Assembly: GCF_005080685.1 (NCBI RefSeq)
Contig: NZ_CP039371.1
Span: 1,922,001-1,986,000 of the forward strand
Direction: 5' to 3'
Origin: Pseudomonas putida
GTDB lineage: Bacteria; Pseudomonadota; Gammaproteobacteria; Pseudomonadales; Pseudomonadaceae
Length of the DNA stretch: 64,000 bases
Below are positions 1-64,000 of this stretch, piece after piece (the first letter of the stretch is position 1; every line of letters starts with the position of its first letter). Made by a program: the position numbers and the translations under genes. The notes beneath the pieces are model-generated. The model did no database searches. It was not told the DNA's origin and was given only the letters and a program-made list of their open reading frames with translations.

Positions 1-223
1 AGAACGCCGCGAGGGTGCGGTCCTTGTCGCTCAACTGGCGCAGCAGGTGTTGTGACTCGAAATCGCTGAGGTGCAGTTCACTGAGCAGGTTGAACAGTGG
101 TGAATCATCCTGCAACAGTTCTGCTTCGAGGGATTCGGCCGCGCTCAAGGGGCTGATTTCCAGTGCGATCCTATCGTCGATGCGGTAGTATTCGCGGCGA
201 TCTTCTTCGTCTAATGTCGTCAT
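1..223 (-). CDS. PilZ-like domain protein, N-terminal part (runs off window)
   Basis: The minus strand reads an open frame from the ATG at 223-221 to the window edge, 74 codons. It begins MTTLDEEDRREYYRIDDRIA; the RRxxYR stretch followed by an acidic patch is how PilZ (c-di-GMP binding) proteins often start. The rest of the visible part is Leu/Glu-rich and probably helical, so this looks like the long PilZ variant with a helical insert rather than a bare PilZ domain. It is divergent from lolC with 93 bp between the starts. A PilZ-type gene next to lolCDE is the usual Pseudomonas arrangement. The C-terminal two thirds cannot be seen, so c-di-GMP binding is inference. Confidence 0.65.
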   Translation of the reverse strand, partial: MTTLDEEDRREYYRIDDRIALEISPLSAAESLEAELLQDDSPLFNLLSELHLSDFESQHLLRQLSDKDRTLAAF

Positions 224-316
224 GGCGAACCCATGGTAGCGGCGGTGGTCCGAGTGTAAAGCCGCCATAGGCGCCTCGCCACAAGGACGTTCCCTTTCAT
301 CCGAACAAGCCCCGAC

Positions 317-1567
317 ATGTTCAGACCTCTTTTCGCATTCATCGGTACGCGTTACACCCGTGCCAAGCGTCGCAATCACTTCGTCTCGTTCATTTCCCTG
401 ACCTCGATGATCGGCCTCGCCCTGGGCGTGGTGGTGATGATCGTGGTGTTGTCGGTGATGAATGGCTTCGACCACGAGATGCGTACCCGCGTGCTTGGCA
501 TGATCCCTCACGCCACGTTGGAGAGCGGTCAGCCGATCAACGACTGGCCGGCCCTCGCCCAACAAGTAAAGCAGAATCCGCACGTGCTGGCGGTGGCGCC
601 CTATACCCAGATGCAGGGCCTGCTGACCCATGACGGCAAGGTGCAGAAGGTCTTGCTCAACGGCATCGACCCGGCGCGCGAGCGCGACGTCTCGATCATC
701 GACAACTTCACCCTGCAGGGCGGCCTGGACAAGCTGGCGCCAGGTGAGTGGGGCATCATGATCGGCGACAAGGCCGCGGCCAAGTTGGGCGTCGCCATCG
801 GCGACAAGCTGACCTTCGTCGCCCCGGAGGTCAGCGTCACGCCAGCGGGCATGTTCCCGCGCATGAAGCGCTTCACCGTGGTCGGCACGTTCCATGTGGG
901 AGCCGGCGAAATCGACGGCTACCTGGGGCTGACCAACATTACCGACCTGTCGCGCCTGCACCGCTGGAAAGCCGACCAGGTCCAGGGCCTGCGCCTGAAG
1001 TTCGACGACCTGTTCCAGGCGCCGCGAGTCGCCTGGGACATCGCCCAGCGCCTGGGTGACCAGGAGTACTACAGCCGCGACTGGACCCGTACCCACGGCA
1101 ACCTGTACCAGGCGATCCGCATGGAAAAGGCCATGATCGGCCTGTTGCTGCTGCTGATCGTCGCGGTGGCGGCGTTCAACATCATTTCCACCCTGGTGAT
1201 GGTCGTAAACGACAAGCGCGGCGACATCGCCATCCTGCGCACGCTGGGTGCCACCCCGGGTCAGATCATGCTGATCTTCATGGTCCAGGGTACCGTGATC
1301 GGGGTGATCGGCACATTGATCGGCGCCGTGGTCGGCATTCTCGCCGCGCTCAACGTGAGCGCTGCCATTGCCGGCATCGAGAAGCTGATCGGGCACAAGT
1401 TCCTCAACGCCGACGTGTATTTCATCGATTACCTGCCGTCGCAGATCCAGGCCCAGGACGTCTACATGGTCTGCGGTGCGGCGCTGGTCCTGAGTTTCCT
1501 CGCCACCCTGTACCCGGCCTGGCGTGCGGCCCGCACCCAGCCTGCAGAGGCGCTACGTTATGAGTGA
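317..1567 (+). CDS. lolC: Lipoprotein-releasing ABC permease LolC
   Basis: 416 aa inner-membrane subunit of LolCDE, which extracts outer-membrane lipoproteins from the inner membrane and hands them to LolA. It shows one N-terminal membrane helix (about residues 25-48, [20 protein letters not shown]), a large periplasmic domain, and three C-terminal helices starting with [20 protein letters not shown] and including the cytoplasmic coupling stretch [17 protein letters not shown]. The C-terminal FtsX-type fold is typical. It is closely similar in sequence to lolE downstream, as expected for this heterodimeric permease. The stop overlaps the lolD start, so the three genes form one operon. Which of the two permeases is named C or E is convention from gene order. 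Confidence 0.92.
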
Positions 1568-2258
1568 TTCGCGCATGAGTGATAAAGCCGTTCTGAGTTG
1601 CCGCAACCTGGGCAAGTCCTACGACGAGGGCCCGGAATCGGTGCAGGTGCTGTCGGGCCTCAACCTTGAATTGCTCCCCGGCGAGCGGGTGGCCATCGTC
1701 GGGACTTCGGGTTCGGGCAAGAGTACCTTGCTCAACCTGCTTGGCGGCCTCGACCGGCCGACCCAGGGCAGTGTCTGGCTGGCAGGCGAAGAACTGTCGG
1801 CACTGGGCGAGCGCGCCCGTGGCCTGCTGCGCAATCGTGAACTGGGCTTCGTCTATCAGTTCCATCACTTGTTGCCAGAGTTCACCGCCATCGAGAACGT
1901 GTGCATGCCGCTGCTGATCGGCCGCACGCCGATTCCCGAGGCCCGCGAGCGTGCCGAAGCGCTGCTCAAGCGCGTGGGGCTGGGCCATCGCCTGAACCAC
2001 AAGCCGGCCGAGCTCTCCGGTGGCGAGCGTCAGCGTGTGGCCATCGCCCGCGCCCTGGTCAACCGCCCTGGGCTGGTGATGCTCGACGAGCCGACCGGCA
2101 ACCTCGACCACCATACCGCCCAAGGCATCCAGGAATTGATGCAGGAGCTGTCCAGTGCCTCGCGCACGGCGTTCCTGGTGGTGACCCACGACCTCAACCT
2201 GGCGCGCCAGATGGACCGGGTGTTGAAGCTCGACGACGGTCACCTGGTCGCGATCTGA
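1560..2258 (+). CDS. lolD: Lipoprotein-releasing ABC transporter ATPase LolD
   Basis: About 232 aa ABC ATPase energising LolCE. Walker [10 protein letters not shown], the Q-loop followed by [10 protein letters not shown] (a LolD-type signature), ABC signature LSGGERQ, Walker B LVMLDEP and the H-loop VTHD are all present. The ATG at 1560 overlaps the end of lolC, and an AGAGG lies at the right distance upstream. A second ATG at 1575 (MSDKAVLSC) fits the usual N-terminus equally well, so the start is uncertain by five codons. Translational coupling to lolC is likely; lolE follows after 59 bp. Confidence 0.93.
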
Positions 2259-2317
2259 CCGATTGCACGGGGCGCACTGCGTAGCCCCGTTCCTTTTACA
2301 CTGTGGGTGTTTCGTAC

Positions 2318-3559
2318 ATGTTCAGACCCTTGCCCATCTTCATCGGCGCACGCTACACCCGGGCCAAGCGCCGCAACCACTTCATCTCGTTCATCTCGAT
2401 GACCTCGATGATCGGCCTGTCGCTGGGCGTGCTGGCGATGATCGTGGTGCTGTCGGTGATGAACGGCTTCCAGCGCGAGATGAGTTCGCGCATCCTCGGC
2501 CTGGTGCCGCACGCCAGCATCCTCGGTGAGCAGCCGCTGGCCGACTGGCGCCAGGTGGCCGATGCCGCGCTGAAGAACCCGGCGGTGATGGCGGCGGCGC
2601 CGATCACCGAGATGGAGGGCATGCTCTCGTACAAGGGGGCGATGCAGCCGATCCAGGTCAGTGGTATCGACCCAGCCGAGGAAGACCAGGTCTCCATCGT
2701 TGGCCAGCACATCGTCCAAGGGCGCCTGGAGGCGTTGGTCCCGGGTGAGTACGGGGTGGTGATCGGCGAGCTGACGGCGCGGCGCTTTCGCCTGAACACG
2801 GGCGACAAGCTGACCTTGATCGTGCCGGAAATCAGCAAGGCGCCAGGCGGCATCACGCCTCGCATGCAGCGCCTGACCGTGGTCGGTATCTTCAAGGTGG
2901 GCGCCGAGCTCGATGGCTCCCAGGCCTACATCCACGTCGCCGATGCCGGTGAGATGCAGCGCTGGGCGCCAGGCCAGGTCCAGGGCGTGCGCCTGAAGCT
3001 GCATGACCTGTATGCCGCGCCGCAGGTGTCCAAGGCGATTGCCGCGAGCCTCGGTGATGGCTACCGCGCCGATGACTGGTCGCACACCCAGGGCAGCCTG
3101 TTCAGCGCCATGAAGATGGAAAAGACCATGATCGGCCTGCTGCTGCTGATGATCATCGCGGTGGCGGCGTTCAACATCATCGCCACCCTGGTGATGGTGG
3201 TGAACGACAAGGGGCCGGACATTGCCATCCTGCGTACGTTGGGCGCGACGCCGGCGCAGATCATGGGCACGTTCATGGTCCAGGGCAGCCTGATCGGCAT
3301 CGTCGGAACCTTGATCGGCGGTGTGCTCGGGGTGATCGCCGCGCTCAATGTCAGCCAGATCGTCGGTTGGCTGGAGCGGGTGAGTGGGCAGCATATCTTT
3401 ACGTCGGACGTGTATTTCATCAGTAGCCTGCCTTCGGAGCTGCAGGGTAGCGATGTGCTGATGATCTGCGTGGCCGGCCTGGTGATGAGCTTCCTGGCGA
3501 CCATCTACCCGGCGTACCGGGCCTCGCAGGTGCAGCCGGCGATCGGCCTGGCGGTCTGA
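2318..3559 (+). CDS. lolE: Lipoprotein-releasing ABC permease LolE
   Basis: 413 aa, the second permease of the LolCDE complex. It has the same plan as lolC: N-terminal helix, periplasmic domain, then three C-terminal helices with the coupling segment [17 protein letters not shown]. The start [20 protein letters not shown] aligns residue for residue with the lolC start, which is why 2318 is preferred over an ATG five codons upstream. Transcription probably ends in the large hairpin directly downstream. The near identity of the first 40 residues of LolC and LolE shows they arose by duplication. Confidence 0.92.
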   Translation: MFRPLPIFIGARYTRAKRRNHFISFISMTSMIGLSLGVLAMIVVLSVMNGFQREMSSRILGLVPHASILGEQPLADWRQVADAALKNPAVMAAAPITEMEGMLSYKGAMQPIQVSGIDPAEEDQVSIVGQHIVQGRLEALVPGEYGVVIGELTARRFRLNTGDKLTLIVPEISKAPGGITPRMQRLTVVGIFKVGAELDGSQAYIHVADAGEMQRWAPGQVQGVRLKLHDLYAAPQVSKAIAASLGDGYRADDWSHTQGSLFSAMKMEKTMIGLLLLMIIAVAAFNIIATLVMVVNDKGPDIAILRTLGATPAQIMGTFMVQGSLIGIVGTLIGGVLGVIAALNVSQIVGWLERVSGQHIFTSDVYFISSLPSELQGSDVLMICVAGLVMSFLATIYPAYRASQVQPAIGLAV

Positions 3560-3570
3560 GCAACAGACCA

Positions 3571-3685
3571 TGTGGGAGCGGCCTTGTGTCGCGAAAGGGC
3601 CGCATAGCGGCCCCTAGGTAAGCGGCGAAGTGAAGATTGCCGGGGCCGCTGCGCGGCCCTTTCGCGACACAAGGCCGCTCCCACA
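3571..3685. repeat. REP pair forming a perfect 33-bp inverted repeat
   Basis: Arms 3571-3603 and 3653-3685 are exact reverse complements (33 nt). A second perfect 9-bp inverted repeat (3606-3614 with 3642-3650) is nested inside. The core is the Pseudomonas REP type (GTGGGAGCGGCCTTG, CGCGAAAGGGCCGC). It lies between the convergent lolE and cinS genes and probably serves as a two-way transcription barrier. Confidence 0.85.
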
Positions 3686-3718
3686 CACACACACACCGCG
3701 ACTCTTGCAGTGGCAGTG

Positions 3719-5068
3719 TCAGTGCCGCTCCGGCAACTCGATCACGAACCGCGTCCAGCCGTCCTCGCATTCGGCCCGGATACTCCCGCCATGGGCCTGC
3801 ACGATCGAGCGGGTGATCGCCAATCCCAACCCGGCATGTTCGCTACCGCTCGCCCGGCGTGCAGGGTCTGCCCGGTAGAAGCGGTCGAACAGGCGCGGTA
3901 TCGCGTCGGCATCGATCCCGGCACCGTTGTTGGCTACGCAGACCTGAGCGCCTGGCGCCACGCTCACGCGAATCTGCCCTCCCGGCGGGGTGTGGCGCAG
4001 CGCATTGTCGAGCAGGTTGGATAGCGCCCGGCGCAACATATGCCGGTCACCCCGGAGCGTCGCCTCGCCCTCGCGCAGCAACTGCACTTCGCCGTCTTCG
4101 GCCAGCGGCGCGTAGTACTCCAGTAGCGCATCCACTTCCTCGTGCAGGGCCAGCGTCGACTGCCCAGGCTCCAGCAGGCCGTGGTCCGCTTTGGCCAGGA
4201 ACAGCATGTCATTGACCATCTGCGCCATCCATTGCAGCTCCTCGAGGTTGCCATGCAGCGCTTCGCGGTAGTCCTCAAGGCTGCGTGGGCGGGTGAGGGT
4301 GACCTGGGTGTGGGTCAGCAGGTTCGACAGGGGGGTACGCAGTTCGTGGGCGATGTCGGCGGAAAACGCCGAGAGCCGCTGAAAGGCATCGTCCAGGCGC
4401 TGGAGCATGGCATTGACGGTGTTGGCCAGCTCGGCCAGCTCCTCAGGCATCTGGGCCTCGGGCAAGCGCGTAGTGAGCGAGCGGGCCGAGACACTGGCCG
4501 CCACCTGGCCCATCTGCCGCAGCGGCCTTAATCCGCGGCGCGCCGCCCAGGCGCCGAGCAGCGCGGTGGCCAGTGCCGACAGGCCGACGGTGAGCCAGAT
4601 CAGGCGCTGCATGCCTTGGAGGAAGTGTTGGTGGTGGGTGATGTCGAGAAACAGGGTCAGACGCGGCGATTGCGCGGTGTCGGCGCTCAGTGGCTCGGCC
4701 AGGCTGCGATAGTCGACGCCGTCGGCATGCGAGGTTGCAAGGCCGGTTGTGGAGGGCGATGGCGGGAGGGCCGGGCGGCTGTCGAACCAGGTCGTGCCAT
4801 CGCTGGCGCTGATGCGCAGCCCGAGGTCTGCCTGGTGGTCAAGCTCGTTGCGCAGTGCCGGCAGGCGCGTGGGCAGGTCGGCTGGATGTTGCAGGCCGAC
4901 GAGCTGGCTGCGCAGCAACGACAGGCGCGACGCCAGCAGTTGTTGGTCAAGTTCGATGAAGTGCTGGGCGCTGGCGTGGCTGAACAGCAGCCCTGCACCC
5001 AGCGAAACAGCGGCAGTGCAGGCGGCGAACAGCAGTGCCAGGCGGCTGCCGAGGGAGAGCTTGGGCAT
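3719..5068 (-). CDS. cinS: Copper-responsive sensor histidine kinase CinS
   Basis: 449 aa membrane sensor kinase of the heavy-metal (CopS/CusS) group. Helix one is at residues 9-29, a periplasmic sensor loop follows to about 150, helix two is near 155-175, then a HAMP domain, a HisKA box (AHELRTPLSN, phospho-acceptor His241) and an HATPase domain with the G box HAGLGLAITR. In P. putida CinS two periplasmic histidines are needed for copper sensing; candidates here are His36 and one of His145, His146 or His148. The start at 5068 overlaps the cinR stop (ATGA), so the genes are coupled. A longer frame running to 5212 overlaps cinR and has no support. Neighbouring cinA and queF complete the known Cin arrangement. 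Confidence 0.87.
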   Translation of the reverse strand: MPKLSLGSRLALLFAACTAAVSLGAGLLFSHASAQHFIELDQQLLASRLSLLRSQLVGLQHPADLPTRLPALRNELDHQADLGLRISASDGTTWFDSRPALPPSPSTTGLATSHADGVDYRSLAEPLSADTAQSPRLTLFLDITHHQHFLQGMQRLIWLTVGLSALATALLGAWAARRGLRPLRQMGQVAASVSARSLTTRLPEAQMPEELAELANTVNAMLQRLDDAFQRLSAFSADIAHELRTPLSNLLTHTQVTLTRPRSLEDYREALHGNLEELQWMAQMVNDMLFLAKADHGLLEPGQSTLALHEEVDALLEYYAPLAEDGEVQLLREGEATLRGDRHMLRRALSNLLDNALRHTPPGGQIRVSVAPGAQVCVANNGAGIDADAIPRLFDRFYRADPARRASGSEHAGLGLAITRSIVQAHGGSIRAECEDGWTRFVIELPERH

Positions 5069-5748
5069 CAGTCGTGGCGCTCCTCGAGCACGTAACCCAT
5101 GCCGCGCACGGTGTGGATCAGCTTGTTCGGGTGCGGATCGTCGATCTTCAGCCGCAGACGACGTACGGCGACTTCGATCACGTTGGTGTCGCTGTCGAAG
5201 TTCATGTCCCACACCTGCGAGGCGATCAGCGACTTGGGCAACACCTCGCCCTGGCGGCGAAGCAGCAGTTCGAGCAGGGCGAACTCCTTGGCGGTCAGGT
5301 CGATGCGCTGCCCGGCGCGTTCGGCGCGGCGGCGGATCAGGTCCAGGCGCAGGTCGGCCAGCGTCAGGATGGTTTCCTGGCTGGTGCCAGTGCCTCGGCG
5401 CAGCAGCGTGCGCACCCTGGCCAGCAGCTCGGAAAAGGCGAAGGGTTTGATCAGGTAGTCGTCGGCACCCAGCTCCAGACCGTGCACGCGGTCTTCCACG
5501 GCGTCGCGAGCGGTGAGGAACAGCACCGGGGTGTCCAGGCCGGCCTGGCGCACGGCTTGGAGAATCTGCCAGCCGTTGCGTCCAGGCAGCATCACGTCGA
5601 GGATCAGCAGGTCATGGTCGCCATTGAGTGCCAGGTGCTGGCCGGTGTCGCCATCGGCGGCGAGTTCGGTGGCAAAACCGGCCTCGCTGAGGCCTTGGCA
5701 CAGGTATTGGCCAGTGCGAGCCTGGTCTTCGACGATCAGCAGTTTCAT
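5068..5748 (-). CDS. cinR: Copper-responsive response regulator CinR
   Basis: 226 aa OmpR/PhoB-type regulator. The receiver domain covers residues 1-115 with phospho-acceptor Asp51 (ILDVMLPG), the acidic pair at Glu7/Asp8 and the conserved KPF near residue 100. A winged-helix DNA-binding domain follows ([20 protein letters not shown]). It is transcribed divergently from cinA, and the candidate CinR box lies between them. It shares an ATGA overlap with cinS. Regulators of this branch (CusR, CopR, CinR) activate copper-resistance genes under copper load. Confidence 0.88.
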
Positions 5749-5826
5749 GAAAGGATACGGCTCCCACTGGCGTAGTGGTGGTCTCGGGATTGAAATGATA
5801 CGTGACGATGCGTCCCTTCGCCCAAG

Positions 5827-5842
5827 CTGACAAAGTTGTAAT
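5827..5842. promoter_or_regulatory. Candidate CinR/CopR-type copper box
   Basis: CTGACAAAGTTGTAAT lies between the divergent cinR and cinA genes. It matches the general Cus/Cop box pattern TGACAA-N2-TTGTnAT, and a further CTTGTCAG follows at 5846-5853. The placement, about 70-85 bp before cinA, fits an activator site. The assignment rests on similarity to known boxes only. Confidence 0.6.
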
Positions 5843-5912
5843 CTGCTTGTCAGCCAGGCGCCAGCGGCGCCTATCTAGAGTGGCTTCACCCGCTTTTCTG
5901 TTCGGAGCAACC

Positions 5913-6416
5913 ATGAAACATCTGTTCGTCGCCGCCACCCTGGCTTTCGCCAGCCTGCCTACCTGGGCCGGTGAGGCGGCATCGTTCGCCTTCGGCGAGC
6001 CTGCCCCGGCCAGCAAGGCCACCCGTACCGTAGAAGTGCACATGAAGGACATCGCCTTCGAACCACGCGCCCTGGAGGTCAAGGCCGGCGAAACCGTGCG
6101 CTTCGTGCTCATCAACGAGGGCAAGCTGCCCCATGAATTCAACCTCGGCGACAAGGCCATGCATGCCGAGCATCAGAAGCAGATGATCGCCATGCAGGGC
6201 AAGCTGTTCAGTGGCCAGATGAACCACGAAGGCATGGACCATGGCCAGAGGGAGCATGGCGCCCATGGCCACGATACGGGCAATACGGTGCTGGTTCAGC
6301 CCGGCCAGCGTGCAGAACTGACCTGGACCTTCCGCAAGTCGGCGCCCATCGAGTTCGCCTGCAACGTACCCGGGCATTACCAGGCCGGTATGGTCGGGCC
6401 ACTGACCATCGAGTGA
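5913..6416 (+). CDS. cinA: CinA, periplasmic plastocyanin/azurin-like copper protein
   Basis: 167 aa. A signal peptide (MKHLFVAATLAFASLPTWAG, cleavage near residue 19) is followed by a cupredoxin fold. Type 1 copper ligands can be placed: His in LPHEFNLGD, then Cys, His and Met in FACNVPGHYQAGMVG. Between them is a His/Met-rich loop (MHAEHQKQM, MNHEGMDHG, HGAHGHD) that could bind extra copper. In P. putida this gene is copper-induced through CinRS together with queF. The start at 5913 puts the signal peptide first; longer frames upstream are not supported. Confidence 0.88.
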   Translation: MKHLFVAATLAFASLPTWAGEAASFAFGEPAPASKATRTVEVHMKDIAFEPRALEVKAGETVRFVLINEGKLPHEFNLGDKAMHAEHQKQMIAMQGKLFSGQMNHEGMDHGQREHGAHGHDTGNTVLVQPGQRAELTWTFRKSAPIEFACNVPGHYQAGMVGPLTIE

Positions 6417-6484
6417 ACGGCGCTCCAAGGCGGGAAGCAAAACCGGTAGACTAGGGGCAATTTCGAACCTTCAGGTCAGTTTCC

Positions 6485-7315
6485 ATGCATCCCGCTGCCG
6501 AACACTCCCCGCTGGGCAAGTCCAGCGAATACATCGCCACCTACACGCCTGCGCTGCTGTTCCCGATTCCGCGCACGGCCAAGTGGGCCGAGCTGGGCGT
6601 TACCGCCCAGACCCTGCCGTGGCAGGGCGTCGACTACTGGAACTGCTTCGAGCTGTCGTGGCTGCTGCCGTCGGGCAAACCGGTGGTGGCCATCGGTGAG
6701 TTCGCCATCCCGGCCGATTCGCCGAACATCATCGAGTCGAAGTCGTTCAAGCTGTACCTCAACTCCCTGAACCAGACCGTGTTCGCGTCCATCGGCGAAT
6801 TGCAGGCGTGCCTGGAGAAGGACCTGTCGGCTGCCGCTGGCAAGTCGGTCGGTGTACATGTGCGTACCCTGGCAGAGGTCGAGGCGCAGGGCGTGGTGGC
6901 GTTGCCGGGGCAGTGCATCGATGCGCTTGACGTGGCCGTCAGCAACTACGAGCAGCCACAGCCCGAGTTGCTGCGCTGCAGCCCCGAGCGCGTGGTGGAA
7001 GAGACCCTGCACAGCCACTTGCTGAAATCCAACTGCCCGGTCACCGGCCAACCGGACTGGGGCAGCGTGGTGGTGGAGTACAAAGGCAGGGCGCTGGACC
7101 CTGCCAGCCTGCTGACCTACCTGATCAGCTTCCGTCAGCATGCCGACTTCCACGAGCAGTGCGTGGAGCGGATCTACCTGGACTTGAAGAACCTGCTGCA
7201 GCCGGAGTACCTGACGGTGTATGCGCGTTATGTGCGCCGCGGCGGGCTGGATATCAATCCGTACCGCAGCACCGGGGCGATCAGTCCGGCTAATCTGCGC
7301 CTGGTTCGACAGTAA
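6485..7315 (+). CDS. queF: NADPH-dependent 7-cyano-7-deazaguanine reductase QueF (CinQ)
   Basis: 276 aa, the size of the long bimodular QueF type. It reduces preQ0 to preQ1 in queuosine tRNA modification. The motif [28 protein letters not shown] is the QueF signature, and the catalytic Cys is in [13 protein letters not shown]. Only 68 bp separate it from cinA, so co-transcription is likely; in P. putida it is called cinQ and is copper-inducible. A weak Shine-Dalgarno AGGTCAG precedes the start. No preQ1 riboswitch could be recognised in the gap. Confidence 0.92.
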
Positions 7316-7338
7316 TTAGTTGAGGGTCGTTGTACGGC

Positions 7339-7400
7339 CCAATCGCCGGCGAGCCCGCTCCTACATCACCACCTGTAGGAGCCGGCTTGCCGGCGATTGG
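7339..7400. repeat. REP inverted pair
   Basis: Arms 7339-7365 and 7374-7400 are near-perfect reverse complements (27 nt, loop 8 nt) of the REP core CCAATCGCCGGC...GCTCCTACA. They sit between the convergent queF and DUF4404 genes and probably act as terminator for both. Confidence 0.8.
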
Positions 7401-7416
7401 ATCGGGCAGCGGTGCG

Positions 7417-7680
7417 TCAGATGCCCATGCTGTGCAGCGAATTGGCAATGCTGCGCAGGGTGGCGGTCAGGTCGGGATGGTCGGCCTCGAAGCGCTCGAT
7501 GGCCATGTTTACCCCGTCCACCAGGTTGTTGTCCGGCGTGGCTTCCTCGAGCTTGAGCTGCGCCTCGATTTGCCTGGCCTCCTCATGCAGGGCGGCCAGT
7601 TCTTCATCCGAAAGCGGCACGTTTCGATCCAGTTGCTCGCGCAGGCTATTCAAACGCTCTTGCAGTTCGCGGGCAGGCAT
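7417..7680 (-). CDS. DUF4404 family protein
   Basis: 87 aa, fully soluble and highly charged. The first half (ELQERLNSLREQLDRNV, ELAALHEEARQIEAQL) has clear heptad spacing and should form a helical hairpin or coiled coil; the tail reads ERFEADHPDLTATLRSIANSL. This matches the DUF4404 pattern common in pseudomonads, whose role is not known. The start at 7680 is chosen because GGAG lies eight bases upstream; an ATG eleven codons further up lacks one. It is followed, reading leftwards, by the REP terminator. Confidence 0.75.
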   Translation of the reverse strand: MPARELQERLNSLREQLDRNVPLSDEELAALHEEARQIEAQLKLEEATPDNNLVDGVNMAIERFEADHPDLTATLRSIANSLHSMGI

Positions 7681-7802
7681 TGGTAATTCTCCATCAATGA
7701 CTTGGCAAGCCATGGACCTCAGCGAAGCTGCAAAGGTTCTGGCGTGCTTTCAGCGTAATCCACTCGCAGGCGCTTTGCATGATCCGTATCAACGGGGCTG
7801 TA

Positions 7803-8366
7803 TCAGGGTTTTTCGCCCTTGCGCCGGCGCTGGGCGATGTCCGCCAGGCAAGTGTCCAGCGCCTCGAGGTGGTCGATCACCGAGTGCACCCCGAGGCGAA
7901 ATAGCGCCAGGGTCGCCTTGCCGCGTGCCAGCTCCTGGTCTTGCGGGGTCATGGCTTGCCAGGCGCTGGAAGCGTGGTCGCAGGATGGGCTGCAGGCCGC
8001 AAGGCCGACCGTCCACAGCCCGGCATTGAGGCCCGACTGCAACAGCCGGGGTTCGCCGCTGACCAGCACGCACCCGTCCAGGCGCTGGCTGTCCAGGCGC
8101 ATCAAGGCTTGCCAGCAGGCGTTCGGCGCCGGCCAGCGCACACCGTTGACGCTATGCCCCGGCAACCATTGCGGCAGCACGCTGGCCAGGCGCTGGCTTT
8201 GCGCACTCGCCAGCTCGTCCAGCCAGATGCATGGCACCTGCCGCTGGCGCAGCCCGCTCAGCGTCTCCAAGGCGCCTGGGGCGGGCAGGGGGCTGCCGTT
8301 GGCGGCCTGGACCAGGCAACCACGCAGGCCGAACAGCACAGCGGTGAAGGCGGGCGCGTCGTGCAT
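7803..8366 (-). CDS. HAD-superfamily hydrolase-like protein
   Basis: 187 aa with a good Shine-Dalgarno (AGGAAAG). The first strand AVLFGLRGCLV sits where HAD enzymes carry DxDGTL, but here the catalytic Asp pair is replaced (FGLRG). Later segments (DGCVLVSGEPRLLQSGLNAGLWTVGLA) follow the HAD pattern around the region that normally carries the metal-binding acid, in the style of phosphonoacetaldehyde hydrolase relatives. It is probably a degenerate or non-catalytic HAD protein. It neighbours mlaA divergently, as in other Pseudomonas genomes. The function is unknown. Confidence 0.6.
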   Translation of the reverse strand: MHDAPAFTAVLFGLRGCLVQAANGSPLPAPGALETLSGLRQRQVPCIWLDELASAQSQRLASVLPQWLPGHSVNGVRWPAPNACWQALMRLDSQRLDGCVLVSGEPRLLQSGLNAGLWTVGLAACSPSCDHASSAWQAMTPQDQELARGKATLALFRLGVHSVIDHLEALDTCLADIAQRRRKGEKP

Positions 8367-8555
8367 GGCAACTTTCCTGAAATACTCCGCAGGCTATTAC
8401 GCGATTGTTACGAGGCGATGACGGCGAAGCGTCTTCACGGAATATTGATCAATGATGTGCAAAGCTGCGTATTAGCCCGCAAGCCTTTATACTTGCCGCC
8501 GTATAGCGGCGCGCCAGCGCGCGTCGCGGCCGAGAATTTCGATGGAGAGACATCT

Positions 8556-9263
8556 ATGCGTAGGATCGGTGCCGGTGTGATCGAGCGAGTCACCCAGGCC
8601 TGTGTTTGTGCCAGCCTGCTGCTGGCACCTGTGGCAGCCACCCAGGCGGCCACCGAGGAGGATCCTTGGGAGGTGGTCAACCGACCGATCTTCAAGTTCA
8701 ACGATACCCTCGACACCTATGCCTTGAAGCCTCTGGCCAAGGGTTACCAGGCGGTGACCCCGCAGTTCCTGGAGGATGGTATCCATAACATCTTCCGCAA
8801 CCTGGGCGATGTCACCAACCTCGCCAACGACGTGCTGCAGCTCAAGCCCCATGCAGCGGGCGTGGACACCGCGCGGCTGATCGTCAACACCACCTTCGGC
8901 CTGGGCGGCTTCTTCGACGTGGGCACCAAGATGGGCCTGCAGCGCAACGACGAAGACTTCGGCCAGACCCTCGGCTACTGGGGGCTGCCAAGCGGTCCGT
9001 ACGTGGTGATTCCGCTGCTGGGCCCGAGCACCGTGCGTGACGGCTTGGCCAAGTACACGGATACCTACACCAAGCCCTACCGCTATATCGACCATGTGCC
9101 GACGCGCAACTCGATCTTCGCGCTCGACGTGATCGACACCCGCGCCAGCCTGCTGCCGGCGGAGAAGCTGATCCAGGGCGACAAGTACATCTTCATCCGC
9201 AACGCCTACCTGCAAAACCGCGAGTTCAAGGTCAAGGACGGCGAAGTCGAAGACGACTTCTGA
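8556..9263 (+). CDS. mlaA: MlaA (VacJ) outer-membrane phospholipid transport protein
   Basis: 235 aa. MlaA removes phospholipids from the outer leaflet of the outer membrane and passes them to MlaC, keeping lipid asymmetry. Family motifs are clear: DPWEVVNRPIFKFND, NIFRNLGDVTNLANDVLQLK, NTTFGLGGFFDVGTKMGL, LGYWGLPSGPYVVIPLLGPS. The signal segment ends ...LLLAPVAATQA-AT and shows a type I cleavage site; no lipobox Cys follows the hydrophobic core, although many MlaA proteins are lipoproteins. The start is set by GGAGAG ten bases upstream. A strong hairpin follows the stop. Confidence 0.9.
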   Translation: MRRIGAGVIERVTQACVCASLLLAPVAATQAATEEDPWEVVNRPIFKFNDTLDTYALKPLAKGYQAVTPQFLEDGIHNIFRNLGDVTNLANDVLQLKPHAAGVDTARLIVNTTFGLGGFFDVGTKMGLQRNDEDFGQTLGYWGLPSGPYVVIPLLGPSTVRDGLAKYTDTYTKPYRYIDHVPTRNSIFALDVIDTRASLLPAEKLIQGDKYIFIRNAYLQNREFKVKDGEVEDDF

Positions 9264-9270
9264 TCTGCCC

Positions 9271-9300
9271 GCCCCATCGTCGGCTCGCCGACGATGGGGC
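9271..9300. terminator. Bidirectional hairpin terminator after mlaA
   Basis: A perfect 13-bp stem (GCCCCATCGTCGG with CCGACGATGGGGC) closes over a 4-nt loop, 7 bp after the mlaA stop. It sits between mlaA and the convergent PilZ gene. There is no clear T tract on either side, so it may work as a two-way barrier rather than a classic intrinsic terminator. Confidence 0.75.
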
Positions 9301-9332
9301 CTTGGCAGGCAACCGATACTTCCAGTTACAGA

Positions 9333-9632
9333 TCAATGCATCGCCAGGATACGCAGGCCGAATTTCTGCTGCCCGCCCGGCTGGTCGGCGATCCACACCA
9401 CCTCGGTGCTGGTATGCAGCCCTTTGAGGGCCGGGTGGTCGGAGTCGATGCGCGCTTCCAGGTGATCGCCCACCTGGAAGCGCTGCGGCGCATGCACCTG
9501 CATGCCGCCGCTGGAGAGGTCCAGGCACACCGCGGCAATCACCTGGCCGGCATGCAGCAGGCTGATCTGGGTATCGATGCGCATGCGGATGAAATCGCGT
9601 TTCTCGCTGTGGTTGGAGGGCGTCTGGGGCAT
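9333..9632 (-). CDS. Single-domain PilZ protein
   Basis: 99 aa. The c-di-GMP-binding PilZ signature is complete: an RxxxR-type start (KRDFIRMRIDTQI), DLSSGGMQVHAP (the DxSxxG motif), and later strands ending KFGLRILAM. Shine-Dalgarno GGAAGGA is seven bases from the start. It is a stand-alone receptor with no output domain, so it would act by binding a partner. It is divergent from rssB and convergent with mlaA, as in other pseudomonads. Confidence 0.85.
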   Translation of the reverse strand: MPQTPSNHSEKRDFIRMRIDTQISLLHAGQVIAAVCLDLSSGGMQVHAPQRFQVGDHLEARIDSDHPALKGLHTSTEVVWIADQPGGQQKFGLRILAMH

Positions 9633-9902
9633 GCTGCGTCCTTCCCATCGGTTAGCGCTGGTGGGCTTTCTTATAACTCCCGGCGATTTGCCCTGTAAAG
9701 TGCACCGAACTCGACCGACGTATGCTTGAAACGCCTGCCGGATGGGAGTACCGTCTGCGCCTTACAAGGTGCCTCTGCCGGTTGCCTGGCCCGTCTTCTT
9801 GGCCTACAACTCAAGTAGAGTGTTACTACAGAGTATCCCAGCAGTTGGATGTCCGCCTTGCGCACGCCCCTGCACCAACCCAAATCGGCGCCGTTCGCCC
9901 AC

Positions 9903-11087
9903 ATGCAGAAAATCAGTGCAACGCTGCTGATCATCGATGATGACGACGTGGTCCGTGCAAGCCTCGCCGCCTATCTGGAAGACAGTGGCTTCAGCGTCCT
10001 CCAGGCCGGTAACGGCCAGCAGGGGCTCCAGGTCTTCGAAGAACACCAGCCCGACCTCGTGATCTGCGATCTGCGCATGCCGCAGATGGGCGGCCTCGAA
10101 CTGATCCGCCAGATCAGCGAGCGCGCGCCGCAGTTACCGGTGATCGTGGTCTCCGGTGCCGGTGTGATGAGCGACGCGGTGGAAGCCTTGCGCCTCGGTG
10201 CTGCCGACTACCTGATCAAGCCGCTGGAAGACCTGGCCGTGCTCGAGCACTCGGTACGTCGGGCCCTCGACCGCTCGCGCCTGGTGCTGGAAAACCAGCG
10301 CTACCGCGACAAGCTCGAGGCCGCCAACCGCGAGCTGGAAGCCAGCCTGCACCTGTTGCAGGAGGACCAGACCGCGGGGCGCCAGGTGCAGATGAACATG
10401 CTGCCGGAGAGCCCCTGGACCGTAGGCGGGTTTGACTTCGAGCACCAGATCATCCCGTCGCTGTACCTGTCGGGCGACTTTACCGACTACTTCCGTGTGG
10501 ATGAGCGGCGCATCGCCTTCTACCTCGCGGACGTGTCCGGGCATGGTGCATCGTCGGCGTTCGTCACCGTGCTGCTGAAGTTCATGACCACCCGGCTGTT
10601 GTTCGAATTCAAGCGCAGCGGCAAGATGCGCGAATTCAAGCCCTCGCAAGTGCTCAACCACATCAACCGTGGGCTGATCAACTGCAAGCTGGGCAAGCAT
10701 GTGACCATGGTTGGCGGCGTCATCGACGAAGAAACCGGCCTGCTGACCTACGCCGTGGGCGGCCATTTGCCGCTGCCGGTGCTGTATACCCCTGGCCAGG
10801 CCCGTTACCTCGAGGGCCGTGGCCTGCCGGTGGGGTTGTTCGACGAGGCCGTGTACCAAGACCAGGTCATCGAATTGCCCGAGCAGTTCAGCCTGAGCCT
10901 GGCGTCCGATGGCATCCTGGACCTTTTGCCAGGGGATACGCTCAAAGATAAAGAGGCCGCCTTGCCGGACATCGTCAAGGCTGCGGGTGGTAGCCTGGAT
11001 GGGCTGCGACAACGTTTTGGATTGGCTACGCTTGGGGAGATGCCGGATGATATCGCCCTATTGGTGTTGAGCAGGAACCTTCAATGA
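9903..11087 (+). CDS. rssB: RssB, response regulator with PP2C-type phosphatase domain
   Basis: 394 aa. The receiver domain covers residues 5-120 with phospho-acceptor Asp56 (VICDLRMP) and the conserved Lys in YLIKP. A helical linker (about 135-165) leads to a PP2C/SpoIIE-like Ser/Thr phosphatase domain with the metal-binding motifs SGDFTDYF, LADVSGHGASSAF and SDGILD. It resembles the RssB protein of Pseudomonas, partner of the STAS protein encoded next. A start at 9903 (MQKISATLLIIDDD) is preferred because it aligns with the usual N-terminus; an in-frame ATG at 9849 would add 18 residues. Neither has a strong Shine-Dalgarno. The phosphatase probably dephosphorylates RssC. Confidence 0.85.
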   Translation: MQKISATLLIIDDDDVVRASLAAYLEDSGFSVLQAGNGQQGLQVFEEHQPDLVICDLRMPQMGGLELIRQISERAPQLPVIVVSGAGVMSDAVEALRLGAADYLIKPLEDLAVLEHSVRRALDRSRLVLENQRYRDKLEAANRELEASLHLLQEDQTAGRQVQMNMLPESPWTVGGFDFEHQIIPSLYLSGDFTDYFRVDERRIAFYLADVSGHGASSAFVTVLLKFMTTRLLFEFKRSGKMREFKPSQVLNHINRGLINCKLGKHVTMVGGVIDEETGLLTYAVGGHLPLPVLYTPGQARYLEGRGLPVGLFDEAVYQDQVIELPEQFSLSLASDGILDLLPGDTLKDKEAALPDIVKAAGGSLDGLRQRFGLATLGEMPDDIALLVLSRNLQ

Positions 11088-11566
11088 GTACCGGTAGAAT
11101 CCAGTTCGCCGAGCAGAGCGGTACCTTCGTACTGAAATTCGTCGGTGAAGTGCGCCTGACCTTGTGTTCGGCGCTGGATGCCACGATCGAGAAGATCTTC
11201 ACTGCGTTGAATTTCTCGGCGATCGTCATCGACCTGACCGAAACCGAAAGCATCGACAGCACGACGCTGGGCCTGCTGGCCAAGCTGTCTATCCTGTCAC
11301 GGCAGAAGGTCGGCCTGCTGCCCACCGTGGTCACCACCAACCCGGACATCTCGCGCCTGCTGCAATCGATGGGCTTCGACCAGGTGTTCAACATCGTCGA
11401 CCGCCCGGTGCCGTGCCCGGAATGCCTGACCGATCTGCCGTCGCAAGACCAGAACGAGGATGTGGTGCGGTCCAAGGTGCTGGAGGCGCACAAGATCCTC
11501 ATGGGCTTGAACGACTCCAACCGGGAAGCGTTCCATGACCTGGTCAGTGCGCTCGAGCGTACCTGA
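11084..11566 (+). CDS. rssC: RssC, STAS-domain anti-sigma factor antagonist
   Basis: 160 aa, with the start overlapping the rssB stop (ATGA-type). The STAS fold runs to about residue 110: beta strands FVLKFVGEVRLTL, then the phospho-acceptor loop DLTETESIDSTTLGLLAKL, where the Ser/Thr cluster is the expected switch site. The C-terminal tail contains a CPEC motif (CPECLTDL) not seen in a minimal STAS domain. The phosphorylation state would control binding to an anti-sigma factor, linking RssB to general stress output. A single REP element follows. Confidence 0.85.
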   Translation: MSTGRIQFAEQSGTFVLKFVGEVRLTLCSALDATIEKIFTALNFSAIVIDLTETESIDSTTLGLLAKLSILSRQKVGLLPTVVTTNPDISRLLQSMGFDQVFNIVDRPVPCPECLTDLPSQDQNEDVVRSKVLEAHKILMGLNDSNREAFHDLVSALERT

Positions 11567-11610
11567 TCGGTAGTCTGTACCGGCCTCTTCGCTACAGGTT
11601 CACCACAACC

Positions 11611-11644
11611 CCTGTAGGAGCGGGTTCACCCGCGAAAGGGCCGG
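11611..11644. repeat. Single REP element
   Basis: TGTAGGAGCGGGTTCACCCG followed by CGAAAGGGCCGG, the 34-bp Pseudomonas REP palindrome, lies between the convergent rssC and phoD-like genes. It can form one imperfect hairpin. Confidence 0.75.
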
Positions 11645-11669
11645 CAAACACCCTACACATCCCGCCGAA

Positions 11670-13541
11670 TCACTCCGGCTTCACGAACGCCGTCGCTTCC
11701 CGCCCATCCGCATTCAACTGATACACCCGCGCCGGCCGCCCCTGCTCATCGAAAAATACCTGTCCCAACCCCGCACCGTTCCACAGCCGCTCTCCGGCCT
11801 GGCTATGGCTGGGCGTCCTCGGCACCACTTCCATCTGTCGACGCTTGGTAAACCAGTTCAACGGCGAGCGCGGCGAGTACAGCCAGCGGTTCAAGCGGTC
11901 CAGCACATCCAGCAGACGCCGTGGAAACTCGTTCTTGATCCCGCTGCTGGTCACCTGCCACAGGTGCGGGCTGCGCTGTCGATGGCGGATCAGCACCTCG
12001 TAGACGAACGAGTAATGCACATCCCCGGACAAGATCACGTAATGCCCCGGCGTGCGTGAATGGCGGAAGATATTGAGAATGACCTGCGCCGCCCCGCGGT
12101 GGGCCATCCAGTTTTCCGCATCCACCAGCAGCGGGTAGCCGAGCCAACTGAACACCCGCTGCACGGTTTCGATCAGCTTGACCCCGAAGATCGGTGCCGG
12201 CGATACGATCACCGCCGAAGGGTGGTCGAGCAGCGCCTGTTGCAGTTCGGTCAGCGCCTCCCAGTCCAGCAGCCCAGAGGGCTTGGCCAGGTCGCTTTCA
12301 CTGCGCCAGCGACGGGTGCGGGTGTCGAGCACCAGCAGGGGCGGGGCGGTCGGTAATGAGAACTGCCAACCCTGGAAGCCCAGCAGGGCATCGATCAGTG
12401 CATCCTGCCCCTCGCGCTCCAGAGGGGTGGCCGCCAGTACACGGTAGTGCTCTACCAGTGGCTGGCAGCTGTCCGGGTCGTTGCCCCACGCCTGGCACAG
12501 CAAGTAGCCCAGCAAGGCGTTGCCGATGATCCGCCGTGAGAACGCGTGGCCGTAGGCGGTTTCTTCCCACTGCGCCGAGAGGTTCCAGTCGTCGGTGATG
12601 TCATGGTCGTCGAAGATCATCAGGCATGGCAGATGGGCCATCACCCGGGCGACCGGGCCAAGATCGGCGGAGAAGCCCTCTATCAGCGGTAGTTCCTGGC
12701 GATATCGCGCCTGTTGCTCGCGGCTCAGGCCCGCCGGCATGTCCAGGCTCACCAGGCGCCAGGGTGTGGGCGACCAGACCAGCAGGTACATGGCCATGAC
12801 CTCGGCGAAGGTCACCAGGTGATTGTCGGCGTTGCTGGACGAGAAGATCGGCTTGCGCTTGCCGCCGAAGAAGCGCTCGCGCAGGCCTTCGTTGCGGTCC
12901 TGGGCGGGCAGCAGGTCGGCACGGTGGTAGTAACAGGCGGGGTGGCTGTACAACTCGGCGCTGTTGGCTACCCGCGCGCCTTGCAGGTGCTCCTCGAACA
13001 GCCCCAGGCGGGCGATCAGCGCATGGATGGCCCGCAGCATCGGCCCCGCGACGTCATCGGCGTAGACCTGGTCGCCGCTCATCATCAGCAGTGCCGGGCG
13101 CTGTTCTGGCCGTTCACAGGCCTGCAGCAAGCGGTCGGCGCAGAGCAGGCCGTCTCGCGCAGGGTGATGCGGTTTGCGGCATGAGCCGTGGAGCAACTGG
13201 TCGAGGCGCCCCCGCAGCACGAAACTGGGGCGTTGCTGGCCAGGATAGAGCAAGTGTGGCGCCCAGTCGGCGATGCCCTGGCCCGCGAAGTGCACGTCGT
13301 AGTCGATGGCGACATCGCGGGGCAGGGGCCGGCCGAAATGCACGTCGAGCAGGTGGACGAAGGCATGCTCGCCAATCGGCAACGTCTGGCAATGCACCTC
13401 GGGCGTGGTCTGAGGAAGGTCAATGCTGAGCGTGGGCGGCTCGGGCTGCGTGGCGACCAGCCAGATGGCCAGGCGCTGCGGCTCCAGGCGGCGTAGCACT
13501 GGGCCGGCGAGAACGAGGGGCAAAGGTGTGGAGAAGGTCAT
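11670..13541 (-). CDS. PhoD-like alkaline phosphatase / metallophosphatase
   Basis: 623 aa. Metal-binding motifs of the PhoD family can be followed in order: MMSGDQVYADDVAG (GDQ with Asp ligands), LMIFDDHDITDDWNLS (FDDHDxxDDW) and YVILSGDVHYSFVYE (SGDVHYS). No signal peptide or Tat motif is seen at the start, so unlike secreted PhoD it is probably cytoplasmic. ATG 13541 (MTFSTPLPLVLAG) is preferred: the longer frame to 13607 translates REP sequence. Substrate unknown; the gene is conserved next to tal in the P. putida group. Confidence 0.78.
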   Translation of the reverse strand: MTFSTPLPLVLAGPVLRRLEPQRLAIWLVATQPEPPTLSIDLPQTTPEVHCQTLPIGEHAFVHLLDVHFGRPLPRDVAIDYDVHFAGQGIADWAPHLLYPGQQRPSFVLRGRLDQLLHGSCRKPHHPARDGLLCADRLLQACERPEQRPALLMMSGDQVYADDVAGPMLRAIHALIARLGLFEEHLQGARVANSAELYSHPACYYHRADLLPAQDRNEGLRERFFGGKRKPIFSSSNADNHLVTFAEVMAMYLLVWSPTPWRLVSLDMPAGLSREQQARYRQELPLIEGFSADLGPVARVMAHLPCLMIFDDHDITDDWNLSAQWEETAYGHAFSRRIIGNALLGYLLCQAWGNDPDSCQPLVEHYRVLAATPLEREGQDALIDALLGFQGWQFSLPTAPPLLVLDTRTRRWRSESDLAKPSGLLDWEALTELQQALLDHPSAVIVSPAPIFGVKLIETVQRVFSWLGYPLLVDAENWMAHRGAAQVILNIFRHSRTPGHYVILSGDVHYSFVYEVLIRHRQRSPHLWQVTSSGIKNEFPRRLLDVLDRLNRWLYSPRSPLNWFTKRRQMEVVPRTPSHSQAGERLWNGAGLGQVFFDEQGRPARVYQLNADGREATAFVKPE

Positions 13542-13563
13542 CGACAGCTCTGGTGGCGTGGTG

Positions 13564-13654
13564 GGCCATTCGCGGGGCAAGTCGGGGCGCCGAACCGCCG
13601 CTCCCACAGATATAGCGCCGTTTTCTGTAGGAGCCGGCTTGCCGGCGAATGGCC
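13564..13654. repeat. REP pair, one arm of a variant type
   Basis: The right copy (13626-13654) is a normal REP (TGTAGGAGCCGGCTTGCCGG...). The left copy (13564-13608) begins as its reverse complement but carries an additional GC-rich block GTCGGGGCGCCGAACCG before CTCCCACA. The same variant recurs at 36009-36045. Confidence 0.65.
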
Positions 13655-13686
13655 GTCAGATGCTGAACGCATCGTGCACAAACAAA

Positions 13687-13722
13687 ACGGGCGGAAAATG
13701 CTGAACATTTTCCGCCCGTCAG
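13687..13722 (-). terminator. Rho-independent terminator of tal
   Basis: A perfect 14-bp stem (13687-13700 with 13706-13719) closes over a 5-nt loop. On the minus strand it is followed at once by TTTTGTTTG. It starts 20 bp past the tal stop. Confidence 0.9.
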
Positions 13723-13738
13723 GCAAACCCGATGTGTA

Positions 13739-14665
13739 TCAGGCTTTGTCAGCCATCAGCTTTTCCAGCTTCTCTTGGTCCCGCGCGAACTGGCGAATAC
13801 CTTCGGCCAGCTTGTCGGTGGCCATGGCATCCTCGTTCATCGCCCAACGGAACTGGCTTTCGTTGAGGATCTGCTTGGCTTCACCGGCATTGCCTGGCTT
13901 GAGCACTCGCGGCAGCTCGCCCTGATCGTCGCTCAGTTGTTGCAGCAGCTCAGGGCTGATGGTCAGGCGGTCGCAGCCGGCCAACTGTTCGATCTGGCCG
14001 ATGTTGCGGAAGCTGGCGCCCATGACCACGGTGTCGTAGCCATTGGTCTTGTAGTAGTCGTAGATGCGCGTAACCGACTGCACGCCCGGGTCGTCGGCGC
14101 CCACGTACTCCTGGCCGGTGCTTTTCTTGTACCAGTCGTAGATACGGCCCACGAACGGCGAAATCAGGAACACCCCAGCATCGGCGCAGGCCTGGGCCTG
14201 GGCGAAGGAGAACAGCAGGGTGAGGTTGGTCTGGATGCCTTCTTTTTCCAGCTTCTCGGCGGCGCGGATGCCTTCCCAGGTCGAGGCCAGCTTGATCAGC
14301 ACGCGGTCGCGGCCGATACCGGCTTTTTCGTATTGCTCGATCAGTTGGCGGGCCTTGCTCAACAGGGCGGGTTCGTCGAAGGACAGGCGCGCATCCACCT
14401 CGGTGGAAATGCGCCCCGGGATGACCTTGAGAATGCCCGCGCCCACGGCCACGGCAAATTTGTCACAGGCCAGGTCGACGTTGCCCTTGGCATCGCTTTT
14501 CACCTGCTTGAGCAGGTCGGCGTAGCCAGGAATGGCGGCTGCCTTGAGCAACAGGGACGGGTTGGTGGTGGCATCGACCGGCTTGAGGCGGGTAATGGCG
14601 TCCAGGTCCCCGGTGTCGGCGACCACGGTGGTGAACTGCTTGAGTTGTTCCAGCTTGGAGGTCAT
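13739..14665 (-). CDS. tal: Transaldolase
   Basis: 308 aa pentose-phosphate pathway enzyme (sedoheptulose-7-P + glyceraldehyde-3-P to erythrose-4-P + fructose-6-P). Signatures: [14 protein letters not shown] (DATTNPSL), the Schiff-base Lys in [12 protein letters not shown] and [18 protein letters not shown]. The length is that of TalB. The start at 14665 ([11 protein letters not shown]) matches the family; the frame continues upstream without support. A strong intrinsic terminator follows. Neighbours rssBC and dusA are the usual ones. Confidence 0.95.
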
Positions 14666-14785
14666 GGGCGTGCTCTGTCCTGTGCAATGATTCGACCTTA
14701 CCCGAGCCCCGGCGGCCACTCAAGGGCCAGCACGGGGCCGGGCTAGGGAGTGAGGTTTCGAGTCGAAAGCGCGCCCGTGGTTCCG

Positions 14786-15796
14786 TCAGCGCCCCTGTAG
14801 CAACTCGGCTGCCTGATCGAACACCACCAGCGGCTCCGGCGCCTTGTGGATGTCCGCCGACAGCAACTGGCGGAACCGCCGCGCCCCCGGGAAGCCTTGG
14901 CCCAGCCCGAGGATATGGCGAGTGATGTGGTGCATGGCGCCACCGCTTTGCAGGTGGGCGACGATGTACGGTCGCAGCTGTTCCAGCGCTTCGCTGCGGG
15001 TGACCACGGCGGCGTCGCTGGCGAACAGCTGCTGGTCCACTTCGGCCAGCAGATAGGGATTATGGTACGCCTCGCGGCCCAACATCACCCCATCGAAGGT
15101 TTCAAGATGTGCCTGGCATTCGGCCAAGGTCTTGATGCCGCCGTTGAGGACGATTTCCAGGTCGGGAAAGTCCGTTTTCAACTGTGCGGCAACGTCATAG
15201 CGCAGTGGCGGGATTTCGCGATTTTCCTTGGGCGAAAGGCCTTCGAGGATGGCGATTCGCGCATGTACGGTAAAGCTGCGGCAGCCGGCCTCGCGGACTT
15301 GGCCCACGAAGTCGCACAGTTCGGCGTAGCTGTCGCGGCCGTTGATGCCGATGCGATGCTTGACCGTGATCGGTGTGGAGACCGCGTCGCGCATGGCCTT
15401 CACGCAGTCGGCCACCAGCGCCGGGTGGGCCATGAGGCAGGCGCCGATCATGTTGTTCTGCACGCGGTCGCTGGGGCAGCCGACATTGAGGTTGACCTCG
15501 TCGTACCCCGCTTGCTCGGCCAGCCGCGCACAGGCCGCGAGATCCGCCGGCACGCTGCCGCCCAGTTGCAGGGCCAGCGGGTGCTCGGAAACATCGTGGC
15601 GCAGAAAACGCTGGGCGTCGTTGTGGAGCAGGGCGCCGGTGGTGACCATTTCGGTGTAGAGCAGGGTGTGTTTGGACAGCAGGCGCAGGAAGTAGCGGCA
15701 GTGGCGGTCTGTCCAGTCCATCATAGGTGCAACGGAGAACCTCCGGTTAACCGGATCGGCGACGTTTGCAGGGTTTTCTGCTTGTTTCGGGTGCAT
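14786..15796 (-). CDS. dusA: tRNA-dihydrouridine synthase A
   Basis: 336 aa FMN enzyme that reduces uridines in the tRNA D loop. Motifs: SVAPMMDWTDRHCRY near the start, ALQLGGSVP, VNLNVGCPSDRVQ with the catalytic Cys and downstream GACLM, TVKHRIGI (FMN-binding Lys), and NGGIKT / GVMLGREAYHNP. The start at 15796 places the usual 17 residues before RRFSVAPM. The 5' end of dusA is a known integration target for a family of phage and island integrases, and the accessory region starts directly upstream of this gene. No integrase is present here. Confidence 0.94.
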   Translation of the reverse strand: MHPKQAENPANVADPVNRRFSVAPMMDWTDRHCRYFLRLLSKHTLLYTEMVTTGALLHNDAQRFLRHDVSEHPLALQLGGSVPADLAACARLAEQAGYDEVNLNVGCPSDRVQNNMIGACLMAHPALVADCVKAMRDAVSTPITVKHRIGINGRDSYAELCDFVGQVREAGCRSFTVHARIAILEGLSPKENREIPPLRYDVAAQLKTDFPDLEIVLNGGIKTLAECQAHLETFDGVMLGREAYHNPYLLAEVDQQLFASDAAVVTRSEALEQLRPYIVAHLQSGGAMHHITRHILGLGQGFPGARRFRQLLSADIHKAPEPLVVFDQAAELLQGR

Positions 15797-15884
15797 TTCG
15801 GTTCTCTCGTTTACTGCCGTGTGCTGCGGTTTTTTGCTACATGGCCACGTGAGTTGCACAAATCAGGCAACGAGACTGGGTGAT

Positions 15885-16003
15885 GTAGCAACCATCGAGG
15901 TAGAGCCATCCCGGTTTGCAGAGGCAAGCAGGGGCTGCGGCGTTTACCGTGCAGGTGGGAAAAGGGTGCGGCAGTTTATCAGGAAAGCCTGCTTTAGGCC
16001 TGC
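15885..16003. repeat. 119-bp direct repeat, left copy
   Basis: It starts GTAGCAACCATCGAGGTAGA and ends AGGCCTGC. About 77% of bases match the copy at 16947-17065 by hand alignment, in the same orientation. It lies 150 bp upstream of an unknown gene and could be its leader. The remaining gap from dusA to this repeat shows nothing else. Confidence 0.75.
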
Positions 16004-16106
16004 ACGGCGGTTGGACGGCCCCCTTTGCTCTTATGAAAAAAATCTGTTCCTTTTGCTGCGGAATAACCTCCGGCGCCTCTACGGCGGGTATTTGCATCCC
16101 TGTGTC

Positions 16107-16133
16107 GGGCCATGGAGAATGGCCCCTCTTTTT
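16107..16133 (+). terminator. Intrinsic terminator / attenuator just before the unknown gene at 16153
   Basis: A 7-bp perfect stem (GGGCCAT with ATGGCCC, loop GGAGA) is followed by TCTTTTT. It ends only 19 bp before the start codon and directly before the Shine-Dalgarno AAAGGA. No gene lies upstream on this strand, so it more likely attenuates transcription of the gene downstream than ends another transcript. Confidence 0.65.
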
Positions 16134-16152
16134 GCTCGAAAGGATGCGCGCA

Positions 16153-16653
16153 ATGAAGTTCGAGGACACTTTTCAACGTACCGATATGCGCGGGATCGTG
16201 TACAACGTTTCGAAATTTACCCTCACCAGTGAAGACCGTCCCCGTTTGCGGGAATTGCATTTCGGCGAGGCGAAGCAGGCTCACTATCTGGTCAGTAGCA
16301 AGGTCGTCGAAGTCTACGACAAGATGCAGGCGGGGCAGCGCCCATGCCTGATGCTGGTGGGCATTTCCAGGCCTCTGACCCGGCGACAGGGCGACGAACT
16401 CAATGCCAGTCGCAGTAAAGTCAGTCGATACGCGTCGTCCGCAGCCGGAAGCGTTGGCGGGGCCGTAGGTAGTCTGGGCGGGCCTTTCGGTGCGACGGTT
16501 GGCACTGCCGCTGCTGGCGGAGGCATGCGCATGTATGTCGAGAAAAACCTGCCGACGTACCATGCCGGCGACATACTGGTCAGCATCGAGGCGCAGGTCA
16601 GTGGGGGAATTGGCCCACAGCGTACCCTCGAATCATTGATCATCAAGGTTTGA
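16153..16653 (+). CDS. Unknown protein with glycine-zipper segment
   Basis: 166 aa, family not recognised. The N-terminal half is a mixed soluble domain (MKFEDTFQRTDMRGIVYNVS...), the middle (about residues 95-120) is a Gly/Ala-rich stretch SSAAGSVGGAVGSLGG...ATVGTAAAGGG with GxxxG spacing that could insert in a membrane, and the C-terminus is a short beta-rich part. No signal peptide. The start is set by AAAGGA eight bases upstream and by position after the intrinsic terminator; the frame is open further up but would run through the terminator. It pairs with the small membrane protein 11 bp downstream. A glycine-zipper protein plus a small membrane protein recalls toxin/immunity or pore-forming pairs, but this is inference. 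Confidence 0.6.
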   Translation: MKFEDTFQRTDMRGIVYNVSKFTLTSEDRPRLRELHFGEAKQAHYLVSSKVVEVYDKMQAGQRPCLMLVGISRPLTRRQGDELNASRSKVSRYASSAAGSVGGAVGSLGGPFGATVGTAAAGGGMRMYVEKNLPTYHAGDILVSIEAQVSGGIGPQRTLESLIIKV

Positions 16654-16664
16654 GTGGCTGCAAA

Positions 16665-16907
16665 ATGTCCGATTTGACTCAGATAGCCCTGCTCATGGTG
16701 GTCACTTTACTGCTCCACTGGGTGGTCAAACCTTACCCGCTGCGCAAATGGCTTGGGCTGGCGTTGATGGCCACTGGGGTCATTGGCTGCGCCACCGTTG
16801 GGGAAGGCAAGGTGCTGGGCTTTGACTTGGAGCTGCTGGCGATTTTCGCCACACCGGTGGGTTTGGGCTTTTTTCTGACCCGGCGGCGCTTCGCGGAAGA
16901 GGGCTGA
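16665..16907 (+). CDS. Small membrane protein, partner of the glycine-zipper gene
   Basis: 80 aa with two or three hydrophobic helices: ALLMVVTLLLHWVV, LGLALMATGVIGCATV and LLAIFATPVGLGFFLT, ending in a charged tail (RRRFAEEG). No family recognised. It starts 11 bp after the preceding stop without a strong Shine-Dalgarno, so translation is probably coupled. Its size and topology would suit an immunity protein or a channel accessory; there is no direct evidence for either. Confidence 0.6.
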   Translation: MSDLTQIALLMVVTLLLHWVVKPYPLRKWLGLALMATGVIGCATVGEGKVLGFDLELLAIFATPVGLGFFLTRRRFAEEG

Positions 16908-16946
16908 GCAGGACTGTTTCCTGCCGGAGCAATCGGGCGTGGCGTT

Positions 16947-17065
16947 GTAGCAGCAATCCACGTAGAGCCAACCCGGTTTGCCGAGGCAAAGAAGGGCCCC
17001 GGCGTCTACCGCGCAGATGAAAAAAAGGGGCAGTAGTCTATCAGGAACCCGGTTGCTCGGCCTGC
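16947..17065. repeat. 119-bp direct repeat, right copy
   Basis: Same orientation as the copy at 15885-16003 and about 77% matching. Shared blocks include GTAGAGCCA, CCCGGTTTGC and TCTATCAGGAA/TTTATCAGGAA. The two copies bracket the two unknown genes. Unlike the left copy it is not followed by the terminator or by a homologous gene. Confidence 0.75.
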
Positions 17066-17161
17066 CTACCCATAGTGCGCCGTATTCAGACCCTCCACCG
17101 CCCCTGTAGGAGCGAACTTGCCCGCGAAAAGGCCCGCCCAGTCAATCCACCTCCAATGGAC

Positions 17162-17428
17162 TCAACCCATCATCCCCAACTCAGCATCATCCATCAGCGC
17201 CTTGGCCAAGGCCCCAAGATAATGCGAAGCCCAGATCAAATGCGGCTTGTCTTCCATCAGCCCGGTAACCGTCAATTCCTGGGTATAGCCAAACAACTCC
17301 GAAGCCTGCTCCCGAGCGAACTGGCACGGAATGCCTGGCTCGATGCAGAGCAACGGCTGGGTCTGGTTTTCCCCTTGGTAGAACTTGATTTTGCCGACGG
17401 TGGATTTCTCGCTTTCCTTGGTCATCAT
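17162..17428 (-). CDS. DUF3077 family protein, copy 1
   Basis: 88 aa, soluble. It reads FYQGENQTQPLLCIEPGIPCQFAREQASELFGYTQELTVTGLMEDKPHLIWASHYLGALAKALMDD, the pattern of DUF3077, a small Pseudomonas family without known function. Two adjacent ATGs; Shine-Dalgarno GGGAGAAAG is well placed. It lies 164 bp downstream of the 43-codon ORF on the same strand, separated by a small hairpin (TCGCTGG..CCAGCGA near 17546-17562), and is probably expressed from the same leader. Copy 2 at 19710 differs at only five residues. Confidence 0.8.
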   Translation of the reverse strand: MMTKESEKSTVGKIKFYQGENQTQPLLCIEPGIPCQFAREQASELFGYTQELTVTGLMEDKPHLIWASHYLGALAKALMDDAELGMMG

Positions 17429-17592
17429 TCTTTCTCCCTGAACGTCCAGGTGCCTGAGCTGACCCTACGCCCCAGTCTGTCGAAGGCAAGCACACGCCTA
17501 CAGGCCCGGCCTCGGTTTCTCAATCATGCCGGCCTGATATGGGTCGCTGGCTTACCAGCGATGAGGCCAGCTCAGGCGAAACAGACTTGTGA

Positions 17593-17724
17593 TTTAGCGC
17601 AGCAGCGCGGTCGCTAGGCGTTGATGGGCAACGTCGGAGCAGGGCGCATCGTGGGCAGGCAGTATCAGCGCGTGTGCAAAGGTAATCGGGAGGTAGGGCG
17701 GGTCGGGGACTATCTTCAGCATCA
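17593..17724 (-). CDS. 43-aa conserved small ORF, copy 1
   Basis: The frame begins MMLKIVPDPPYLPITFAHAL and ends DVAHQRLATALLR, then TAA. Support: an ideal Shine-Dalgarno (CTAGGAGAAC one base before ATGATG), the VPDPP start shared with the paralogue at 20142-20273, and conservation of the last 13 codons while the middle varies. It is first gene of a two-gene unit with DUF3077. The Shine-Dalgarno is one arm of a hairpin in the leader. Function unknown; a leader-type or regulatory peptide is possible. Confidence 0.72.
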
Positions 17725-17998
17725 TCGTTCTCCTAGATAGGCCGACCACCGCCTGCTGTCAAACAGAGGGTGGCAGCTGAGCATGGGTTGACAGACCGGC
17801 TAGGAGAACAATTTCCGGCGCACACAAAGGTGCCCCATGCACAGCCGCCGCAAAGGCGAAGCCATGCTGTTCAAACCTAGACGGCCTGTCAAAGCCGGTC
17901 GCCGTTTCGCGACGACCAATCGAGACTAGGGCGCAATCCAGGTCACCGCAATGGCTTGGAGGCGGCTGGGAGTATGTTTGGGAAATGGACTACAGGTA
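17725..17998 (-). ncRNA. Structured 5' leader, copy 1 (Shine-Dalgarno in hairpin arm)
   Basis: Read on the minus strand, three hairpins can be drawn. One is GGTCGTCG-CGAAA-CGGCGACC (8 bp). The second is GGGCAC...GTGCGCC. The last is a long one whose outer stem is GTTCTCCTAG (17808-17799) with CTAGGAGAAC (17735-17726, the Shine-Dalgarno) and whose inner stem is CTGTCAA with TTGACAG (17793-17787 with 17761-17755). The outer stem is perfect over 10 bp. The same architecture occurs in copy 2 with a different but still complementary outer stem. It should control translation of the small ORF. The upstream promoter was not identified. Confidence 0.65.
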
Positions 17999-17999
17999 A

Positions 18000-18067
18000 G
18001 GGAGAAAATCTGATTCTTGCGGGGTGAGTTGCTGTTTACCACGAACGTTTGCGTCGAGCATTCTTGC
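18000..18067. repeat. 68-bp dispersed repeat, copy 1
   Basis: 62 of 68 bases match 27167-27233. On the minus strand it encodes ARMLDANVRGKQQLTPQES, followed five codons later by a stop after DFLPYL. It is probably the remnant of a gene end spread by rearrangement. Confidence 0.6.
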
Positions 18068-18147
18068 TGGAGCAGGCGAAGACTCCGGCCAAAAGAGGAT
18101 TTATTTTTCCGTTTCCCGCAGTGAAATCAATCTTGGACCTGTCCCCT

Positions 18148-18297
18148 TTACGTTCTCACGGTCAGTGTCTTTTCGTGTTCAATGTAATCACGAAGCACAT
18201 CCAAAGCCAGGTAGATCGCACTCTGGCCATTGCTTTTGGCGAGGTCGGCAAGAGAGTTGGACAGGTCTTCTGGAAGGTTTAGCGATATACCGGTCAT
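18148..18297 (-). CDS. Solo ribbon-helix-helix (CopG/ParD-like) antitoxin
   Basis: 49 aa: MTGISLNLPEDLSNSLADLA, then KSNGQSAIYLALDVLRDYIEHEK. The beta strand TGISLNLP, the first helix DLSNSLADLAK and the second helix preceded by S-A-I-Y are the ribbon-helix-helix antitoxin pattern. Shine-Dalgarno AGAGG is well placed. The motif ATACCGGT occurs at the start of the gene and again, as TATACCGGTA, about 40 bp upstream, which could be an autoregulatory operator pair. No toxin gene is next to it: downstream lies only the 68-bp repeat, upstream (91 bp) an MFS gene. Either the toxin was lost or this acts alone. Confidence 0.7.
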   Translation of the reverse strand: MTGISLNLPEDLSNSLADLAKSNGQSAIYLALDVLRDYIEHEKTLTVRT

Positions 18298-18388
18298 GGC
18301 AACCTCTGCGTTGGATAGTCATGGGTAGGGTATACCGGTAGACCACATCGGGAAGCGGCAGGTCGTCGCGAGATGTAGCTGCGTAGCG

Positions 18389-19588
18389 CTAAAGCTCTCC
18401 AGGCATGCGCCTACCAACCTTGGCCCCGATCCTGATAACCATCCCCCCGATCAACGCAGCCAGTACCGCCAGAATCGCAATCACCCAGGGCGTCCCCATC
18501 GACGTCGCAAGCAAAGCAACCAGCAGCCCCGCAGCAGGTTGCGACAGGTTGTTGAGCAAGGTAATCACGCCCACCGTCTTCCCAAAATCGGCTGTTGGGA
18601 TCACCCGTTGCCGGATCGTGCGCATGTACACATTGAACATCTTGTCGAAACCCACAATCAGCAGAAAACCCACGGCATAGCCGGCAAGATTGGGGCTCAC
18701 GGCGCTAATGAACGCGCCGATCAAGAGCATCGAGTAAGCAACGCCACCGAGCACGCGCAGGGGCAGTACCATCCGTGCCAGGAGGAACAGAATGGCGATG
18801 GTCACGCCGGCTCCCGCCGCTTGCAGAACTGCGTAGTCGTCCTTATCGGCGCTGAATTGCCCTAGCACCATCGCTGCCGACGTAGCCAGGGTGACCCCGA
18901 CGATCAGGTTCACGCCCACCGCCAACGAGATGACCTTTTGCAACTCAGGCTGCTCACGAATATGCCGAAGCGCGATGCGAACTGGCTGCACCCAGATACC
19001 GGGCTTTTGCTCGAACATCGTCCAGCTGATATCGCTCAAACGGTGCCACAGCCACATGCAAAGGTCGGCCAGCAAGAACAACCCTCCCGTCGCCAGCACC
19101 ACCCAATGCCATTGCGAAACGTCCAGCAACAGCGCCGCCACCACTGGCCCGAGTACCAAGCCGGTCTGGTCGGCGATCTGCGAGTAGGACAAGGTCTTGG
19201 TGTAGCTGTAGTGCTGGAAGATATGCGGCATCACCACTTCGCGGGCCATGATGCCTTGTGTAGTGAGTACACCGCACAATGCCGAGAGCACCACCAGCCA
19301 GGCGAGACCGCCGAAAAGCAGGTACAGCCCGGTGGCCAGTACACAGAGCAGTGCTCGGTATAGCTGGCTGATATGCAAGATTTTCATCGGCGAGTACCGG
19401 TCGCAGAGGGCTCCGCATACCGGGAAGGCGAGAAAGCGCGGTAGTGATTCGGCGAAAAAAGCCAAGCCGGACCAAGAGGCGCTATTGGTGGTTTGAAACA
19501 CTACCAGTGGCACGATGAATAACAGGATCTGGTCGGCTAATCGGGACAGGAAAAGCGAGGTAAAGAAGGCGAGGTAGTCTTTGCGCAT
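18389..19588 (-). CDS. MFS transporter (DHA3-like exporter)
   Basis: 399 aa with about 12 membrane helices. The N-terminal motif RLADQILLFIVPLVVFQTTNS and the loop GALCDRYSPMKIL (the MFS G-x-x-x-D-R-x-x-R/K motif between helices 2 and 3) mark a major facilitator of the DHA3 group, which holds drug and siderophore exporters. Substrate unknown. The gene and the antitoxin behind it lie between the two 0.9-kb direct repeats, so recombination could delete both. No regulator is adjacent. Confidence 0.78.
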   Translation of the reverse strand: MRKDYLAFFTSLFLSRLADQILLFIVPLVVFQTTNSASWSGLAFFAESLPRFLAFPVCGALCDRYSPMKILHISQLYRALLCVLATGLYLLFGGLAWLVVLSALCGVLTTQGIMAREVVMPHIFQHYSYTKTLSYSQIADQTGLVLGPVVAALLLDVSQWHWVVLATGGLFLLADLCMWLWHRLSDISWTMFEQKPGIWVQPVRIALRHIREQPELQKVISLAVGVNLIVGVTLATSAAMVLGQFSADKDDYAVLQAAGAGVTIAILFLLARMVLPLRVLGGVAYSMLLIGAFISAVSPNLAGYAVGFLLIVGFDKMFNVYMRTIRQRVIPTADFGKTVGVITLLNNLSQPAAGLLVALLATSMGTPWVIAILAVLAALIGGMVIRIGAKVGRRMPGEL

Positions 19589-19709
19589 TGTCTTTTATAT
19601 TTAGCCTGTCTGCTGTGAGAAGCGGCCCCTTCGCGGCGGAGTACGCGTTACTTGTAGGAGCGGGCTTGCCCGCGAAAGGGCCCGCCCAGTCAATACACCT
19701 CCAATGGAC

Positions 19710-19976
19710 TCAACCCATCATCCCCAACTCCGCATCATCCATCAGCGCCTTGGCCAAGGCCCCCAGATAATGCGAAGCCCAGATCAAATGCGGCTTGTCT
19801 TCCATCAGCCCGGTAACCGTCAATTCCTGGACATAGCCAAACAACTCCGAAGCCTGCTCCCGAGCGAATTGGCACGGAATGCCTGGCTCGATGCAGAACA
19901 GCGGCTGTGTCTGGTTTTCCCCTTGGTAGAACTTGGTTTTGCCGACGGTGGTTTTCTCGCTTTCCTTGGTCATCAT
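19710..19976 (-). CDS. DUF3077 family protein, copy 2
   Basis: 88 aa, nearly identical to the copy at 17162-17428. Differences seen: Ser9 to Thr, Ile14 to Thr, Leu27 to Phe and Thr49 to Val among a few. It has the same start (double ATG), the same Shine-Dalgarno and the same position behind a 43-codon ORF, with the palindrome TCGCTGGCTTGCCAGCGA at 20093-20110 between them. High conservation of the protein compared with its small neighbour suggests it is under selection or was recently copied. Function unknown. Confidence 0.8.
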   Translation of the reverse strand: MMTKESEKTTVGKTKFYQGENQTQPLFCIEPGIPCQFAREQASELFGYVQELTVTGLMEDKPHLIWASHYLGALAKALMDDAELGMMG

Positions 19977-20141
19977 TCTTTCTCCCTGAACGTCCAGGTG
20001 CCTGAGCTGACCCTACGCCCCAGTCTGTCGAGGGCAAGCACACGCCTACAGGCCTGGCCTCGGTTTCTCAATCATGCCGGCCTGATATCGGTCGCTGGCT
20101 TGCCAGCGATGAGGCCAGCTCAGGCGAAACAGACTTTTGAT

Positions 20142-20273
20142 TTAGCGCAGCAGTGCGGTCGCTAGGCGTTGACGGGCAACGTCGGAGCTGGACGCATCGT
20201 GGGAAGCCGGCATCAGTAGGCCGTCGAGGGGATGACGATTGTGAGGTGGATCGGGAACAGTTTTAAGCATCAT
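20142..20273 (-). CDS. 43-aa conserved small ORF, copy 2
   Basis: The frame begins MMLKTVPDPPHNRHPLDGLL and ends DVARQRLATALLR. It is exactly as long as the paralogue at 17593-17724, with conserved ends and a divergent centre, the pattern of a translated gene. The Shine-Dalgarno is weaker here (AGGTAAACC directly before ATGATG) and lies in the 3' arm of the leader hairpin. Function unknown. Confidence 0.7.
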   Translation of the reverse strand: MMLKTVPDPPHNRHPLDGLLMPASHDASSSDVARQRLATALLR

Positions 20274-20560
20274 GGTTTACCTGGTAAGGGCAACCACACG
20301 CCTGCTGTCAAACAGAGGGTGGCAGCTATGAATGGGTTGACAGACCGGTAGGCAAACCAAGAATCCGGCGCACATGAGTGCCCCATACACAGCTGCCATT
20401 GAGGCAAAGCCATGTGGTTTGACTAGACGGCCTGTCAAAGCCGGTCGCCGTTTCGCGACGACCACCCGAGACTAGGGCGCAATCCAGGTCACCGCAATGG
20501 CTTGGAGGCGCCTGGAAGTGTGTTTGGGAAACGCCCTACAAGTAATAGGAACAATCTGAA
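20274..20560 (-). ncRNA. Structured 5' leader, copy 2 (compensatory changes in SD stem)
   Basis: Outer stem GGTTTGCCT (20358-20350) pairs with AGGTAAACC (20282-20274, the Shine-Dalgarno) through nine pairs, one of them G-U. The inner stem CTGTCAA/TTGACAG (20343-20337 with 20311-20305) and the upstream GGTCGTCG hairpin are the same as in copy 1. Both strands of the outer stem differ from copy 1 yet still pair, which supports an RNA fold rather than a DNA site. The rest of the 20561-20656 gap shows only a short possible gene end on the minus strand (VLHWITQLAGFPYDEADQQK). Confidence 0.66.
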
Positions 20561-20656
20561 GGTTAGGCTCATCTGCGGTCATTTTTGCTGGTCGGCTTCG
20601 TCGTAGGGAAAGCCTGCCAGCTGGGTTATCCAATGCAGAACGACGAACCGATCACA

Positions 20657-20669
20657 GGGGGGGGGGGGG
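20657..20669. repeat. Run of 13 G
   Basis: Uninterrupted G13 about 145 bp before higB. Such tracts slip easily. No open frame of a recognised protein crosses it, so it is either an expression-tuning tract or a sequencing/assembly weak point. Confidence 0.8.
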
Positions 20670-20812
20670 CGAGGCGCTAGCTGAAGCCAGCGTTCACATT
20701 GCCAGTCGGGCGTGTACAGGTCGATCTGCATGCAACATGCTGTAAATGCTTAACGTCATTTCGCGGCTGTATTACAATTGCCCGGTGTGCGGGAATCCCG
20801 TACGTTTCGCCA

Positions 20813-21109
20813 ATGCGAACAGTGATCGAAACACCGACATTCCAGAAAAACGCTGCCAAACTCTGGACTGATGAGGAACGTGTAGCGTTCATCGATTGGA
20901 TTTCGGCCAACCCGAGCGCTGGGGACGTCATCCAAGGCGCGGATGGTGCGCGAAAGGTGCGCTGGCGTCGTGCTGGTTCGGGTAAATCAGGCGGAGTAAG
21001 GGTGATTTATTTCAATCTCACCGAAGATGAAGTCGTGTTACTGATCATGGTCTATGCAAAGGCAGAACGATCCAATGTAGACCCAGCTGAAATCAGCAAG
21101 GTGGTGTGA
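20813..21109 (+). CDS. higB: HigB/RelE-family toxin
   Basis: 98 aa. The pattern MRTVIETPTFQKNAAKLWTD, GADGARKVRWRRAGSGKSGGVRVIYF and VLLIMVYAKAER is that of HigB2/RelE-type mRNA interferases. The stretch KVRWRR...GKSGGVRVIY carries the usual basic catalytic residues. The antitoxin gene follows after one base, so the order is toxin first, as is typical for hig. Upstream, CGGGAATCCCG (about 20789-20799) is a palindrome suited to autoregulation. The start at 20813 gives the usual family N-terminus. Confidence 0.82.
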   Translation: MRTVIETPTFQKNAAKLWTDEERVAFIDWISANPSAGDVIQGADGARKVRWRRAGSGKSGGVRVIYFNLTEDEVVLLIMVYAKAERSNVDPAEISKVV

Positions 21110-21110
21110 T

Positions 21111-21428
21111 ATGCGTGACATCGATATCGAAGCCGTCGCCAAGGCCATTGAGGCAGATGCAGGCGAGGCGTTGCCTGATCTACGCCAGGCTCTAAAAGAA
21201 GCGAAAGCGGGTGCTGGTCGGGTCAGTACGCCGGAGCAGATACTGGTACGGCAGGCGCGTGAGCGTTCCGGGTTGACTCAGGCTTCCTTTGCCAAGCGTA
21301 TCGACACGCCCGTCGCAACCCTTAGAGATTGGGAACAGGGGCGTTTCGTGCCGCCTGGTGGTGTACTTTGCCTGTTGCGTCTGATCGTCAAGCATCCTGA
21401 GCTTTCGCAGGAACTGGCTACTTTCTGA
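21111..21428 (+). CDS. higA: HigA-family antitoxin with HTH
   Basis: 105 aa. An N-terminal toxin-binding part (DIEAVAKAIEADAGEALPDL) is followed by an Xre-type helix-turn-helix (ILVRQARERSGLTQASFAKRIDTPVATLRDWEQGRFVP). It starts one base after the higB stop. It would neutralise HigB and repress the operon. The order and the DWEQG motif are those of HigBA modules common on islands. Confidence 0.84.
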   Translation: MRDIDIEAVAKAIEADAGEALPDLRQALKEAKAGAGRVSTPEQILVRQARERSGLTQASFAKRIDTPVATLRDWEQGRFVPPGGVLCLLRLIVKHPELSQELATF

Positions 21429-21609
21429 TTCACCTGCAGCGATGCTGATGCTTATAGCCAGCCTGCTGCTTCGTTGCAGTTGATGACACATCGGAAAGAC
21501 TCGTGTGCGTTATCTGGAATTCGTGCGCCAGCGATACCATCAATTGAAATAAATCCCAAAAATAGATCTGTCCCGAATGGCAGTCCCGAATGGCACTGCC
21601 AATCAAGAA

Positions 21610-21860
21610 GGTGGCAGCTGTGCATGGGTTGACAGACCGGAAGGAAAAAAAAGCAAAAAGAACCCGGCGCACACGAGGTGCCCCACGCACAGCCGCCATA
21701 GCAACGCATTACTTTTTTGACCTGAACAGCCTGTCAAAGCTGATCGCCGCTTTCACGACGACCAACCGAGACTAGGGCGCAATCCAGGTCACCGCAATGG
21801 CTTGGAGGCGGCTAGGAGTGTGTTTGGGAAACGCCCTACAAGTAATAGGAACAATCTGAA
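21610..21860 (-). ncRNA. Orphan copy of the structured leader, 3' arm lost
   Basis: Homologous to the leaders at 17725-17998 and 20274-20560, including TTGACAG, the GGTCGTCG hairpin (kept by G-U pairs) and the 40-bp block around GACTAGGGCGCAATCCAGG. It stops at AGGTGGCAG. The distal arm, Shine-Dalgarno, small ORF and DUF3077 gene are missing; unrelated sequence with a 14-bp tandem repeat (TGCCATTCGGGACT type) follows to higA. The rest of the 21429-22102 gap shows no gene. Confidence 0.6.
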
Positions 21861-22102
21861 TGTCAGGCCCCGTTTACCGTCATTTTTCCAAGCATCCGGC
21901 CATGTCAAATTGCCCTCTGCAGCTAAAGCCAGCTTCCGACCGTGCGATAGACTGTGTACGATCAGCTGAGGCTTATGCTGCCTGCCGCTCGCACCGTTAA
22001 GGAAAGGTGAAAGCATATCTGCTCCAACCCATTCGTCTCTCTCTCTTGATAGTCGGGGTTTGGCAACGCGAGCACCAAGACGCTTCGACTACAGGAGTAA
22101 TC

Positions 22103-22633
22103 ATGTCGACAAACGAACACGCCAAGCGTATGGCCAAGTCTCTGCGCGCCTCGCTTGAAGCTCGCAATCATGAGGTAACCCATTCGGTAGCGCTTGAAAT
22201 GGTCGCTCAGCAGTTGGGCTACAAAGATTGGAATACCGCCTCAGCAGCGCTTCCTCATGATCTGACGGGGTCTGAAATCAAGCTGGAGAAAGCCATTCCG
22301 ATACTGCGAATGTTCGATGAAGCGAAGGCGAGGGAGTTTTATCTCGATTTTCTGGGCTTCAGTGTCGAATTCGAGCATCGTTTCGAAGTGGATCTTCCTC
22401 TTTATCTAGGGCTCAGCCGGGACGGCGTGCAAATCCACCTTTCTGAGCATCATGGCGACGCAAGCCCAGGAACGACCATTTTTGTTCCCATGCAGAACAT
22501 TGAGCTGTTTCGGGACGAGTTGATCGCCAAACGCTACGGTTTCGGTCGACCCGACATCGTGGAGCAGGGATGGGGAAAGCTTCTGGAGGTATACGATCCG
22601 TTTGGTAACCGTATCCGTTTCTGCCAAAGCTGA
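22103..22633 (+). CDS. Glyoxalase-superfamily (VOC fold) protein
   Basis: 176 aa. The N-terminal helical part (AKRMAKSLRASLEARNHEVTHSVALEMVAQQLGYKDWNTASAAL) is the segment seen in front of glyoxalase-related bleomycin-resistance-like proteins. A VOC domain follows (IPILRMFDEAKAREFYLDFLGFSVEFEHRF, VQIHLSEHHGD, GWGKLLEVYDPFGNRIRFCQ). Shine-Dalgarno AGGAG is five bases from the start. Proteins of this kind bind or detoxify small molecules; the substrate cannot be told. It is a single gene among repeats. Confidence 0.75.
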   Translation: MSTNEHAKRMAKSLRASLEARNHEVTHSVALEMVAQQLGYKDWNTASAALPHDLTGSEIKLEKAIPILRMFDEAKAREFYLDFLGFSVEFEHRFEVDLPLYLGLSRDGVQIHLSEHHGDASPGTTIFVPMQNIELFRDELIAKRYGFGRPDIVEQGWGKLLEVYDPFGNRIRFCQS

Positions 22634-22723
22634 TTCGAAGGGTTCCAATGGTTAACTTCCGCTTCTAGAAACAACGAGGTGCCTGTTCAGCCACATCAGG
22701 TTGAACAGGCCCATCGGTTAGCT

Positions 22724-22810
22724 GCCTGGCTCGATGCAGAACAGCGGCTGTGTCGGGTTCTTCCCTTGGTAGAACTTGATTTTGCCGAAGGAGGTTTTCT
22801 CGCCAGCCAC
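22724..22810 (-). pseudogene. DUF3077 gene fragment
   Basis: An 80-bp stretch (GCCTGGCTCGATGCAGAACA ... GGTTTTCTCGCC) matches the 5' part of the DUF3077 genes on the minus strand at roughly 85%, but both ends are missing. A 9-bp inverted repeat (GCCTGTTCA/TGAACAGGC, 22681-22710) stands next to it and may end transcription of the glyoxalase-like gene. It is a third trace of the repeated unit. Confidence 0.7.
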
Positions 22811-22818
22811 ACGCAGGT

Positions 22819-23496
22819 CTAACGCTGCGTGCTGACAATGCCCTGCTGGAGCATCGTTGCCAAAAAGACATCGATCTTATTGCGCAAGTGATCCTCCATC
22901 AGGGCCCGCAGTTTCTTACCCTCACCCTTTTTCAGGTGGACAAGCATCTGCTCATGTTCCTCGACTGCTTGCGCCCAACGTCCCTGTGTGGGGGTCAACC
23001 TCTTGCGGACATGCCGTAGTCGCGCGTTGAGGTTGTTGAACATTTCGGACAACACCTGGTTATCTGCGATCGCAAGGATTTTCAGGTGGATGGCCTGGTT
23101 CAGCTCGAAATAGGTCGCCAGGTCTTTTTGCTCATAGCTATGGCGCATGGAGGCCTGTAGCGCTTCCAGCTCTGCGATGTCTTCGCCTAACACCTTCTGG
23201 CAAGCCTGTTCACCCGACAACCCTTCCAATGCTGCGAGGAGCGTCAACATGTTTGCCGCTTCATCCAGCGTCACGCTTGCAACCTTCGCGCGGCGAGTGG
23301 GGGAGATCTCGATCAAACCTTCTCTGGCCAGGATCTTGATCGCCTCACGCAGAGGCGTCCTGGAGACCTCCAGTCGCTCACACAGGGCCCGTTCAGACAA
23401 GGGGGCTCCCGGAGACAATTCCCCGCTGATGATCTGCTGTCTCAACGCTGCGTAAGCAGCATCGTTGATGCTCGTCGCATCCACCATCTCACTCAT
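22819..23496 (-). CDS. GntR-family regulator, FadR (FCD) subgroup
   Basis: 225 aa. An N-terminal winged helix (AAYAALRQQIISGELSPGAPLSERALCERLEVSRTPLREAIKIL) is followed by an all-helical FCD ligand domain with the metal-binding acids and His (YFELNQAIHLKIL, HEQMLVHL, LMEDHLRNKID). Start ATG 23496 has an ideal AAGGAGG. It is divergent from the enoyl-CoA hydratase operon, whose promoter contains two facing copies of TTTGGGATWCC, and so is its likely regulator. The effector is probably the pathway substrate or a CoA derivative. Confidence 0.85.
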   Translation of the reverse strand: MSEMVDATSINDAAYAALRQQIISGELSPGAPLSERALCERLEVSRTPLREAIKILAREGLIEISPTRRAKVASVTLDEAANMLTLLAALEGLSGEQACQKVLGEDIAELEALQASMRHSYEQKDLATYFELNQAIHLKILAIADNQVLSEMFNNLNARLRHVRKRLTPTQGRWAQAVEEHEQMLVHLKKGEGKKLRALMEDHLRNKIDVFLATMLQQGIVSTQR

Positions 23497-23679
23497 CCGG
23501 CCTCCTTGGTGTCCCAATTTCCCGATGGGCTGAGACTCTTCTGTGTCGTCGCAAAAAAAATTCAGTGCCTGAATCGGGCAAATAACCCTGATTTTAGGCG
23601 CTTTTCAGTCTCTGCGAAACCTGTCCTGAGGCGTCATGGTGTGAGCATACCCCTTGTCAAAGATTCATGCTTGGCTATA

Positions 23680-23714
23680 TTTGGGATTCCAAAAAACAAA
23701 AACGGTATCCCAAA
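23680..23714. promoter_or_regulatory. Candidate GntR operator
   Basis: TTTGGGATTCC at 23680-23690 and its inverted partner GGTATCCCAAA at 23704-23714 form two facing half-sites (TTTGGGATWCC). The left one is itself a palindrome (TTTGG-GATT-CCAAA). The site lies 20-54 bp before the hydratase start, where a repressor would act. Confidence 0.6.
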
Positions 23715-23733
23715 AATAACAAGGTGAATGATC

Positions 23734-24552
23734 ATGAGCGTCCCCGTGACACCGCTTCAAGACACTGCTGCCACGCCTGCCACGGTGCTGGTACAGCGTG
23801 AAGGGTCTATAGCCACCGTCATCCTCAACCGCCCTGAAAAACTAAACGCTACCACCAAGCCGATGTGGCGCCTGCTTGAGGACACGGTGCGTGCCCTGGA
23901 TGCAGACGACACCATTCGCTGCGTCATCTTCCGTGGCGCAGGCATCAAGGCGTTCGGGCCGGGCAACGACATCTCTGAATTTGAAAATCATCGCAGCAGC
24001 GTGGAGAAGGCTCGCGAATATGGCCCGATCATGCATGGCGCACTGCGCGCCATCGATCAGCTTCGCCATCCTGCGGTTGCAATGATTCACGGCATTTGTG
24101 TCGGCGGCGGGCTGGGTATTGCCTCGTTGTGCGACATTCGCATCTGCGGTGAATCGAGCCGGTTCGGTGTACCGGTTAGCAAACTGGGCTTGGCCATGTC
24201 CCACGATGAAATGGCCGGTCTGATGCGCATCGCCGGGCCGGACGTAACGCTTGAGTTGCTGTTGGAGGGGCGTGTCTTTGGTGCAGCAGAGGCGTTGGAA
24301 AAACGCATCGTAAGTCGCGTCGTAGAGGATGCGCTGGTGGAGCAATCTGCAATCGAGTGCGCCCAACGGATCGCAGACGGCGCTCCGCTTGTAGCCCGCT
24401 GGCACAAGCAGTTCGTTCGCCGCAGCATGGATCGGACACCGTTGAGTGCGCAGGAGTACGACGAAGCGTTTGCCTGCTTCGGTACGGAAGATTTCCAGAT
24501 CGGCTATCAGGCCTTTCTGTCCAAACGCAACCCTGTTTTCGGAGGTAAATGA
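23734..24552 (+). CDS. Enoyl-CoA hydratase/isomerase family protein
   Basis: 272 aa crotonase-fold enzyme. Family landmarks: ATVILNRPEKLNATT, the oxyanion-hole segment FRGAGIKAFGPGNDISEF, HGICVGGGLGIASLCDIRI and the RFGVPVSKLGLAMS block. It starts the operon hydratase-CoA transferase-MFS. The second ATG at 23734 has AAGGTG at proper distance and is preferred over the first at 23728. With a CaiB-type CoA transferase next door the pair recalls CaiD/CaiB (carnitine), but the substrate is not shown by the sequence. Confidence 0.82.
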   Translation: MSVPVTPLQDTAATPATVLVQREGSIATVILNRPEKLNATTKPMWRLLEDTVRALDADDTIRCVIFRGAGIKAFGPGNDISEFENHRSSVEKAREYGPIMHGALRAIDQLRHPAVAMIHGICVGGGLGIASLCDIRICGESSRFGVPVSKLGLAMSHDEMAGLMRIAGPDVTLELLLEGRVFGAAEALEKRIVSRVVEDALVEQSAIECAQRIADGAPLVARWHKQFVRRSMDRTPLSAQEYDEAFACFGTEDFQIGYQAFLSKRNPVFGGK

Positions 24553-24553
24553 G

Positions 24554-25750
24554 ATGGCCGGCCCACTGCAAGGTATGAAGGTAATCGAGCTGTCTCACAT
24601 CATGTCCGGCCCTATCTGCGGAATGATGCTCGCCGATATGGGCGCGGATGTGATCAAGGTCGAGAAAATGGATGGCGGTGATGACTGTCGACGTTTTGCG
24701 CCGATCCTCAAACACGGTGAATCTGCATCGTTCATGGTCTTGAACCGAAACAAGCGTGACATTGCGTTGAACCTCAAAACCGAGGGCGGCAAAGAGGTGT
24801 TACGGCGGATGCTCGCTGACGCAGATGTCGTGACGGAGAACTACCGCAAGGGGACGATGGAGAAGCTTGGGCTGGGTTACGACGCGTTGAAGGTGCTCAA
24901 TCCAGGCCTTATTTACTGCTCGGTTTCCGGTTATGGGCGCACGGGGCCGTTTGCCGACAAAGGCGGTTTCGACTTGATCGCCCAGGGGTTGTCGGGATTG
25001 ATGAGCTCGACGGGGGAGCCGGGTCAGGGGCCCATCAAAGCAGGCTCGCCAGTGGCGGACATCAATGCCGGCATTCTTGCCGCACTCGGCATCGTTGCTG
25101 CTTACTCGCACAAGCAGCGCACAGGTCTTGGGCAGGTAGTCGATACGTCGTTGCTTGAAGCGGGCTTCCAGCAGATGTATTGGCAGATCGCGAACTATTA
25201 CTCGCAGGGCGTGATCTTGCCGAAGATGGGTTCGGCGAACTCTACCAGCACCCCCTATCAGGCCTTCCGTACCCAGGATGGCTGGATCAACATCGGTGCG
25301 GCCAACCAGGGCAACTACGAACGTTTGCTTCAGGTTCTGGATGCTCCTCACATCAGTGACGATCAGCGCTTTGCAACCAATCCTCTGCGTATGGCCAACC
25401 GCGATGCATTGGTCGAATTGATCACTGCCGTACTCATCACCGACACCACTGACAACTGGGTGGCCAAGCTGGATGCTGCCGGGCTGCCTGTGGGGGCGGT
25501 GTTGGATATCTCCCAGACAGTCGAGCATCCACAGATCCTCGAACGGGAAATGATCGTAGAAACCAGTCACCCCGTAACCGGGTCGAGCCGAAGCATCGCG
25601 TTGCCTATTCGTTTCTCGCAGACGCCGCGAGAAGTAACCCGTCCTTCGCCGCTCCTGGGAGAGCACACCCTGGAAATTCTCCAGCAGTACGGCTTCGACG
25701 CAGACGAAATCGCTGCATTGCGCAAGGAGGGGGCGATCCTGGAGTTGTAA
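24554..25750 (+). CDS. CaiB/BaiF-type (class III) CoA transferase
   Basis: 398 aa. Signatures of the family: MKVIELSHIMSGPICGMMLADMGADVIKVE, NRNKRDIALNLKTEGG, the catalytic Asp region ADVVTENYRKGTMEKLGLGYD, and YCSVSGYGRTGPFADKGGFDLIAQGLSGLM. It moves CoA between carboxylic acids. It begins one base after the hydratase stop with GGAGG in the end of that gene, so both are made together. The acid it activates is unknown. Confidence 0.87.
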   Translation: MAGPLQGMKVIELSHIMSGPICGMMLADMGADVIKVEKMDGGDDCRRFAPILKHGESASFMVLNRNKRDIALNLKTEGGKEVLRRMLADADVVTENYRKGTMEKLGLGYDALKVLNPGLIYCSVSGYGRTGPFADKGGFDLIAQGLSGLMSSTGEPGQGPIKAGSPVADINAGILAALGIVAAYSHKQRTGLGQVVDTSLLEAGFQQMYWQIANYYSQGVILPKMGSANSTSTPYQAFRTQDGWINIGAANQGNYERLLQVLDAPHISDDQRFATNPLRMANRDALVELITAVLITDTTDNWVAKLDAAGLPVGAVLDISQTVEHPQILEREMIVETSHPVTGSSRSIALPIRFSQTPREVTRPSPLLGEHTLEILQQYGFDADEIAALRKEGAILEL

Positions 25751-25812
25751 CTGACCGACCTCAAAAACGCGGATTAGTGAACAAGTACAAGAAAGCACTG
25801 AGGAACGCACGC

Positions 25813-27117
25813 ATGAACAGGCTCAAACTCAAGGCCACCACCACCGTCTTGGTGATGCTGTGCCTGATGTACTTCATCACCTATGTGGATCGTGTCAACG
25901 TTAGTACCGCTGCCGGTCAGTTCAGCAAAGAGCTCGGCTTGAGCAACACCCAGCTTGGTTTCATCTTCTCGGCCTTTGCCTATCCCTATGTGATCTTCCA
26001 GTTCATCGGCGGGTGGGTGAGTGATCGCTATGGTGCACGCCGTACACTGATCGTCTGTGCCGTGATTTGGGCTGCGGCGACAACGCTCACGGGATTCGCT
26101 GGCGGGTTTGTCTCGTTGGTTCTTGCCCGACTGTTGCTGGGGCTTGGAGAAGGTGCCACGTTCCCCGCAGCGACCACCGCAATGGCGGCTTGGGTACCCA
26201 AGGACAAGCGCGGTATGGCTCAAGGTATCACCCACTCAGCCGCCCGACTCGGTAACGCTGTTGCGCCAATGATGGTCATGGCCATGATGGCTGCCTACGA
26301 CTGGCGCTCCGCGTTCTATGTCCTGGGCGCCGTGAGTTTTGGCTGGTTGGTGCTGTGGTGCATGGTTTACCGGGAAAAGCCTGCTGATCATCCACGGATC
26401 ACGCAAGAAGAGCTGCAGACGCTTCTTGCTCCGAAGGTGCGAGCCAAAGATGAGCCCGGAACCTGGGCGCGGCTGTACAAAAGGATGCTGCCCGTTTCGA
26501 GTGTCTACTTCTGCTACAACTGGACGCTCTGGTTGATGTTGAGCTGGATGCCGTTGTACTTCATGCACACCTTTGACCTGAACATCAAAAGTGCGGTGAT
26601 CTTCACCTCTGGCGTCTTCTTTGCTGGTGTAGTGGGGGACTTGGTGGGCGGGATGGTCAGTGACCGCCTCTTCCGAAAAACCGGCAACCTCAGGGTTGCT
26701 CGCAGTTACATGGTCGCTGTTTGCATGGGCATGACGGCGCTTTCTCTGATTCCCGTGCTGACCCTCAGCGACCCGATGTATGCGTTGCTGTTCCTGGGTG
26801 CGGCAATGTTCTTCAACGAGATGACCATTGGGCCCATGTGGGCGATTCCAATGGACATCGCCACCGATAAAGCCGGTACCGCCAGCGGCATCATGAGTGG
26901 TACTGGCTTCACTGCCGCCATCGTCAGTCCGGTACTGGCCGGGTATGTGATGGATAAGACAGGCAACTGGGACATCACCTTCCTGGTGTCTATCGGCGTG
27001 ATGTGTTGTGGGGTTTTGCTCACCTTCCTGATGAAACCCGAAAAAGTCTTCAAGCCAGAAATGACCGCATCGCCCAGAAAGAGTACGCGGCTCAACAGCG
27101 AGGAGAAAGTCGCCTGA
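25813..27117 (+). CDS. MFS transporter, anion:cation symporter (ACS) family
   Basis: 434 aa with 12 predicted helices. MYFITYVDRVNVSTAAGQFSKELGLSNTQLGFIFSAFAYPY and GGWVSDRYGARRTLIV (motif A) are typical of the ACS branch that imports organic acids such as glucarate, phthalate or tartrate. The start at 25813 is backed by GAGGA nine bases upstream. It is the third gene of the operon and presumably imports the acid handled by the CoA transferase and hydratase. The C-terminal tail is basic and cytoplasmic. Confidence 0.85.
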   Translation: MNRLKLKATTTVLVMLCLMYFITYVDRVNVSTAAGQFSKELGLSNTQLGFIFSAFAYPYVIFQFIGGWVSDRYGARRTLIVCAVIWAAATTLTGFAGGFVSLVLARLLLGLGEGATFPAATTAMAAWVPKDKRGMAQGITHSAARLGNAVAPMMVMAMMAAYDWRSAFYVLGAVSFGWLVLWCMVYREKPADHPRITQEELQTLLAPKVRAKDEPGTWARLYKRMLPVSSVYFCYNWTLWLMLSWMPLYFMHTFDLNIKSAVIFTSGVFFAGVVGDLVGGMVSDRLFRKTGNLRVARSYMVAVCMGMTALSLIPVLTLSDPMYALLFLGAAMFFNEMTIGPMWAIPMDIATDKAGTASGIMSGTGFTAAIVSPVLAGYVMDKTGNWDITFLVSIGVMCCGVLLTFLMKPEKVFKPEMTASPRKSTRLNSEEKVA

Positions 27118-27166
27118 GCGATCTACGCCCTGCAGCAGTGTCTGCTGGCAACACAGACTGAACGGA

Positions 27167-27233
27167 GGGAGAAAGTCTGATTCTTACGGGGTGAGTTGCT
27201 GCTTACCAGGAACGTTCGCGCCGAGCATTCTTG
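27167..27233. repeat. 68-bp dispersed repeat, copy 2
   Basis: About 91% matching to 18000-18067. On the minus strand it gives ARMLGANVPGKQQLTP and then a stop. It lies in the 340-bp gap before the SDR gene, which otherwise shows no feature apart from a possible upstream start of that gene at 27401. Confidence 0.6.
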
Positions 27234-27454
27234 CCATGGCGGGCGGGGAAGTCTCCGCTCTGCCACAACCCACTCCCCCCCGGTCGATTGCCAAAAAAAT
27301 GCAGGTGTTTGCAAGTTTTGTCTATTCAGCGCCCACCGCTGGCGCCCTAGCCTGAGTAATGGTCGAAACCTCGCACAACGCGTCGTGCGGGGAGAGCCCG
27401 ATGGAAAACAACAATGATCACCATCGCTCTCAGGAGCCTGCGGAGAAAAAGCTC

Positions 27455-28204
27455 ATGAATCCCCTGACTGCCCCTCACTCTGGAAAAGTCGTGGTCATCA
27501 CAGGTGCCGCGTCCGGCATCGGCGCCGCCACTGCACGCCTCTTCGCTGCCGAGGGCGCACACGTCGTCATTGGCGATGTCGATGAAGGCGCCCGTAGCGT
27601 TGTGGCCGAGTTACCCACCCAGGGCGTCTTCGAACTCACCGACGTGACCCAGGCAGCCAGTGTCGAGAAATTGATGGAAGTGGCAGTCAAGACGTTCGGG
27701 CGGCTGGATGTACTGGTTGCCAACGCTGGAATTCCCGAGCGCAAAAGCCCCATCCATGAATTGGACCTGACCGCCTGGCAGCGTGTGATCGACATCAACC
27801 TGACCGGCGTTGCGCTGTGCAACCAATATGCGGTGCGGCACATGATCGAGCGCGGCAGTGGCGCGATCATCAACATGGGCTCGATACTGGCCCATGTCGG
27901 CCAGGCAGACAGCCATGCATACTCGGCAGCCAAGGCTGCGGTCGTTAACCTGACCCGTAGCGTGGCCCTGACCTACGCCCAGACAGGTATCCGCGTGAAC
28001 TGCGTTTCACCGGGATATATCGAAACGCCATTTTTGAGCAAGTTACCCCCTGCGGTACTGTCTGCCATGGTGCAGAAGCAGCCCATCGGCAGGCTCGGGC
28101 AACCCGAGGAAGTCGCGCACGTCATTGCCTTTCTGGCGAGCGATGCCGCTTCGCTGATTACGGGATCTTGCATCAATGTCGATGGTGGCTATACCGCCAT
28201 TTAG
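27455..28204 (+). CDS. Short-chain dehydrogenase/reductase
   Basis: 249 aa classical SDR. Cofactor motif VVVITGAASGIGAATARLF, acidic residue after strand 2 (VIGDVDE, pointing to NAD), VLVANAGIPERK, catalytic Ser in IINMGSILAH and YSAAK (Tyr and Lys), and the C-terminal SLITGSCINVDGGYTAI. Start 27455 (MNPLTAPHSGKVVVIT) has GGAG nine bases upstream; an ATG at 27401 with GGGGAG would add 18 hydrophilic residues and cannot be excluded. It is convergent with the LysR gene. Substrate unknown. Confidence 0.83.
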   Translation: MNPLTAPHSGKVVVITGAASGIGAATARLFAAEGAHVVIGDVDEGARSVVAELPTQGVFELTDVTQAASVEKLMEVAVKTFGRLDVLVANAGIPERKSPIHELDLTAWQRVIDINLTGVALCNQYAVRHMIERGSGAIINMGSILAHVGQADSHAYSAAKAAVVNLTRSVALTYAQTGIRVNCVSPGYIETPFLSKLPPAVLSAMVQKQPIGRLGQPEEVAHVIAFLASDAASLITGSCINVDGGYTAI

Positions 28205-28237
28205 ATCTATCGCCGGCCGAAGTTGCCGGGCGTATCG

Positions 28238-29143
28238 TCAAGCCTGTGGCAACTCTTCCCTGACCAACTCGCAAAACCGCTCCGCAGCGGGCGATAGCAA
28301 CTGCCCGCGCCGGGTCACCAACCCCAACGTCCGGCTCACACTCGGCCCCACCAGTGGCACGACAGCCAACTGGCTCTGCGCCCCAATCCGCGAAACCGCC
28401 AATTGCGGCACCGCCGCGACCCCCAACCCAGCAGCAACCATATCCACCGCAGTGCGCACATGCCGAGCCTCCAGCACGGGCTTTGGCAAGTCGGTTTTAC
28501 TTGCCAAGGCCAAGTCGAGCAGCATCCTGTTGCCACTGGCCTTGTTCACCGCGATATAGCGGTGCTGCTTCAATTCGGCCCAGCCCACCGATTTCCTCCG
28601 GGCCAGGGGATGATCCGCCGGGCACACCAGCACGAATCGTTCTTCGAACAGCGGTGTGAAGCTGACGTTCCCTTCTTGAGCCCCCAGGTAATTAATGCCG
28701 AAATCCGCCTCGCCACGCGTCACCAACGCCAGCGCCTCGCTCGCCCCTTCGTCCAGGATCCGAACCAGAATCTGTGGAAACTGCGCCTGGTATCGCTCAA
28801 GCACGCGGGGCAGCAGCTGATTGACGGCAGTAGGCACGCAAGCCACGGCTATCTCCCCCGTGAGCTTGCTGGCGGCGTCGGTAATGTCCAGCAAGGACTG
28901 ATCGAAACCATTGACCACCTGCCGTGCCTTGAGCGCGAATGTCCGGCCATGGGCGCTCAGTTCTACCCGCCGCGTCGTTCTTTCCAGCAGGCGCAGCCCA
29001 AGATTCCCTTCCAGTTTCGAAATCCGCCTGGAGAGCGCCGACTGCGATAAATGCAGCTCCTGCGCAGCCGCGGCAAAGCTTCCCAGGTCCGCGATGGCGA
29101 CGAACGCACGTAGATCGCTGATCTCCACATTCATGTGTGGCAT
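28238..29143 (-). CDS. LysR-family transcriptional regulator
   Basis: 301 aa. N-terminal HTH (DLRAFVAIADLGSFAAAAQELHLSQSALSRRISKLEGNLGLRLLERTTRRVELSAHG), then a periplasmic-binding-type effector domain to the end. Start 29143 has AAGGA seven bases upstream. It is divergent from the MmgE/PrpD gene with a 102-bp gap, the usual arrangement for a LysR regulator and its target. Confidence 0.87.
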   Translation of the reverse strand: MPHMNVEISDLRAFVAIADLGSFAAAAQELHLSQSALSRRISKLEGNLGLRLLERTTRRVELSAHGRTFALKARQVVNGFDQSLLDITDAASKLTGEIAVACVPTAVNQLLPRVLERYQAQFPQILVRILDEGASEALALVTRGEADFGINYLGAQEGNVSFTPLFEERFVLVCPADHPLARRKSVGWAELKQHRYIAVNKASGNRMLLDLALASKTDLPKPVLEARHVRTAVDMVAAGLGVAAVPQLAVSRIGAQSQLAVVPLVGPSVSRTLGLVTRRGQLLSPAAERFCELVREELPQA

Positions 29144-29245
29144 GCAAGAGTCCTTGAGATTATTGCGATTATCATCGATTGGATTCTGCCTCAAGCTGCA
29201 GCGGTGCGCACACAACCTCTAACAACAAGCACCCTGGAGATCTGC

Positions 29246-30736
29246 ATGAATTCGCTCAATCGCCGCAGCCTGCTCAAAGCAGGCGCCGTAGTTGCCGTGG
29301 CCACTGGCACGGAACTCTCCTTTGGCAGCCAGCCTGTCTCTTCTGCCAACACTTCGACGGCAACACCGGCCTCGCCGTCGGAGGGAAAGGACACGACCAA
29401 GACCTTGGCGAGATTCCTGGTGCAGGCAAAGTTCGACGACCTGCCGCCCAACGTGCGCAAGCAAGGCGTCAGGACGCTGTTCAACTGGGTCGGCGTGGCC
29501 GTAGGCGGTTCGCGACACGAAACGGTGGATCGCGCGGTGCGTGCATTGAAGCCGTTTTCCGGCCCGGAGCAGGCGAGCCTGCTGGGGCGCAGCGAGCGCT
29601 TCGATATCATGAATGCAGCGTTTCTCAATGGCGTGGCCGGGCATATCTTCGATTACGACGACACCCACCTGAAAACCATCATCCATCCTGCAGGGCCCGT
29701 GGCAGCCGCGATCCTGGCGCTGTCGCAATACCAGGTCGTGAGCGGCAAGGACTTTCTCAACGCGCTGGTCCCTGGCGTGGAGAGCGAATGCCGGATCGGC
29801 AACTCCGTCTACCCCGAACACTATGATGTGGGCTGGCATATCACCGGCACTGCTGGTGTATTCGGGGCCGCCGCAGCGGTGGGCAAACTGCTGGGGCTGA
29901 ACGAGCAGCAGATGGTCTGGGCCCTGGGCTTGGCTGCCTCGCAACCGGTCGGGCTGCGCGAGTCGTTTGGCTCGATGAACAAAAGCTTCAACCCGGGCCG
30001 CGCCGCCAGCAACGGCTTGTTCGCGGCGCTGCTTGCCGCGCAGAACTTCACCAGCTCCGACCAGATGATCGAAGCGAAACGAGGCTGGGGCTACACCATC
30101 AGCACCAAGCAGGACTTCGCGCAGATCACCGATGGGCTCGGGACTCGATACGAAGCCGCGCTGAACACGTACAAGCCTTTCGCCTGCGGCATCGTCATCC
30201 ATCCGGCAATCGATGCCGCCATCCAGCTGCGTGATCAGTACGACCTCAAGCCGGAGCAGATCGCCGAGGTGCGGCTGAAGGTTCATCCTCTGGTACTGGA
30301 GCTGACCGGCAAGAAGACGCCGCAAATCGGCCTGGAAGGGAAATTCAGTGTCTATCACTCCGTGGCGGTTGCCTTGGTGCAAGGTGCCGCCGGGGAGCGC
30401 CAGTACAGCGACCAGGCGGTCCGGGATGCCACGGTGGTGGCGCTGCGCGACAAGGTCAGTGCGACGATCGACCCTGCGATCAAACCCGAACAGGTCGACA
30501 TGACCGTAGTGCTGAAGGATGGCCGTCAATTGCACAAGTACATCGAGCATGCCATCGGCAGCCTGGAAGTTCCCATGACCGATCAACAGCTGGAGGCGAA
30601 GTTCAGCGACTTGGCGGTGGGTGTGCTGCCAGACGATCAGGCGCGGCGGTTGATCGATCTGTGCTGGAAGGTCGAGCAATTGGACAGCGTGGCCATTCTT
30701 GCTCAGACCGCTGCTTCTTCGAGGGCTGCTTCCTGA
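29246..30736 (+). CDS. MmgE/PrpD family protein with twin-arginine signal
   Basis: 496 aa. Residues 1-35 form a Tat-like signal: NRRSLLKAGAVVAVATG, an RR pair followed by a mildly hydrophobic stretch. The mature part is a full MmgE/PrpD domain (TLARFLVQAKFDDLPPNVRKQGVRTLFNWVGVAVGGS, NGVAGHIFDYDDTH, GVESECRIGNSVYPEHYDVGWHITGT, KPFACGIVIHPAIDA). The family holds 2-methylcitrate dehydratase, cis-aconitate decarboxylase and epimerases, all cytoplasmic. An exported member is unusual. GGAGA six bases before the start supports 29246. It is probably controlled by the divergent LysR gene. Confidence 0.82.
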   Translation: MNSLNRRSLLKAGAVVAVATGTELSFGSQPVSSANTSTATPASPSEGKDTTKTLARFLVQAKFDDLPPNVRKQGVRTLFNWVGVAVGGSRHETVDRAVRALKPFSGPEQASLLGRSERFDIMNAAFLNGVAGHIFDYDDTHLKTIIHPAGPVAAAILALSQYQVVSGKDFLNALVPGVESECRIGNSVYPEHYDVGWHITGTAGVFGAAAAVGKLLGLNEQQMVWALGLAASQPVGLRESFGSMNKSFNPGRAASNGLFAALLAAQNFTSSDQMIEAKRGWGYTISTKQDFAQITDGLGTRYEAALNTYKPFACGIVIHPAIDAAIQLRDQYDLKPEQIAEVRLKVHPLVLELTGKKTPQIGLEGKFSVYHSVAVALVQGAAGERQYSDQAVRDATVVALRDKVSATIDPAIKPEQVDMTVVLKDGRQLHKYIEHAIGSLEVPMTDQQLEAKFSDLAVGVLPDDQARRLIDLCWKVEQLDSVAILAQTAASSRAAS

Positions 30737-30876
30737 CGTCACGCGTCAGGCACGGCCCCCAGGTGACATCCAGGCTGCTAATTGATTCCACTGAGTGAAC
30801 GCCGAGCCGCTTGGGTAGTCCCACGCTGTATCGCCGGTTGGATATGGCGAGCCCTATGCGAAGGAGGAGCAAGACG

Positions 30877-31101
30877 ATGGACAGCTACCACGTCGTTCAA
30901 ACCGCAGATGGATGGGAACTGAAAAAAGAAGGTGCGCAGCGGGCCTCGAAGCGCGCTGCGACCAAGCAGGAACTGGTGGGCGCGCTGGGTGCGTTCTTCG
31001 AGGGTAAAACCGCCTCGGTGAAAATTCACCGAGTCGATGGCACCTTCGAGGAAGAGCGCACCTACCCGCGATCCGCCGATCCGAAGCGCTCCAAGGGGTG
31101 A
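30877..31101 (+). CDS. DUF2188 family small protein
   Basis: 74 aa: YHVVQTADGWELKKEGAQRASKRAATKQELVGAL... matches the DUF2188 pattern (a repeat of short strands with GGW/DGW and a helix, ending TYPRSADP). Shine-Dalgarno AAGGAGGAG is strong. No function is known for the family. It stands alone, convergent with ehuA; the gaps on both sides (140 and 86 bp) show nothing. Confidence 0.72.
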   Translation: MDSYHVVQTADGWELKKEGAQRASKRAATKQELVGALGAFFEGKTASVKIHRVDGTFEEERTYPRSADPKRSKG

Positions 31102-31187
31102 TAGCCGTTTCCGACGCTGGATTATCGACTCGCGCGCGCCTGCAGATATAGCCAATCTCCGGGTGTTTCTTTGCGCCGTGCCCGCCT

Positions 31188-32042
31188 TCAGTTCGCTTCG
31201 CGCACAGCACTCAGAAATGCCTGGGTCCGCTCCTGCTGTGGGTTCTCGTAGATCTGCGCCGGCGTGCCTTGCTCATGGATCTGCCCCTTGTAGAAGAAGC
31301 ACACCCGATCGGCGAACTCGCGGGCGAAGCCCATCTGGTGAGTGACCATCAACATGGTCAGGTTGTGCTCGCTGCCCAGTCGGCGGATCACGTTGAGCAC
31401 CTCCCCACAGAGCTCCGGATCGAGCGCCGACGTCACTTCATCGAACAGCATCACCTTGGGCCGCATCGCCAGCGCCCGGGCAATCGCGACGCGTTGTTGC
31501 TGGCCACCGGACAGTTGCGAGGGGTAATGCTCGAACTTGTTGCCCAGCCCGACCATTTCCAGCAATTCGGCCGCCCGCTCGCGGGCCTCTTGGGGTTTGA
31601 CGCCCAGCACCTGCACGGGCGCCTCGATCACATTCTGCAGGGCAGTCATGTGCGGAAAAAGATTGAAGCTCTGGAACACCATGCCGATCTTCGCCCGTAC
31701 CTTGCGTACATGGCGCTCGTTGGCGGTGACCATCGCGCCGTTGCGTCCAGGCATGTGGGTGAGCGAGTCCCCGTCGACCTCGATCATGCCCTGGTCGATG
31801 CCTTCCAGGGTCATCAGGACCCGCAGCAACGTGGATTTGCCCGAGCCGCTGGGGCCGATGATGGCGACTTTTTCGCCGGGCGCGACGTTGAGGTTGAGGC
31901 CATCGAGCACGGTGAAGCTGCCGTAGCGCTTGGTCACGTCCTTGAAACTGACGATCGGTTGGGCAATGGCCGGTGTGGGCATGCTGGCGTCCCGCGGCAA
32001 AGGGGTGGTGGCAGTGGCGAGGTGGGTCACAGGCGCAATCAT
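31188..32042 (-). CDS. ehuA: Ectoine/hydroxyectoine ABC transporter ATPase EhuA
   Basis: 284 aa polar-amino-acid-type ABC ATPase. Walker A GPSGSGKST, signature LSGGQQQR, Walker B VMLFDEV, H-loop VTHQ. An N-terminal extension of about 28 residues precedes the domain. The start overlaps the ehuD stop (ATGA). It is last in ehuB-ehuC-ehuD-ehuA. The name rests on context: the neighbouring catabolic genes and EnuR leave little doubt that this is the ectoine importer. Confidence 0.85.
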   Translation of the reverse strand: MIAPVTHLATATTPLPRDASMPTPAIAQPIVSFKDVTKRYGSFTVLDGLNLNVAPGEKVAIIGPSGSGKSTLLRVLMTLEGIDQGMIEVDGDSLTHMPGRNGAMVTANERHVRKVRAKIGMVFQSFNLFPHMTALQNVIEAPVQVLGVKPQEARERAAELLEMVGLGNKFEHYPSQLSGGQQQRVAIARALAMRPKVMLFDEVTSALDPELCGEVLNVIRRLGSEHNLTMLMVTHQMGFAREFADRVCFFYKGQIHEQGTPAQIYENPQQERTQAFLSAVREAN

Positions 32043-32698
32043 CAGCGAAGCTCCAGGCGCAGTTCGAGGCGCCGAACGAGGTAGGCCAGAGCGATGCTCA
32101 AGACCAGGAAGAACAGACCGACCAGGGTGATCGGCTCGAGGTAGCGGAAACTCTCGGAGCCGACATTCTTGGCCTGCTGCATGATTTCGACCACGGTGAT
32201 GGCCGACAGCACGGGAGTGTCCTTGAGCATGGCGATCAGGTAGTTGCCCAGCGGCGGCAGGATCGGCCGGATCGCCTGGGGCAGGATGACCGCGCGATAG
32301 GCGGTCCAGGGCGCGAAGTTCAGGGCTACCACGGCTTCCCACTGGCTGCGCGCCACCGAATCCAGGCCGCCCCGGTAGACCTCGGCCAGGTAGCAGGCAT
32401 AGTGCACGCCAATACCGATGATGCCGGCCTGCATGGCGGTCATGTTGACCCCGTAGTTGGGTAGTACGTAGTAGAGGAAATACACCTGGATCAGCAGCGG
32501 CGTGCTGCGGATGAACTCGATCACCAACGCCACCGGCCATGACAACCAGGCGTGGCGGCTGCGCCGGGCGATGGCCAGGAACAGCCCCAGCACCACGGCG
32601 ATCGCGAAGCCCACCAAGGTGATGCCCAGGGTTTTCAGCGATGCCTGCAGCAAGGCAGGAAGGATCTGCGCAACGTAGTTCCAGTCCCAGAAATTCAT
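32042..32698 (-). CDS. ehuD: Ectoine/hydroxyectoine ABC transporter permease EhuD
   Basis: 218 aa with five helices and the HisM/GlnP-type coupling motif (EAVVALNFAPWTAYRAVILPQAIRPILPPLGN). N-terminus MNFWDWNYVAQILPALLQASLKTL is that of polar amino acid permeases. It overlaps both ehuC (4 bp) and ehuA (ATGA), so translation of the transporter genes is coupled. Confidence 0.85.
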   Translation of the reverse strand: MNFWDWNYVAQILPALLQASLKTLGITLVGFAIAVVLGLFLAIARRSRHAWLSWPVALVIEFIRSTPLLIQVYFLYYVLPNYGVNMTAMQAGIIGIGVHYACYLAEVYRGGLDSVARSQWEAVVALNFAPWTAYRAVILPQAIRPILPPLGNYLIAMLKDTPVLSAITVVEIMQQAKNVGSESFRYLEPITLVGLFFLVLSIALAYLVRRLELRLELR

Positions 32699-33354
32699 GA
32701 CAGGCTCCCCCGCAGGCGGCCACGGCTCAGGCGGCGCTCGACCCTGCGCATGAGGAAGTTGATGACCTGGGCCAGGACGAAGTACAGCAGCAGGGTGAGG
32801 CTGAAGATCTCCAGTGTCTGGAAGGTCGCCTGGTCAAGCTGGCGGGCCCGGAAGCTCAGGTCCGATAAGGTGATGAGCGACACCAGGGAGGTGTTTTTCA
32901 ACAACTCGATGAGCAGGTTGGTGCCGGGCGCGATCGCAGCCAGCAATGCCTGGGGCAGGATGATCCGCCGAAAACGCGTGGTCGCCGGCATGTTCAGAGC
33001 GGTGCACGCCTCGTATTGGCCCTTGGCCACCGAGCTGATGGCGCCGCGCATCACTTCGGCGCCATAGGCACCGATGTGCAGCCCGAGGCCGACGATGGCC
33101 ACGGTGTAGGCACTGAGTTCGAGGTTGAACGGCGGCAATGGCAGGACGAAGAACAGCCAGAACAACTGCACCAGCAGCGACGTGCCACGAAACAGCTCGA
33201 TATAGGCCACGCACAGCCAGCTCAAGGGTCGCCATGACGAACGCCGGCCCAGGGCTGCGAGGATAGCGGCGACGATGGCCAGCAACGAGCCGAAGAAGGT
33301 GACCTGGATCGTGACCCAGGCGCCCTGCAGTAACAACGGTATCAATTCACCCAT
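32695..33354 (-). CDS. ehuC: Ectoine/hydroxyectoine ABC transporter permease EhuC
   Basis: 219 aa permease of the same type as EhuD, with coupling motif YEACTALNMPATTRFRRIILPQALLAAIAPGTN. The C-terminal tail is basic (RRVERRLSRGRLRG). It follows ehuB after 62 bp. EhuC and EhuD would form the heterodimeric membrane channel. Confidence 0.85.
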   Translation of the reverse strand: MGELIPLLLQGAWVTIQVTFFGSLLAIVAAILAALGRRSSWRPLSWLCVAYIELFRGTSLLVQLFWLFFVLPLPPFNLELSAYTVAIVGLGLHIGAYGAEVMRGAISSVAKGQYEACTALNMPATTRFRRIILPQALLAAIAPGTNLLIELLKNTSLVSLITLSDLSFRARQLDQATFQTLEIFSLTLLLYFVLAQVINFLMRRVERRLSRGRLRGSLS

Positions 33355-33416
33355 GGTTCGACCTGAATAATCGCATTACACAGGGAATGGCATGGCAAGT
33401 GCCATGCCACCTCGAT

Positions 33417-34271
33417 TCACTGCTGGGCACAGAGCTCGGCGGCGGTCTTGTCGGTGACGTTGGAGCGGTCGAAGCCGAATGGCGCGACGGCCTTGAGGTG
33501 CTCCTCGCTGCCCAGCCACTTTTTCATCTCGGCATTGACGGCATCGCGCAGGGCTTTGTCCTCGGGGCGGAAGGCCAGGGCGCCGTAGCCGGTGTGGGAC
33601 GGGTCGTCGGTGAAGTCACTGATCGCCTCGACCTTCTCGCCACCTTTGCTGGCCAGGCCCTTCATGGTCAGTTGGGTGCCGACGGCAGCGTCGGCGCGGC
33701 CGGCACGCACGGCCTGCAACTGGGCAGTGGTATCCGGTACCTGGAGGATCTGCGCGTCCTTGACGCCCGAGTCGCGGGCATAGGCGAGGTTGACCGTGCC
33801 TGCCATGATCGCCAGCTTCACGTCCGGGTTCTTGGCGATGTCGGCGTAGCTGTGCAGGTTCTTCGGGTTGCCCTGGGCGACCAGCAGGGTATCGGGCAGG
33901 GCGTATTGCGGGTCGGTGAAAATCACCTGCTTGCAGCGTGCCGGGGTGATGTACATGCCGGCGGCGATCACATCGAAGCGCCCGGCACGCAGGCCGGGGA
34001 TCAGCGAGCCCCATTCGGTGAGCACGCCGTCGACCTGCTTGATGCCCATCTTCTCGAAGATGATCTTGGCGATTTCCGGCGATTCACCGGTGACCCGGCC
34101 ATCGGTCTCGGTATAGGCGAAAGGGGTCTCGTTGGCATAGCCGATGCGAATGCGGCTGTTGTCCTTGATTTGCTCCAGGCTGGCGGCCTGGGCGCTGGCG
34201 AACACCGCGAAGGTGGTGCAGGCGATCAGCAGGCGCTGGAACGGACGTTTAGCGGGGGACGGCTGGCTCAT
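33417..34271 (-). CDS. ehuB: Ectoine/hydroxyectoine-binding protein EhuB
   Basis: 284 aa periplasmic solute-binding protein. Signal peptide to about residue 30 (FQRLLIACTTFAVFASAQA-AS), then the SBP family 3 fold (RIRIGYANETPFAYTETDGRVTGESPEIAKIIFEKMG, GRFDVIAAGMYITPARCKQVIFTDP). The phrase AAGMYITPARC with its aromatic neighbours fits ectoine-binding EhuB proteins. Start ATG 34271 has GGAG eight bases upstream. It is divergent from enuR, with a candidate operator in the gap. Confidence 0.88.
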   Translation of the reverse strand: MSQPSPAKRPFQRLLIACTTFAVFASAQAASLEQIKDNSRIRIGYANETPFAYTETDGRVTGESPEIAKIIFEKMGIKQVDGVLTEWGSLIPGLRAGRFDVIAAGMYITPARCKQVIFTDPQYALPDTLLVAQGNPKNLHSYADIAKNPDVKLAIMAGTVNLAYARDSGVKDAQILQVPDTTAQLQAVRAGRADAAVGTQLTMKGLASKGGEKVEAISDFTDDPSHTGYGALAFRPEDKALRDAVNAEMKKWLGSEEHLKAVAPFGFDRSNVTDKTAAELCAQQ

Positions 34272-34420
34272 CAATGAATCTCCTGTTTCTTATAAAAACC
34301 GTCGGTAACGGCTCTGTGTTAGGAGGCAGTGGAGCAAAACAGCGGAGCAGGGTGGCCGACCGTGCTTTTGTTCGGAATGTCGACCTTGGACGGAGCATAC
34401 AAAAGCTGAAACGACGATGG

Positions 34421-34439
34421 GATTGCACTAGGACAATTG
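34421..34439. promoter_or_regulatory. Candidate EnuR operator, ehuB/enuR gap
   Basis: Reverse strand CAATTGTCCTAGTGCAATC. It is an ATTG-N8-CAAT palindrome around CTAG, and 15 of 19 bases match a site before eutB (36079-36097). It is 58 bp before enuR and 150 bp before ehuB, suited to control of both. Confidence 0.6.
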
Positions 34440-34496
34440 CCTGGGCGGTCTGCTGAGGCGATGCTGTCGGTCGGCCCCGTGAGTGAAGTGAACATC

Positions 34497-35891
34497 ATGC
34501 ACAGTTGGAAGGCAGCCCTCGATGCGGCGCGCATCGGTCAATCCAAGTACAAGACCCTGGTTCAGGTTGTGACCGCGGAGATCGAGCGTGGCGTGCTGGT
34601 GCACGACCAGCGCCTGCCGCCACAGCGGCAAGTGGCCGATGCCCTGGGCATCAGCGTACAAACCGTGACCAATGCCTACAAGGAATTGGAGCGCCAGGGC
34701 CTGGTCCGCTGCGAGATTGGCCGGGGCAGCTTCGTCAGTCGGCGCATGAGCGACCGCGTGTCGGATGACATCATCGACCTGCCCGAGCGTACCCTCGTCG
34801 ACTTCTCCATTACCCGCATCCTTCACACCCAGGCGCACGAACGCATCTGGCGCGACACCTGCGCGGAGCTGGCGCAGGAAGAAGAGCAGCCGTGGATCCA
34901 TGCCTATCGGCCGATTGCCGGTTTCGAGAGCCATCGCGAAGCGGCGGTACGCTGGCTCAGTGGCTTGGGCATGCCGGTCGAACGCGACGATGTGCTGGTG
35001 ACCAACGGCGCCGCCCATGCCATTTTCCTGGCCTTGGCCTCGCTGGCCGGGCCAGACGATGTGGTGCTGTGCGAGGGCCTGACCGACCATGGCGTGATCG
35101 GTAATTCCCAGGTGCTCGGCTTTACCCTCAAGGGCCTGGAGATGGACCGCGAGGGCATCGATCCCGAGCATTTCGAGGACATCTGCAGCAATGAGCGGGT
35201 GACCGCCCTGGTGTGCACGCCCAACCTCAACAACCCGACCGTGAGCCTGATGCCCGACAGCCGGCGGCAAGACATCGCGAACATTGCCCGGCGCTTCGGG
35301 GTGCACATCATCGAGGACGACGTCTACGGGCCGCTGCTTGGCGGCCGCCATGCCCGACCATTGAGTACGTATGCACCGGAGTTGTCGTTCTATTGCACCA
35401 GCATGACCAAATCGGTGCTCACCGGCCTGCGCGTGGGCTACCTGGCCATGCCCAAACGCCTGGCGCTGCGAACCGAAAGCATTTTGCGGGTCAACAGCTG
35501 GATGGCCACGCCACTGGTTGCGGAGATCGCCTCGCGCTGGATCAACGATGGGCGTGCGATGGAGCTGGTGGAACTGCAGCGCACGTTGCTCGGGGAGCGT
35601 CAGGCACTGTTGCGTGAGTACCTTGGAGACTCTATCCGCGGCCAGCATGCCCATGCCTTGGGAGCGTGGCTGAACATTCCCGAACGCTGGGAAGTGGACA
35701 GCCTGGTGCGTGCCTTGCGCCGCCGGGATATCGCGGTGACGCCGCCCGAACCGTTCCTGGTACGCGGTACGCCACGCCCGCGGGCGGTGCGTTTGTGCGT
35801 GGGGGCCGAATGTTCCGAGGCCAAGCTGCGCCAGGCGCTGGGCGACATGCGCGAGTTGTTTGGGCAGTATCCGCAGATCCACGAGCTTTGA
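34497..35891 (+). CDS. enuR: EnuR, MocR/GabR-type regulator of ectoine use
   Basis: 464 aa. An N-terminal GntR winged helix (KTLVQVVTAEIERGVLVHDQRLPPQRQVADALGISVQTVTNAYKELERQGLV) is fused to an aminotransferase-like domain. The PLP-binding Lys is in TSMTKSVLTGLRVGYL. EnuR binds PLP and responds to the ectoine breakdown products N-alpha-acetyl-DAB and DAB, relieving repression. It lies between the uptake and catabolic operons. ATG 34497 gives the usual MHSWK start; the frame is open further upstream (34461 possible). Confidence 0.88.
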   Translation: MHSWKAALDAARIGQSKYKTLVQVVTAEIERGVLVHDQRLPPQRQVADALGISVQTVTNAYKELERQGLVRCEIGRGSFVSRRMSDRVSDDIIDLPERTLVDFSITRILHTQAHERIWRDTCAELAQEEEQPWIHAYRPIAGFESHREAAVRWLSGLGMPVERDDVLVTNGAAHAIFLALASLAGPDDVVLCEGLTDHGVIGNSQVLGFTLKGLEMDREGIDPEHFEDICSNERVTALVCTPNLNNPTVSLMPDSRRQDIANIARRFGVHIIEDDVYGPLLGGRHARPLSTYAPELSFYCTSMTKSVLTGLRVGYLAMPKRLALRTESILRVNSWMATPLVAEIASRWINDGRAMELVELQRTLLGERQALLREYLGDSIRGQHAHALGAWLNIPERWEVDSLVRALRRRDIAVTPPEPFLVRGTPRPRAVRLCVGAECSEAKLRQALGDMRELFGQYPQIHEL

Positions 35892-35947
35892 TCCGGTCGC
35901 ACCGGCCTCTCATAGAACAAACATAACTCATTGATTTAGCAAGGATC

Positions 35948-36045
35948 TGTGGGAGCGGGCTTGTCCCGCGAACACCGGCGAAGCCGGTGCCATCCACCTC
36001 GCCGCCCCATTCGCGGGACAAGTCGGGGCGCCGAACCGTCGCGAA
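35948..36045. repeat. REP pair with variant right arm
   Basis: The left copy TGTGGGAGCGGGCTTGTCCC...is standard. The right copy (36009-36045) carries the variant block AGTCGGGGCGCCGAACCG also seen at 13564-13608. A small hairpin CACCGGCGAAGCCGGTG lies between them (35973-35989). Confidence 0.7.
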
Positions 36046-36078
36046 CAGGCCGGTACCGGCAAAAAACAAAATCTCTGG

Positions 36079-36097
36079 CAAATTGCCCTAGTACATT
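36079..36097. promoter_or_regulatory. Candidate EnuR operator before eutB
   Basis: The bases AATTGCCCTAGTACATT form the core of this 19-bp site; 15 of 19 match the ehuB/enuR site when that one is read on the other strand. It lies 64 bp before eutB, the first gene of the catabolic operon. Presence at exactly the two promoters that EnuR should control supports the call. Confidence 0.6.
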
Positions 36098-36160
36098 CAT
36101 CGTGACAATTTTCGCCTCATACACTCGGCCCAACGTCAGGTCACTCGTTGGGTCCCGGTC

Positions 36161-37132
36161 ATGCCAGCGCTTTCGCTTCACGATCTCTACCTCGCCCGTC
36201 AGCGTATCCACGGCCTTGTGCGTCGCACGCCGCTGGAGCTGTCGCCCAGCCTGTCACGGCACCTGGGCACGCCGGTCTACCTGAAACTCGAAGCGCTGCA
36301 GACCACCGGCAGCTTCAAGCTGCGCGGCGCCAGCAATGCCATCGCTGCACTGAGCCCGGCGCAACGCTCGCGTGGCGTGGTCACCGCCTCCACCGGCAAT
36401 CACGGCCGGGCAGTGGCTCACGCTGCCGCGCAACTGGGGGTGAAGGCGACCGTATTCCTCTCGCAGCTGGTGCCGAGCAACAAGGTCCAGGCCATTCGCG
36501 ACCTTGGCGCCGAGGTCTGCATCAATGGCCACTCGCAGGATGACGCCCAGCAGGCCGCGCAACAGCATGCCGACACACACGGCGCGGCATCCATACCCCC
36601 TTTCGATCACCCCGGTGTCATTGCCGGCCAAGGCACCCTGGGCCTGGAAATCCTCGAGCAGTTGCCCGAGGTCGAGCAGGTGTTGATCCCACTTTCCGGG
36701 GGCGGTCTGTTCGCCGGCGTGGCGCTGGCGCTGAAAAGCATCAACCCGGCGATCACCGCCCATGGCATCAGCATGCAACGCGGAGCGGCGATGCACGCCA
36801 GCCTGCAGGCCGGCAGCCCGACCGAGGTCGTGGAGCTGCCGACGCTGGCCGATTCGCTCGGCGGCGGTATCGGCTTGAACAACCAATACACCTTGCCCAT
36901 GACGCAACGCCATCTCGACCAGTTGCATCTGCTGTGCGAAGCGTCGATCGCCAACGGCATGCGCCATGCCTACCAGCATGAGCGACTGGTGCTGGAGGGT
37001 GCCGGCGCGGTTGGCATCGCCGCACTGCTCGATGGCCTGGTCGAAGCCCGTGGGCCGGTCGTGGTGGTGGTCAGCGGGCGCAATGTCGATAGCGCCCAGC
37101 ACCTGCGCGTTCTCAACGGCGGCGACGCCTGA
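36161..37132 (+). CDS. eutB: EutB, threonine-dehydratase-like PLP enzyme
   Basis: 323 aa fold-type II PLP enzyme. PLP Lys in LQTTGSFKLRGA, ASTGNHGRAVAHAA, and the glycine-rich phosphate loop PLSGGGLFAGVAL. In ectoine loci EutB works with EutA/EutC to convert hydroxyectoine into the ectoine route; it may eliminate water from the hydroxylated intermediate. First gene of the operon eutB-eutC-doeA-doeB-doeC-doeD. No Shine-Dalgarno of note. On its own it could be read as a threonine or serine dehydratase. Confidence 0.85.
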   Translation: MPALSLHDLYLARQRIHGLVRRTPLELSPSLSRHLGTPVYLKLEALQTTGSFKLRGASNAIAALSPAQRSRGVVTASTGNHGRAVAHAAAQLGVKATVFLSQLVPSNKVQAIRDLGAEVCINGHSQDDAQQAAQQHADTHGAASIPPFDHPGVIAGQGTLGLEILEQLPEVEQVLIPLSGGGLFAGVALALKSINPAITAHGISMQRGAAMHASLQAGSPTEVVELPTLADSLGGGIGLNNQYTLPMTQRHLDQLHLLCEASIANGMRHAYQHERLVLEGAGAVGIAALLDGLVEARGPVVVVVSGRNVDSAQHLRVLNGGDA

Positions 37133-37164
37133 GTCTTCTGGTTTCCTTCATTGGAGGTATTCGA

Positions 37165-38157
37165 ATGCCCGCCATCACCTTGCTCAGCGAAGCCGACCTG
37201 CGCAGTTGCATCACCCTCGACCAGCCTGCGCTCGATGCCGTCGAACAGGCCTTTGCCCTGCTCGCCACGGCCAAGGTGGCGATGCCGCCGATCCTGCGCC
37301 TGGACGTGCCTGAGCACAACGGCGAAGTGGATGTGAAAACGGCTTACCTGCCGGGCCTGGAGCGCTTCGCGATCAAGGTCAGCCCGGGTTTTTTCGATAA
37401 CCCCAAGCTCGGCCTGCCCAGCCTCAACGGCATGATGATGTTGCTGTCGGCACGCACCGGTCTGCTCGATGCGCTGCTGCTCGACAATGGTTATCTCACG
37501 GCCGTGCGCACTGCCGCGGCTGGCGCGGTCGCCGCGCGTTGGCTGTCGCGCGAGGACAGCCGCTGCGTGGCGCTGATCGGCAGCGGTGAACAGGCCCGTC
37601 TGCAACTGCAGGCGCTGCGCCTGGTGCGGCCGATCGAACAGGTGAAGGTCTGGGGGCGCGATGCGGCAAAGGCTGCCGGATTGGCTGACGATCTCGGGCG
37701 CGACGGGCGTTTGCACATACAGGTGTGCGGCAGCGTCGACGAAGCGATGCAGGGCGTCGATATCGCCATCACCTGCACCGCCAGCCGCGAGCCGCTGATC
37801 CAGCCGCGACACCTGCAGCCCGGCTTGCATATCACCGCCATGGGCGCGGATGCCGAGCACAAGAATGAGATCGCGCCGCAGGCCCTGGCCCAGGTCGACC
37901 GCTATGTCGCCGACCGCCTGAGCCAGACCCGCGTGCTGGGCGAACTGCACCACGCACTGCGCGCCGGCGTGGTCGACGAGGCAGCCAACCATTGCGAACT
38001 GGGCCAGGTCATCGCTGGCCTGCAGCCAGGTCGCGAGCGCGCCGAGGCGGTCACCTTGTGCGACCTGACCGGCACCGGCGCCCAGGACACCGCCATCGCC
38101 AACCTGGCCTTCGAACGTGCCGTCGCCGCCAACAAAGGCCTGGCGTTCAGCAGCTGA
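37165..38157 (+). CDS. eutC: EutC, ornithine-cyclodeaminase-like protein
   Basis: 330 aa of the ornithine cyclodeaminase/mu-crystallin family: VDVKTAYLPGLERFAIKVSPGFFDNPK, a Rossmann motif VALIGSGEQARLQLQALRLV, and ITAMGADAEHKNEI. Shine-Dalgarno GGAGG eleven bases upstream. Together with EutB it is assigned to hydroxyectoine conversion. No eutA homologue (Asp/Glu racemase type) is in the window. Confidence 0.85.
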   Translation: MPAITLLSEADLRSCITLDQPALDAVEQAFALLATAKVAMPPILRLDVPEHNGEVDVKTAYLPGLERFAIKVSPGFFDNPKLGLPSLNGMMMLLSARTGLLDALLLDNGYLTAVRTAAAGAVAARWLSREDSRCVALIGSGEQARLQLQALRLVRPIEQVKVWGRDAAKAAGLADDLGRDGRLHIQVCGSVDEAMQGVDIAITCTASREPLIQPRHLQPGLHITAMGADAEHKNEIAPQALAQVDRYVADRLSQTRVLGELHHALRAGVVDEAANHCELGQVIAGLQPGRERAEAVTLCDLTGTGAQDTAIANLAFERAVAANKGLAFSS

Positions 38158-38193
38158 GACTTTTTCCGATCCAATCACAAGAAGGGCATCCGT

Positions 38194-39384
38194 ATGTCAC
38201 AGACAGTGGTCAACCTGCCGTTCAGCCGGCAGGAATACGCCCAGCGCCTGGCCAAGACCCGCGCCGCCATGCAGGCGCAGGGGCTGGAGCTGTTGCTGGT
38301 CACCGATCCATCGAACATGGCCTGGCTCACCGGCTATGACGGCTGGTCGTTCTACGTCCACCAGTGCGTGCTGCTGGCGCTCGATGGCGAGCCGATCTGG
38401 TACGGCCGCGGGCAGGATGCCAACGGCGCCAAGCGCACGGTGTTCATGCAACACGACAATATCGTCGGCTACCCGGACATCTACGTGCAGTCGCGCGAAC
38501 GTCATCCAATGGACTACCTGTGCCAGGAAGTCATCCTGGCCAAGGGCTGGGGTGGCCTGCGCATCGGCGTGGAAATGGACAACTACTATTTTAGCGCCGC
38601 GGCCTATCAGTCACTGTGCCAGCATCTGCCACAGGCGCGTTTCAGCGATGCTGCAGGCCTGGTCAATTGGCAGCGGGCAGTGAAGTCGCCGCAGGAAATC
38701 GAATACATGCGCATCGCCGCCCGCATCGTCGAAAAGATGCACGCGGGCATCCTCGAACGGATCGAGCCGGGCATGCGCAAGAACGAGCTGGTGGCCGAGA
38801 TCTACCGCAGTGGCATCCTCGGGGTCGATGGCCATGGCGGCGACTATCCGGCCATCGTGCCATTGCTGCCGACCGGCGCCGATGCCAGCGCGCCGCACCT
38901 GACCTGGGACGACTCGCCCTTCACCCGGGGTGCCGGGACATTCTTCGAGATCGCCGGTTGCTACAAACGCTACCACTGCCCGCTGTCGCGCACGGTGTAT
39001 CTGGGCAAGCCGCCGCAGCATTTTCTCGAAGGGGAGAAGGCCGTGGTCGAAGGCATTGCTGCCGGTCTCGATGCCGCCCGGCCAGGCAACACCACTGGCG
39101 ATATCGCCCGCGCATTCTTCGGTGTGCTGGAGAAGTTCGGCATTCACAAGGACAGCCGCTGTGGCTACCCGATCGGCATCAGCTACCCGCCAGACTGGGG
39201 CGAACGCACCATGAGCCTGCGCCCGAGCGACACCAGCGTGTTGCAACCGGGCATGACCTTCCACTTCATGCCGGGGCTGTGGATGGACGACTGGGGCCTG
39301 GAAATCACCGAAAGCATCCTCATCACCGAGACCGGGGTCCAGACCCTGTGCAACGTGCCGCGCCAACTGTTCGTCAAGGACTGA
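38194..39384 (+). CDS. doeA: DoeA, ectoine hydrolase
   Basis: 396 aa creatinase/aminopeptidase P-type hydrolase. It opens the ectoine ring to N-acetyl-DAB. N-terminal creatinase domain (RLAKTRAAMQAQGLELLLVTDPSNMAWLTGYDGWSFYVHQ), then a pita-bread fold with HLTWDDSPFTRGAGTFFEIAGCYKRYHCPLSRTVYLG and GYPIGISYPPDWGERTMSLRPSDTS, the latter typical for DoeA. The metal-binding residues of true peptidases are only partly kept. AAGAAGG precedes the start. Confidence 0.9.
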   Translation: MSQTVVNLPFSRQEYAQRLAKTRAAMQAQGLELLLVTDPSNMAWLTGYDGWSFYVHQCVLLALDGEPIWYGRGQDANGAKRTVFMQHDNIVGYPDIYVQSRERHPMDYLCQEVILAKGWGGLRIGVEMDNYYFSAAAYQSLCQHLPQARFSDAAGLVNWQRAVKSPQEIEYMRIAARIVEKMHAGILERIEPGMRKNELVAEIYRSGILGVDGHGGDYPAIVPLLPTGADASAPHLTWDDSPFTRGAGTFFEIAGCYKRYHCPLSRTVYLGKPPQHFLEGEKAVVEGIAAGLDAARPGNTTGDIARAFFGVLEKFGIHKDSRCGYPIGISYPPDWGERTMSLRPSDTSVLQPGMTFHFMPGLWMDDWGLEITESILITETGVQTLCNVPRQLFVKD

Positions 39385-39387
39385 ACC

Positions 39388-40407
39388 ATGAACGCAATCG
39401 CACAGGCCACCAGCGCGCTGGCCAACCCGATCAGTTGCAACCTGGATTTCGACCAGGACGGCGTGCAGCATGGTTTTCTCAAGCTGCCGTACTCGCGTGA
39501 CGACTCGGCCTGGGGCGCGGTGATGATCCCGTTGACCGTGGTCAGGAACGGCATCGGGCCTACCGCCCTGCTGACCGGCGGTAACCACGGTGACGAATAC
39601 GAAGGTCCGGTGGCGCTGAGCAAGCTGGCCCAGCAACTGCAGGCCGGGGAGGTGACGGGGCGGGTGATCATCGTGCCGTTCATGAACACGCCGGCGTTCC
39701 ATGCCGGTACCCGCACCTCGCCGATCGACAAGGGCAACCTCAACCGCAGTTTCCCCGGTCGGCCCGATGGCAGCGTGACGGAAAAGATCGCCGACTATTT
39801 CCGGCGCACCTTGCTGCCACTCGCCGATATCGTGCTGGACATTCATTCCGGTGGCCGAACCCTTGATTTCCTGCCGTTCGCCGCCTGCCATGTGCTGCCT
39901 GACAAGGCCCAGCAGGCCCGCTGCGAGGCCGGCATGCGGGCCTTCGCCGCGCCCTACAGCATGCGCATGCTCGAATTGGACGCGCAGGCCATGTACGACA
40001 CCGCGGCCGAAGCGCAGGGCAAGGTGTTCGTCACCACCGAGCTCGGCGGCGGCGGGACCTCCACGGCGAAAAGCGTGGCCCTCGCCGAACGCGGGGTGCG
40101 CAACCTGCTGATCCATGCCGGCATCCTCGCCGGCCAGATGCAGCCAGGTGAGTCGGTACTGCTCGACATGCCCGATGGCGATTGCTTCATCGCCAGCGAG
40201 CACGACGGCCTGCTGGAGATGTGCCGCGACCTGGGCGAGTCGGTCAGCCAGGGCGAAGTGATTGCGCGCATCCATGATATCCGCCGCACCGGCAGTGCCC
40301 CGGTTGAATACCGCGCCCGGCGCAGCGGCCTGCTCGCGGCCCGGCACTTCCCCGGGCTGGTGCAGTGCGGCGACACCCTGGCGGTGATCGCCGACGTGCT
40401 GGCCTGA
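39388..40407 (+). CDS. doeB: DoeB, N-alpha-acetyl-DAB deacetylase
   Basis: 339 aa zinc carboxypeptidase-like (AstE/aspartoacylase group). Zinc motif GGNHGDEYEGPVAL (HxxE), NRSFPGRPDGSVTEKIA, and the His in VLDIHSGGRTLDFLPFAACH. It removes acetate from N-alpha-acetyl-L-2,4-diaminobutyrate to give DAB. It starts 4 bp after doeA. Confidence 0.9.
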   Translation: MNAIAQATSALANPISCNLDFDQDGVQHGFLKLPYSRDDSAWGAVMIPLTVVRNGIGPTALLTGGNHGDEYEGPVALSKLAQQLQAGEVTGRVIIVPFMNTPAFHAGTRTSPIDKGNLNRSFPGRPDGSVTEKIADYFRRTLLPLADIVLDIHSGGRTLDFLPFAACHVLPDKAQQARCEAGMRAFAAPYSMRMLELDAQAMYDTAAEAQGKVFVTTELGGGGTSTAKSVALAERGVRNLLIHAGILAGQMQPGESVLLDMPDGDCFIASEHDGLLEMCRDLGESVSQGEVIARIHDIRRTGSAPVEYRARRSGLLAARHFPGLVQCGDTLAVIADVLA

Positions 40408-40456
40408 CCTGCGGGCTCAGCCGCGTCACCACGACAAAGAGGTATGGAGAACAGTC

Positions 40457-41923
40457 ATGTCACACCACTACCCATTCAATAGCCTGTGCCATGTCGACGG
40501 CCAATGGCTGCACAGCCACAGCGGCAACAGCATCGCGGTGCACAACCCGGCCACTCGCCAGGTCATCGGCCATGTACCGCTGCTCGACCATGAACAGATC
40601 GTCGACGCAGTGGATGCCGCCGAGCGGGCGTTCCCGGCATGGCGCCAGCGCAGCCTGGACGACCGTGCGGCAATGCTGCGGCGCTGGGCCGAATTGATGA
40701 TCGAGCACCAGGCGTCACTGGCGCGCATCCTGAGCGAGGAACAGGGCAAGCCGCTGGCCGAGGCGCGCGGTGAAATCGCCTACGCGGCCAGTTTCATTCC
40801 CTGGTTCGCCGAGGAGGCCAGGCGCCTGAATGGCCAGACCATCGCCAGCCATATCCCAGGCGCCCAGCTCAGCACGCTGAAGGAGCCGGTGGGTGTCTGC
40901 GCGTTGCTGACCCCGTGGAATTTCCCCAGCGCGATGATCACCCGCAAGGCCGCTGCGGCGCTCGCTGCCGGTTGCACGGTGGTGGTCAAGCCGGCGCATG
41001 AAACGCCGTTTTCGGCGCTGGCCCTGGCCAAGTTGGCAGAGGATGCAGGGTTCCCGCCGGGGGTGTTCAACGTGGTCATCGGCGAGCCCCAGATGACCAT
41101 GGAAACCCTGGTGCGCGATAGCCGCGTGCGCGCGGTCAGCTTCACTGGCTCGACCCGCGTCGGCAAGCTGGTGCTGCAGGCTGCGGCGCAGGATGTGAAG
41201 AAGGTGGCGCTGGAGCTGGGCGGCAATGCGCCCTTCATCGTCTGCGCCGACGCCGATCTTGAACTGGCGGTACGCGTCGCCGTGGCGGCCAAGTTCCAGA
41301 CATCCGGCCAGGATTGCTGCGCGGCCAACCGGATCATGGTGCAGCGGCCATTGTACGAGGCGTTCCTGACGCGGTTCGCCGAGGCCGTAAGAGCGCTGAA
41401 AGTCGGCCCGGCGATGGTCGATGGCGATGAGACGGCAGCCGAGGTCGGCCCCTTGATGCATCAGGCGGCCTTCGATGCCACCCAGGCGCGGGTCGCCAAC
41501 GCATTGCAGCTCGGTGCCCGGCGCTTGGCCGGTGGCGAGGGCCATGCCCTGGGCGGTTGGTTCTTCCAGCCGACGGTGCTGGCCGATGTCACCCCGGCGA
41601 TGCGCATCTACCAGGAAGAAAACTTCGCGCCCATCGCCGGGGTCATGCCGTTCGATACGTTGGAGCAGGCCATCGCCATGGCCAACGACACCGAGTACGG
41701 CCTGGCGGCGTACATCGTCGGCAACCGCCTGGATGTCGTCCACCCCCTGGTGCGCCGACTCGATCACGCGATGGTGGCCATCAACGGCGTCAAGTTCACC
41801 GGCCATCCCATTCCATTCGGCGGCATGAAGGCCTCGGGCCTGGGCCGCGAGGGTGGCAGCGAGGGCTTCGAGCCCTTCGTCGAAACCAAATACGTTTGCC
41901 TGCACCACCACGGTCAGTTCTAA
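40457..41923 (+). CDS. doeC: DoeC-type aldehyde dehydrogenase
   Basis: 488 aa NAD(P)-dependent aldehyde dehydrogenase of the succinate-semialdehyde type: PWNFPSAMITRKAAAALAAGCTVVVKPA, SFTGSTRVGKLV, catalytic Glu in ALELGGNAPF and catalytic Cys in SGQDCCAANR. In this position it should oxidise aspartate semialdehyde, the product of DoeD, to aspartate. By sequence alone it would be called GabD; the role is from context. Confidence 0.8.
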   Translation: MSHHYPFNSLCHVDGQWLHSHSGNSIAVHNPATRQVIGHVPLLDHEQIVDAVDAAERAFPAWRQRSLDDRAAMLRRWAELMIEHQASLARILSEEQGKPLAEARGEIAYAASFIPWFAEEARRLNGQTIASHIPGAQLSTLKEPVGVCALLTPWNFPSAMITRKAAAALAAGCTVVVKPAHETPFSALALAKLAEDAGFPPGVFNVVIGEPQMTMETLVRDSRVRAVSFTGSTRVGKLVLQAAAQDVKKVALELGGNAPFIVCADADLELAVRVAVAAKFQTSGQDCCAANRIMVQRPLYEAFLTRFAEAVRALKVGPAMVDGDETAAEVGPLMHQAAFDATQARVANALQLGARRLAGGEGHALGGWFFQPTVLADVTPAMRIYQEENFAPIAGVMPFDTLEQAIAMANDTEYGLAAYIVGNRLDVVHPLVRRLDHAMVAINGVKFTGHPIPFGGMKASGLGREGGSEGFEPFVETKYVCLHHHGQF

Positions 41924-41935
41924 GGAGCCTTCGTC

Positions 41936-43318
41936 ATGAGCCAAGATTTCAGCCAGCTGTTCGAACAGGACCGCGCCCACTTCATGCACCCCTCGACCCA
42001 TGCCCACGATCACGCCAGCGGCGCGCTCAAGGGCAGGATCATCACCGGTGCCGAAGGGATCCGCCTGCGTGACCATGAAGGTCGTGAACTGATCGACGCT
42101 TTCGCCGGGCTGTACTGCGTCAACATCGGTTACGGTCGTACCGAGGTCGCCGATGCGATCCACCGCCAGGCCCAGGAGCTGGCCTACTACCACACCTACG
42201 TCGGCCACTCGACCGAGGCGATCATCGAGCTGTCCAGGCGCATCATCGACTGGGCGCCAGCCGGCATGAAGAAGGTCTATTACGGGCTGTCGGGCTCCGA
42301 TGCCAACGAGACCCAGGTCAAGCTGGTGCGTTACTACAACAATATCCTCGGTCGCCCGCGCAAGAAGAAGATCATTTCCCGCGACCGCGGCTATCACGGC
42401 TCCGGCATCATGACCGGCAGCCTGACCGGGCTGCCCAGTTTCCACCAGCATTTCGACTTGCCGGTGGAAGGGGTCAAGCACACGGTCTGTCCGCATTGGT
42501 ACCGGCAAGCCCCGGCAGGCATGGACGAGCAGGCCTTCGTGCAGTACTGCGCCGACGCGCTGGAGCAGTTGATCCTCGCCGAGGGCCCGGACACCGTGGC
42601 CGCCTTCATCGGCGAACCGCTCATGGGGACGGGTGGCATCATCGTTCCGCCCAAAGGTTACTGGAAGGCGATCCAGGCCGTGCTCGAGCGCTACGATGTG
42701 CTGTTGATCGCCGACGAGGTAGTGTGTGCTTTCGGTCGGCTGGGCTCGAAGATGGGCAGCCAGCGCTATGACATCCGCCCGGACCTGATCACCACGGCCA
42801 AAGGCCTGACCAGCGCCTACGCGCCGCTTTCAGCGGTGATCGTCGGCGAGAAGGTGTGGAACGTGATCGAGGAGGGCTCGCAGAAAGCCGGGCCGATGGG
42901 CCATGGCTGGACCTATTCCGGGCACCCGATTTGCGCCGCTGCGGCGCTGGCCAACCTGGACATCCTCGAGCGGGAAAACCTCACCGATAACGCCGAAGTG
43001 GTGGGCGGTTACTTGAACCTGCGCATGCGCGAGACGCTCGAAGGCCATCCGCTGGTCGGTGAGGTGCGTGGCGACGGCATGCTCTGCGCGGTCGAGTTCA
43101 TGGCCGAGCGCGAGGCGCGCACGCCATTCGATCCGGCGCTCAAGGTCGGACCGCAGGTATCGGCGGCGTGCCTGGAACGCGGCATGGTCGCCCGGGCGAT
43201 GCCACATGGCGACATCCTCGGTTTTGCACCGCCGTTGGTGCTCGACCATAAGGACGCTGACCGCATCGTTGCTATCACCAAGGCGGCGGTCGATGAGGTA
43301 GCTGACAAGCTGCTCTGA
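41936..43318 (+). CDS. doeD: DoeD, DAB transaminase (catabolic)
   Basis: 460 aa class III aminotransferase. PLP Lys in LITTAKGLTSAYAPLSAV, the Asp in IADEVVCAFGRLG, and YYGLSGSDANETQVKLVRYYN. It converts DAB to aspartate semialdehyde. Shine-Dalgarno AAGGAG nine bases upstream. It belongs to a different branch from PvdH, which runs the reverse reaction 18 kb away. The REP inverted pair after the stop ends the operon. Confidence 0.88.
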   Translation: MSQDFSQLFEQDRAHFMHPSTHAHDHASGALKGRIITGAEGIRLRDHEGRELIDAFAGLYCVNIGYGRTEVADAIHRQAQELAYYHTYVGHSTEAIIELSRRIIDWAPAGMKKVYYGLSGSDANETQVKLVRYYNNILGRPRKKKIISRDRGYHGSGIMTGSLTGLPSFHQHFDLPVEGVKHTVCPHWYRQAPAGMDEQAFVQYCADALEQLILAEGPDTVAAFIGEPLMGTGGIIVPPKGYWKAIQAVLERYDVLLIADEVVCAFGRLGSKMGSQRYDIRPDLITTAKGLTSAYAPLSAVIVGEKVWNVIEEGSQKAGPMGHGWTYSGHPICAAAALANLDILERENLTDNAEVVGGYLNLRMRETLEGHPLVGEVRGDGMLCAVEFMAEREARTPFDPALKVGPQVSAACLERGMVARAMPHGDILGFAPPLVLDHKDADRIVAITKAAVDEVADKLL

Positions 43319-43333
43319 CCTCGATGGGCGTGT

Positions 43334-43428
43334 GTCTGGGCGGGCCTCTTCGCGGACAAGCCCGCTCCTGCAAAGGTCAACGCCGAACCTGTAGGAGCGG
43401 GTTTACCCGCGAAGAGGCCGGCCCAGAC
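43334..43428. repeat. REP inverted pair after doeD
   Basis: GTCTGGGCGGGCCTCTTCGC (43334 on) and its imperfect reverse complement ending GGCCCAGAC (43428) face each other with a short loop. It lies between convergent doeD and the receptor gene. Confidence 0.75.
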
Positions 43429-43472
43429 AACAACGTATCTGGATCAGCTCCAAACACTCGCGCTTACGTTGC

Positions 43473-45913
43473 TTAGAAGGACGCCGTGAGGCTGGTGTAG
43501 ATGGCCCTGCCGTGCTGGTTGTAAGACGCAGCACCTGCCGCGCTGGCATTGCCCTTGCGAAACAGGCGTTTGTCAAATAGGTTGCTGACCCCGGCCCCCA
43601 GCCGAATGTGCTCGTTGAGCGTGTAGCCCAGGTTGAGTCCGACCAGGCTGTAGCTGCCGAGCGACTGGGAGTTCACGCCGCCGGTTGCCTCGGAGCGAGT
43701 GGTGGCGTTGGTTGGCGGCTTCTGGCGCCCATAACTGGTCACGCTGAGCTGGGAGGACAGCTCCGGTGTCAGCTGCCAGTCAAGCATGGAGTTGAGGGTG
43801 TATTTGGGAATCAGCGACAGCGGGTTGCCGTTGTCCTTGTTCTTCGATTCGATCATCCAGGTCGCGTTGTTCGACCAGGTCAAGTTATCGGCCAGCGGTA
43901 TCTGCAGCGTGCCCTCGATACCTTGGGTCACCGCCTTCTTGGCATTGGCCCACTGGTACACCTCGTAGCTACCGGCGTCGGCCACCGAGTCAGTGAGGTC
44001 AACGGTGATCTTGTTGCGGTAGTCGTTGCGAAAGTACGTCAAGCCAGCCACCCAGCTGTCATGCCTGAACTCCACACCCAGCTCTTTGTTGATGCTGATT
44101 TCAGGGTCCAGGTGCGCGTTGCCAAGAATGTAGCAGCCGCTCGTGCCACCCATGGAGCAGCCGTTGCCGTTGCTGACCAGCATGTAGTTGGGGTTGATCT
44201 GGTACAGGTTGGGCGCCTTGAAAGCGCGGGCGATGCCGGCCTTGAAGGTGTAGTCATCCCAGAAACGCTGCGAGAAGTTCAGGCTCGGCGACCAGTTGGG
44301 GCCGAAGTCCTGATGATCGTCCATGCGCACCCCAGGGGTGAGCATGGTGCCCTCTGCCAGTTCGATATTGTCCTCGACGAACAGTGAGCCTATCGTCGCG
44401 CCGACCGCGCTGTCGCGTACACCATCGGTAGCGTTGGGCAGTGGGTTGCTGCTGGAGGCGGTTGCACTCAAGGATGCGGGGTCATTGAGCTCCTGGCGCG
44501 TCCACTCGCCTCCCACCGTCAAGGTTTGCGGCAGCACGGTGGCCATGGGCAGGTTGAATTCGCCATGGGCGAGCCAGTTCTTCAATTCGCTGGTGGTGAA
44601 CGTGTCGGAATTGATAAGGCCTTCGGCACCTCCGCCCAATCCCTCGTTCAACCGACGGTTGCGGGTGTTTTCATATTGGACGAAAAACTTGCTGGTGCCG
44701 AAATCCCAATCGCCATTGTGGGTGATCGAGTAGGTTTCCCGGTACATCTTGTTGGTTTCGCGACCCAGGTAGTTGCCTGCCAGCTTGTTGGAGGTGTCGA
44801 CGTTGCCCTGACTCTCGCCTGCATACAGATTTCCTTGGCGGCTGAAGGACGTCTCGAATTCCAGCGACTGGCGATCATCGAGCTGCCAGGTCAGCAACCC
44901 GTTGACGTCCTTGTTACGCACACCTTCGGCGCCGGCCGGCAACTTGTTGCTGCCGGCCTGGTGACCTTCGTTGATGTCGAAGTCGTCGTTATCGGTGGTG
45001 CTCATATTGCCGTAGAGCCGGTAGTGAAGGGTCTCGGTCAGGGGCCGCTGAGGCTGAAGTTGGCGCGTTTGGTGGCCCCCTCGTCGTGGTGCGTGGGCAC
45101 GTTGGTGTACAGCGACAACATGCCATGGGTCTGGTTGTCGGGCCGTTTGGTGAGGATATTGATCACGCCACCTGAGGCACCATTGCCATAGCGGGCCGCC
45201 GCCGGGCCGCGGATCACCTCGATGCGCTCGACCTGCTCGGCCGGCACCCAGTTGGTGTCGCCACGGGTGTCGCGGTCGCCGGTAACGCTGTAGCGAATGG
45301 AGTTACGCGAGGTGACGGGTTTTCCGTCGATCAGGATCAGGGTGTTCTCCGGCCCCATGCCACGGATGTCGATCTGGCGGTTGTTGCCGTGCACGCCGGT
45401 TGCACTGTTTCCCGTCAGGTTCACGCCAGGCATCTTGCGGATGATGTCCGAAAGGTCGTTGACCGGCGGCGACTTCTGGATGTCCTGGGCGGTGATGATC
45501 GACACGCCGGGCATCTGCTTGGATTCTTCCTCGGCAGTGGCGATTACCTGGCTGGCGTCCAGGGTAAGGGCGGCTTCCTCGGTCGGGGCAGGCAGCACGA
45601 TCAGCCGGTCGCCCTGCACCTGGCCAACCAGCCCGGTGCCGCTCAGCAGCCTGGCGAGCGCCTGTTCGGTGTTGGCACTGCCGCTGACCCCAGGGCTGGT
45701 CCGTTGGGCGACCAGTTCGCTGGTGACCATCAGGCGCAGCCCGGCCTGCTCTGCGAACCGGTTGAGCGCCTGGCCGAGAGGGCCAGGCGCTACCGTGAAC
45801 TGGCGCGCGGCCGATTGGGTGGGCTGGGCGGCCCACAGTGGGCCACTGACGCTGGCGGCAAGGCTGCCACTGATAGCCAGATACAACCCGCCGCGACGAA
45901 ACAACTGCTGCAT
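43473..45913 (-). pseudogene. STN-FepA-type TonB-dependent siderophore receptor, frameshifted
   Basis: Start ATG 45913: signal peptide (MQQLFRRGGLYLAISGSLAA...GPLWA), an STN signalling domain (GPLGQALNRFAEQAGLRL ... GDRLIVL), a plug (NNRQIDIRGMGPENTLILID, RIEVIRGPAAARYGNGASGG) typical of FepA/PfeA enterobactin-type receptors, and the barrel ending YTSLTASF. The frame breaks at 45041-45044: the minus strand has CCCC where CCCCC would join FSLSGP to LTETLHYRLYGN. The second frame then stays open for more than 510 codons. So this is either a very recent one-base deletion or a sequencing error in a C run; restored length is about 813 aa. fecR and fecI genes lie directly upstream and should respond to it. 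Confidence 0.87.
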
Positions 45914-45916
45914 GTT

Positions 45917-45969
45917 TATCCCCTTTGCACTCGACGATGAGCCGTCGGTTGCGGCTCTCAAAGGGGATA
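45917..45969 (-). promoter_or_regulatory. Hairpin covering the receptor Shine-Dalgarno
   Basis: Minus strand TATCCCCTTTG (45969-45959) pairs perfectly over 11 bp with CAAAGGGGATA (45927-45917), which contains the Shine-Dalgarno AAAGGGG four bases before the start codon. A second stem GAGCCG/CGGCTC lies in the loop. It could limit translation. Confidence 0.65.
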
Positions 45970-46012
45970 CACGACGGTGTCCCGGAAGCTGACAGCACGG
46001 ATCCAAATTTTT

Positions 46013-46948
46013 TCAATGATGACCCTGGGAGATCGGTTCAATGCGCGTCAGCCATGGCCATTGACGAATACGTACCGGTAGCACTTGCTCAAGCCAACGC
46101 AACTGCGCATCGGCATCGTTGGTCGGCAGCGAGCCGGTCACCGGCAGAGCACGCAGGTGGGGGTCGCTGACCCAGATCAGTCCCCTGTGGTAACGCCCAA
46201 GGGTTTCGAGCACTTCGCCCAGTGGTTCGCCATCGAACACCAGGCGATCGCGTCGCCAGGCGGTGAGGGCTTCGACGTCGACCGGATGTGGCGTGCCCAT
46301 TTGTCCGTTGGCGTAGTCCAGCGCCTGGCCCTGGTCGACCTGTTGCGATTTCCCTCCTGCGGTCATTTCGACCTGGTGCTCAGTGACGACCAGACGAACT
46401 CCTTTGCCATCGCTGCGTGTGTCGAAGCCAGTGCCCAGCGCTCGCATGCGCACACCGGCCGACTCGACATCGAACGGGTGAGCGGGGTCGGCCCCGACCT
46501 GTACATGGAGTTCTCCGCTGTACAGGCGCACCAGACGAAGCTCGCCAGTCAGACGGATGTCCACCCGAGTGCCCGGCGCAAGCGTGAGGGTCGAGCCGTC
46601 AGGCAGGTGAAGCTCGCGGCGTTCACCTGGGCCGGTGCGCTGATCGGCCAGCCAACCCTGCTCCTGAGCCTGGTGCAGGCTACTGACGCCGAGCATCGCG
46701 GCGATGCCAAGCATCAGGATTGGCAGGCCCCGCCGACGAGGGCGGCGCAGGCTGGTGCCGAGGCTTTCCCACAGCGTCTCGGCGGCCAGCGCGGCGCTGT
46801 GATGCGCCGGGGATTGTTCGCTCCAGGCCAGGTAGCGGTCCCATCGGTCGGCATTGGGCCTGCCGTCGTGCAGGTCCACCAGCCACTGCAGTGCTTGTTC
46901 CTGAAGGTCGGGCAGAGGCTGGTCCAGCAGGGTTTGGTCAACGGGCAT
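46013..46948 (-). CDS. FecR-type anti-sigma / sigma regulator
   Basis: 311 aa single-pass membrane protein. N-terminal cytoplasmic part with the Trp pattern (ALQWLVDLHDGRPNADRWDRYLAWSEQSPAHHSAALAAETLWESL), a membrane helix near residues 75-92 (LPILMLGIAAMLGVSSL), then the periplasmic FecR domain (RRELHLPDGSTLTLAPGTRVDIRL, LYSGELHVQV, VRMRALGTGFDTR) and a C-terminal STN-like region. It relays the receptor signal to the sigma factor encoded 12 bp upstream. Confidence 0.87.
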   Translation of the reverse strand: MPVDQTLLDQPLPDLQEQALQWLVDLHDGRPNADRWDRYLAWSEQSPAHHSAALAAETLWESLGTSLRRPRRRGLPILMLGIAAMLGVSSLHQAQEQGWLADQRTGPGERRELHLPDGSTLTLAPGTRVDIRLTGELRLVRLYSGELHVQVGADPAHPFDVESAGVRMRALGTGFDTRSDGKGVRLVVTEHQVEMTAGGKSQQVDQGQALDYANGQMGTPHPVDVEALTAWRRDRLVFDGEPLGEVLETLGRYHRGLIWVSDPHLRALPVTGSLPTNDADAQLRWLEQVLPVRIRQWPWLTRIEPISQGHH

Positions 46949-46960
46949 GTCGGTTCTCTG

Positions 46961-47449
46961 TCACGCCAGGCGACGGACGCAGTGGCGCAGACCGCGCATG
47001 ATGTATTTGCTGACCATGCTGGGCGACACCCCGAGGCGTTCGGCGATGGCGGCGTGGCCAAGGCCGTCCATGCGGTTGAGCAAAAGTGCCTGGCGGCAGT
47101 TACTCGGTAGTTCGTCCAACGCCTCGCGCAGCAGTTCAAGTTGACGGCGCAGTTCCAGTAACTGTTCGGGGTTGGGTCTTGGGTCTAGCAACTCGTTTTC
47201 GACATCCTGCAGAGCACTATGCTCGCCGACGCGTTTGCGTCGGCGGACCACATCGATAACCAGATTGCGTAACAGACGCATGAGGAAAAATTTCGGTTGA
47301 GCAATGCTGGCATCGCCCATGCCGGCATAGCGGACGAAAGTGTCCTGTGCCAGATCCGCCGCCAGTTCGCGATCGCCCAGACGGCGGTAGGCAATGTGCT
47401 GCAGGTCGCGATGGTACAGGCGGAACAGCTGGTCCAGGTTGGTGGGCAC
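46961..47449 (-). CDS. ECF sigma factor, FecI / iron-starvation type
   Basis: 162 aa. Region 2 (LFRLYHRDLQHIAYRRLGDRELAADLAQDTFVRY) and region 4 (LPSNCRQALLLNRMDGLGHAAIAERLGVSPSMVSKYIMRGLRHC) are both clear. Being paired with fecR and a receptor, it is a FecI/FpvI-like sigma for that receptor and not PvdS, which has no such partner. A Fur-box-like palindrome lies 50 bp upstream. Confidence 0.87.
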   Translation of the reverse strand: MPTNLDQLFRLYHRDLQHIAYRRLGDRELAADLAQDTFVRYAGMGDASIAQPKFFLMRLLRNLVIDVVRRRKRVGEHSALQDVENELLDPRPNPEQLLELRRQLELLREALDELPSNCRQALLLNRMDGLGHAAIAERLGVSPSMVSKYIMRGLRHCVRRLA

Positions 47450-47496
47450 GGTGGCGCTCCAGAGCGGATGATTCCGAAGGCGCGCAGAATAGATTT

Positions 47497-47515
47497 ATTG
47501 AGAATTATTCGCAAT
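47497..47515. promoter_or_regulatory. Candidate Fur box
   Basis: ATTGAGAATTATTCGCAAT is an AT-rich palindrome of the Fur type (GAGAATTATTC core), 48-66 bp before the sigma factor gene and 230 bp before pvdL. It would tie this locus to iron. Confidence 0.68.
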
Positions 47516-47645
47516 ATGTCTTTGCCATTTGCTGATATCAATCTTCCAAGTGCCGGGCTGTAGGCTGCAACCTTGGGCATTTCCTACCCACCAACGACAT
47601 GACTGTTACTGCATCGCTTCCCATCCGCTGACCGACCACGAAGAC

Positions 47646-47668
47646 TAATTTCCCCCCGCCTCACCCGT
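47646..47668 (+). promoter_or_regulatory. Possible PvdS (iron-starvation) box before pvdL
   Basis: TAATT-N15-CGT, one base and one spacing step off the consensus TAAAT-N16-CGT. It shares the inner CCCGCCT with the exact box at 62437. It ends 77 bp before the preferred pvdL start. Confidence 0.4.
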
Positions 47669-47744
47669 CACTGTTCCTATGAAAACGACCGCTTGTACAA
47701 CACGCGGCCGTTCCCCAAGCATGGATCTGAGGACCGATACAGCG

Positions 47745-50700
47745 ATGGCCACTACCTTCGAGCGCCCGACTTCCCTGGCTCACGCACTGATGCGGCACGC
47801 CGCCCGGCAGCCGGAGGCGCCCGCCCTGCGTTTTCTCGATGGGCATAGTGACGACGGGCTACTGCTCAGCTACGGGCAACTGGACGCCCGCGCCCGCGCC
47901 ATCGCTGCGGCCATCGCGCAGCGCACCGGCCGTGGCGAGCGGGCGCTGCTGTTGCTGCCCAGCGGCCCGGACTACGTGGCCGGGTTCTTCGCCTGCCTGT
48001 ACACCGGGGTCATCGCGGTGCCGGCCTATCCGCCAGAATCCATGCGCCCGCAGCACCTGGAGCGGCTGGTGTCGATCATCGACGACGCCGAACCGAGCGT
48101 GATCCTCACCACCGCCGAACTGTTGCCGACGCTGCGCGATTCCGGCCTGGCCATGCCGGGGCTGCTGGCAGTGGACGAAATCCAGGACGCACCGCCCTTT
48201 GCCGGCGAATTGCCGCAACCGCAAGACATCGCCTTCCTGCAATACACCTCCGGTTCCACCTCCACGCCCAAGGGCGTGCAGGTCAGCCACGGCAACCTCG
48301 AAGCCAATGCCTGGTTGATTCGCCAGGGCTATGGCATCGACGACGGCGAAGTCATCGTCAGCTGGCTGCCGCTCTACCATGACATGGGCCTGATCGGCGG
48401 CCTGTTGCAGGGCATCTACAGCGGCGTGATGGTGGTGCTGATGTCGCCGCAGTACTTCCTCGAACGCCCCCTGCGCTGGCTGGATGCGATCAGCCGCTTC
48501 GGCGGCACCATCAGTGGCGGCCCCGACTTCGCCTACCGGCTTTGCCACGAACGCATCGCCCAGAGCAAGCTGGCGGGCCTCGATCTGAGCCGCTGGCGCG
48601 TAGCGTTTTCCGGTGCCGAACTGATTCGCCAGGACAGCCTCGACGACTTTGCCGCACGCTTCGTGAGTTGCGGTTTCGAGCCAAAGGCCTTCCTCGCCAG
48701 CTATGGCCTGGCCGAGGCCACCTTGTTCGTGTCCGGCAGCCGGCCGGGGCAGGGCATCGATGCCTTGCAGCTGGATGCCGAAGCCCTGGCCGCCAATCGC
48801 GCAGTGCCCGGCATAGGCGCGCAGCTGCTGAGCTGCGGCTGGCCGCAGCCCGAGCATGAAGTGCAGATCCTCGATCCGCTGACCCAGAGCGTGCTGGCCG
48901 ACGGCGAAGTCGGCGAAATCTGCAGCACCGGCCCCAGCGTCGCCCAGGGCTATTGGCGCAACCCCGAGGCCAGCGCCCGTGCCTTCGTGGTGCGCAACGG
49001 CCAGACCTGGTTGCGCACCGGTGACCTGGGCTTCATGCACGCAGGCCAGTTGTACGTCAGTGGCCGCCTCAAGGACATGCTGATCATCCGCGGCCAGAAC
49101 CTCTACCCGCAGGACATCGAGCGCACCGTCGAAACCCGCATCGAAGCCGTGCGCAAGGGCAGGGTGGCGGTGTTCGCCCTGCAGCACGAGGGCGCGGAAT
49201 CCTTCGGTATCGCCGCCGAAGTCGGGCGGCGGGCGCAGAAGCAACAGCCCCTTGAGCAACTGATCGAGCAGGTACGGGCACAGGTGGCAGACGTTCACCG
49301 GGAAACCCCGGCGGTGGTCCTCTTGCTTGAGCCCGGCAGCCTGCCGAAGACCTCCAGCGGCAAGTTGCAACGTTCGGCCTGCGCGGCGCAATGGCGCGAC
49401 GGCAGCCTGGCATGTGTGGCCCACTGGCAGGCCGGCCAGGCCAGCACCGTCAGCGCTCCCGTTGCGCAGGATTTGCCCGCGCAGGTGCACAACCTGTGGC
49501 GTGAAACCCTCAAGCTAGACGCGCTGGAGCCCGGCGCCAGTTTCTTCAGCCAGGGCGGCAACTCGATCCAGGCCATCCAGATGATCGCCGAGCTGCGCGA
49601 CGAACTGGGCATCGACCTGTCCCTGCGCACCCTGTACGAAGCCCCGACCCTGGAAGCGTTCACAGCCCAGGTGCAGGCTCTGGCCCGCGGCGAGCAACCC
49701 GAGCCACCGATCGCTCGGGTACCCGGCCAGCCGGTGCCGCTGAGCGCCGCCCAGAGCCGCCTGTGGTTCCTCTGGCAGTTGCAGCCAAATAGCGCTGCCT
49801 ACAACGTCCCCGGCGGCCTGCGCCTGCGTGGCGAGTTGGATCGCGCAGCCCTGGAGCGCGCTTTCCAGGCGCTGGTACAGCGCCACGAAGCCCTGCGCAG
49901 CTACTTCTTCGAAGAAGATGGCGTGGCGTTGCAACAGATCGCGGACACTGCCGATTTCTCCGTGTACCACGATGACCTGCGCGACGTGGCTCCGGACCAG
50001 CGCGGGGCACTCGCCCAAGCCATCGTCTCCCAGGAGGCGTCCACTCCGTTCGACCTGCAAGAGGGCGCGCTGCTGCGCGTACGCCTGGTACAGGTCGACG
50101 AGCAGGACCACCTGCTGCTGGTGACCGTGCATCACATCGTCGCCGACGGTTGGTCGTTCGCCATTGTGCTGGACGAGTTCGCACGCCTGTACGCCGACGC
50201 CGGGGCGACGTTGCCAGCGCTGCCGATCAACCATGGCGATTACCTGGCCTGGCTGCACGCCCGCGTCACCGACCAGGCGCCATCGCTGGCCTACTGGCAG
50301 GCGCAACTGGGTGGCGAGCGCGAGGCCTTGGTGCTGCCCCTGGATCACGCCCGCAGCCTGACTCCCTCGGCCGCACGACGCCTGAGCGTGAACCTGCCAG
50401 CCAAGCTTTGCGAGCAAGTGGCGGCCACGGCCAAGGCCCAAGGTGTCAGTACCTTCATGCTGATGCTGGCCGCCTATCAGGTGCTGTTGCACCGCTACAC
50501 GGGCCAGACCGACATCCGTGTCGGCGTGCCCAGCGCCACCCGCGAACACCGCCACGCCCAAGGCCTGGTGGGCTTTTTCATCAACACCCAGGTGCTGCGC
50601 AGCGAGGTCGATGGCCGCGCCGGCTTCGACGCGCTGCTGGCCAGTGTGCGGTCCACGGTGCTGGACGCGCACGCCCATCAGGTACTGGACTACGAACAGG

Positions 50701-53700
50701 TCAGCGCCGCCCTGGGTGACGCTGCCGGTTTCGAGGTGATGTTCAACCACCTGCAACGCGACAGCAGCGCCCTGCGCCGTCTGCCCGGGTTGTTCGCCGA
50801 AGAGCTGCCGTGGCATAGCCGCGAGGCCAAGTTCGACCTGCAGTTGCACAGCGAGCAGGACACCCAGGGCCGCCTGCGGGTGTCCTTCGACTACGCCGAG
50901 GCGCTGTTCGAGGCAAGCACCATCCAGCGTCTTTGCGGGCATTTCGTGACCCTGCTGGAGCAGCTGTGCGCCGAACCTCGCCAGCCAGTCGGCGATATCG
51001 TCATGCTGGATGAGCGCCAGTTGGCCCAGCAACAGGCCTGGGGCAGCAACCCCGGTGCCGAGGTGGACTGGCTGTTGCCGGCACGCCTGGCCCAGCAAGC
51101 GGCCAAGCGCCCAACCCAGACTGCCGTGATGGCTGGCGACCAGGCGCTGACCTACGCCGACCTGGACCGGGCGGCCAACGCCCTGGCCCTGCGCCTTCGT
51201 GAGCAGGGCGTTGGCCCGGAAGTGCGCGTCGGCCTGCTGGGCGAGCGTTCCCTGGCCACGATGGTCGCCCTCGTGGCCATCGCCAAGGCCGGCGGTGTGT
51301 ACGTGCCGCTGGACCCCGACTACCCCGAGCAACGTCTGCGGTTCATGCTCCAGGACAGCGGCATTGTGTTGCTGCTGGGTCAGCAAGCCTTGCTCGATCG
51401 CTTCGCCGGGCAAACCGGCTTCGCCACCTTGGCCCTCGATGGCGTGGCCAGTGGCCCGGGCGTCAGCGAGGGGCCAGCGTCGAACCTGCACCCGGACAAC
51501 CTCGCCTACGTGATCTACACCTCCGGTTCCACCGGCCAGCCCAAGGGCGTGGGTGTCAGCCATGCCGCCCTGGCCGAGCGCCTGGCGTGGATGCAGCGCG
51601 AGTACGGCATCGACGAACGTGACGTGCTGCTGCAAAAAGCTTCGCTTAGTTTCGACGTATCGCTCTGGGAGTGCTTCCTGCCGCTGATCGCCGGCAGCCG
51701 TCTGGCCCTGGCCGGCGAAGGCGATCATCGCGACCCGCGGCGCCTGGTGGCCTTGGTCCGCGAGCATGGCGTGACGGTGCTGCACTTCGTGCCGCCGTTG
51801 CTGCAACTGTTCATCGAAGAGCCCGAGGTGGAGCAATGCAGCAGCCTGCGCCAACTGTTCAGCGGCGGTGAAACGCTGCCGGCCGACGTGTGTCGTCGCG
51901 TCCAGCAGCGCCTGCCTGGCGTGGCCCTGCACAACCGTTACGGCCCGACCGAAAGCGCCATCAACATCACCCACTGGCCATGTGCCGACGCCGAAGCCGG
52001 TGCGCGCGTGCCCATTGGCCGCCCGCTGAGCAATGCCGTGGTGCAGGTCCGCGACGCTGGCTGGCACGTCGCGCCTGCCGGTGCTCAGGGTGAACTGCTG
52101 CTGGGCGGCAATGCCCTGGCCCGTGGCTACCTGGGGCAACCGGGCCTGACCGCGGCGCGCTTCCTGCCCGCCGAAGGTGGCGGGCGCCTGTACCGCAGTG
52201 GCGACCTGGCGCGTTGGCGCCACGACGGTGCCCTGGAGTACCTGGGGCGTGTGGATGAGCAGGTCAAGCTGCGCGGCGTGCGCATCGAGATCGAGGAAAT
52301 CCGCAACCTCCTGCTGGAGCAGCCGGGCGTGCGTCAGGCCGCCGTGGTGCTGGGCGAGGGCGCCGGCGGCGGTCAACTGCTGGGCTACCTGGTGCTCGAA
52401 GGCGAGGAGCCGCCAGCGGCGCTGGCCGCGCGCATGCGCGATGCGCTGCTGCAACGCCTGCCCGAAGCGATGGTGCCCGCGCACTTCCTGCGCCTGGCTG
52501 CGTTGCCACTGGGGCCCACTGGCAAGCTCGACCGCCGCGCCTTGCCGCAGCCGGATGTCAGCCTGCGCGAGTACCGCGCCCCGCGCGATGCCTGCGAACG
52601 TGAACTGGCGGCCATCTGGGCGCAGGTACTGGAGGTGGAGCGCGTCGGCCTGGACGATGATTTCTTCGCCCTGGGCGGCCACTCGCTGTTGGCTACCCGC
52701 ATCGTCTCCCGCGCCCGTCAGGCCCTGGGCGTGGACCTGCCGCTGCGCAGCCTGTTCGAGTCGCGCCGGCTGGAAGCCTTTGCTGCCTGGGTGGCCCGCG
52801 CCAAGGCCGAAGGCCAGGTGGATCAACAGGGCGCCATCGCCCTGGTCGACCGTCGGCAGCGCGTGGCGCTGTCATATTCGCAGCAGCGCATGTGGTTCCT
52901 CTGGCAGCTCGACCCACAAAGCCCTGCCTACAACGTTGGCGGCATGGCGCGTTTGCGCGGCGCGCTGCACGTGGACAGCTTCGAGCGTGCCCTGCAAGCC
53001 TTGATTCACCGGCATGAAAGCCTGCGCACCACGTTCCCGTCCGAGGACGGCAAGCCCTGGCAGCAGGTTTCCAGTCGCTCCGATGTGGCCATGCAATGGC
53101 TGGACATCAGCGCCCAGGCCCCGGCCGAGCGCGAAGCGAGCATCGCCCGACTGGCCGACGAACAGGCCCATGCTCCTTTCGACCTCGAGCGCGGCCCGCT
53201 GTTGCGGGTGTGCCTGGTCAAGAGCGGCGAAAGCGAGCACCACCTGCTGCTGACCCTGCACCACATCGTCACCGAAGGCTGGGCCATGGATATCTTCGCC
53301 CGCGAACTGGGCGCCCTGTACGAGGCCTTCGTCGACGACCGCGAATCGCCTCTGGCGCCGCTGCCGGTGCAATACCTGGACTACAGCGCCTGGCACCGTG
53401 GCTGGCTGGAAGGCGGCGAGATGCAGCGTCAGCTCGATTACTGGCGTGCGCAGCTGGGGGGTGAGCAACCTCTCCTGGCACTGCCCAGCGACCGCCCGCG
53501 TCCGGCAGTGCAGAGCCACCATGGCGAACTGTATCGCTTCGACCTCGATGAGCGACTGGCCCAGCAGGTGAGCCGTTTCAACAGCGAGCGCGGTCTCACC
53601 CTGTTCATGACCATGACCGCCGCGCTGTCGGTGCTGCTGTACCGCTACAGCGGCCAGGACGACCTGCGCATCGGGGTGCCGCTGGCCAACCGCATCCGCC

Positions 53701-56700
53701 CGGAAAGCGAAGGGCTGATCGGTGCGTTCCTCAACACCCAGGTGCTGCGCATCCGCCCCCATGGGCAGATGAGCGTCGACGAGCTGCTGGCCCAGGTCCG
53801 GCAAGTCGCCGTCGACGGCCAGTCGCACCAGGACATCCCGTTCGATCACCTGGTCGAAGCCTTGCAACCCGAGCGAAGCGCTGCCTGGAACCCGTTGTTC
53901 CAGGTGATGTGCAACGTGCAGCGCTGGGAGTTCCAGCAGCAGCGCGAGCTGGCGGGTGGGGTGAAGGTGGACTACCTGGTCAACGACGCCCGTGCGACCA
54001 AGTTCGACCTCAACCTGGAGGTCACCGACTTCGACGAACAGCTGCGCTGCTGCCTGACGTACAGTACCGACCTGTTCGATGAGGCGCGTATCGCCATCAT
54101 GGCCGAGCACTGGCAGCAACTGCTGCGCGCCATGCTCGCCGACCCGCAGCAAGCCTTGAGCGAACTGCCGCTGCTGGCCGAGCACGAACGCCTGGCGCTG
54201 CTCGCCGCAGGTCGCGGCGATGCGCCGGTGGTCCAGGCAGAAAGCGTCCATGGGTTGTTCCAGCGCCAGGCGCTGGCGACCCCGAACGGCCTGGCAGTGA
54301 CCTGTGCCGGTCGCTCCCTGAGCTATGCCCAGCTCAATGCCCAGGCCAACCGCTTGGCCCATCGCCTGATCGAACTGGGCGTCGGCCCAGAGGTTCGCGT
54401 GGGCCTGGCCCTACGGCGCTCGGTGGACCTGGTGGTGGGCCTGCTGGCCATCCTCAAGGCGGGTGGCGCCTACGTCCCGTTGGATCCCGAGTACCCCAAC
54501 GAACGCCTGCGCTACATGATCGAGGACAGCGGCGTTGCCGTGCTGCTGGGTCATGACGAACTGCTGCAACAGGGGGCGCTGCCGGCCGATGTCCAGGCCT
54601 GGAGCCTGGAGCAGGATCTCGCCGCGCTGGCGGCTTATCCCGACGCCAACCCGGTCGAGCGCTCTGCGCCTGGGCACCTGGCGTACATGATCTACACCTC
54701 CGGCTCCACCGGCTTGCCCAAGGGCGTGGCCGTGGACCAAGGCCCGTTGGCCATGCACTGCCTGGCGGTGGGCAAACTGTTCGGCACCACACCGGCCGAT
54801 TGCGAACTGCATTTCTATTCCATCAACTTCGACGCCGCCAGCGAGCGCCTGCTGGTGCCGCTGCTGTTCGGCGCCCATGTGGTACTGCGCGAACAGGGCC
54901 AGTGGGACGCAGAGGCCATCTGCGCGCTGATCCGCACCCACGGCATCAACGTGCTGGGCTTCACCCCCAGCTATGGCGGCCAACTGGCGCAGTGGTTGAG
55001 CAGCCGCGACGAACGCCTGCCGGTACGCCTGTGCATCACCGGTGGCGAGGCGCTGACCCCGGAGCATGTGCACGCCCTGCGTGCAACGTTCGCCCCGCAA
55101 ACCCTGTTCAACGCCTACGGCCCGACCGAGACCGTGGTCATGCCGACTGCCTGCGCCGTGGCCGACATGCTGGCCGAAGATGTGGTCAACGTACCCATCG
55201 GCCGGGTGGTCGGTGCTCGCCAGCTGCACGTGCTGGATGCCGACCTGGCGCAGGTGCCCGCTGGCGCCACCGGTGAGCTGTACGTCGGTGGCCAGGGCCT
55301 TGCCCGTGGCTACCATGGCCGCGCCGGGCTGAACGCCGAACGCTTCGTCGCCGACCCCTTCGATACCGCTGGCGGTGGCCGCCTGTACCGTACTGGCGAC
55401 CTGGTGCGCCAGCGCGGCGATGGTCAGTTGGAATACCTGGGCCGCATCGATCATCAGGTCAAGGTACGGGGTTTCCGCATCGAACTGGGCGAAATCGAAG
55501 CGCGCCTGCAGGCTCACGACAAGGTGCGCGAAGCCGTGGTGCTGGCCGTCGACGGGCCGTCGGGCAAGCAACTGGCAGGCTACCTGCTGGCAGCAGCCGA
55601 TCTGGACCTGGAGCAGGTGCGTGCGCACCTGCACGCCGGCCTGCCCGAGCACATGGTGCCCGCGCACCTGATGGTGCTCGAGCGATTCCCCCTGACCGCC
55701 AACGGCAAGCTCGACCGACGTGCCTTGCCCGCCCCGGACTTCAGCGCCAGCCAGCACAGCTATGCCGCGCCGGGCAGCGAGGTCGAGCGCGGCCTGGTGG
55801 AGGTCTGGCAGGGCGTGCTGGGCGCCGCCCGAGTGGGTATCGACGACAACTTCTTCGCCTTGGGCGGCGACTCGATCCTGTCCATCCAGGTGGTCAGCCG
55901 CGCCCGTCAGGCGGGTATCCACTTCACCGCCAAGGACCTGTTCCAGCACCAGACCGTGCGCACCCTGGCCGCAGTTGCCAGCCAGAGCCAGCAGGTCAGC
56001 ATCGACCAAGGCCCGGTCACCGGGGCCAGTGCGCTGACGCCGATCCAGCATTGGTTCTTCGACCAGGACCTGGTGACACCGCAGCATTGGAACCAGTCGT
56101 TGCTGCTGGGCGCCGAACAGCCTTTGCAGGCCGAGCTGCTGGAGCAGGCCCTGCAAGCGCTGGTCAGCCATCACGATGCCCTGCGCCTGCGTTTCGCCGC
56201 CGATGACGACGGCCAGTGGCAGGCCCACTACGCGGCCATCGATGCGGGCCAAGCACTGCTTTGGCAGCGCCAGGCCGACACCGCCGAACAGCGTCTGGCA
56301 GTGTTCGAGCAGGCCCAGCGCAGCCTTGACCTGCACCAGGGGCCGCTGCTGCGCGGCGTACTGGTACCGGGCGATCAGCCGCGCCTGTTGCTGGCGATCC
56401 ACCACCTGGTGGTCGATGGCGTGTCCTGGCGCGTGCTGCTCGAAGACCTGCAAACGGCCTACCGCCAGTTGGAACAGGGCCAGGCCATCGAGCTCCCGGT
56501 CAAGACCAGTGCGGTGCGCGATTGGGCCCAACGCCTGGGCGCCTACGCCACCGGCGAGTCTCTGCGCGAGGAACTGGGCTGGTGGCAAGGCCAGTTGCGC
56601 AGTGCGCCAATCGACCTGCCGCGGGATTTCACCGGCAATCCCAACCTGGAGCGTGACGCCCGCAGCGTCAGCCTCACCCTGGGCGCCGAGGCCACTCGCC

Positions 56701-59700
56701 AGTTGCTGCAAGAGGCGCCGCTGGCCTACCGCGCGCGGGTCGAAGACCTGCTGCTCACCGCCCTGGCCCAGACGCTGTGCGCCTGGACCGGTCAACCGTC
56801 GGCCTTGGTGCAACTGGAAGGCCACGGCCGTGAAGCGCTGTTCGACGAGTTGGACCTGAGCCGCAGCGTGGGTTGGTTCACCAGCGCCTATCCGCTGCAG
56901 CTGACCCCGGCCAGCGCCCTCGGCGACAGCCTCAAGGCCATCAAGGAACAACTGCGTGATGTCCCGCACAAGGGCCTGGGCCACGGCGTACTGCGTTACC
57001 TGGCCGACCCTGTGAGCCGTTCTGCCATGGCGGCCTTGCCCGAGGCGCGCATCACCTTCAACTACCTGGGCCAGTTCGACCAGGGCTTCGCCGACGGCGC
57101 CTTGTTCCGCCCGCTGTCCGAGGCCGGTGGCGCGCAGCACAGCGGTGACGCCGCCCTTGCCAACTGGCTGAGCGTCGACGGCCAGGTGTACGGCGGCGAG
57201 CTGACCCTGCGCTGGACCTACAGCGACCAGCTGTTCCGCCCCGAGACCATCGAGCAACTGGCGCAGACCTACCAGCGCACCCTGCACGCCCTGATCGAGC
57301 ATTGCCTGCAACCCGAGGCCGGTGGCATCACGCCGTCGGACTTCCCCTTGGCGCGGCTCGACCAGGCCCAGCTCGACGCCTTGCCGCTGGCCTCCAGCGC
57401 CATCGAGGACGTGTTCCCGCTGACGCCGATGCAGGAAGGGTTGCTGTTGCACACGCTGCTGGAGCCCGGCACCGGCATCTACTTCATGCAGGACCGCTAC
57501 AGCATCGACAGTGCGCTGGACGTCGAGCGCTTCGACCGCGCCTGGCGCGCCGTGGTGGCCCGCCATGAAGCCCTGCGCGCCTCGTTCTGCTGGAACACCG
57601 GCGAGCAGATGCTGCAGATCATCCACCGCGGTGACGGCGATGGGGTCGAGTTCCTGGATTGGAGCGCGTTGCCTGCCGACCAGCATGAAGCGCGTTTGCA
57701 GGCCATGCTGGAGCGTGAGCGCCTGGCTGGCTTCGAGTTGCTCGAGCGCCCACCCCTGCACCTGCGCCTGATTCGCCTGGCGCCGGAGCAGCACTGGTTC
57801 ATCATGAGCAATCACCACATCCTCATCGACGCCTGGTGCCGGTCGATCATGATGGGCGACTTCCTGGCCATCTACACAGCCTTGGAGCAGGGCAGCGAAG
57901 CCCGCCTGGCGACACCGCCGCGCTATCGCGAATTCATCGCCTGGCTGCACCATCAAGGGCTGGAGACCTCGCAACAGTACTGGCGCCAGACCTTGGCCGG
58001 TTTTGCCCGTCCAACTTACATCCCCAGCGACCGGCCAATCCTCCACGACAACGGCGGCATGCTGGTGGGCGACCTGCACAGCCGCCTGTTGCCCGAGCAG
58101 GGGGCACGGTTGCGCGAGCTGGCACAGGCCCACCAGTTGACCGTCAACACCTTCGCCCAGGCGGCCTGGGCGCTGGTGCTGCGCCGCTACAGCGGCGAGC
58201 GCGACGTGCTGTTCGGCGTTACCGTGGCCGGTCGCCCGGCCAGCCTGCCGCAGATGCAGCAATGCGTCGGCTTGTTCATCAACAGCATCCCGCTGCGCGT
58301 GGGCATGCCGGCCCCCGGCGAGAAGCTCAGCGTGCGCCAGTGGCTGCAGCAGCTGTTCGAGCGCAACCTGGCGCTGCGCGAGCATGAGCACCTGCCGCTG
58401 GTGAGCATCCAGGAGTGCAGTGAGCTGCCCAAGGGCCAGGCGCTGTTCGACAGCTTGTTCGTGTTCGAGAATGCCCCGGTGGACGCCACCGTGCTCGAAG
58501 GCGCCGAAGGCCTGAACGCCAAGTCCGGCTCTGGCCGAACCCACACCAACTATCCGCTGACCGTGGTCTGCTACCCCGGTGACGACCTGGGCCTGCACCT
58601 GTCCTACGATCGTCGATTCTTCGAGGTGGCGACCATCGAGCGCCTGCTGGCTGATTTCCAGCGCCTGCTGCTGGCCTTGGCCGATGGCTTCGAGGGCGAC
58701 CTGGATGCCTTGCCGCTGTTGGCCGAGGACGAGCGCCGGTCGGTCCTTCTGGACTGCAACCAGAGCGCCCGCGAGTACCCGCTGCAACAGGGCTACGTGC
58801 CGCTGTTCGAAGCCCGTGTGGCCGCTCACCCCGAGCGCATCGCCGCCGCCTGCCTGGATGAGCAGTGGCGCTACGCCGAGCTGGACCGCTACGCCAATCG
58901 CCTGGGCCACGCCCTGCTGGCGGCCGGCTTGCAGCCCGACTCGCCGGTTGCGCTGTTGGCCGAGCGCGGCCTGCCGCTGCTGGGCATGATCGTCGGCACC
59001 CTGAAAGCCGGTGCGGGCTACCTGCCGCTGGACCCTGCGCACCCGCACCAACGCCTGGCGGGCATCGTCCAGCGCAGCTGCGCACCGGTGCTGGTGTGCA
59101 GCGCCGAGTGCGAGGCGCAGGCCCGCTTGCTGCTCGATGAGCTTGGAGACGCGGCTGTGCGTCCGCGGCTGTTGGTCTGGGACCAGGTGCAAGCCGGGGA
59201 GGGTAGCGATACCGCGCCGGGTATCGGCGTCAGCGGCCAGCACCTGGCCTATGTGATCTACACCTCCGGCTCTACCGGTGTGCCCAAGGGCGTGGCCGTG
59301 CATCAGGCCGGCATGCTCAACAACCAGCTGAGCAAGGTGCCTTACCTGGCGCTGGACGAGCACGACGTGATCGCCCAGACCGCTTCCCAGAGCTTCGACA
59401 TCTCCGTGTGGCAGTTCCTCACCGCTGCCCTGTGCGGGGCACGGGTGCAGATCGTGCCGGACGCCATCGCCCACGACCCGGCGGCGTTGCTCGGGCATGT
59501 CCGCGACACCGGCATCACCGTGCTGGAAAGCGTGCCGTCGTTGATCCAGGGCCTGCTGGCCGAACCAGCCGGCGCACTGGACGGCCTGCGCTGGATGTTG
59601 CCCACCGGCGAAGCCATGCCCCCGGCCCTGGCGCGCCAGTGGCTGCAGACCTACCCGGCGGTGCCGCTGGTGAACGCCTACGGGCCGGCCGAGTGCAGCG

Positions 59701-60611
59701 ACGACGTGGCGCTGTTCAAGGTCGACGAAGCCTCCGCCGCCGGCAGCTACCTGCCGATCGGCACCCCGACCGACAACAACCTGCTGTACCTGCTGGGCGA
59801 TGACCTGTCGCCCGTGCCGCTGCTGGCCGACGCCGAACTGTTCATCGCCGGCACCGGTGTTGGCCGAGGCTACCTGGCGGATCCTGCGCGCACTGCTGCA
59901 AGCTTCCTGCCCAACCCCTTCGGCGCCCCAGGCGAGCGCCTGTACCGCACTGGCGACCTGGCGCGGCGGCGGGTCGACGGGGTGCTGGAGTATGTCGGCC
60001 GGGTCGACCACCAGGTGAAGATCCGTGGCTATCGCATCGAACTGGGCGAAATCGAAGCGCGCCTGCGCGAGCTGCCCCAGGTCCGCGACGCTGCCGTGGC
60101 CGCCCAGCAGGCTGCGACCGGGCACTACCTGGTGGGCTACGTGGTGGGCTGCGAGGACTGGCAGGCCATCAAGCAACACCTGGCCCAGACCCTGCCCGAG
60201 TACATGGTGCCGCGCCATTGGCAGGCCATGCAGCAGTTGCCGCTCAACGCCAACGGCAAGCTCGACCGCAAGGCCTTGCCGGCCCTGGCGTTCGGCACGG
60301 CGCTGCATTACCAGGCACCGTCCAGCGACCTGGAGCGCACCCTGGCCGAGATCTGGGCCCAGGTGCTGGGCACCGAGCGGGTGGGCGTCACCGACAACTT
60401 CTTCGACCTCGGCGGGCACTCGCTGCTTGCCACCCAGATCGCCTCGCGGGTGCAGCAGGCGCTGCAGCGCACGGTGCCGCTGCGGGCGATGTTCGAGTGC
60501 AGCACGGTGCAGGAGCTGGCAGCGCACATCGAGGCATTGGACGGCAGCGCACTGGACGAGCAGAAGGTCAGCCGTATCGATGACCTGATGGCGCGTCTGG
60601 AGGCGCTGTGA
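47745..60611 (+). CDS. pvdL: PvdL, pyoverdine chromophore NRPS
   Basis: 4288 aa from the start [15 protein letters not shown]; the frame opens at 47679 but the extra 22 residues are not family-like. Domains (residues): acyl-AMP ligase 1-575, carrier Ser607; module 2 C 655-1090, A 1100-1590, T Ser1647; module 3 C 1690-2130, A 2150-2640, T Ser2710, epimerase 2755-3190; module 4 C 3210-3640, A 3660-4150, T Ser4226. No thioesterase. This is the architecture of PvdL, which loads a fatty acid and builds acyl-Glu-D-Tyr-Dab. The third A domain pocket reads D-I-W-E-L-T-A-D-D-K by hand alignment, a Dab type. Active-site HHxxxD motifs of all C and E domains are intact. It acts in the cytoplasm on the inner membrane siderosome. 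Confidence 0.93.
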
Positions 60612-60634
60612 GGCTGACTGACTGTTTCAACGAA

Positions 60635-60654
60635 CCGGGCGCCGGAGCGCCCGG
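60635..60654 (+). other. Hairpin between pvdL and pvdH
   Basis: CCGGGCGC CGGA GCGCCCGG, an 8-bp perfect stem in the 85-bp gap, 24 bp past the pvdL stop. A loose T stretch (CTTTTTATCTTTT) follows 18 bases later, so it may weaken read-through into pvdH. Confidence 0.5.
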
Positions 60655-60696
60655 GCACTCCCTCGGCTTTTTATCTTTTCTCTCAGGAGCACAGCA

Positions 60697-62091
60697 ATGA
60701 GCACAGTGTTGGCCGAAAAACCTGGCATCGATGACGTCGTGGAAAAGGACTACCAGTTCGAGGACAACCCGATCCTGGCGCGTCAGAAACTGCAAGAGTC
60801 CAATGCCCGTAGCTATCCGCGTCGTATTCCGCTGGCGCTCAAGCGCGGCCGTGGCATCCACGTCGAAGACGTCGAGGGTCGCACCTTCATCGACTGCCTG
60901 GCCGGTGCTGGCACCTTGGCCTTGGGCCACAACCACCCTGTGGTGATCGACGCGATCCGTCAGGTGCTGGACGACGAGTTGCCGCTGCACACGCTGGACC
61001 TGAGCACCCCGGTCAAGGACCGTTTCGTCCAGGACCTGTTCGCGGTGCTGCCTCCGGCCTTCGTCAAGGATGCGAAGATCCAGTTCACCGGCCCTACCGG
61101 CACCGATGCCGTGGAAGCGGCCCTGAAGCTGGTGCGCATCGCCACCGGCCGCAGTACCGTCATCGCCTTCCAGGGCGGCTACCACGGCATGAGCCAGGGC
61201 GCCTTGAGCCTGATGGGCAACCTCAAGGCCAAGACGCCCCTCGGTGCGCTGCTCAGCCAGGGCGTGCAGTTCATGCCGTTCCCCTACGACTACCGCTGCC
61301 CGTTCGGCCTGGGTGGCCAGCAGGGCGTGGAGGTGAACCTGCGTTACCTGGACAACCTGCTCAACGATCCGGAGAGCGGTGTGCAGCCTCCTGCAGCGGT
61401 GATCGTCGAGGTGGTGCAGGGCGAGGGCGGTGTGGTCCCGGCGGCGGATGCGTGGCTGCGTGGCGTGCGTGAAATCACCGCACGCGCTGGCGTGGCCATG
61501 ATCGTCGACGAAATCCAGACCGGCTTTGGGCGTACCGGCAAGCTGTTCGCCTTCGAGCATGCCCATATCGTTCCTGATGTGGTGGTGCTGTCCAAGGCCA
61601 TCGGCGGCAGCCTGCCGCTGTCGGTGATGGTCTACCGCGACTGGCTCGACACCTGGCAACCCGGCGCCCACGCCGGCACTTTCCGCGGTAACCAGATGGC
61701 CATGGCCGCAGGCTCCGCGGTGATCCGCCATATCGAATCGCAGCGACTGGTCGATCACGCTGCCGACATGGGCCGGCGCCTGTACGAGCATCTGTCGGGC
61801 CTGCAACGCCACAACCCGCAACTGGGCGATGTGCGTGGGCGCGGGCTGATGTTGGGCGTCGAGGTCGTCGACCCCAACGGCACGCCTGACGCGCTGGGCC
61901 ATCCTCCAGCGGACCCGGCGCTGGCCAGCCGCATTCAGCGTGAATGCCTCAAGCGTGGGATGATCATCGAGTTGGGCGGGCGTCATGGCAGCGTGGTGAG
62001 GTTCTTGCCGCCGTTGATCATCACGGCGCAACAGATCGACGAGGTGGCGGGGATTTTTGAACGGGCGGTAGCGGCTTCGGTTGTTGGGTGA
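60697..62091 (+). CDS. pvdH: PvdH, L-2,4-diaminobutyrate:2-oxoglutarate aminotransferase
   Basis: 464 aa class III aminotransferase that makes DAB from aspartate semialdehyde for pyoverdine. Start [41 protein letters not shown], Asp in [19 protein letters not shown] Lys in [15 protein letters not shown]. Shine-Dalgarno CAGGAG. It is directly downstream of pvdL, whose last module uses DAB. The sequence is clearly different from the catabolic DoeD. Confidence 0.92.
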
Positions 62092-62130
62092 TTTTGGGTG
62101 GGGGTGCGCTGGAGTTGTGCAGTGCCGCTG

Positions 62131-62383
62131 AAATCGAGCGCCGCCCGCGCGGCGCTTCGCGGGACAAGCCCGCTCCCACATTTGTTGCAACGTGCCACGG
62201 TCTGTCAGGCCATGGTTGTTCGCCTTTGGGGCATTACGGTCAATCGGGGTGCGCCCGGGCGCCAACACAGATATCGCGCCGGCCCCCCAGGCTGACAATC
62301 ATGGCCTTTCAGACATGATTGGCCCGAAACAAATGTGGGAGCGGGCTTGTCCCGCGAAGCGCCGCGCGGGCGGCGCTCGATTT
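62131..62383. repeat. Perfect 56-bp inverted repeat (REP-based) between pvdH and the next NRPS
   Basis: Arms 62131-62186 and 62328-62383 are exact reverse complements; each includes a REP core (GGGAGCGGGCTTGTCCCGCG) extended by GC-rich sequence. A second imperfect inverted repeat (62201-62219 with 62295-62313, 16 of 19) lies in the 141-nt spacer. The 422-bp gap holds no gene. It likely separates the pvdL-pvdH transcript from the next gene. Confidence 0.85.
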
Positions 62384-62436
62384 GTGCGCCGCTACAACTC
62401 TCAAGCGCACACCCCGGCAGCCCCGCACCCCACCCA

Positions 62437-62460
62437 TAAATCAACCCGCCTGACATTCGT
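62437..62460 (+). promoter_or_regulatory. PvdS (iron-starvation) box
   Basis: TAAAT, 16 bases, CGT: an exact match to the promoter consensus used by PvdS for pyoverdine genes. It lies 54 bp before the NRPS start, after the inverted repeat. It supports the pyoverdine role of this gene. Confidence 0.78.
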
Positions 62461-62513
62461 CTTTGAGGTAACGACCGGGCCCGCCCCGCTTCCGATCCTC
62501 GAGGACGCATCGC

Positions 62514-64000
62514 ATGAATGCCGAACAATCGTTGAAACTCGCTCGCCGCTTTATCGAACTGCCGCTGGAAAAACGCCGTTTGTTCCTGGCTGGCCTGCAA
62601 CAAGAGGGTATCGACTTTTCCCTGTTTCCGATCCCTGCCAACGTGACCGGCAGTGATCGCGACGGGCTGTCCTACGCCCAGCGGCGCATGGCGTTTCTCT
62701 GGCAACTGGCACCCCAGGGCGCGGCCTACAACCTGCCGATGGCAGTGCGCCTCAACGGCCCGTTGAACCTGCAGGTCCTGCAAAGCGCCTTCGACCAGAT
62801 GGTGGCCCGTCATGAAAGCCTGCGCACGCATTTGCAGGCAGAAGGCGATCAACTGCGCCAGGTCGTGCTCCCGCCATCGGCGGCCATGATCGTTCGGCGT
62901 GACCTTGGCGCTCTGCCTCAAGCCGAGCGCGAAGCACAGGTCAGCGCTGTGGCCGAGGCCGAGGCGCAAGCACCTTTCGACCTGTTGCAGGGGCCGCTGT
63001 GGCGCGTGCAACTGCTGCACCTGGACGTCGAAGAACACGTGTTGCTGCTCACCCTGCACCACATCATCGCGGACGGCTGGTCGCTCAACGTGCTGATCCA
63101 AGAGTTCGTCCAGCTTTACGATGCCGCCTGCAACCAGGCCGACGCGGCCTTGCCGGCTTTGCCGATCCAGTACCGCGACTACGCGCTGTGGCAGCGCAGC
63201 TGGCTGGAGGCGGGCGAACAGGCGCGACAACTGGCTTACTGGCAAGCCAAGCTGGGTGACGATCACAGCCCGCTGGAGCTGCCACTGGACTACCCCCGCC
63301 CAGCAGTACCGAGCCACCGCGGAGCGCGCCTTGAACTGCAAGTGCCGCCAGCGCTGGTGGAGCGGATCGCAGACCTGGCCAAAGCCCAGGGCGCGACGCT
63401 GTTCATGGTGCTGTTGGCTTCCTTCAAGCTGCTGCTGCAGCGCTACAGCGGCCAGCGAGCCGTACGCGTGGGCGTCCCGGTGGCCAACCGTCATCGGGCG
63501 GAAGTGGAAGGCCTGATCGGCTGTTTCATCAATACCCAGGTGCTGCATACCGAGATCGATCCGTTGATCGACGTGGCCGAGTTGCTGCGCCGGGTCAAGG
63601 ACACCGCGCTCGGTGCCCAGGCGCACCAGGACCTGCCTTTCGAGCGCCTGGTCGAAGCGCTGGATTTCGACCGCAGCAGTGGCCATAGTCCGTTGTTCCA
63701 GGTGTTGTTCAACCACCAGGCGGCCATCGCCGATGCCGGGCAGATTCGCCTGGGCAGCGGCCTGAGCCTGGAGAAGGTCGCGCTGCAAAAGCACAGTGCG
63801 CGCTTCGACCTGGCCTTGGATACCTACGAGAGCGGCGGGCGCCTGCACGCGGTGTTCACCTATGCCCAGGAGCTGTTCGCCCCGCAGAGCGTGGCTGCGA
63901 TGAGCCAGCACTGGCTGGTCTTGCTCGAAGCTCTGGCAGCAGATCCCGGCGTCAGGGTCGGCGAGCTGGCGCTGGCAGCCGATGCACCGGCTACGCAGTT
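62514..64000 (+). CDS. Pyoverdine side-chain NRPS (PvdI/PvdJ type), 5' part
   Basis: 495 codons to the window edge. The start MNAEQSLKLARRFIELPLEK, then RRLFLAGLQQEGIDFSLFPI, is the family N-terminus of PvdI/PvdD-type synthetases. The visible part is one condensation domain (LSYAQRRMAFLWQLAPQGAAYNLP, HHIIADGWSLNVL, YRDYALWQRSWLEAGEQARQLAYW, GVPVANRHRAEVEGLIGCFINTQV) with the catalytic HHxxxDG intact. GAGGA precedes the start. It should take over the chain from PvdL. Which side-chain enzyme it is cannot be told without its A domains. Confidence 0.85.
   Translation, partial: MNAEQSLKLARRFIELPLEKRRLFLAGLQQEGIDFSLFPIPANVTGSDRDGLSYAQRRMAFLWQLAPQGAAYNLPMAVRLNGPLNLQVLQSAFDQMVARHESLRTHLQAEGDQLRQVVLPPSAAMIVRRDLGALPQAEREAQVSAVAEAEAQAPFDLLQGPLWRVQLLHLDVEEHVLLLTLHHIIADGWSLNVLIQEFVQLYDAACNQADAALPALPIQYRDYALWQRSWLEAGEQARQLAYWQAKLGDDHSPLELPLDYPRPAVPSHRGARLELQVPPALVERIADLAKAQGATLFMVLLASFKLLLQRYSGQRAVRVGVPVANRHRAEVEGLIGCFINTQVLHTEIDPLIDVAELLRRVKDTALGAQAHQDLPFERLVEALDFDRSSGHSPLFQVLFNHQAAIADAGQIRLGSGLSLEKVALQKHSARFDLALDTYESGGRLHAVFTYAQELFAPQSVAAMSQHWLVLLEALAADPGVRVGELALAADAPATQ

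Follow-up and report, generated by a model that had tools for sequence, protein, structure and literature searches.

C4 antisense RNAs of the phage P1 type at about 30 loci of a Pseudomonas putida chromosome, most of them best matched to the start of their own small gene

The leaders of two paralogous 43-codon ORFs in a 64,000-nucleotide stretch of the Pseudomonas putida chromosome (the window), and a third copy nearby, are copies of the C4 antisense RNA known from phage P1 and not a new thermosensor. We consider it quite probable (about 85%) that they belong to P1-type antisense-RNA modules, of which some 30 lie on this chromosome, and that each represses its own small gene as in P1. Family identity, gene order, complementarity between loops and sites, and their co-divergence are established here; together the modules are read as a phage immunity switch that may have expanded into many largely orthogonal pairs.

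The C4 covariance model (RF01695, curated cut-off 45 bits) scored the window copies at 70.3 (copy 3), 67.2 (copy 2) and 62.4 bits (copy 1), all on the minus strand; strands were taken from the search output, because C4 is nearly palindromic and an automatic strand guess therefore unreliable. The c4-a1b1 element (RF03163), listed by Weinberg et al. 2010 (PMC2864571), was matched upstream of all three, with copy 2 (47.7 bits) above its gathering cut-off of 46.7 bits and copies 1 (46.1 bits) and 3 (45.4 bits) just under it. The original prediction had recognised no named RNA family; these two matches provide one, and the GGTCGTCG hairpin that it had noted belongs to the Rfam c4-a1b1 element. A covariance model of our own, built with P1 left out, detected the P1 C4 at 45.7 bits, and two-sided changes were found at 15 of 23 consensus pairs of the C4 stems (29 of the 30 loci of the P. 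putida genome). The P1 record, in which the annotated C4 is 77 nt long, has the order promoter-a1-b1-C4-a2-b2-icd-ant, with a1 and a2 both TTGACAG, as in the window copies. Sites were named after P1 (a, the heptamer; b, the Shine-Dalgarno-proximal site). The features of the window are listed below; the promoters are putative and were read from the sequence.

Copy 1 (locus L024)
17923..17951, minus strand: putative promoter (-35 at 17951-17946, spacer of 17, -10 at 17928-17923)
17878..17929, minus strand: c4-a1b1 element, with a1 at 17892-17886 and b1 an interrupted match at about 17880-17867
17766..17855, minus strand: C4, with b-loop GTTCTCCTAG at 17809-17800 and a-loop CTGTCAA at 17794-17788
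17756..17762, minus strand: site a2, TTGACAG, exact complement of the C4 a-loop
17727..17736, minus strand (read 17736-17727): site b2 with Shine-Dalgarno, CTAGGAGAAC, 10 exact pairs with the b-loop
17594..17725, minus strand: ORF1, 43 codons, beginning MMLKIVPDPP
17162..17428, minus strand: DUF3077 gene (PF11275, 51.8 bits)

Copy 2 (locus L021)
20469..20497, minus strand: putative promoter (-35 TTGCGG at 20497-20492, 17-nt spacer, -10 TAGTCT at 20474-20469)
20424..20475, minus strand: c4-a1b1 element, with a1 TTGACAG at 20438-20432
20421-20415, minus strand: b1, CAAACCA, just 3' of the Rfam c4-a1b1 match
20315..20403, minus strand: C4, with b-loop GGTTTGCCT at 20358-20350 and a-loop CTGTCAA at 20343-20337
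20305..20311, minus strand: site a2, TTGACAG, 7-nt exact complement of the C4 a-loop
20274..20282, minus strand: site b2 with Shine-Dalgarno, AGGTAAACC, abutting the start codon; 9 pairs with the b-loop, one of them G-U
20142..20273, minus strand: ORF1, 43 codons, N-terminus MMLKTVPDPP, no Pfam match
19710..19976, minus strand: DUF3077 gene (PF11275, 55.2 bits)

Copy 3 (locus L017)
21769..21797, minus strand: putative promoter, boxes the same as in copies 1 and 2
21723..21775, minus strand: c4-a1b1 element, with a1 at 21737-21731
21607..21703, minus strand: C4; downstream target not recognisable

The leaders had been described as a long hairpin with the Shine-Dalgarno in its 3' arm. All of the quoted words occur on the minus strand, including the inner stem CTGTCAA/TTGACAG (17794-17788/17762-17756 and 20343-20337/20311-20305), and the arms pair as claimed, although in copy 1 the ten pairs extend to 13 with one G-T. 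What did not stand is the simple hairpin: each of the two stems, the Shine-Dalgarno stem and the inner one, is a C4 loop with its target site (b2 and a2, respectively), in P1 order, and the arms are thus an antisense RNA and its target. The element precedes the small ORF and the DUF3077 gene, as stated, and is wider than had been noted, with the third copy at 21.6–21.8 kb. In copies 1 and 2 the a2/b2 sites at the ribosome-binding region of the following gene are complementary to the loops, and each b-loop ranks its own target first among 30. In copy 3 this is not so: the sequence at its a2 position is TTGATTGGCAG, neither a fitting b2 nor a VPDPP ORF follows downstream, and its own downstream region ranks 28 of 30 for the b-loop. 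A toxin-antitoxin-like gene pair lies between copies 2 and 3, and a DUF3077-like remnant was seen by eye at 22.7 kb.

The P. putida genome contains 30 C4 loci, and other Pseudomonas genomes up to 42 matches; the two others studied here had 36 (G010, 35 above the cut-off) and 42 (G005, 39 above), of which 30 each were analysed. C4 is closely linked to DUF genes: 25 of the 30 P. putida loci precede DUF3077/DUF6124-type genes. In that genome 25 of the 27 DUF3077 matches have a C4 no more than 900 nt upstream, and in the other two 27/29 and 26/32 DUF6124 matches have one no more than 300 nt upstream. Conversely, 5/30, 9/36 and 16/42 C4 matches had no such gene within 900 nt downstream (DUF6124 or DUF3077 in the P. 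putida genome, DUF6124 only in the other two). VPDPP occurs near the N-terminus in 23 of the 30 assigned first ORFs of the P. putida genome; first ORFs were assigned automatically, 77 of 89 of them beginning 40–56 nt after C4, and some of the assignments are wrong. In Pfam, the window module genes matched DUF3077 only and ORF1 matched nothing, so that the antirepressor of the P1 c4-icd-ant operon (ant1, PF03374) has no counterpart among them. No NCBIfam match was found among eight module proteins. The DUF3077 protein of copy 2 was predicted as a helical hairpin (mean pLDDT 88.8), for which a structure search returned no match at E ≤ 0.001 and was uninformative; the DUF6124 model had a mean pLDDT of 76.6. 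DUF3077 matches phrog_36471, and a DUF3077 gene is named for the laboratory strain P. putida KT2440 in PMC9630843. A tblastn search of the window DUF3077 against 50,697 phage records and one plasmid record gave no match at E ≤ 1e-3, and the phage link therefore rests on prophage-like C4 loci.

Complementarity was then scored over 30 loci in each of three genomes (P. putida first). The b-loop scored 9.30, 9.30 and 8.37 against its own b2 and 5.68, 5.64 and 5.65 against the other targets, and in no genome did any of 20,000 permutations reach the own-b2 preference. The compensatory change between copies 1 and 2 is thus real and also exceeds chance over the 30 P. putida loci (own Shine-Dalgarno region mean 9.3 versus 5.7). 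With b alone, another target outscored the own one in 6, 8 and 13 of 30 loci; with a and b scored together, the own target came first, alone or tied, in 27, 24 and 24 and was beaten in 3, 6 and 6. Both recognition sequences were common to only 2 of 1,305 within-genome pairs, and no b-loop was repeated among the 30 P. putida loci. The number of distinct a heptamers was 11, 15 and 21. Some loci (L017, L030) showed little or no target complementarity. The b duplex overlapped positions -10 to -7 in 63 of 81 scored duplexes (81 of 89; L100, with no ORF1 assigned, and eight loci scoring below 7 were excluded). L041, short and at a contig end, and L043, for which no strand was listed, are not in the locus set.

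A second target pair, a1/b1, lies 5' of C4, as indicated by the RF03163 matches, the a1 words and the b1 complementarity. In 109 of 111 loci, a1 and a2 carried the same 6-mer complementing the a-loop, and a1 was found by exact word in 30/30 P. putida loci; an earlier a1 test in this genome had used a misplaced window (3267 of 20,000 permutations). For b1, with a test window of -75 to 0, the region scored 7.17, 7.33 and 7.30 against its own loop and 5.77, 5.69 and 5.79 against the others (0/20,000 in each genome). Six control comparisons gave 3273, 8258, 12271, 528, 7144 and 17084 of 20,000, one being mildly enriched (528); with a window that was too short, two genomes gave no signal (17566 and 15142 of 20,000).

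An independent set from named assemblies had C4 upstream of DUF3077 in 74 of 80 loci, two of the six loci without C4 (L156, L168) being cut by contig ends. In these 74 loci the own b2 scored 8.59 versus 5.83 for others (0/20,000 permutations); left out were one of two C4 matches each in L118, L129 and L182, the cut-off match L141 and three weak opposite-strand matches. Drift of the arms with loss of complementarity had been named as the outcome that would speak against a selected fold; the opposite was seen in the three genomes and in the 74 loci, and the kept complementarity supports an RNA element under selection ahead of the small ORF and the DUF3077 gene.

Copies 1 and 2 differ unevenly. 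Identity was high in the DUF3077 gene (0.96), the intergenic region (0.97), the promoter (0.95) and a1 (0.95), and remained so on the a side (0.91 for the a-loop with the 3' stem, 0.89 for a2); it was lower in the b segments (b1 0.77, C4 b-loop 0.62, b2 with Shine-Dalgarno 0.57). Changes were not limited to the b sites, since ORF1 and the C4 5' stem have also diverged (0.74 each), which recombination alone could have produced. A b-loop was common to 0 of 64 within-genome pairs versus 7 of 53 syntenic between-genome pairs, and among pairs with DUF3077 at least 94% identical it was shared in 0/4 versus 4/4, an excess that has few pairs behind it. As 46 of the 53 syntenic pairs differ in the b-loop, turnover is fast everywhere and not between paralogs alone.

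By analogy with P1, we suggest the following scheme. A promoter just upstream of a1/b1 would drive each module; the proposed promoters were not listed by a simple consensus promoter scan. The transcript would carry a1/b1, C4 with its two recognition loops (a of 7 nt; b of about 8–13 nt, usually with an anti-Shine-Dalgarno) and then a2 and b2, the latter usually spanning the Shine-Dalgarno from which a small first ORF would be translated, with the DUF3077 gene after it; in the two other Pseudomonas genomes a DUF6124 gene mostly follows b2 directly. Free C4 would pair with a2/b2 on the mRNA of its own module and block initiation of ORF1 translation, and the downstream gene would probably be silenced with it by coupling or polarity. 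The b sites turn over even between paralogs with nearly unchanged coding sequence, and joint divergence of loop and site pairs means that the best match of a module is in most cases its own. As inferences we regard the promoter, the processing, the repression, how strong the insulation is and what the proteins do.

The likeness to C4 of phages P1 and P7 (RF01695; c4-icd-ant) extends from the RNA family and the a1-b1-C4-a2-b2 order to the identical a-site TTGACAG and to a b2 lying shortly upstream of a small first ORF. Heteroimmunity of P1 and P7 is described as arising through specificity differences (PMC12197685), such as also occur among the Pseudomonas modules. Unlike the phage operons, these modules are chromosomal, with 30 loci in one genome, and have DUF3077/DUF6124 targets instead of icd-ant.

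Two other readings are unlikely. In one of them C4 mainly attenuates transcription, pairing with a1/b1 deciding a terminator between b1 and C4. A run of at least five T within 65 nt 5' of C4 was found in 30 of 111 loci versus 11 of 111 for a control stretch, several such runs stand behind a GGCGC/GCGCC hairpin (by eye; L001, L002, L036), P1 has a similar TATTTTTGTGTCCG stretch between b1 and C4, and in full-leader folds the a-loop pairs with the 5' part (the a1 side) at above 0.5 in 12, 13 and 12 of 30 loci. However, only two of the 30 P. putida loci (L001, L002) have the T-run, hence none of the window copies, and an a2 complement is retained in 29 of 30, with the own b2 in first rank in 24 of 30.

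The other, likewise rather improbable, takes the modules as addiction or defence loci resembling type I toxin-antitoxin systems, in which C4 would be the RNA antitoxin to a small toxic protein, in such systems usually hydrophobic. The antisense architecture of such loci is present, as are multiple copies, small ORFs, mostly self-matching pairs and decayed copies, and the toxin-antitoxin-like gene pair between copies 2 and 3 would suit it. E. coli Ibs/Sib and Ldr/Rdl offer a precedent of multi-copy antisense-target pairs in one genome, and Sib is described as recognising its target via two domains, one over the initiation region (PMC4147584). These antisense RNAs lie opposite their small toxin genes, in five and four copies and not tens (PMC4147584), whereas C4 and its target are on one strand; furthermore, DUF3077 is modelled as a helical hairpin and PADLOC gave no match among four module proteins tested.

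That the modules are relics left by P1-like prophage immunity regions and have no present function, whether transcribed or not, is very improbable. Prophage-like C4 loci do occur in the genus, near Bro-N, Mu-type transposase domain and DUF3077 genes: in L034–L036 and L045 a short ORF likewise follows C4, a DUF3077 gene is included in L036 and L045, which also have a T-run between b1 and C4 (two of four), in L035 a Bro-N gene comes directly (L034 looks similar by eye), and L036 has a weakly primase-like gene, under the cut-off (L045 alike by eye). Copy 3 without a recognisable target and the remnant at 22.7 kb would also fit decay. Against this stand the tight linkage with DUF genes and the complementarity at a1/b1/a2/b2, kept as the sequences change (three genomes, 74 loci), which unselected relics would lose.

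The cis leader of the original prediction, a long hairpin hiding the Shine-Dalgarno as a thermosensor or a ligand- or protein-responsive switch, is rejected as very improbable, even though both arms lie within one putative transcript and covary, in view of the C4 family match, the P1 layout, the covarying further partners a1/b1, which a simple hairpin does not need, and the folding. In partition-function folds, which ignore pseudoknots, the a-loop paired with its own a2 at above 0.5 in 1 of 90 loci (0/90 without a1b1) and the b-loop with its own b2 at above 0.3 in 2 of 90; both values were 0.00 in copies 1 and 2, and in the full-leader fold of copy 2 the Shine-Dalgarno region lies inside another local hairpin. 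Nothing was found in favour of a thermosensor or ligand riboswitch, and the predicted folds speak against a stable cis structure occluding the Shine-Dalgarno. Since pairing of the loops with their own sites in cis is rarely predicted, antisense action fits best, and of the options originally offered the sRNA target comes closest, given the C4 match and P1 layout.

Tentatively, and at slightly less than even odds, the P1-type antisense modules of Pseudomonas genomes may form a genome-wide private code: a phage immunity RNA captured along with a gene of the DUF3077/DUF6124 type and amplified into tens of chromosomal modules, each driven to a new loop/target pair, with no shared address among the working modules of one genome. 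Insulation rather than the protein would then be diversifying, because b sites are rewritten while the protein genes stay 96–99% identical; this would be expected if modules must be silenced and released singly, as in an immunity-like or addiction-like logic. If so, one bacterium holds tens of natural antisense-target pairs on one RNA scaffold, mostly not cross-reacting, which would provide a data set on the insulation of RNA pairs after duplication and a parts list for orthogonal riboregulators. Loss of a C4 loop would give a first handle on the function of DUF3077 and DUF6124, and a phage lysogeny switch would have become a large chromosomal regulatory family.

The leader RNA preceding the two small ORFs, which the original prediction had not placed in any named family, was assigned by an Rfam scan to the C4 antisense RNA (RF01695). 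Three minus-strand C4 modules are present in the window, scoring 62–70 bits against a cut-off of 45.

Features in the window (coordinates, strand, identity)
17855-17766, minus strand: C4 antisense RNA (RF01695), copy 1; Rfam scan
20403-20315, minus strand: C4 antisense RNA (RF01695), copy 2; Rfam scan
20699-21109, plus strand: RelE-like toxin, 26 bits against a cut-off of 27; flanked by C4 copies 2 and 3
21111-21428, plus strand: HTH/MqsA-like antitoxin, pair with the RelE-like toxin, between C4 copies 2 and 3
21703-21607, minus strand: C4 antisense RNA (RF01695), copy 3; Rfam scan
22718-22810, minus strand: DUF3077-like remnant of 30 codons, FGKIKFYQGKNPTQPLFCIEPG, found by eye in the ORF list

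Each C4 is preceded by a c4-a1b1 element (RF03163; copy 2, 47.7 bits; copy 1, 46.1 bits; copy 3, 45.4 bits), of which copy 2 lies above and copies 1 and 3 below the cut-off of 46.7 bits; the GGTCGTCG hairpin is part of this element. The annotated record of phage P1 has the same order as the window: promoter, a1, b1, C4, a2, b2, icd and ant (a, heptamer site; b, Shine-Dalgarno-proximal site; 1 and 2, upstream and downstream of C4). The a1 and a2 sites of P1 both read TTGACAG, as in the window copies; the P1 b2 is the exact complement of a C4 loop word, and the P1 b1 is complementary at 7 of 8 positions. When a covariance model was trained on own-genome loci (29 of the 30), with P1 left out, it recovered the P1 C4 at 45.7 bits; two-sided changes were found in 15 of its 23 consensus pairs.

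All words quoted in the original prediction were present on the minus strand, and a copy-to-copy alignment confirmed the covariation between the two leaders, the b segments having changed in step. The proposed stems are indeed complementary but had been misread as one hairpin: the Shine-Dalgarno stem is the C4 b-loop with b2, and the inner stem (CTGTCAA/TTGACAG) the C4 a-loop with a2. Identity between copies 1 and 2 was 0.96 for the DUF3077 gene, 0.97 for the intergenic part, 0.95 for the promoter region and 0.89–0.95 for the a segments, as against 0.77 for b1, 0.62 for the C4 b-loop and 0.57 for b2 plus Shine-Dalgarno; the first small ORF behind C4 (ORF1) and the C4 5' stem had also diverged (0.74 each). 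The DUF3077-like remnant upstream of copy 3 is possibly a fourth, decayed module. A run of 13 G (20657-20669), a possible slippage site, sits in the interval from copy 2 to the toxin-like gene.

The genome contains 30 C4 matches, all above cut-off, and 27 DUF3077 matches, 25 of them at most 900 nt downstream of a C4; conversely, a DUF3077 or DUF6124 domain is found within 900 nt of 25 of the 30 C4. Across Pseudomonas, C4 was found in 138 of 149 genomes (this one counted in), with at least 10 copies in 91 and at least 20 in 55 when at most 27 per genome were scored. Deeper scoring gave maxima of 42, 41, 38 and 36 matches (39 of the 42 and 35 of the 36 above cut-off). The wider class sample had C4 in 7 of 185 genomes (own included), the other six with one to three copies. 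Several modules of the Pseudomonas type (loci L118, L125, L151 and L182) occur in an assembly whose title, Pantoea sp. Ap-967, may be wrong. Two other Pseudomonas genomes mostly have DUF6124 as the linked gene: C4 lies at most 300 nt upstream of 27/29 and 26/32 DUF6124 matches, and 9/36 and 16/42 C4 have no DUF6124 behind them. Profile comparison gave a weak match of DUF3077 to DUF6124 (probability 75, E 2.4e-5), and DUF6124 was also hit, below its cut-off, by a single DUF3077 protein. VPDPP occurs near the start of ORF1 in 23/30 own-genome loci, and TPNPP near that of the first ORFs in 19/30 and 13/30 loci of the other two.

Specificity was scored in these three genomes (30 loci each) for every combination of C4 b-loop and target region within a genome, by the longest stretch of pairs. 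Own targets averaged 9.30, 9.30 and 8.37 against 5.68, 5.64 and 5.65 for others, values reached by 0/20,000 permutations in each genome. The own target was best or tied in 24/30, 22/30 and 17/30 loci by b alone, and in 27/30, 24/30 and 24/30 by a and b summed (failing in 3, 6 and 6). The b1 region gave an own-match signal too (0/20,000 in each genome); among six control comparisons the only signal was one at 528/20,000. The exact complement of the a-loop is present in both a1 and a2 in 109/111 loci, with 11, 15 and 21 distinct a heptamers in the three genomes. In an independent set from named assemblies, C4 lies upstream of 74/80 DUF3077 loci, own b2 scored 8.59 against 5.83 for others (0/20,000 permutations), and the a heptamer is present in a2 of 70/74 and a1 of 73/74 loci.

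Four paralog pairs (L006/L012, L014/L019, L010/L027 and L063/L074) are 96–99% identical over the first 60 codons and 33–57% identical in the b-loop. Pairing the loci within each of the three genomes gives 1,305 combinations, of which 3 have a common b-loop and 2 agree in both a and b; in both of the latter, one partner (L078, L107) has no ORF1 start at the usual distance. Among named assemblies, b-loops were shared by 0/64 same-genome pairs, 7/53 syntenic pairs from different genomes and 19/2,584 other pairs; at a DUF3077 identity of 94% or more, the counts were 0/4 same-genome versus 4/4 syntenic pairs. This pattern supports selection for private addresses but falls short of proof, because most syntenic pairs differ in the b-loop too.

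In phage P1, C4 is set free by RNase P. By analogy with P1, as set out in a review (PMC12197685) and in the P1 annotation, free C4 would pair with a2/b2 and block translation of the first ORF. In 63 of the 81 duplexes scored, the b pairing takes in at least some of the nucleotides from -10 to -7 relative to the start codon. Predicted cis pairing of the loops with their own a2 and b2 was rare (a-loop/a2 above 0.5 in 1/90 loci, b-loop/b2 above 0.3 in 2/90). Since pairing of C4 with the 5' part (a1 side) was predicted in 12/30, 13/30 and 12/30 loci, a1/b1 may hold C4 inactive within the unprocessed transcript. Attenuation may be an added control in some modules, because a T-run lies 5' of C4 in 30/111 loci, in several of them behind a GC-rich hairpin, yet in only 2/30 of the own genome. 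By eye, L001, L002, L031, L036, L040, L045 and others have a terminator-like GC-rich hairpin plus T-run between b1 and C4, and a second hairpin that might compete with it. The word YCCTAC/GTAGGR, a possible shared operator, occurs upstream of the putative C4 promoter in 22/30, 9/30 and 16/30 loci (47/90), compared with 5/90 and 9/90 control windows (REP-like contexts masked).

Within the open-licence literature (titles, abstract starts and passages), C4 antisense RNA and c4-a1b1 are listed for Proteobacteria and phages (Weinberg et al. 2010), RF01695 served as a blind case in a structure-prediction paper, a Burkholderia cenocepacia study found one C4, which shares a transcript with isrK, a Xylella study gives two C4 in one genome, and a furfural study of P. 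putida KT2440 reports a mutation in one DUF3077 pseudogene; no description of multi-copy C4-DUF3077/DUF6124 modules was found there. C4 is an RNA family already known; what is apparently undescribed is its multiplication in Pseudomonas, with recognition sites that diverge together.

Some C4 loci of other Pseudomonas have prophage-like surroundings. At L035, C4 directly precedes a Bro-N domain gene (L034 is alike by eye), and the locus is of phage antirepressor type. L031 lies beside a Mu-type transposase domain, and at L036 C4 is followed by a small ORF and a DUF3077 gene adjoining a weakly primase-like gene (under cut-off), a layout that L045 resembles by eye. These contexts fit the capture of a phage immunity operon, which then spread in Pseudomonas, a direction that we infer.
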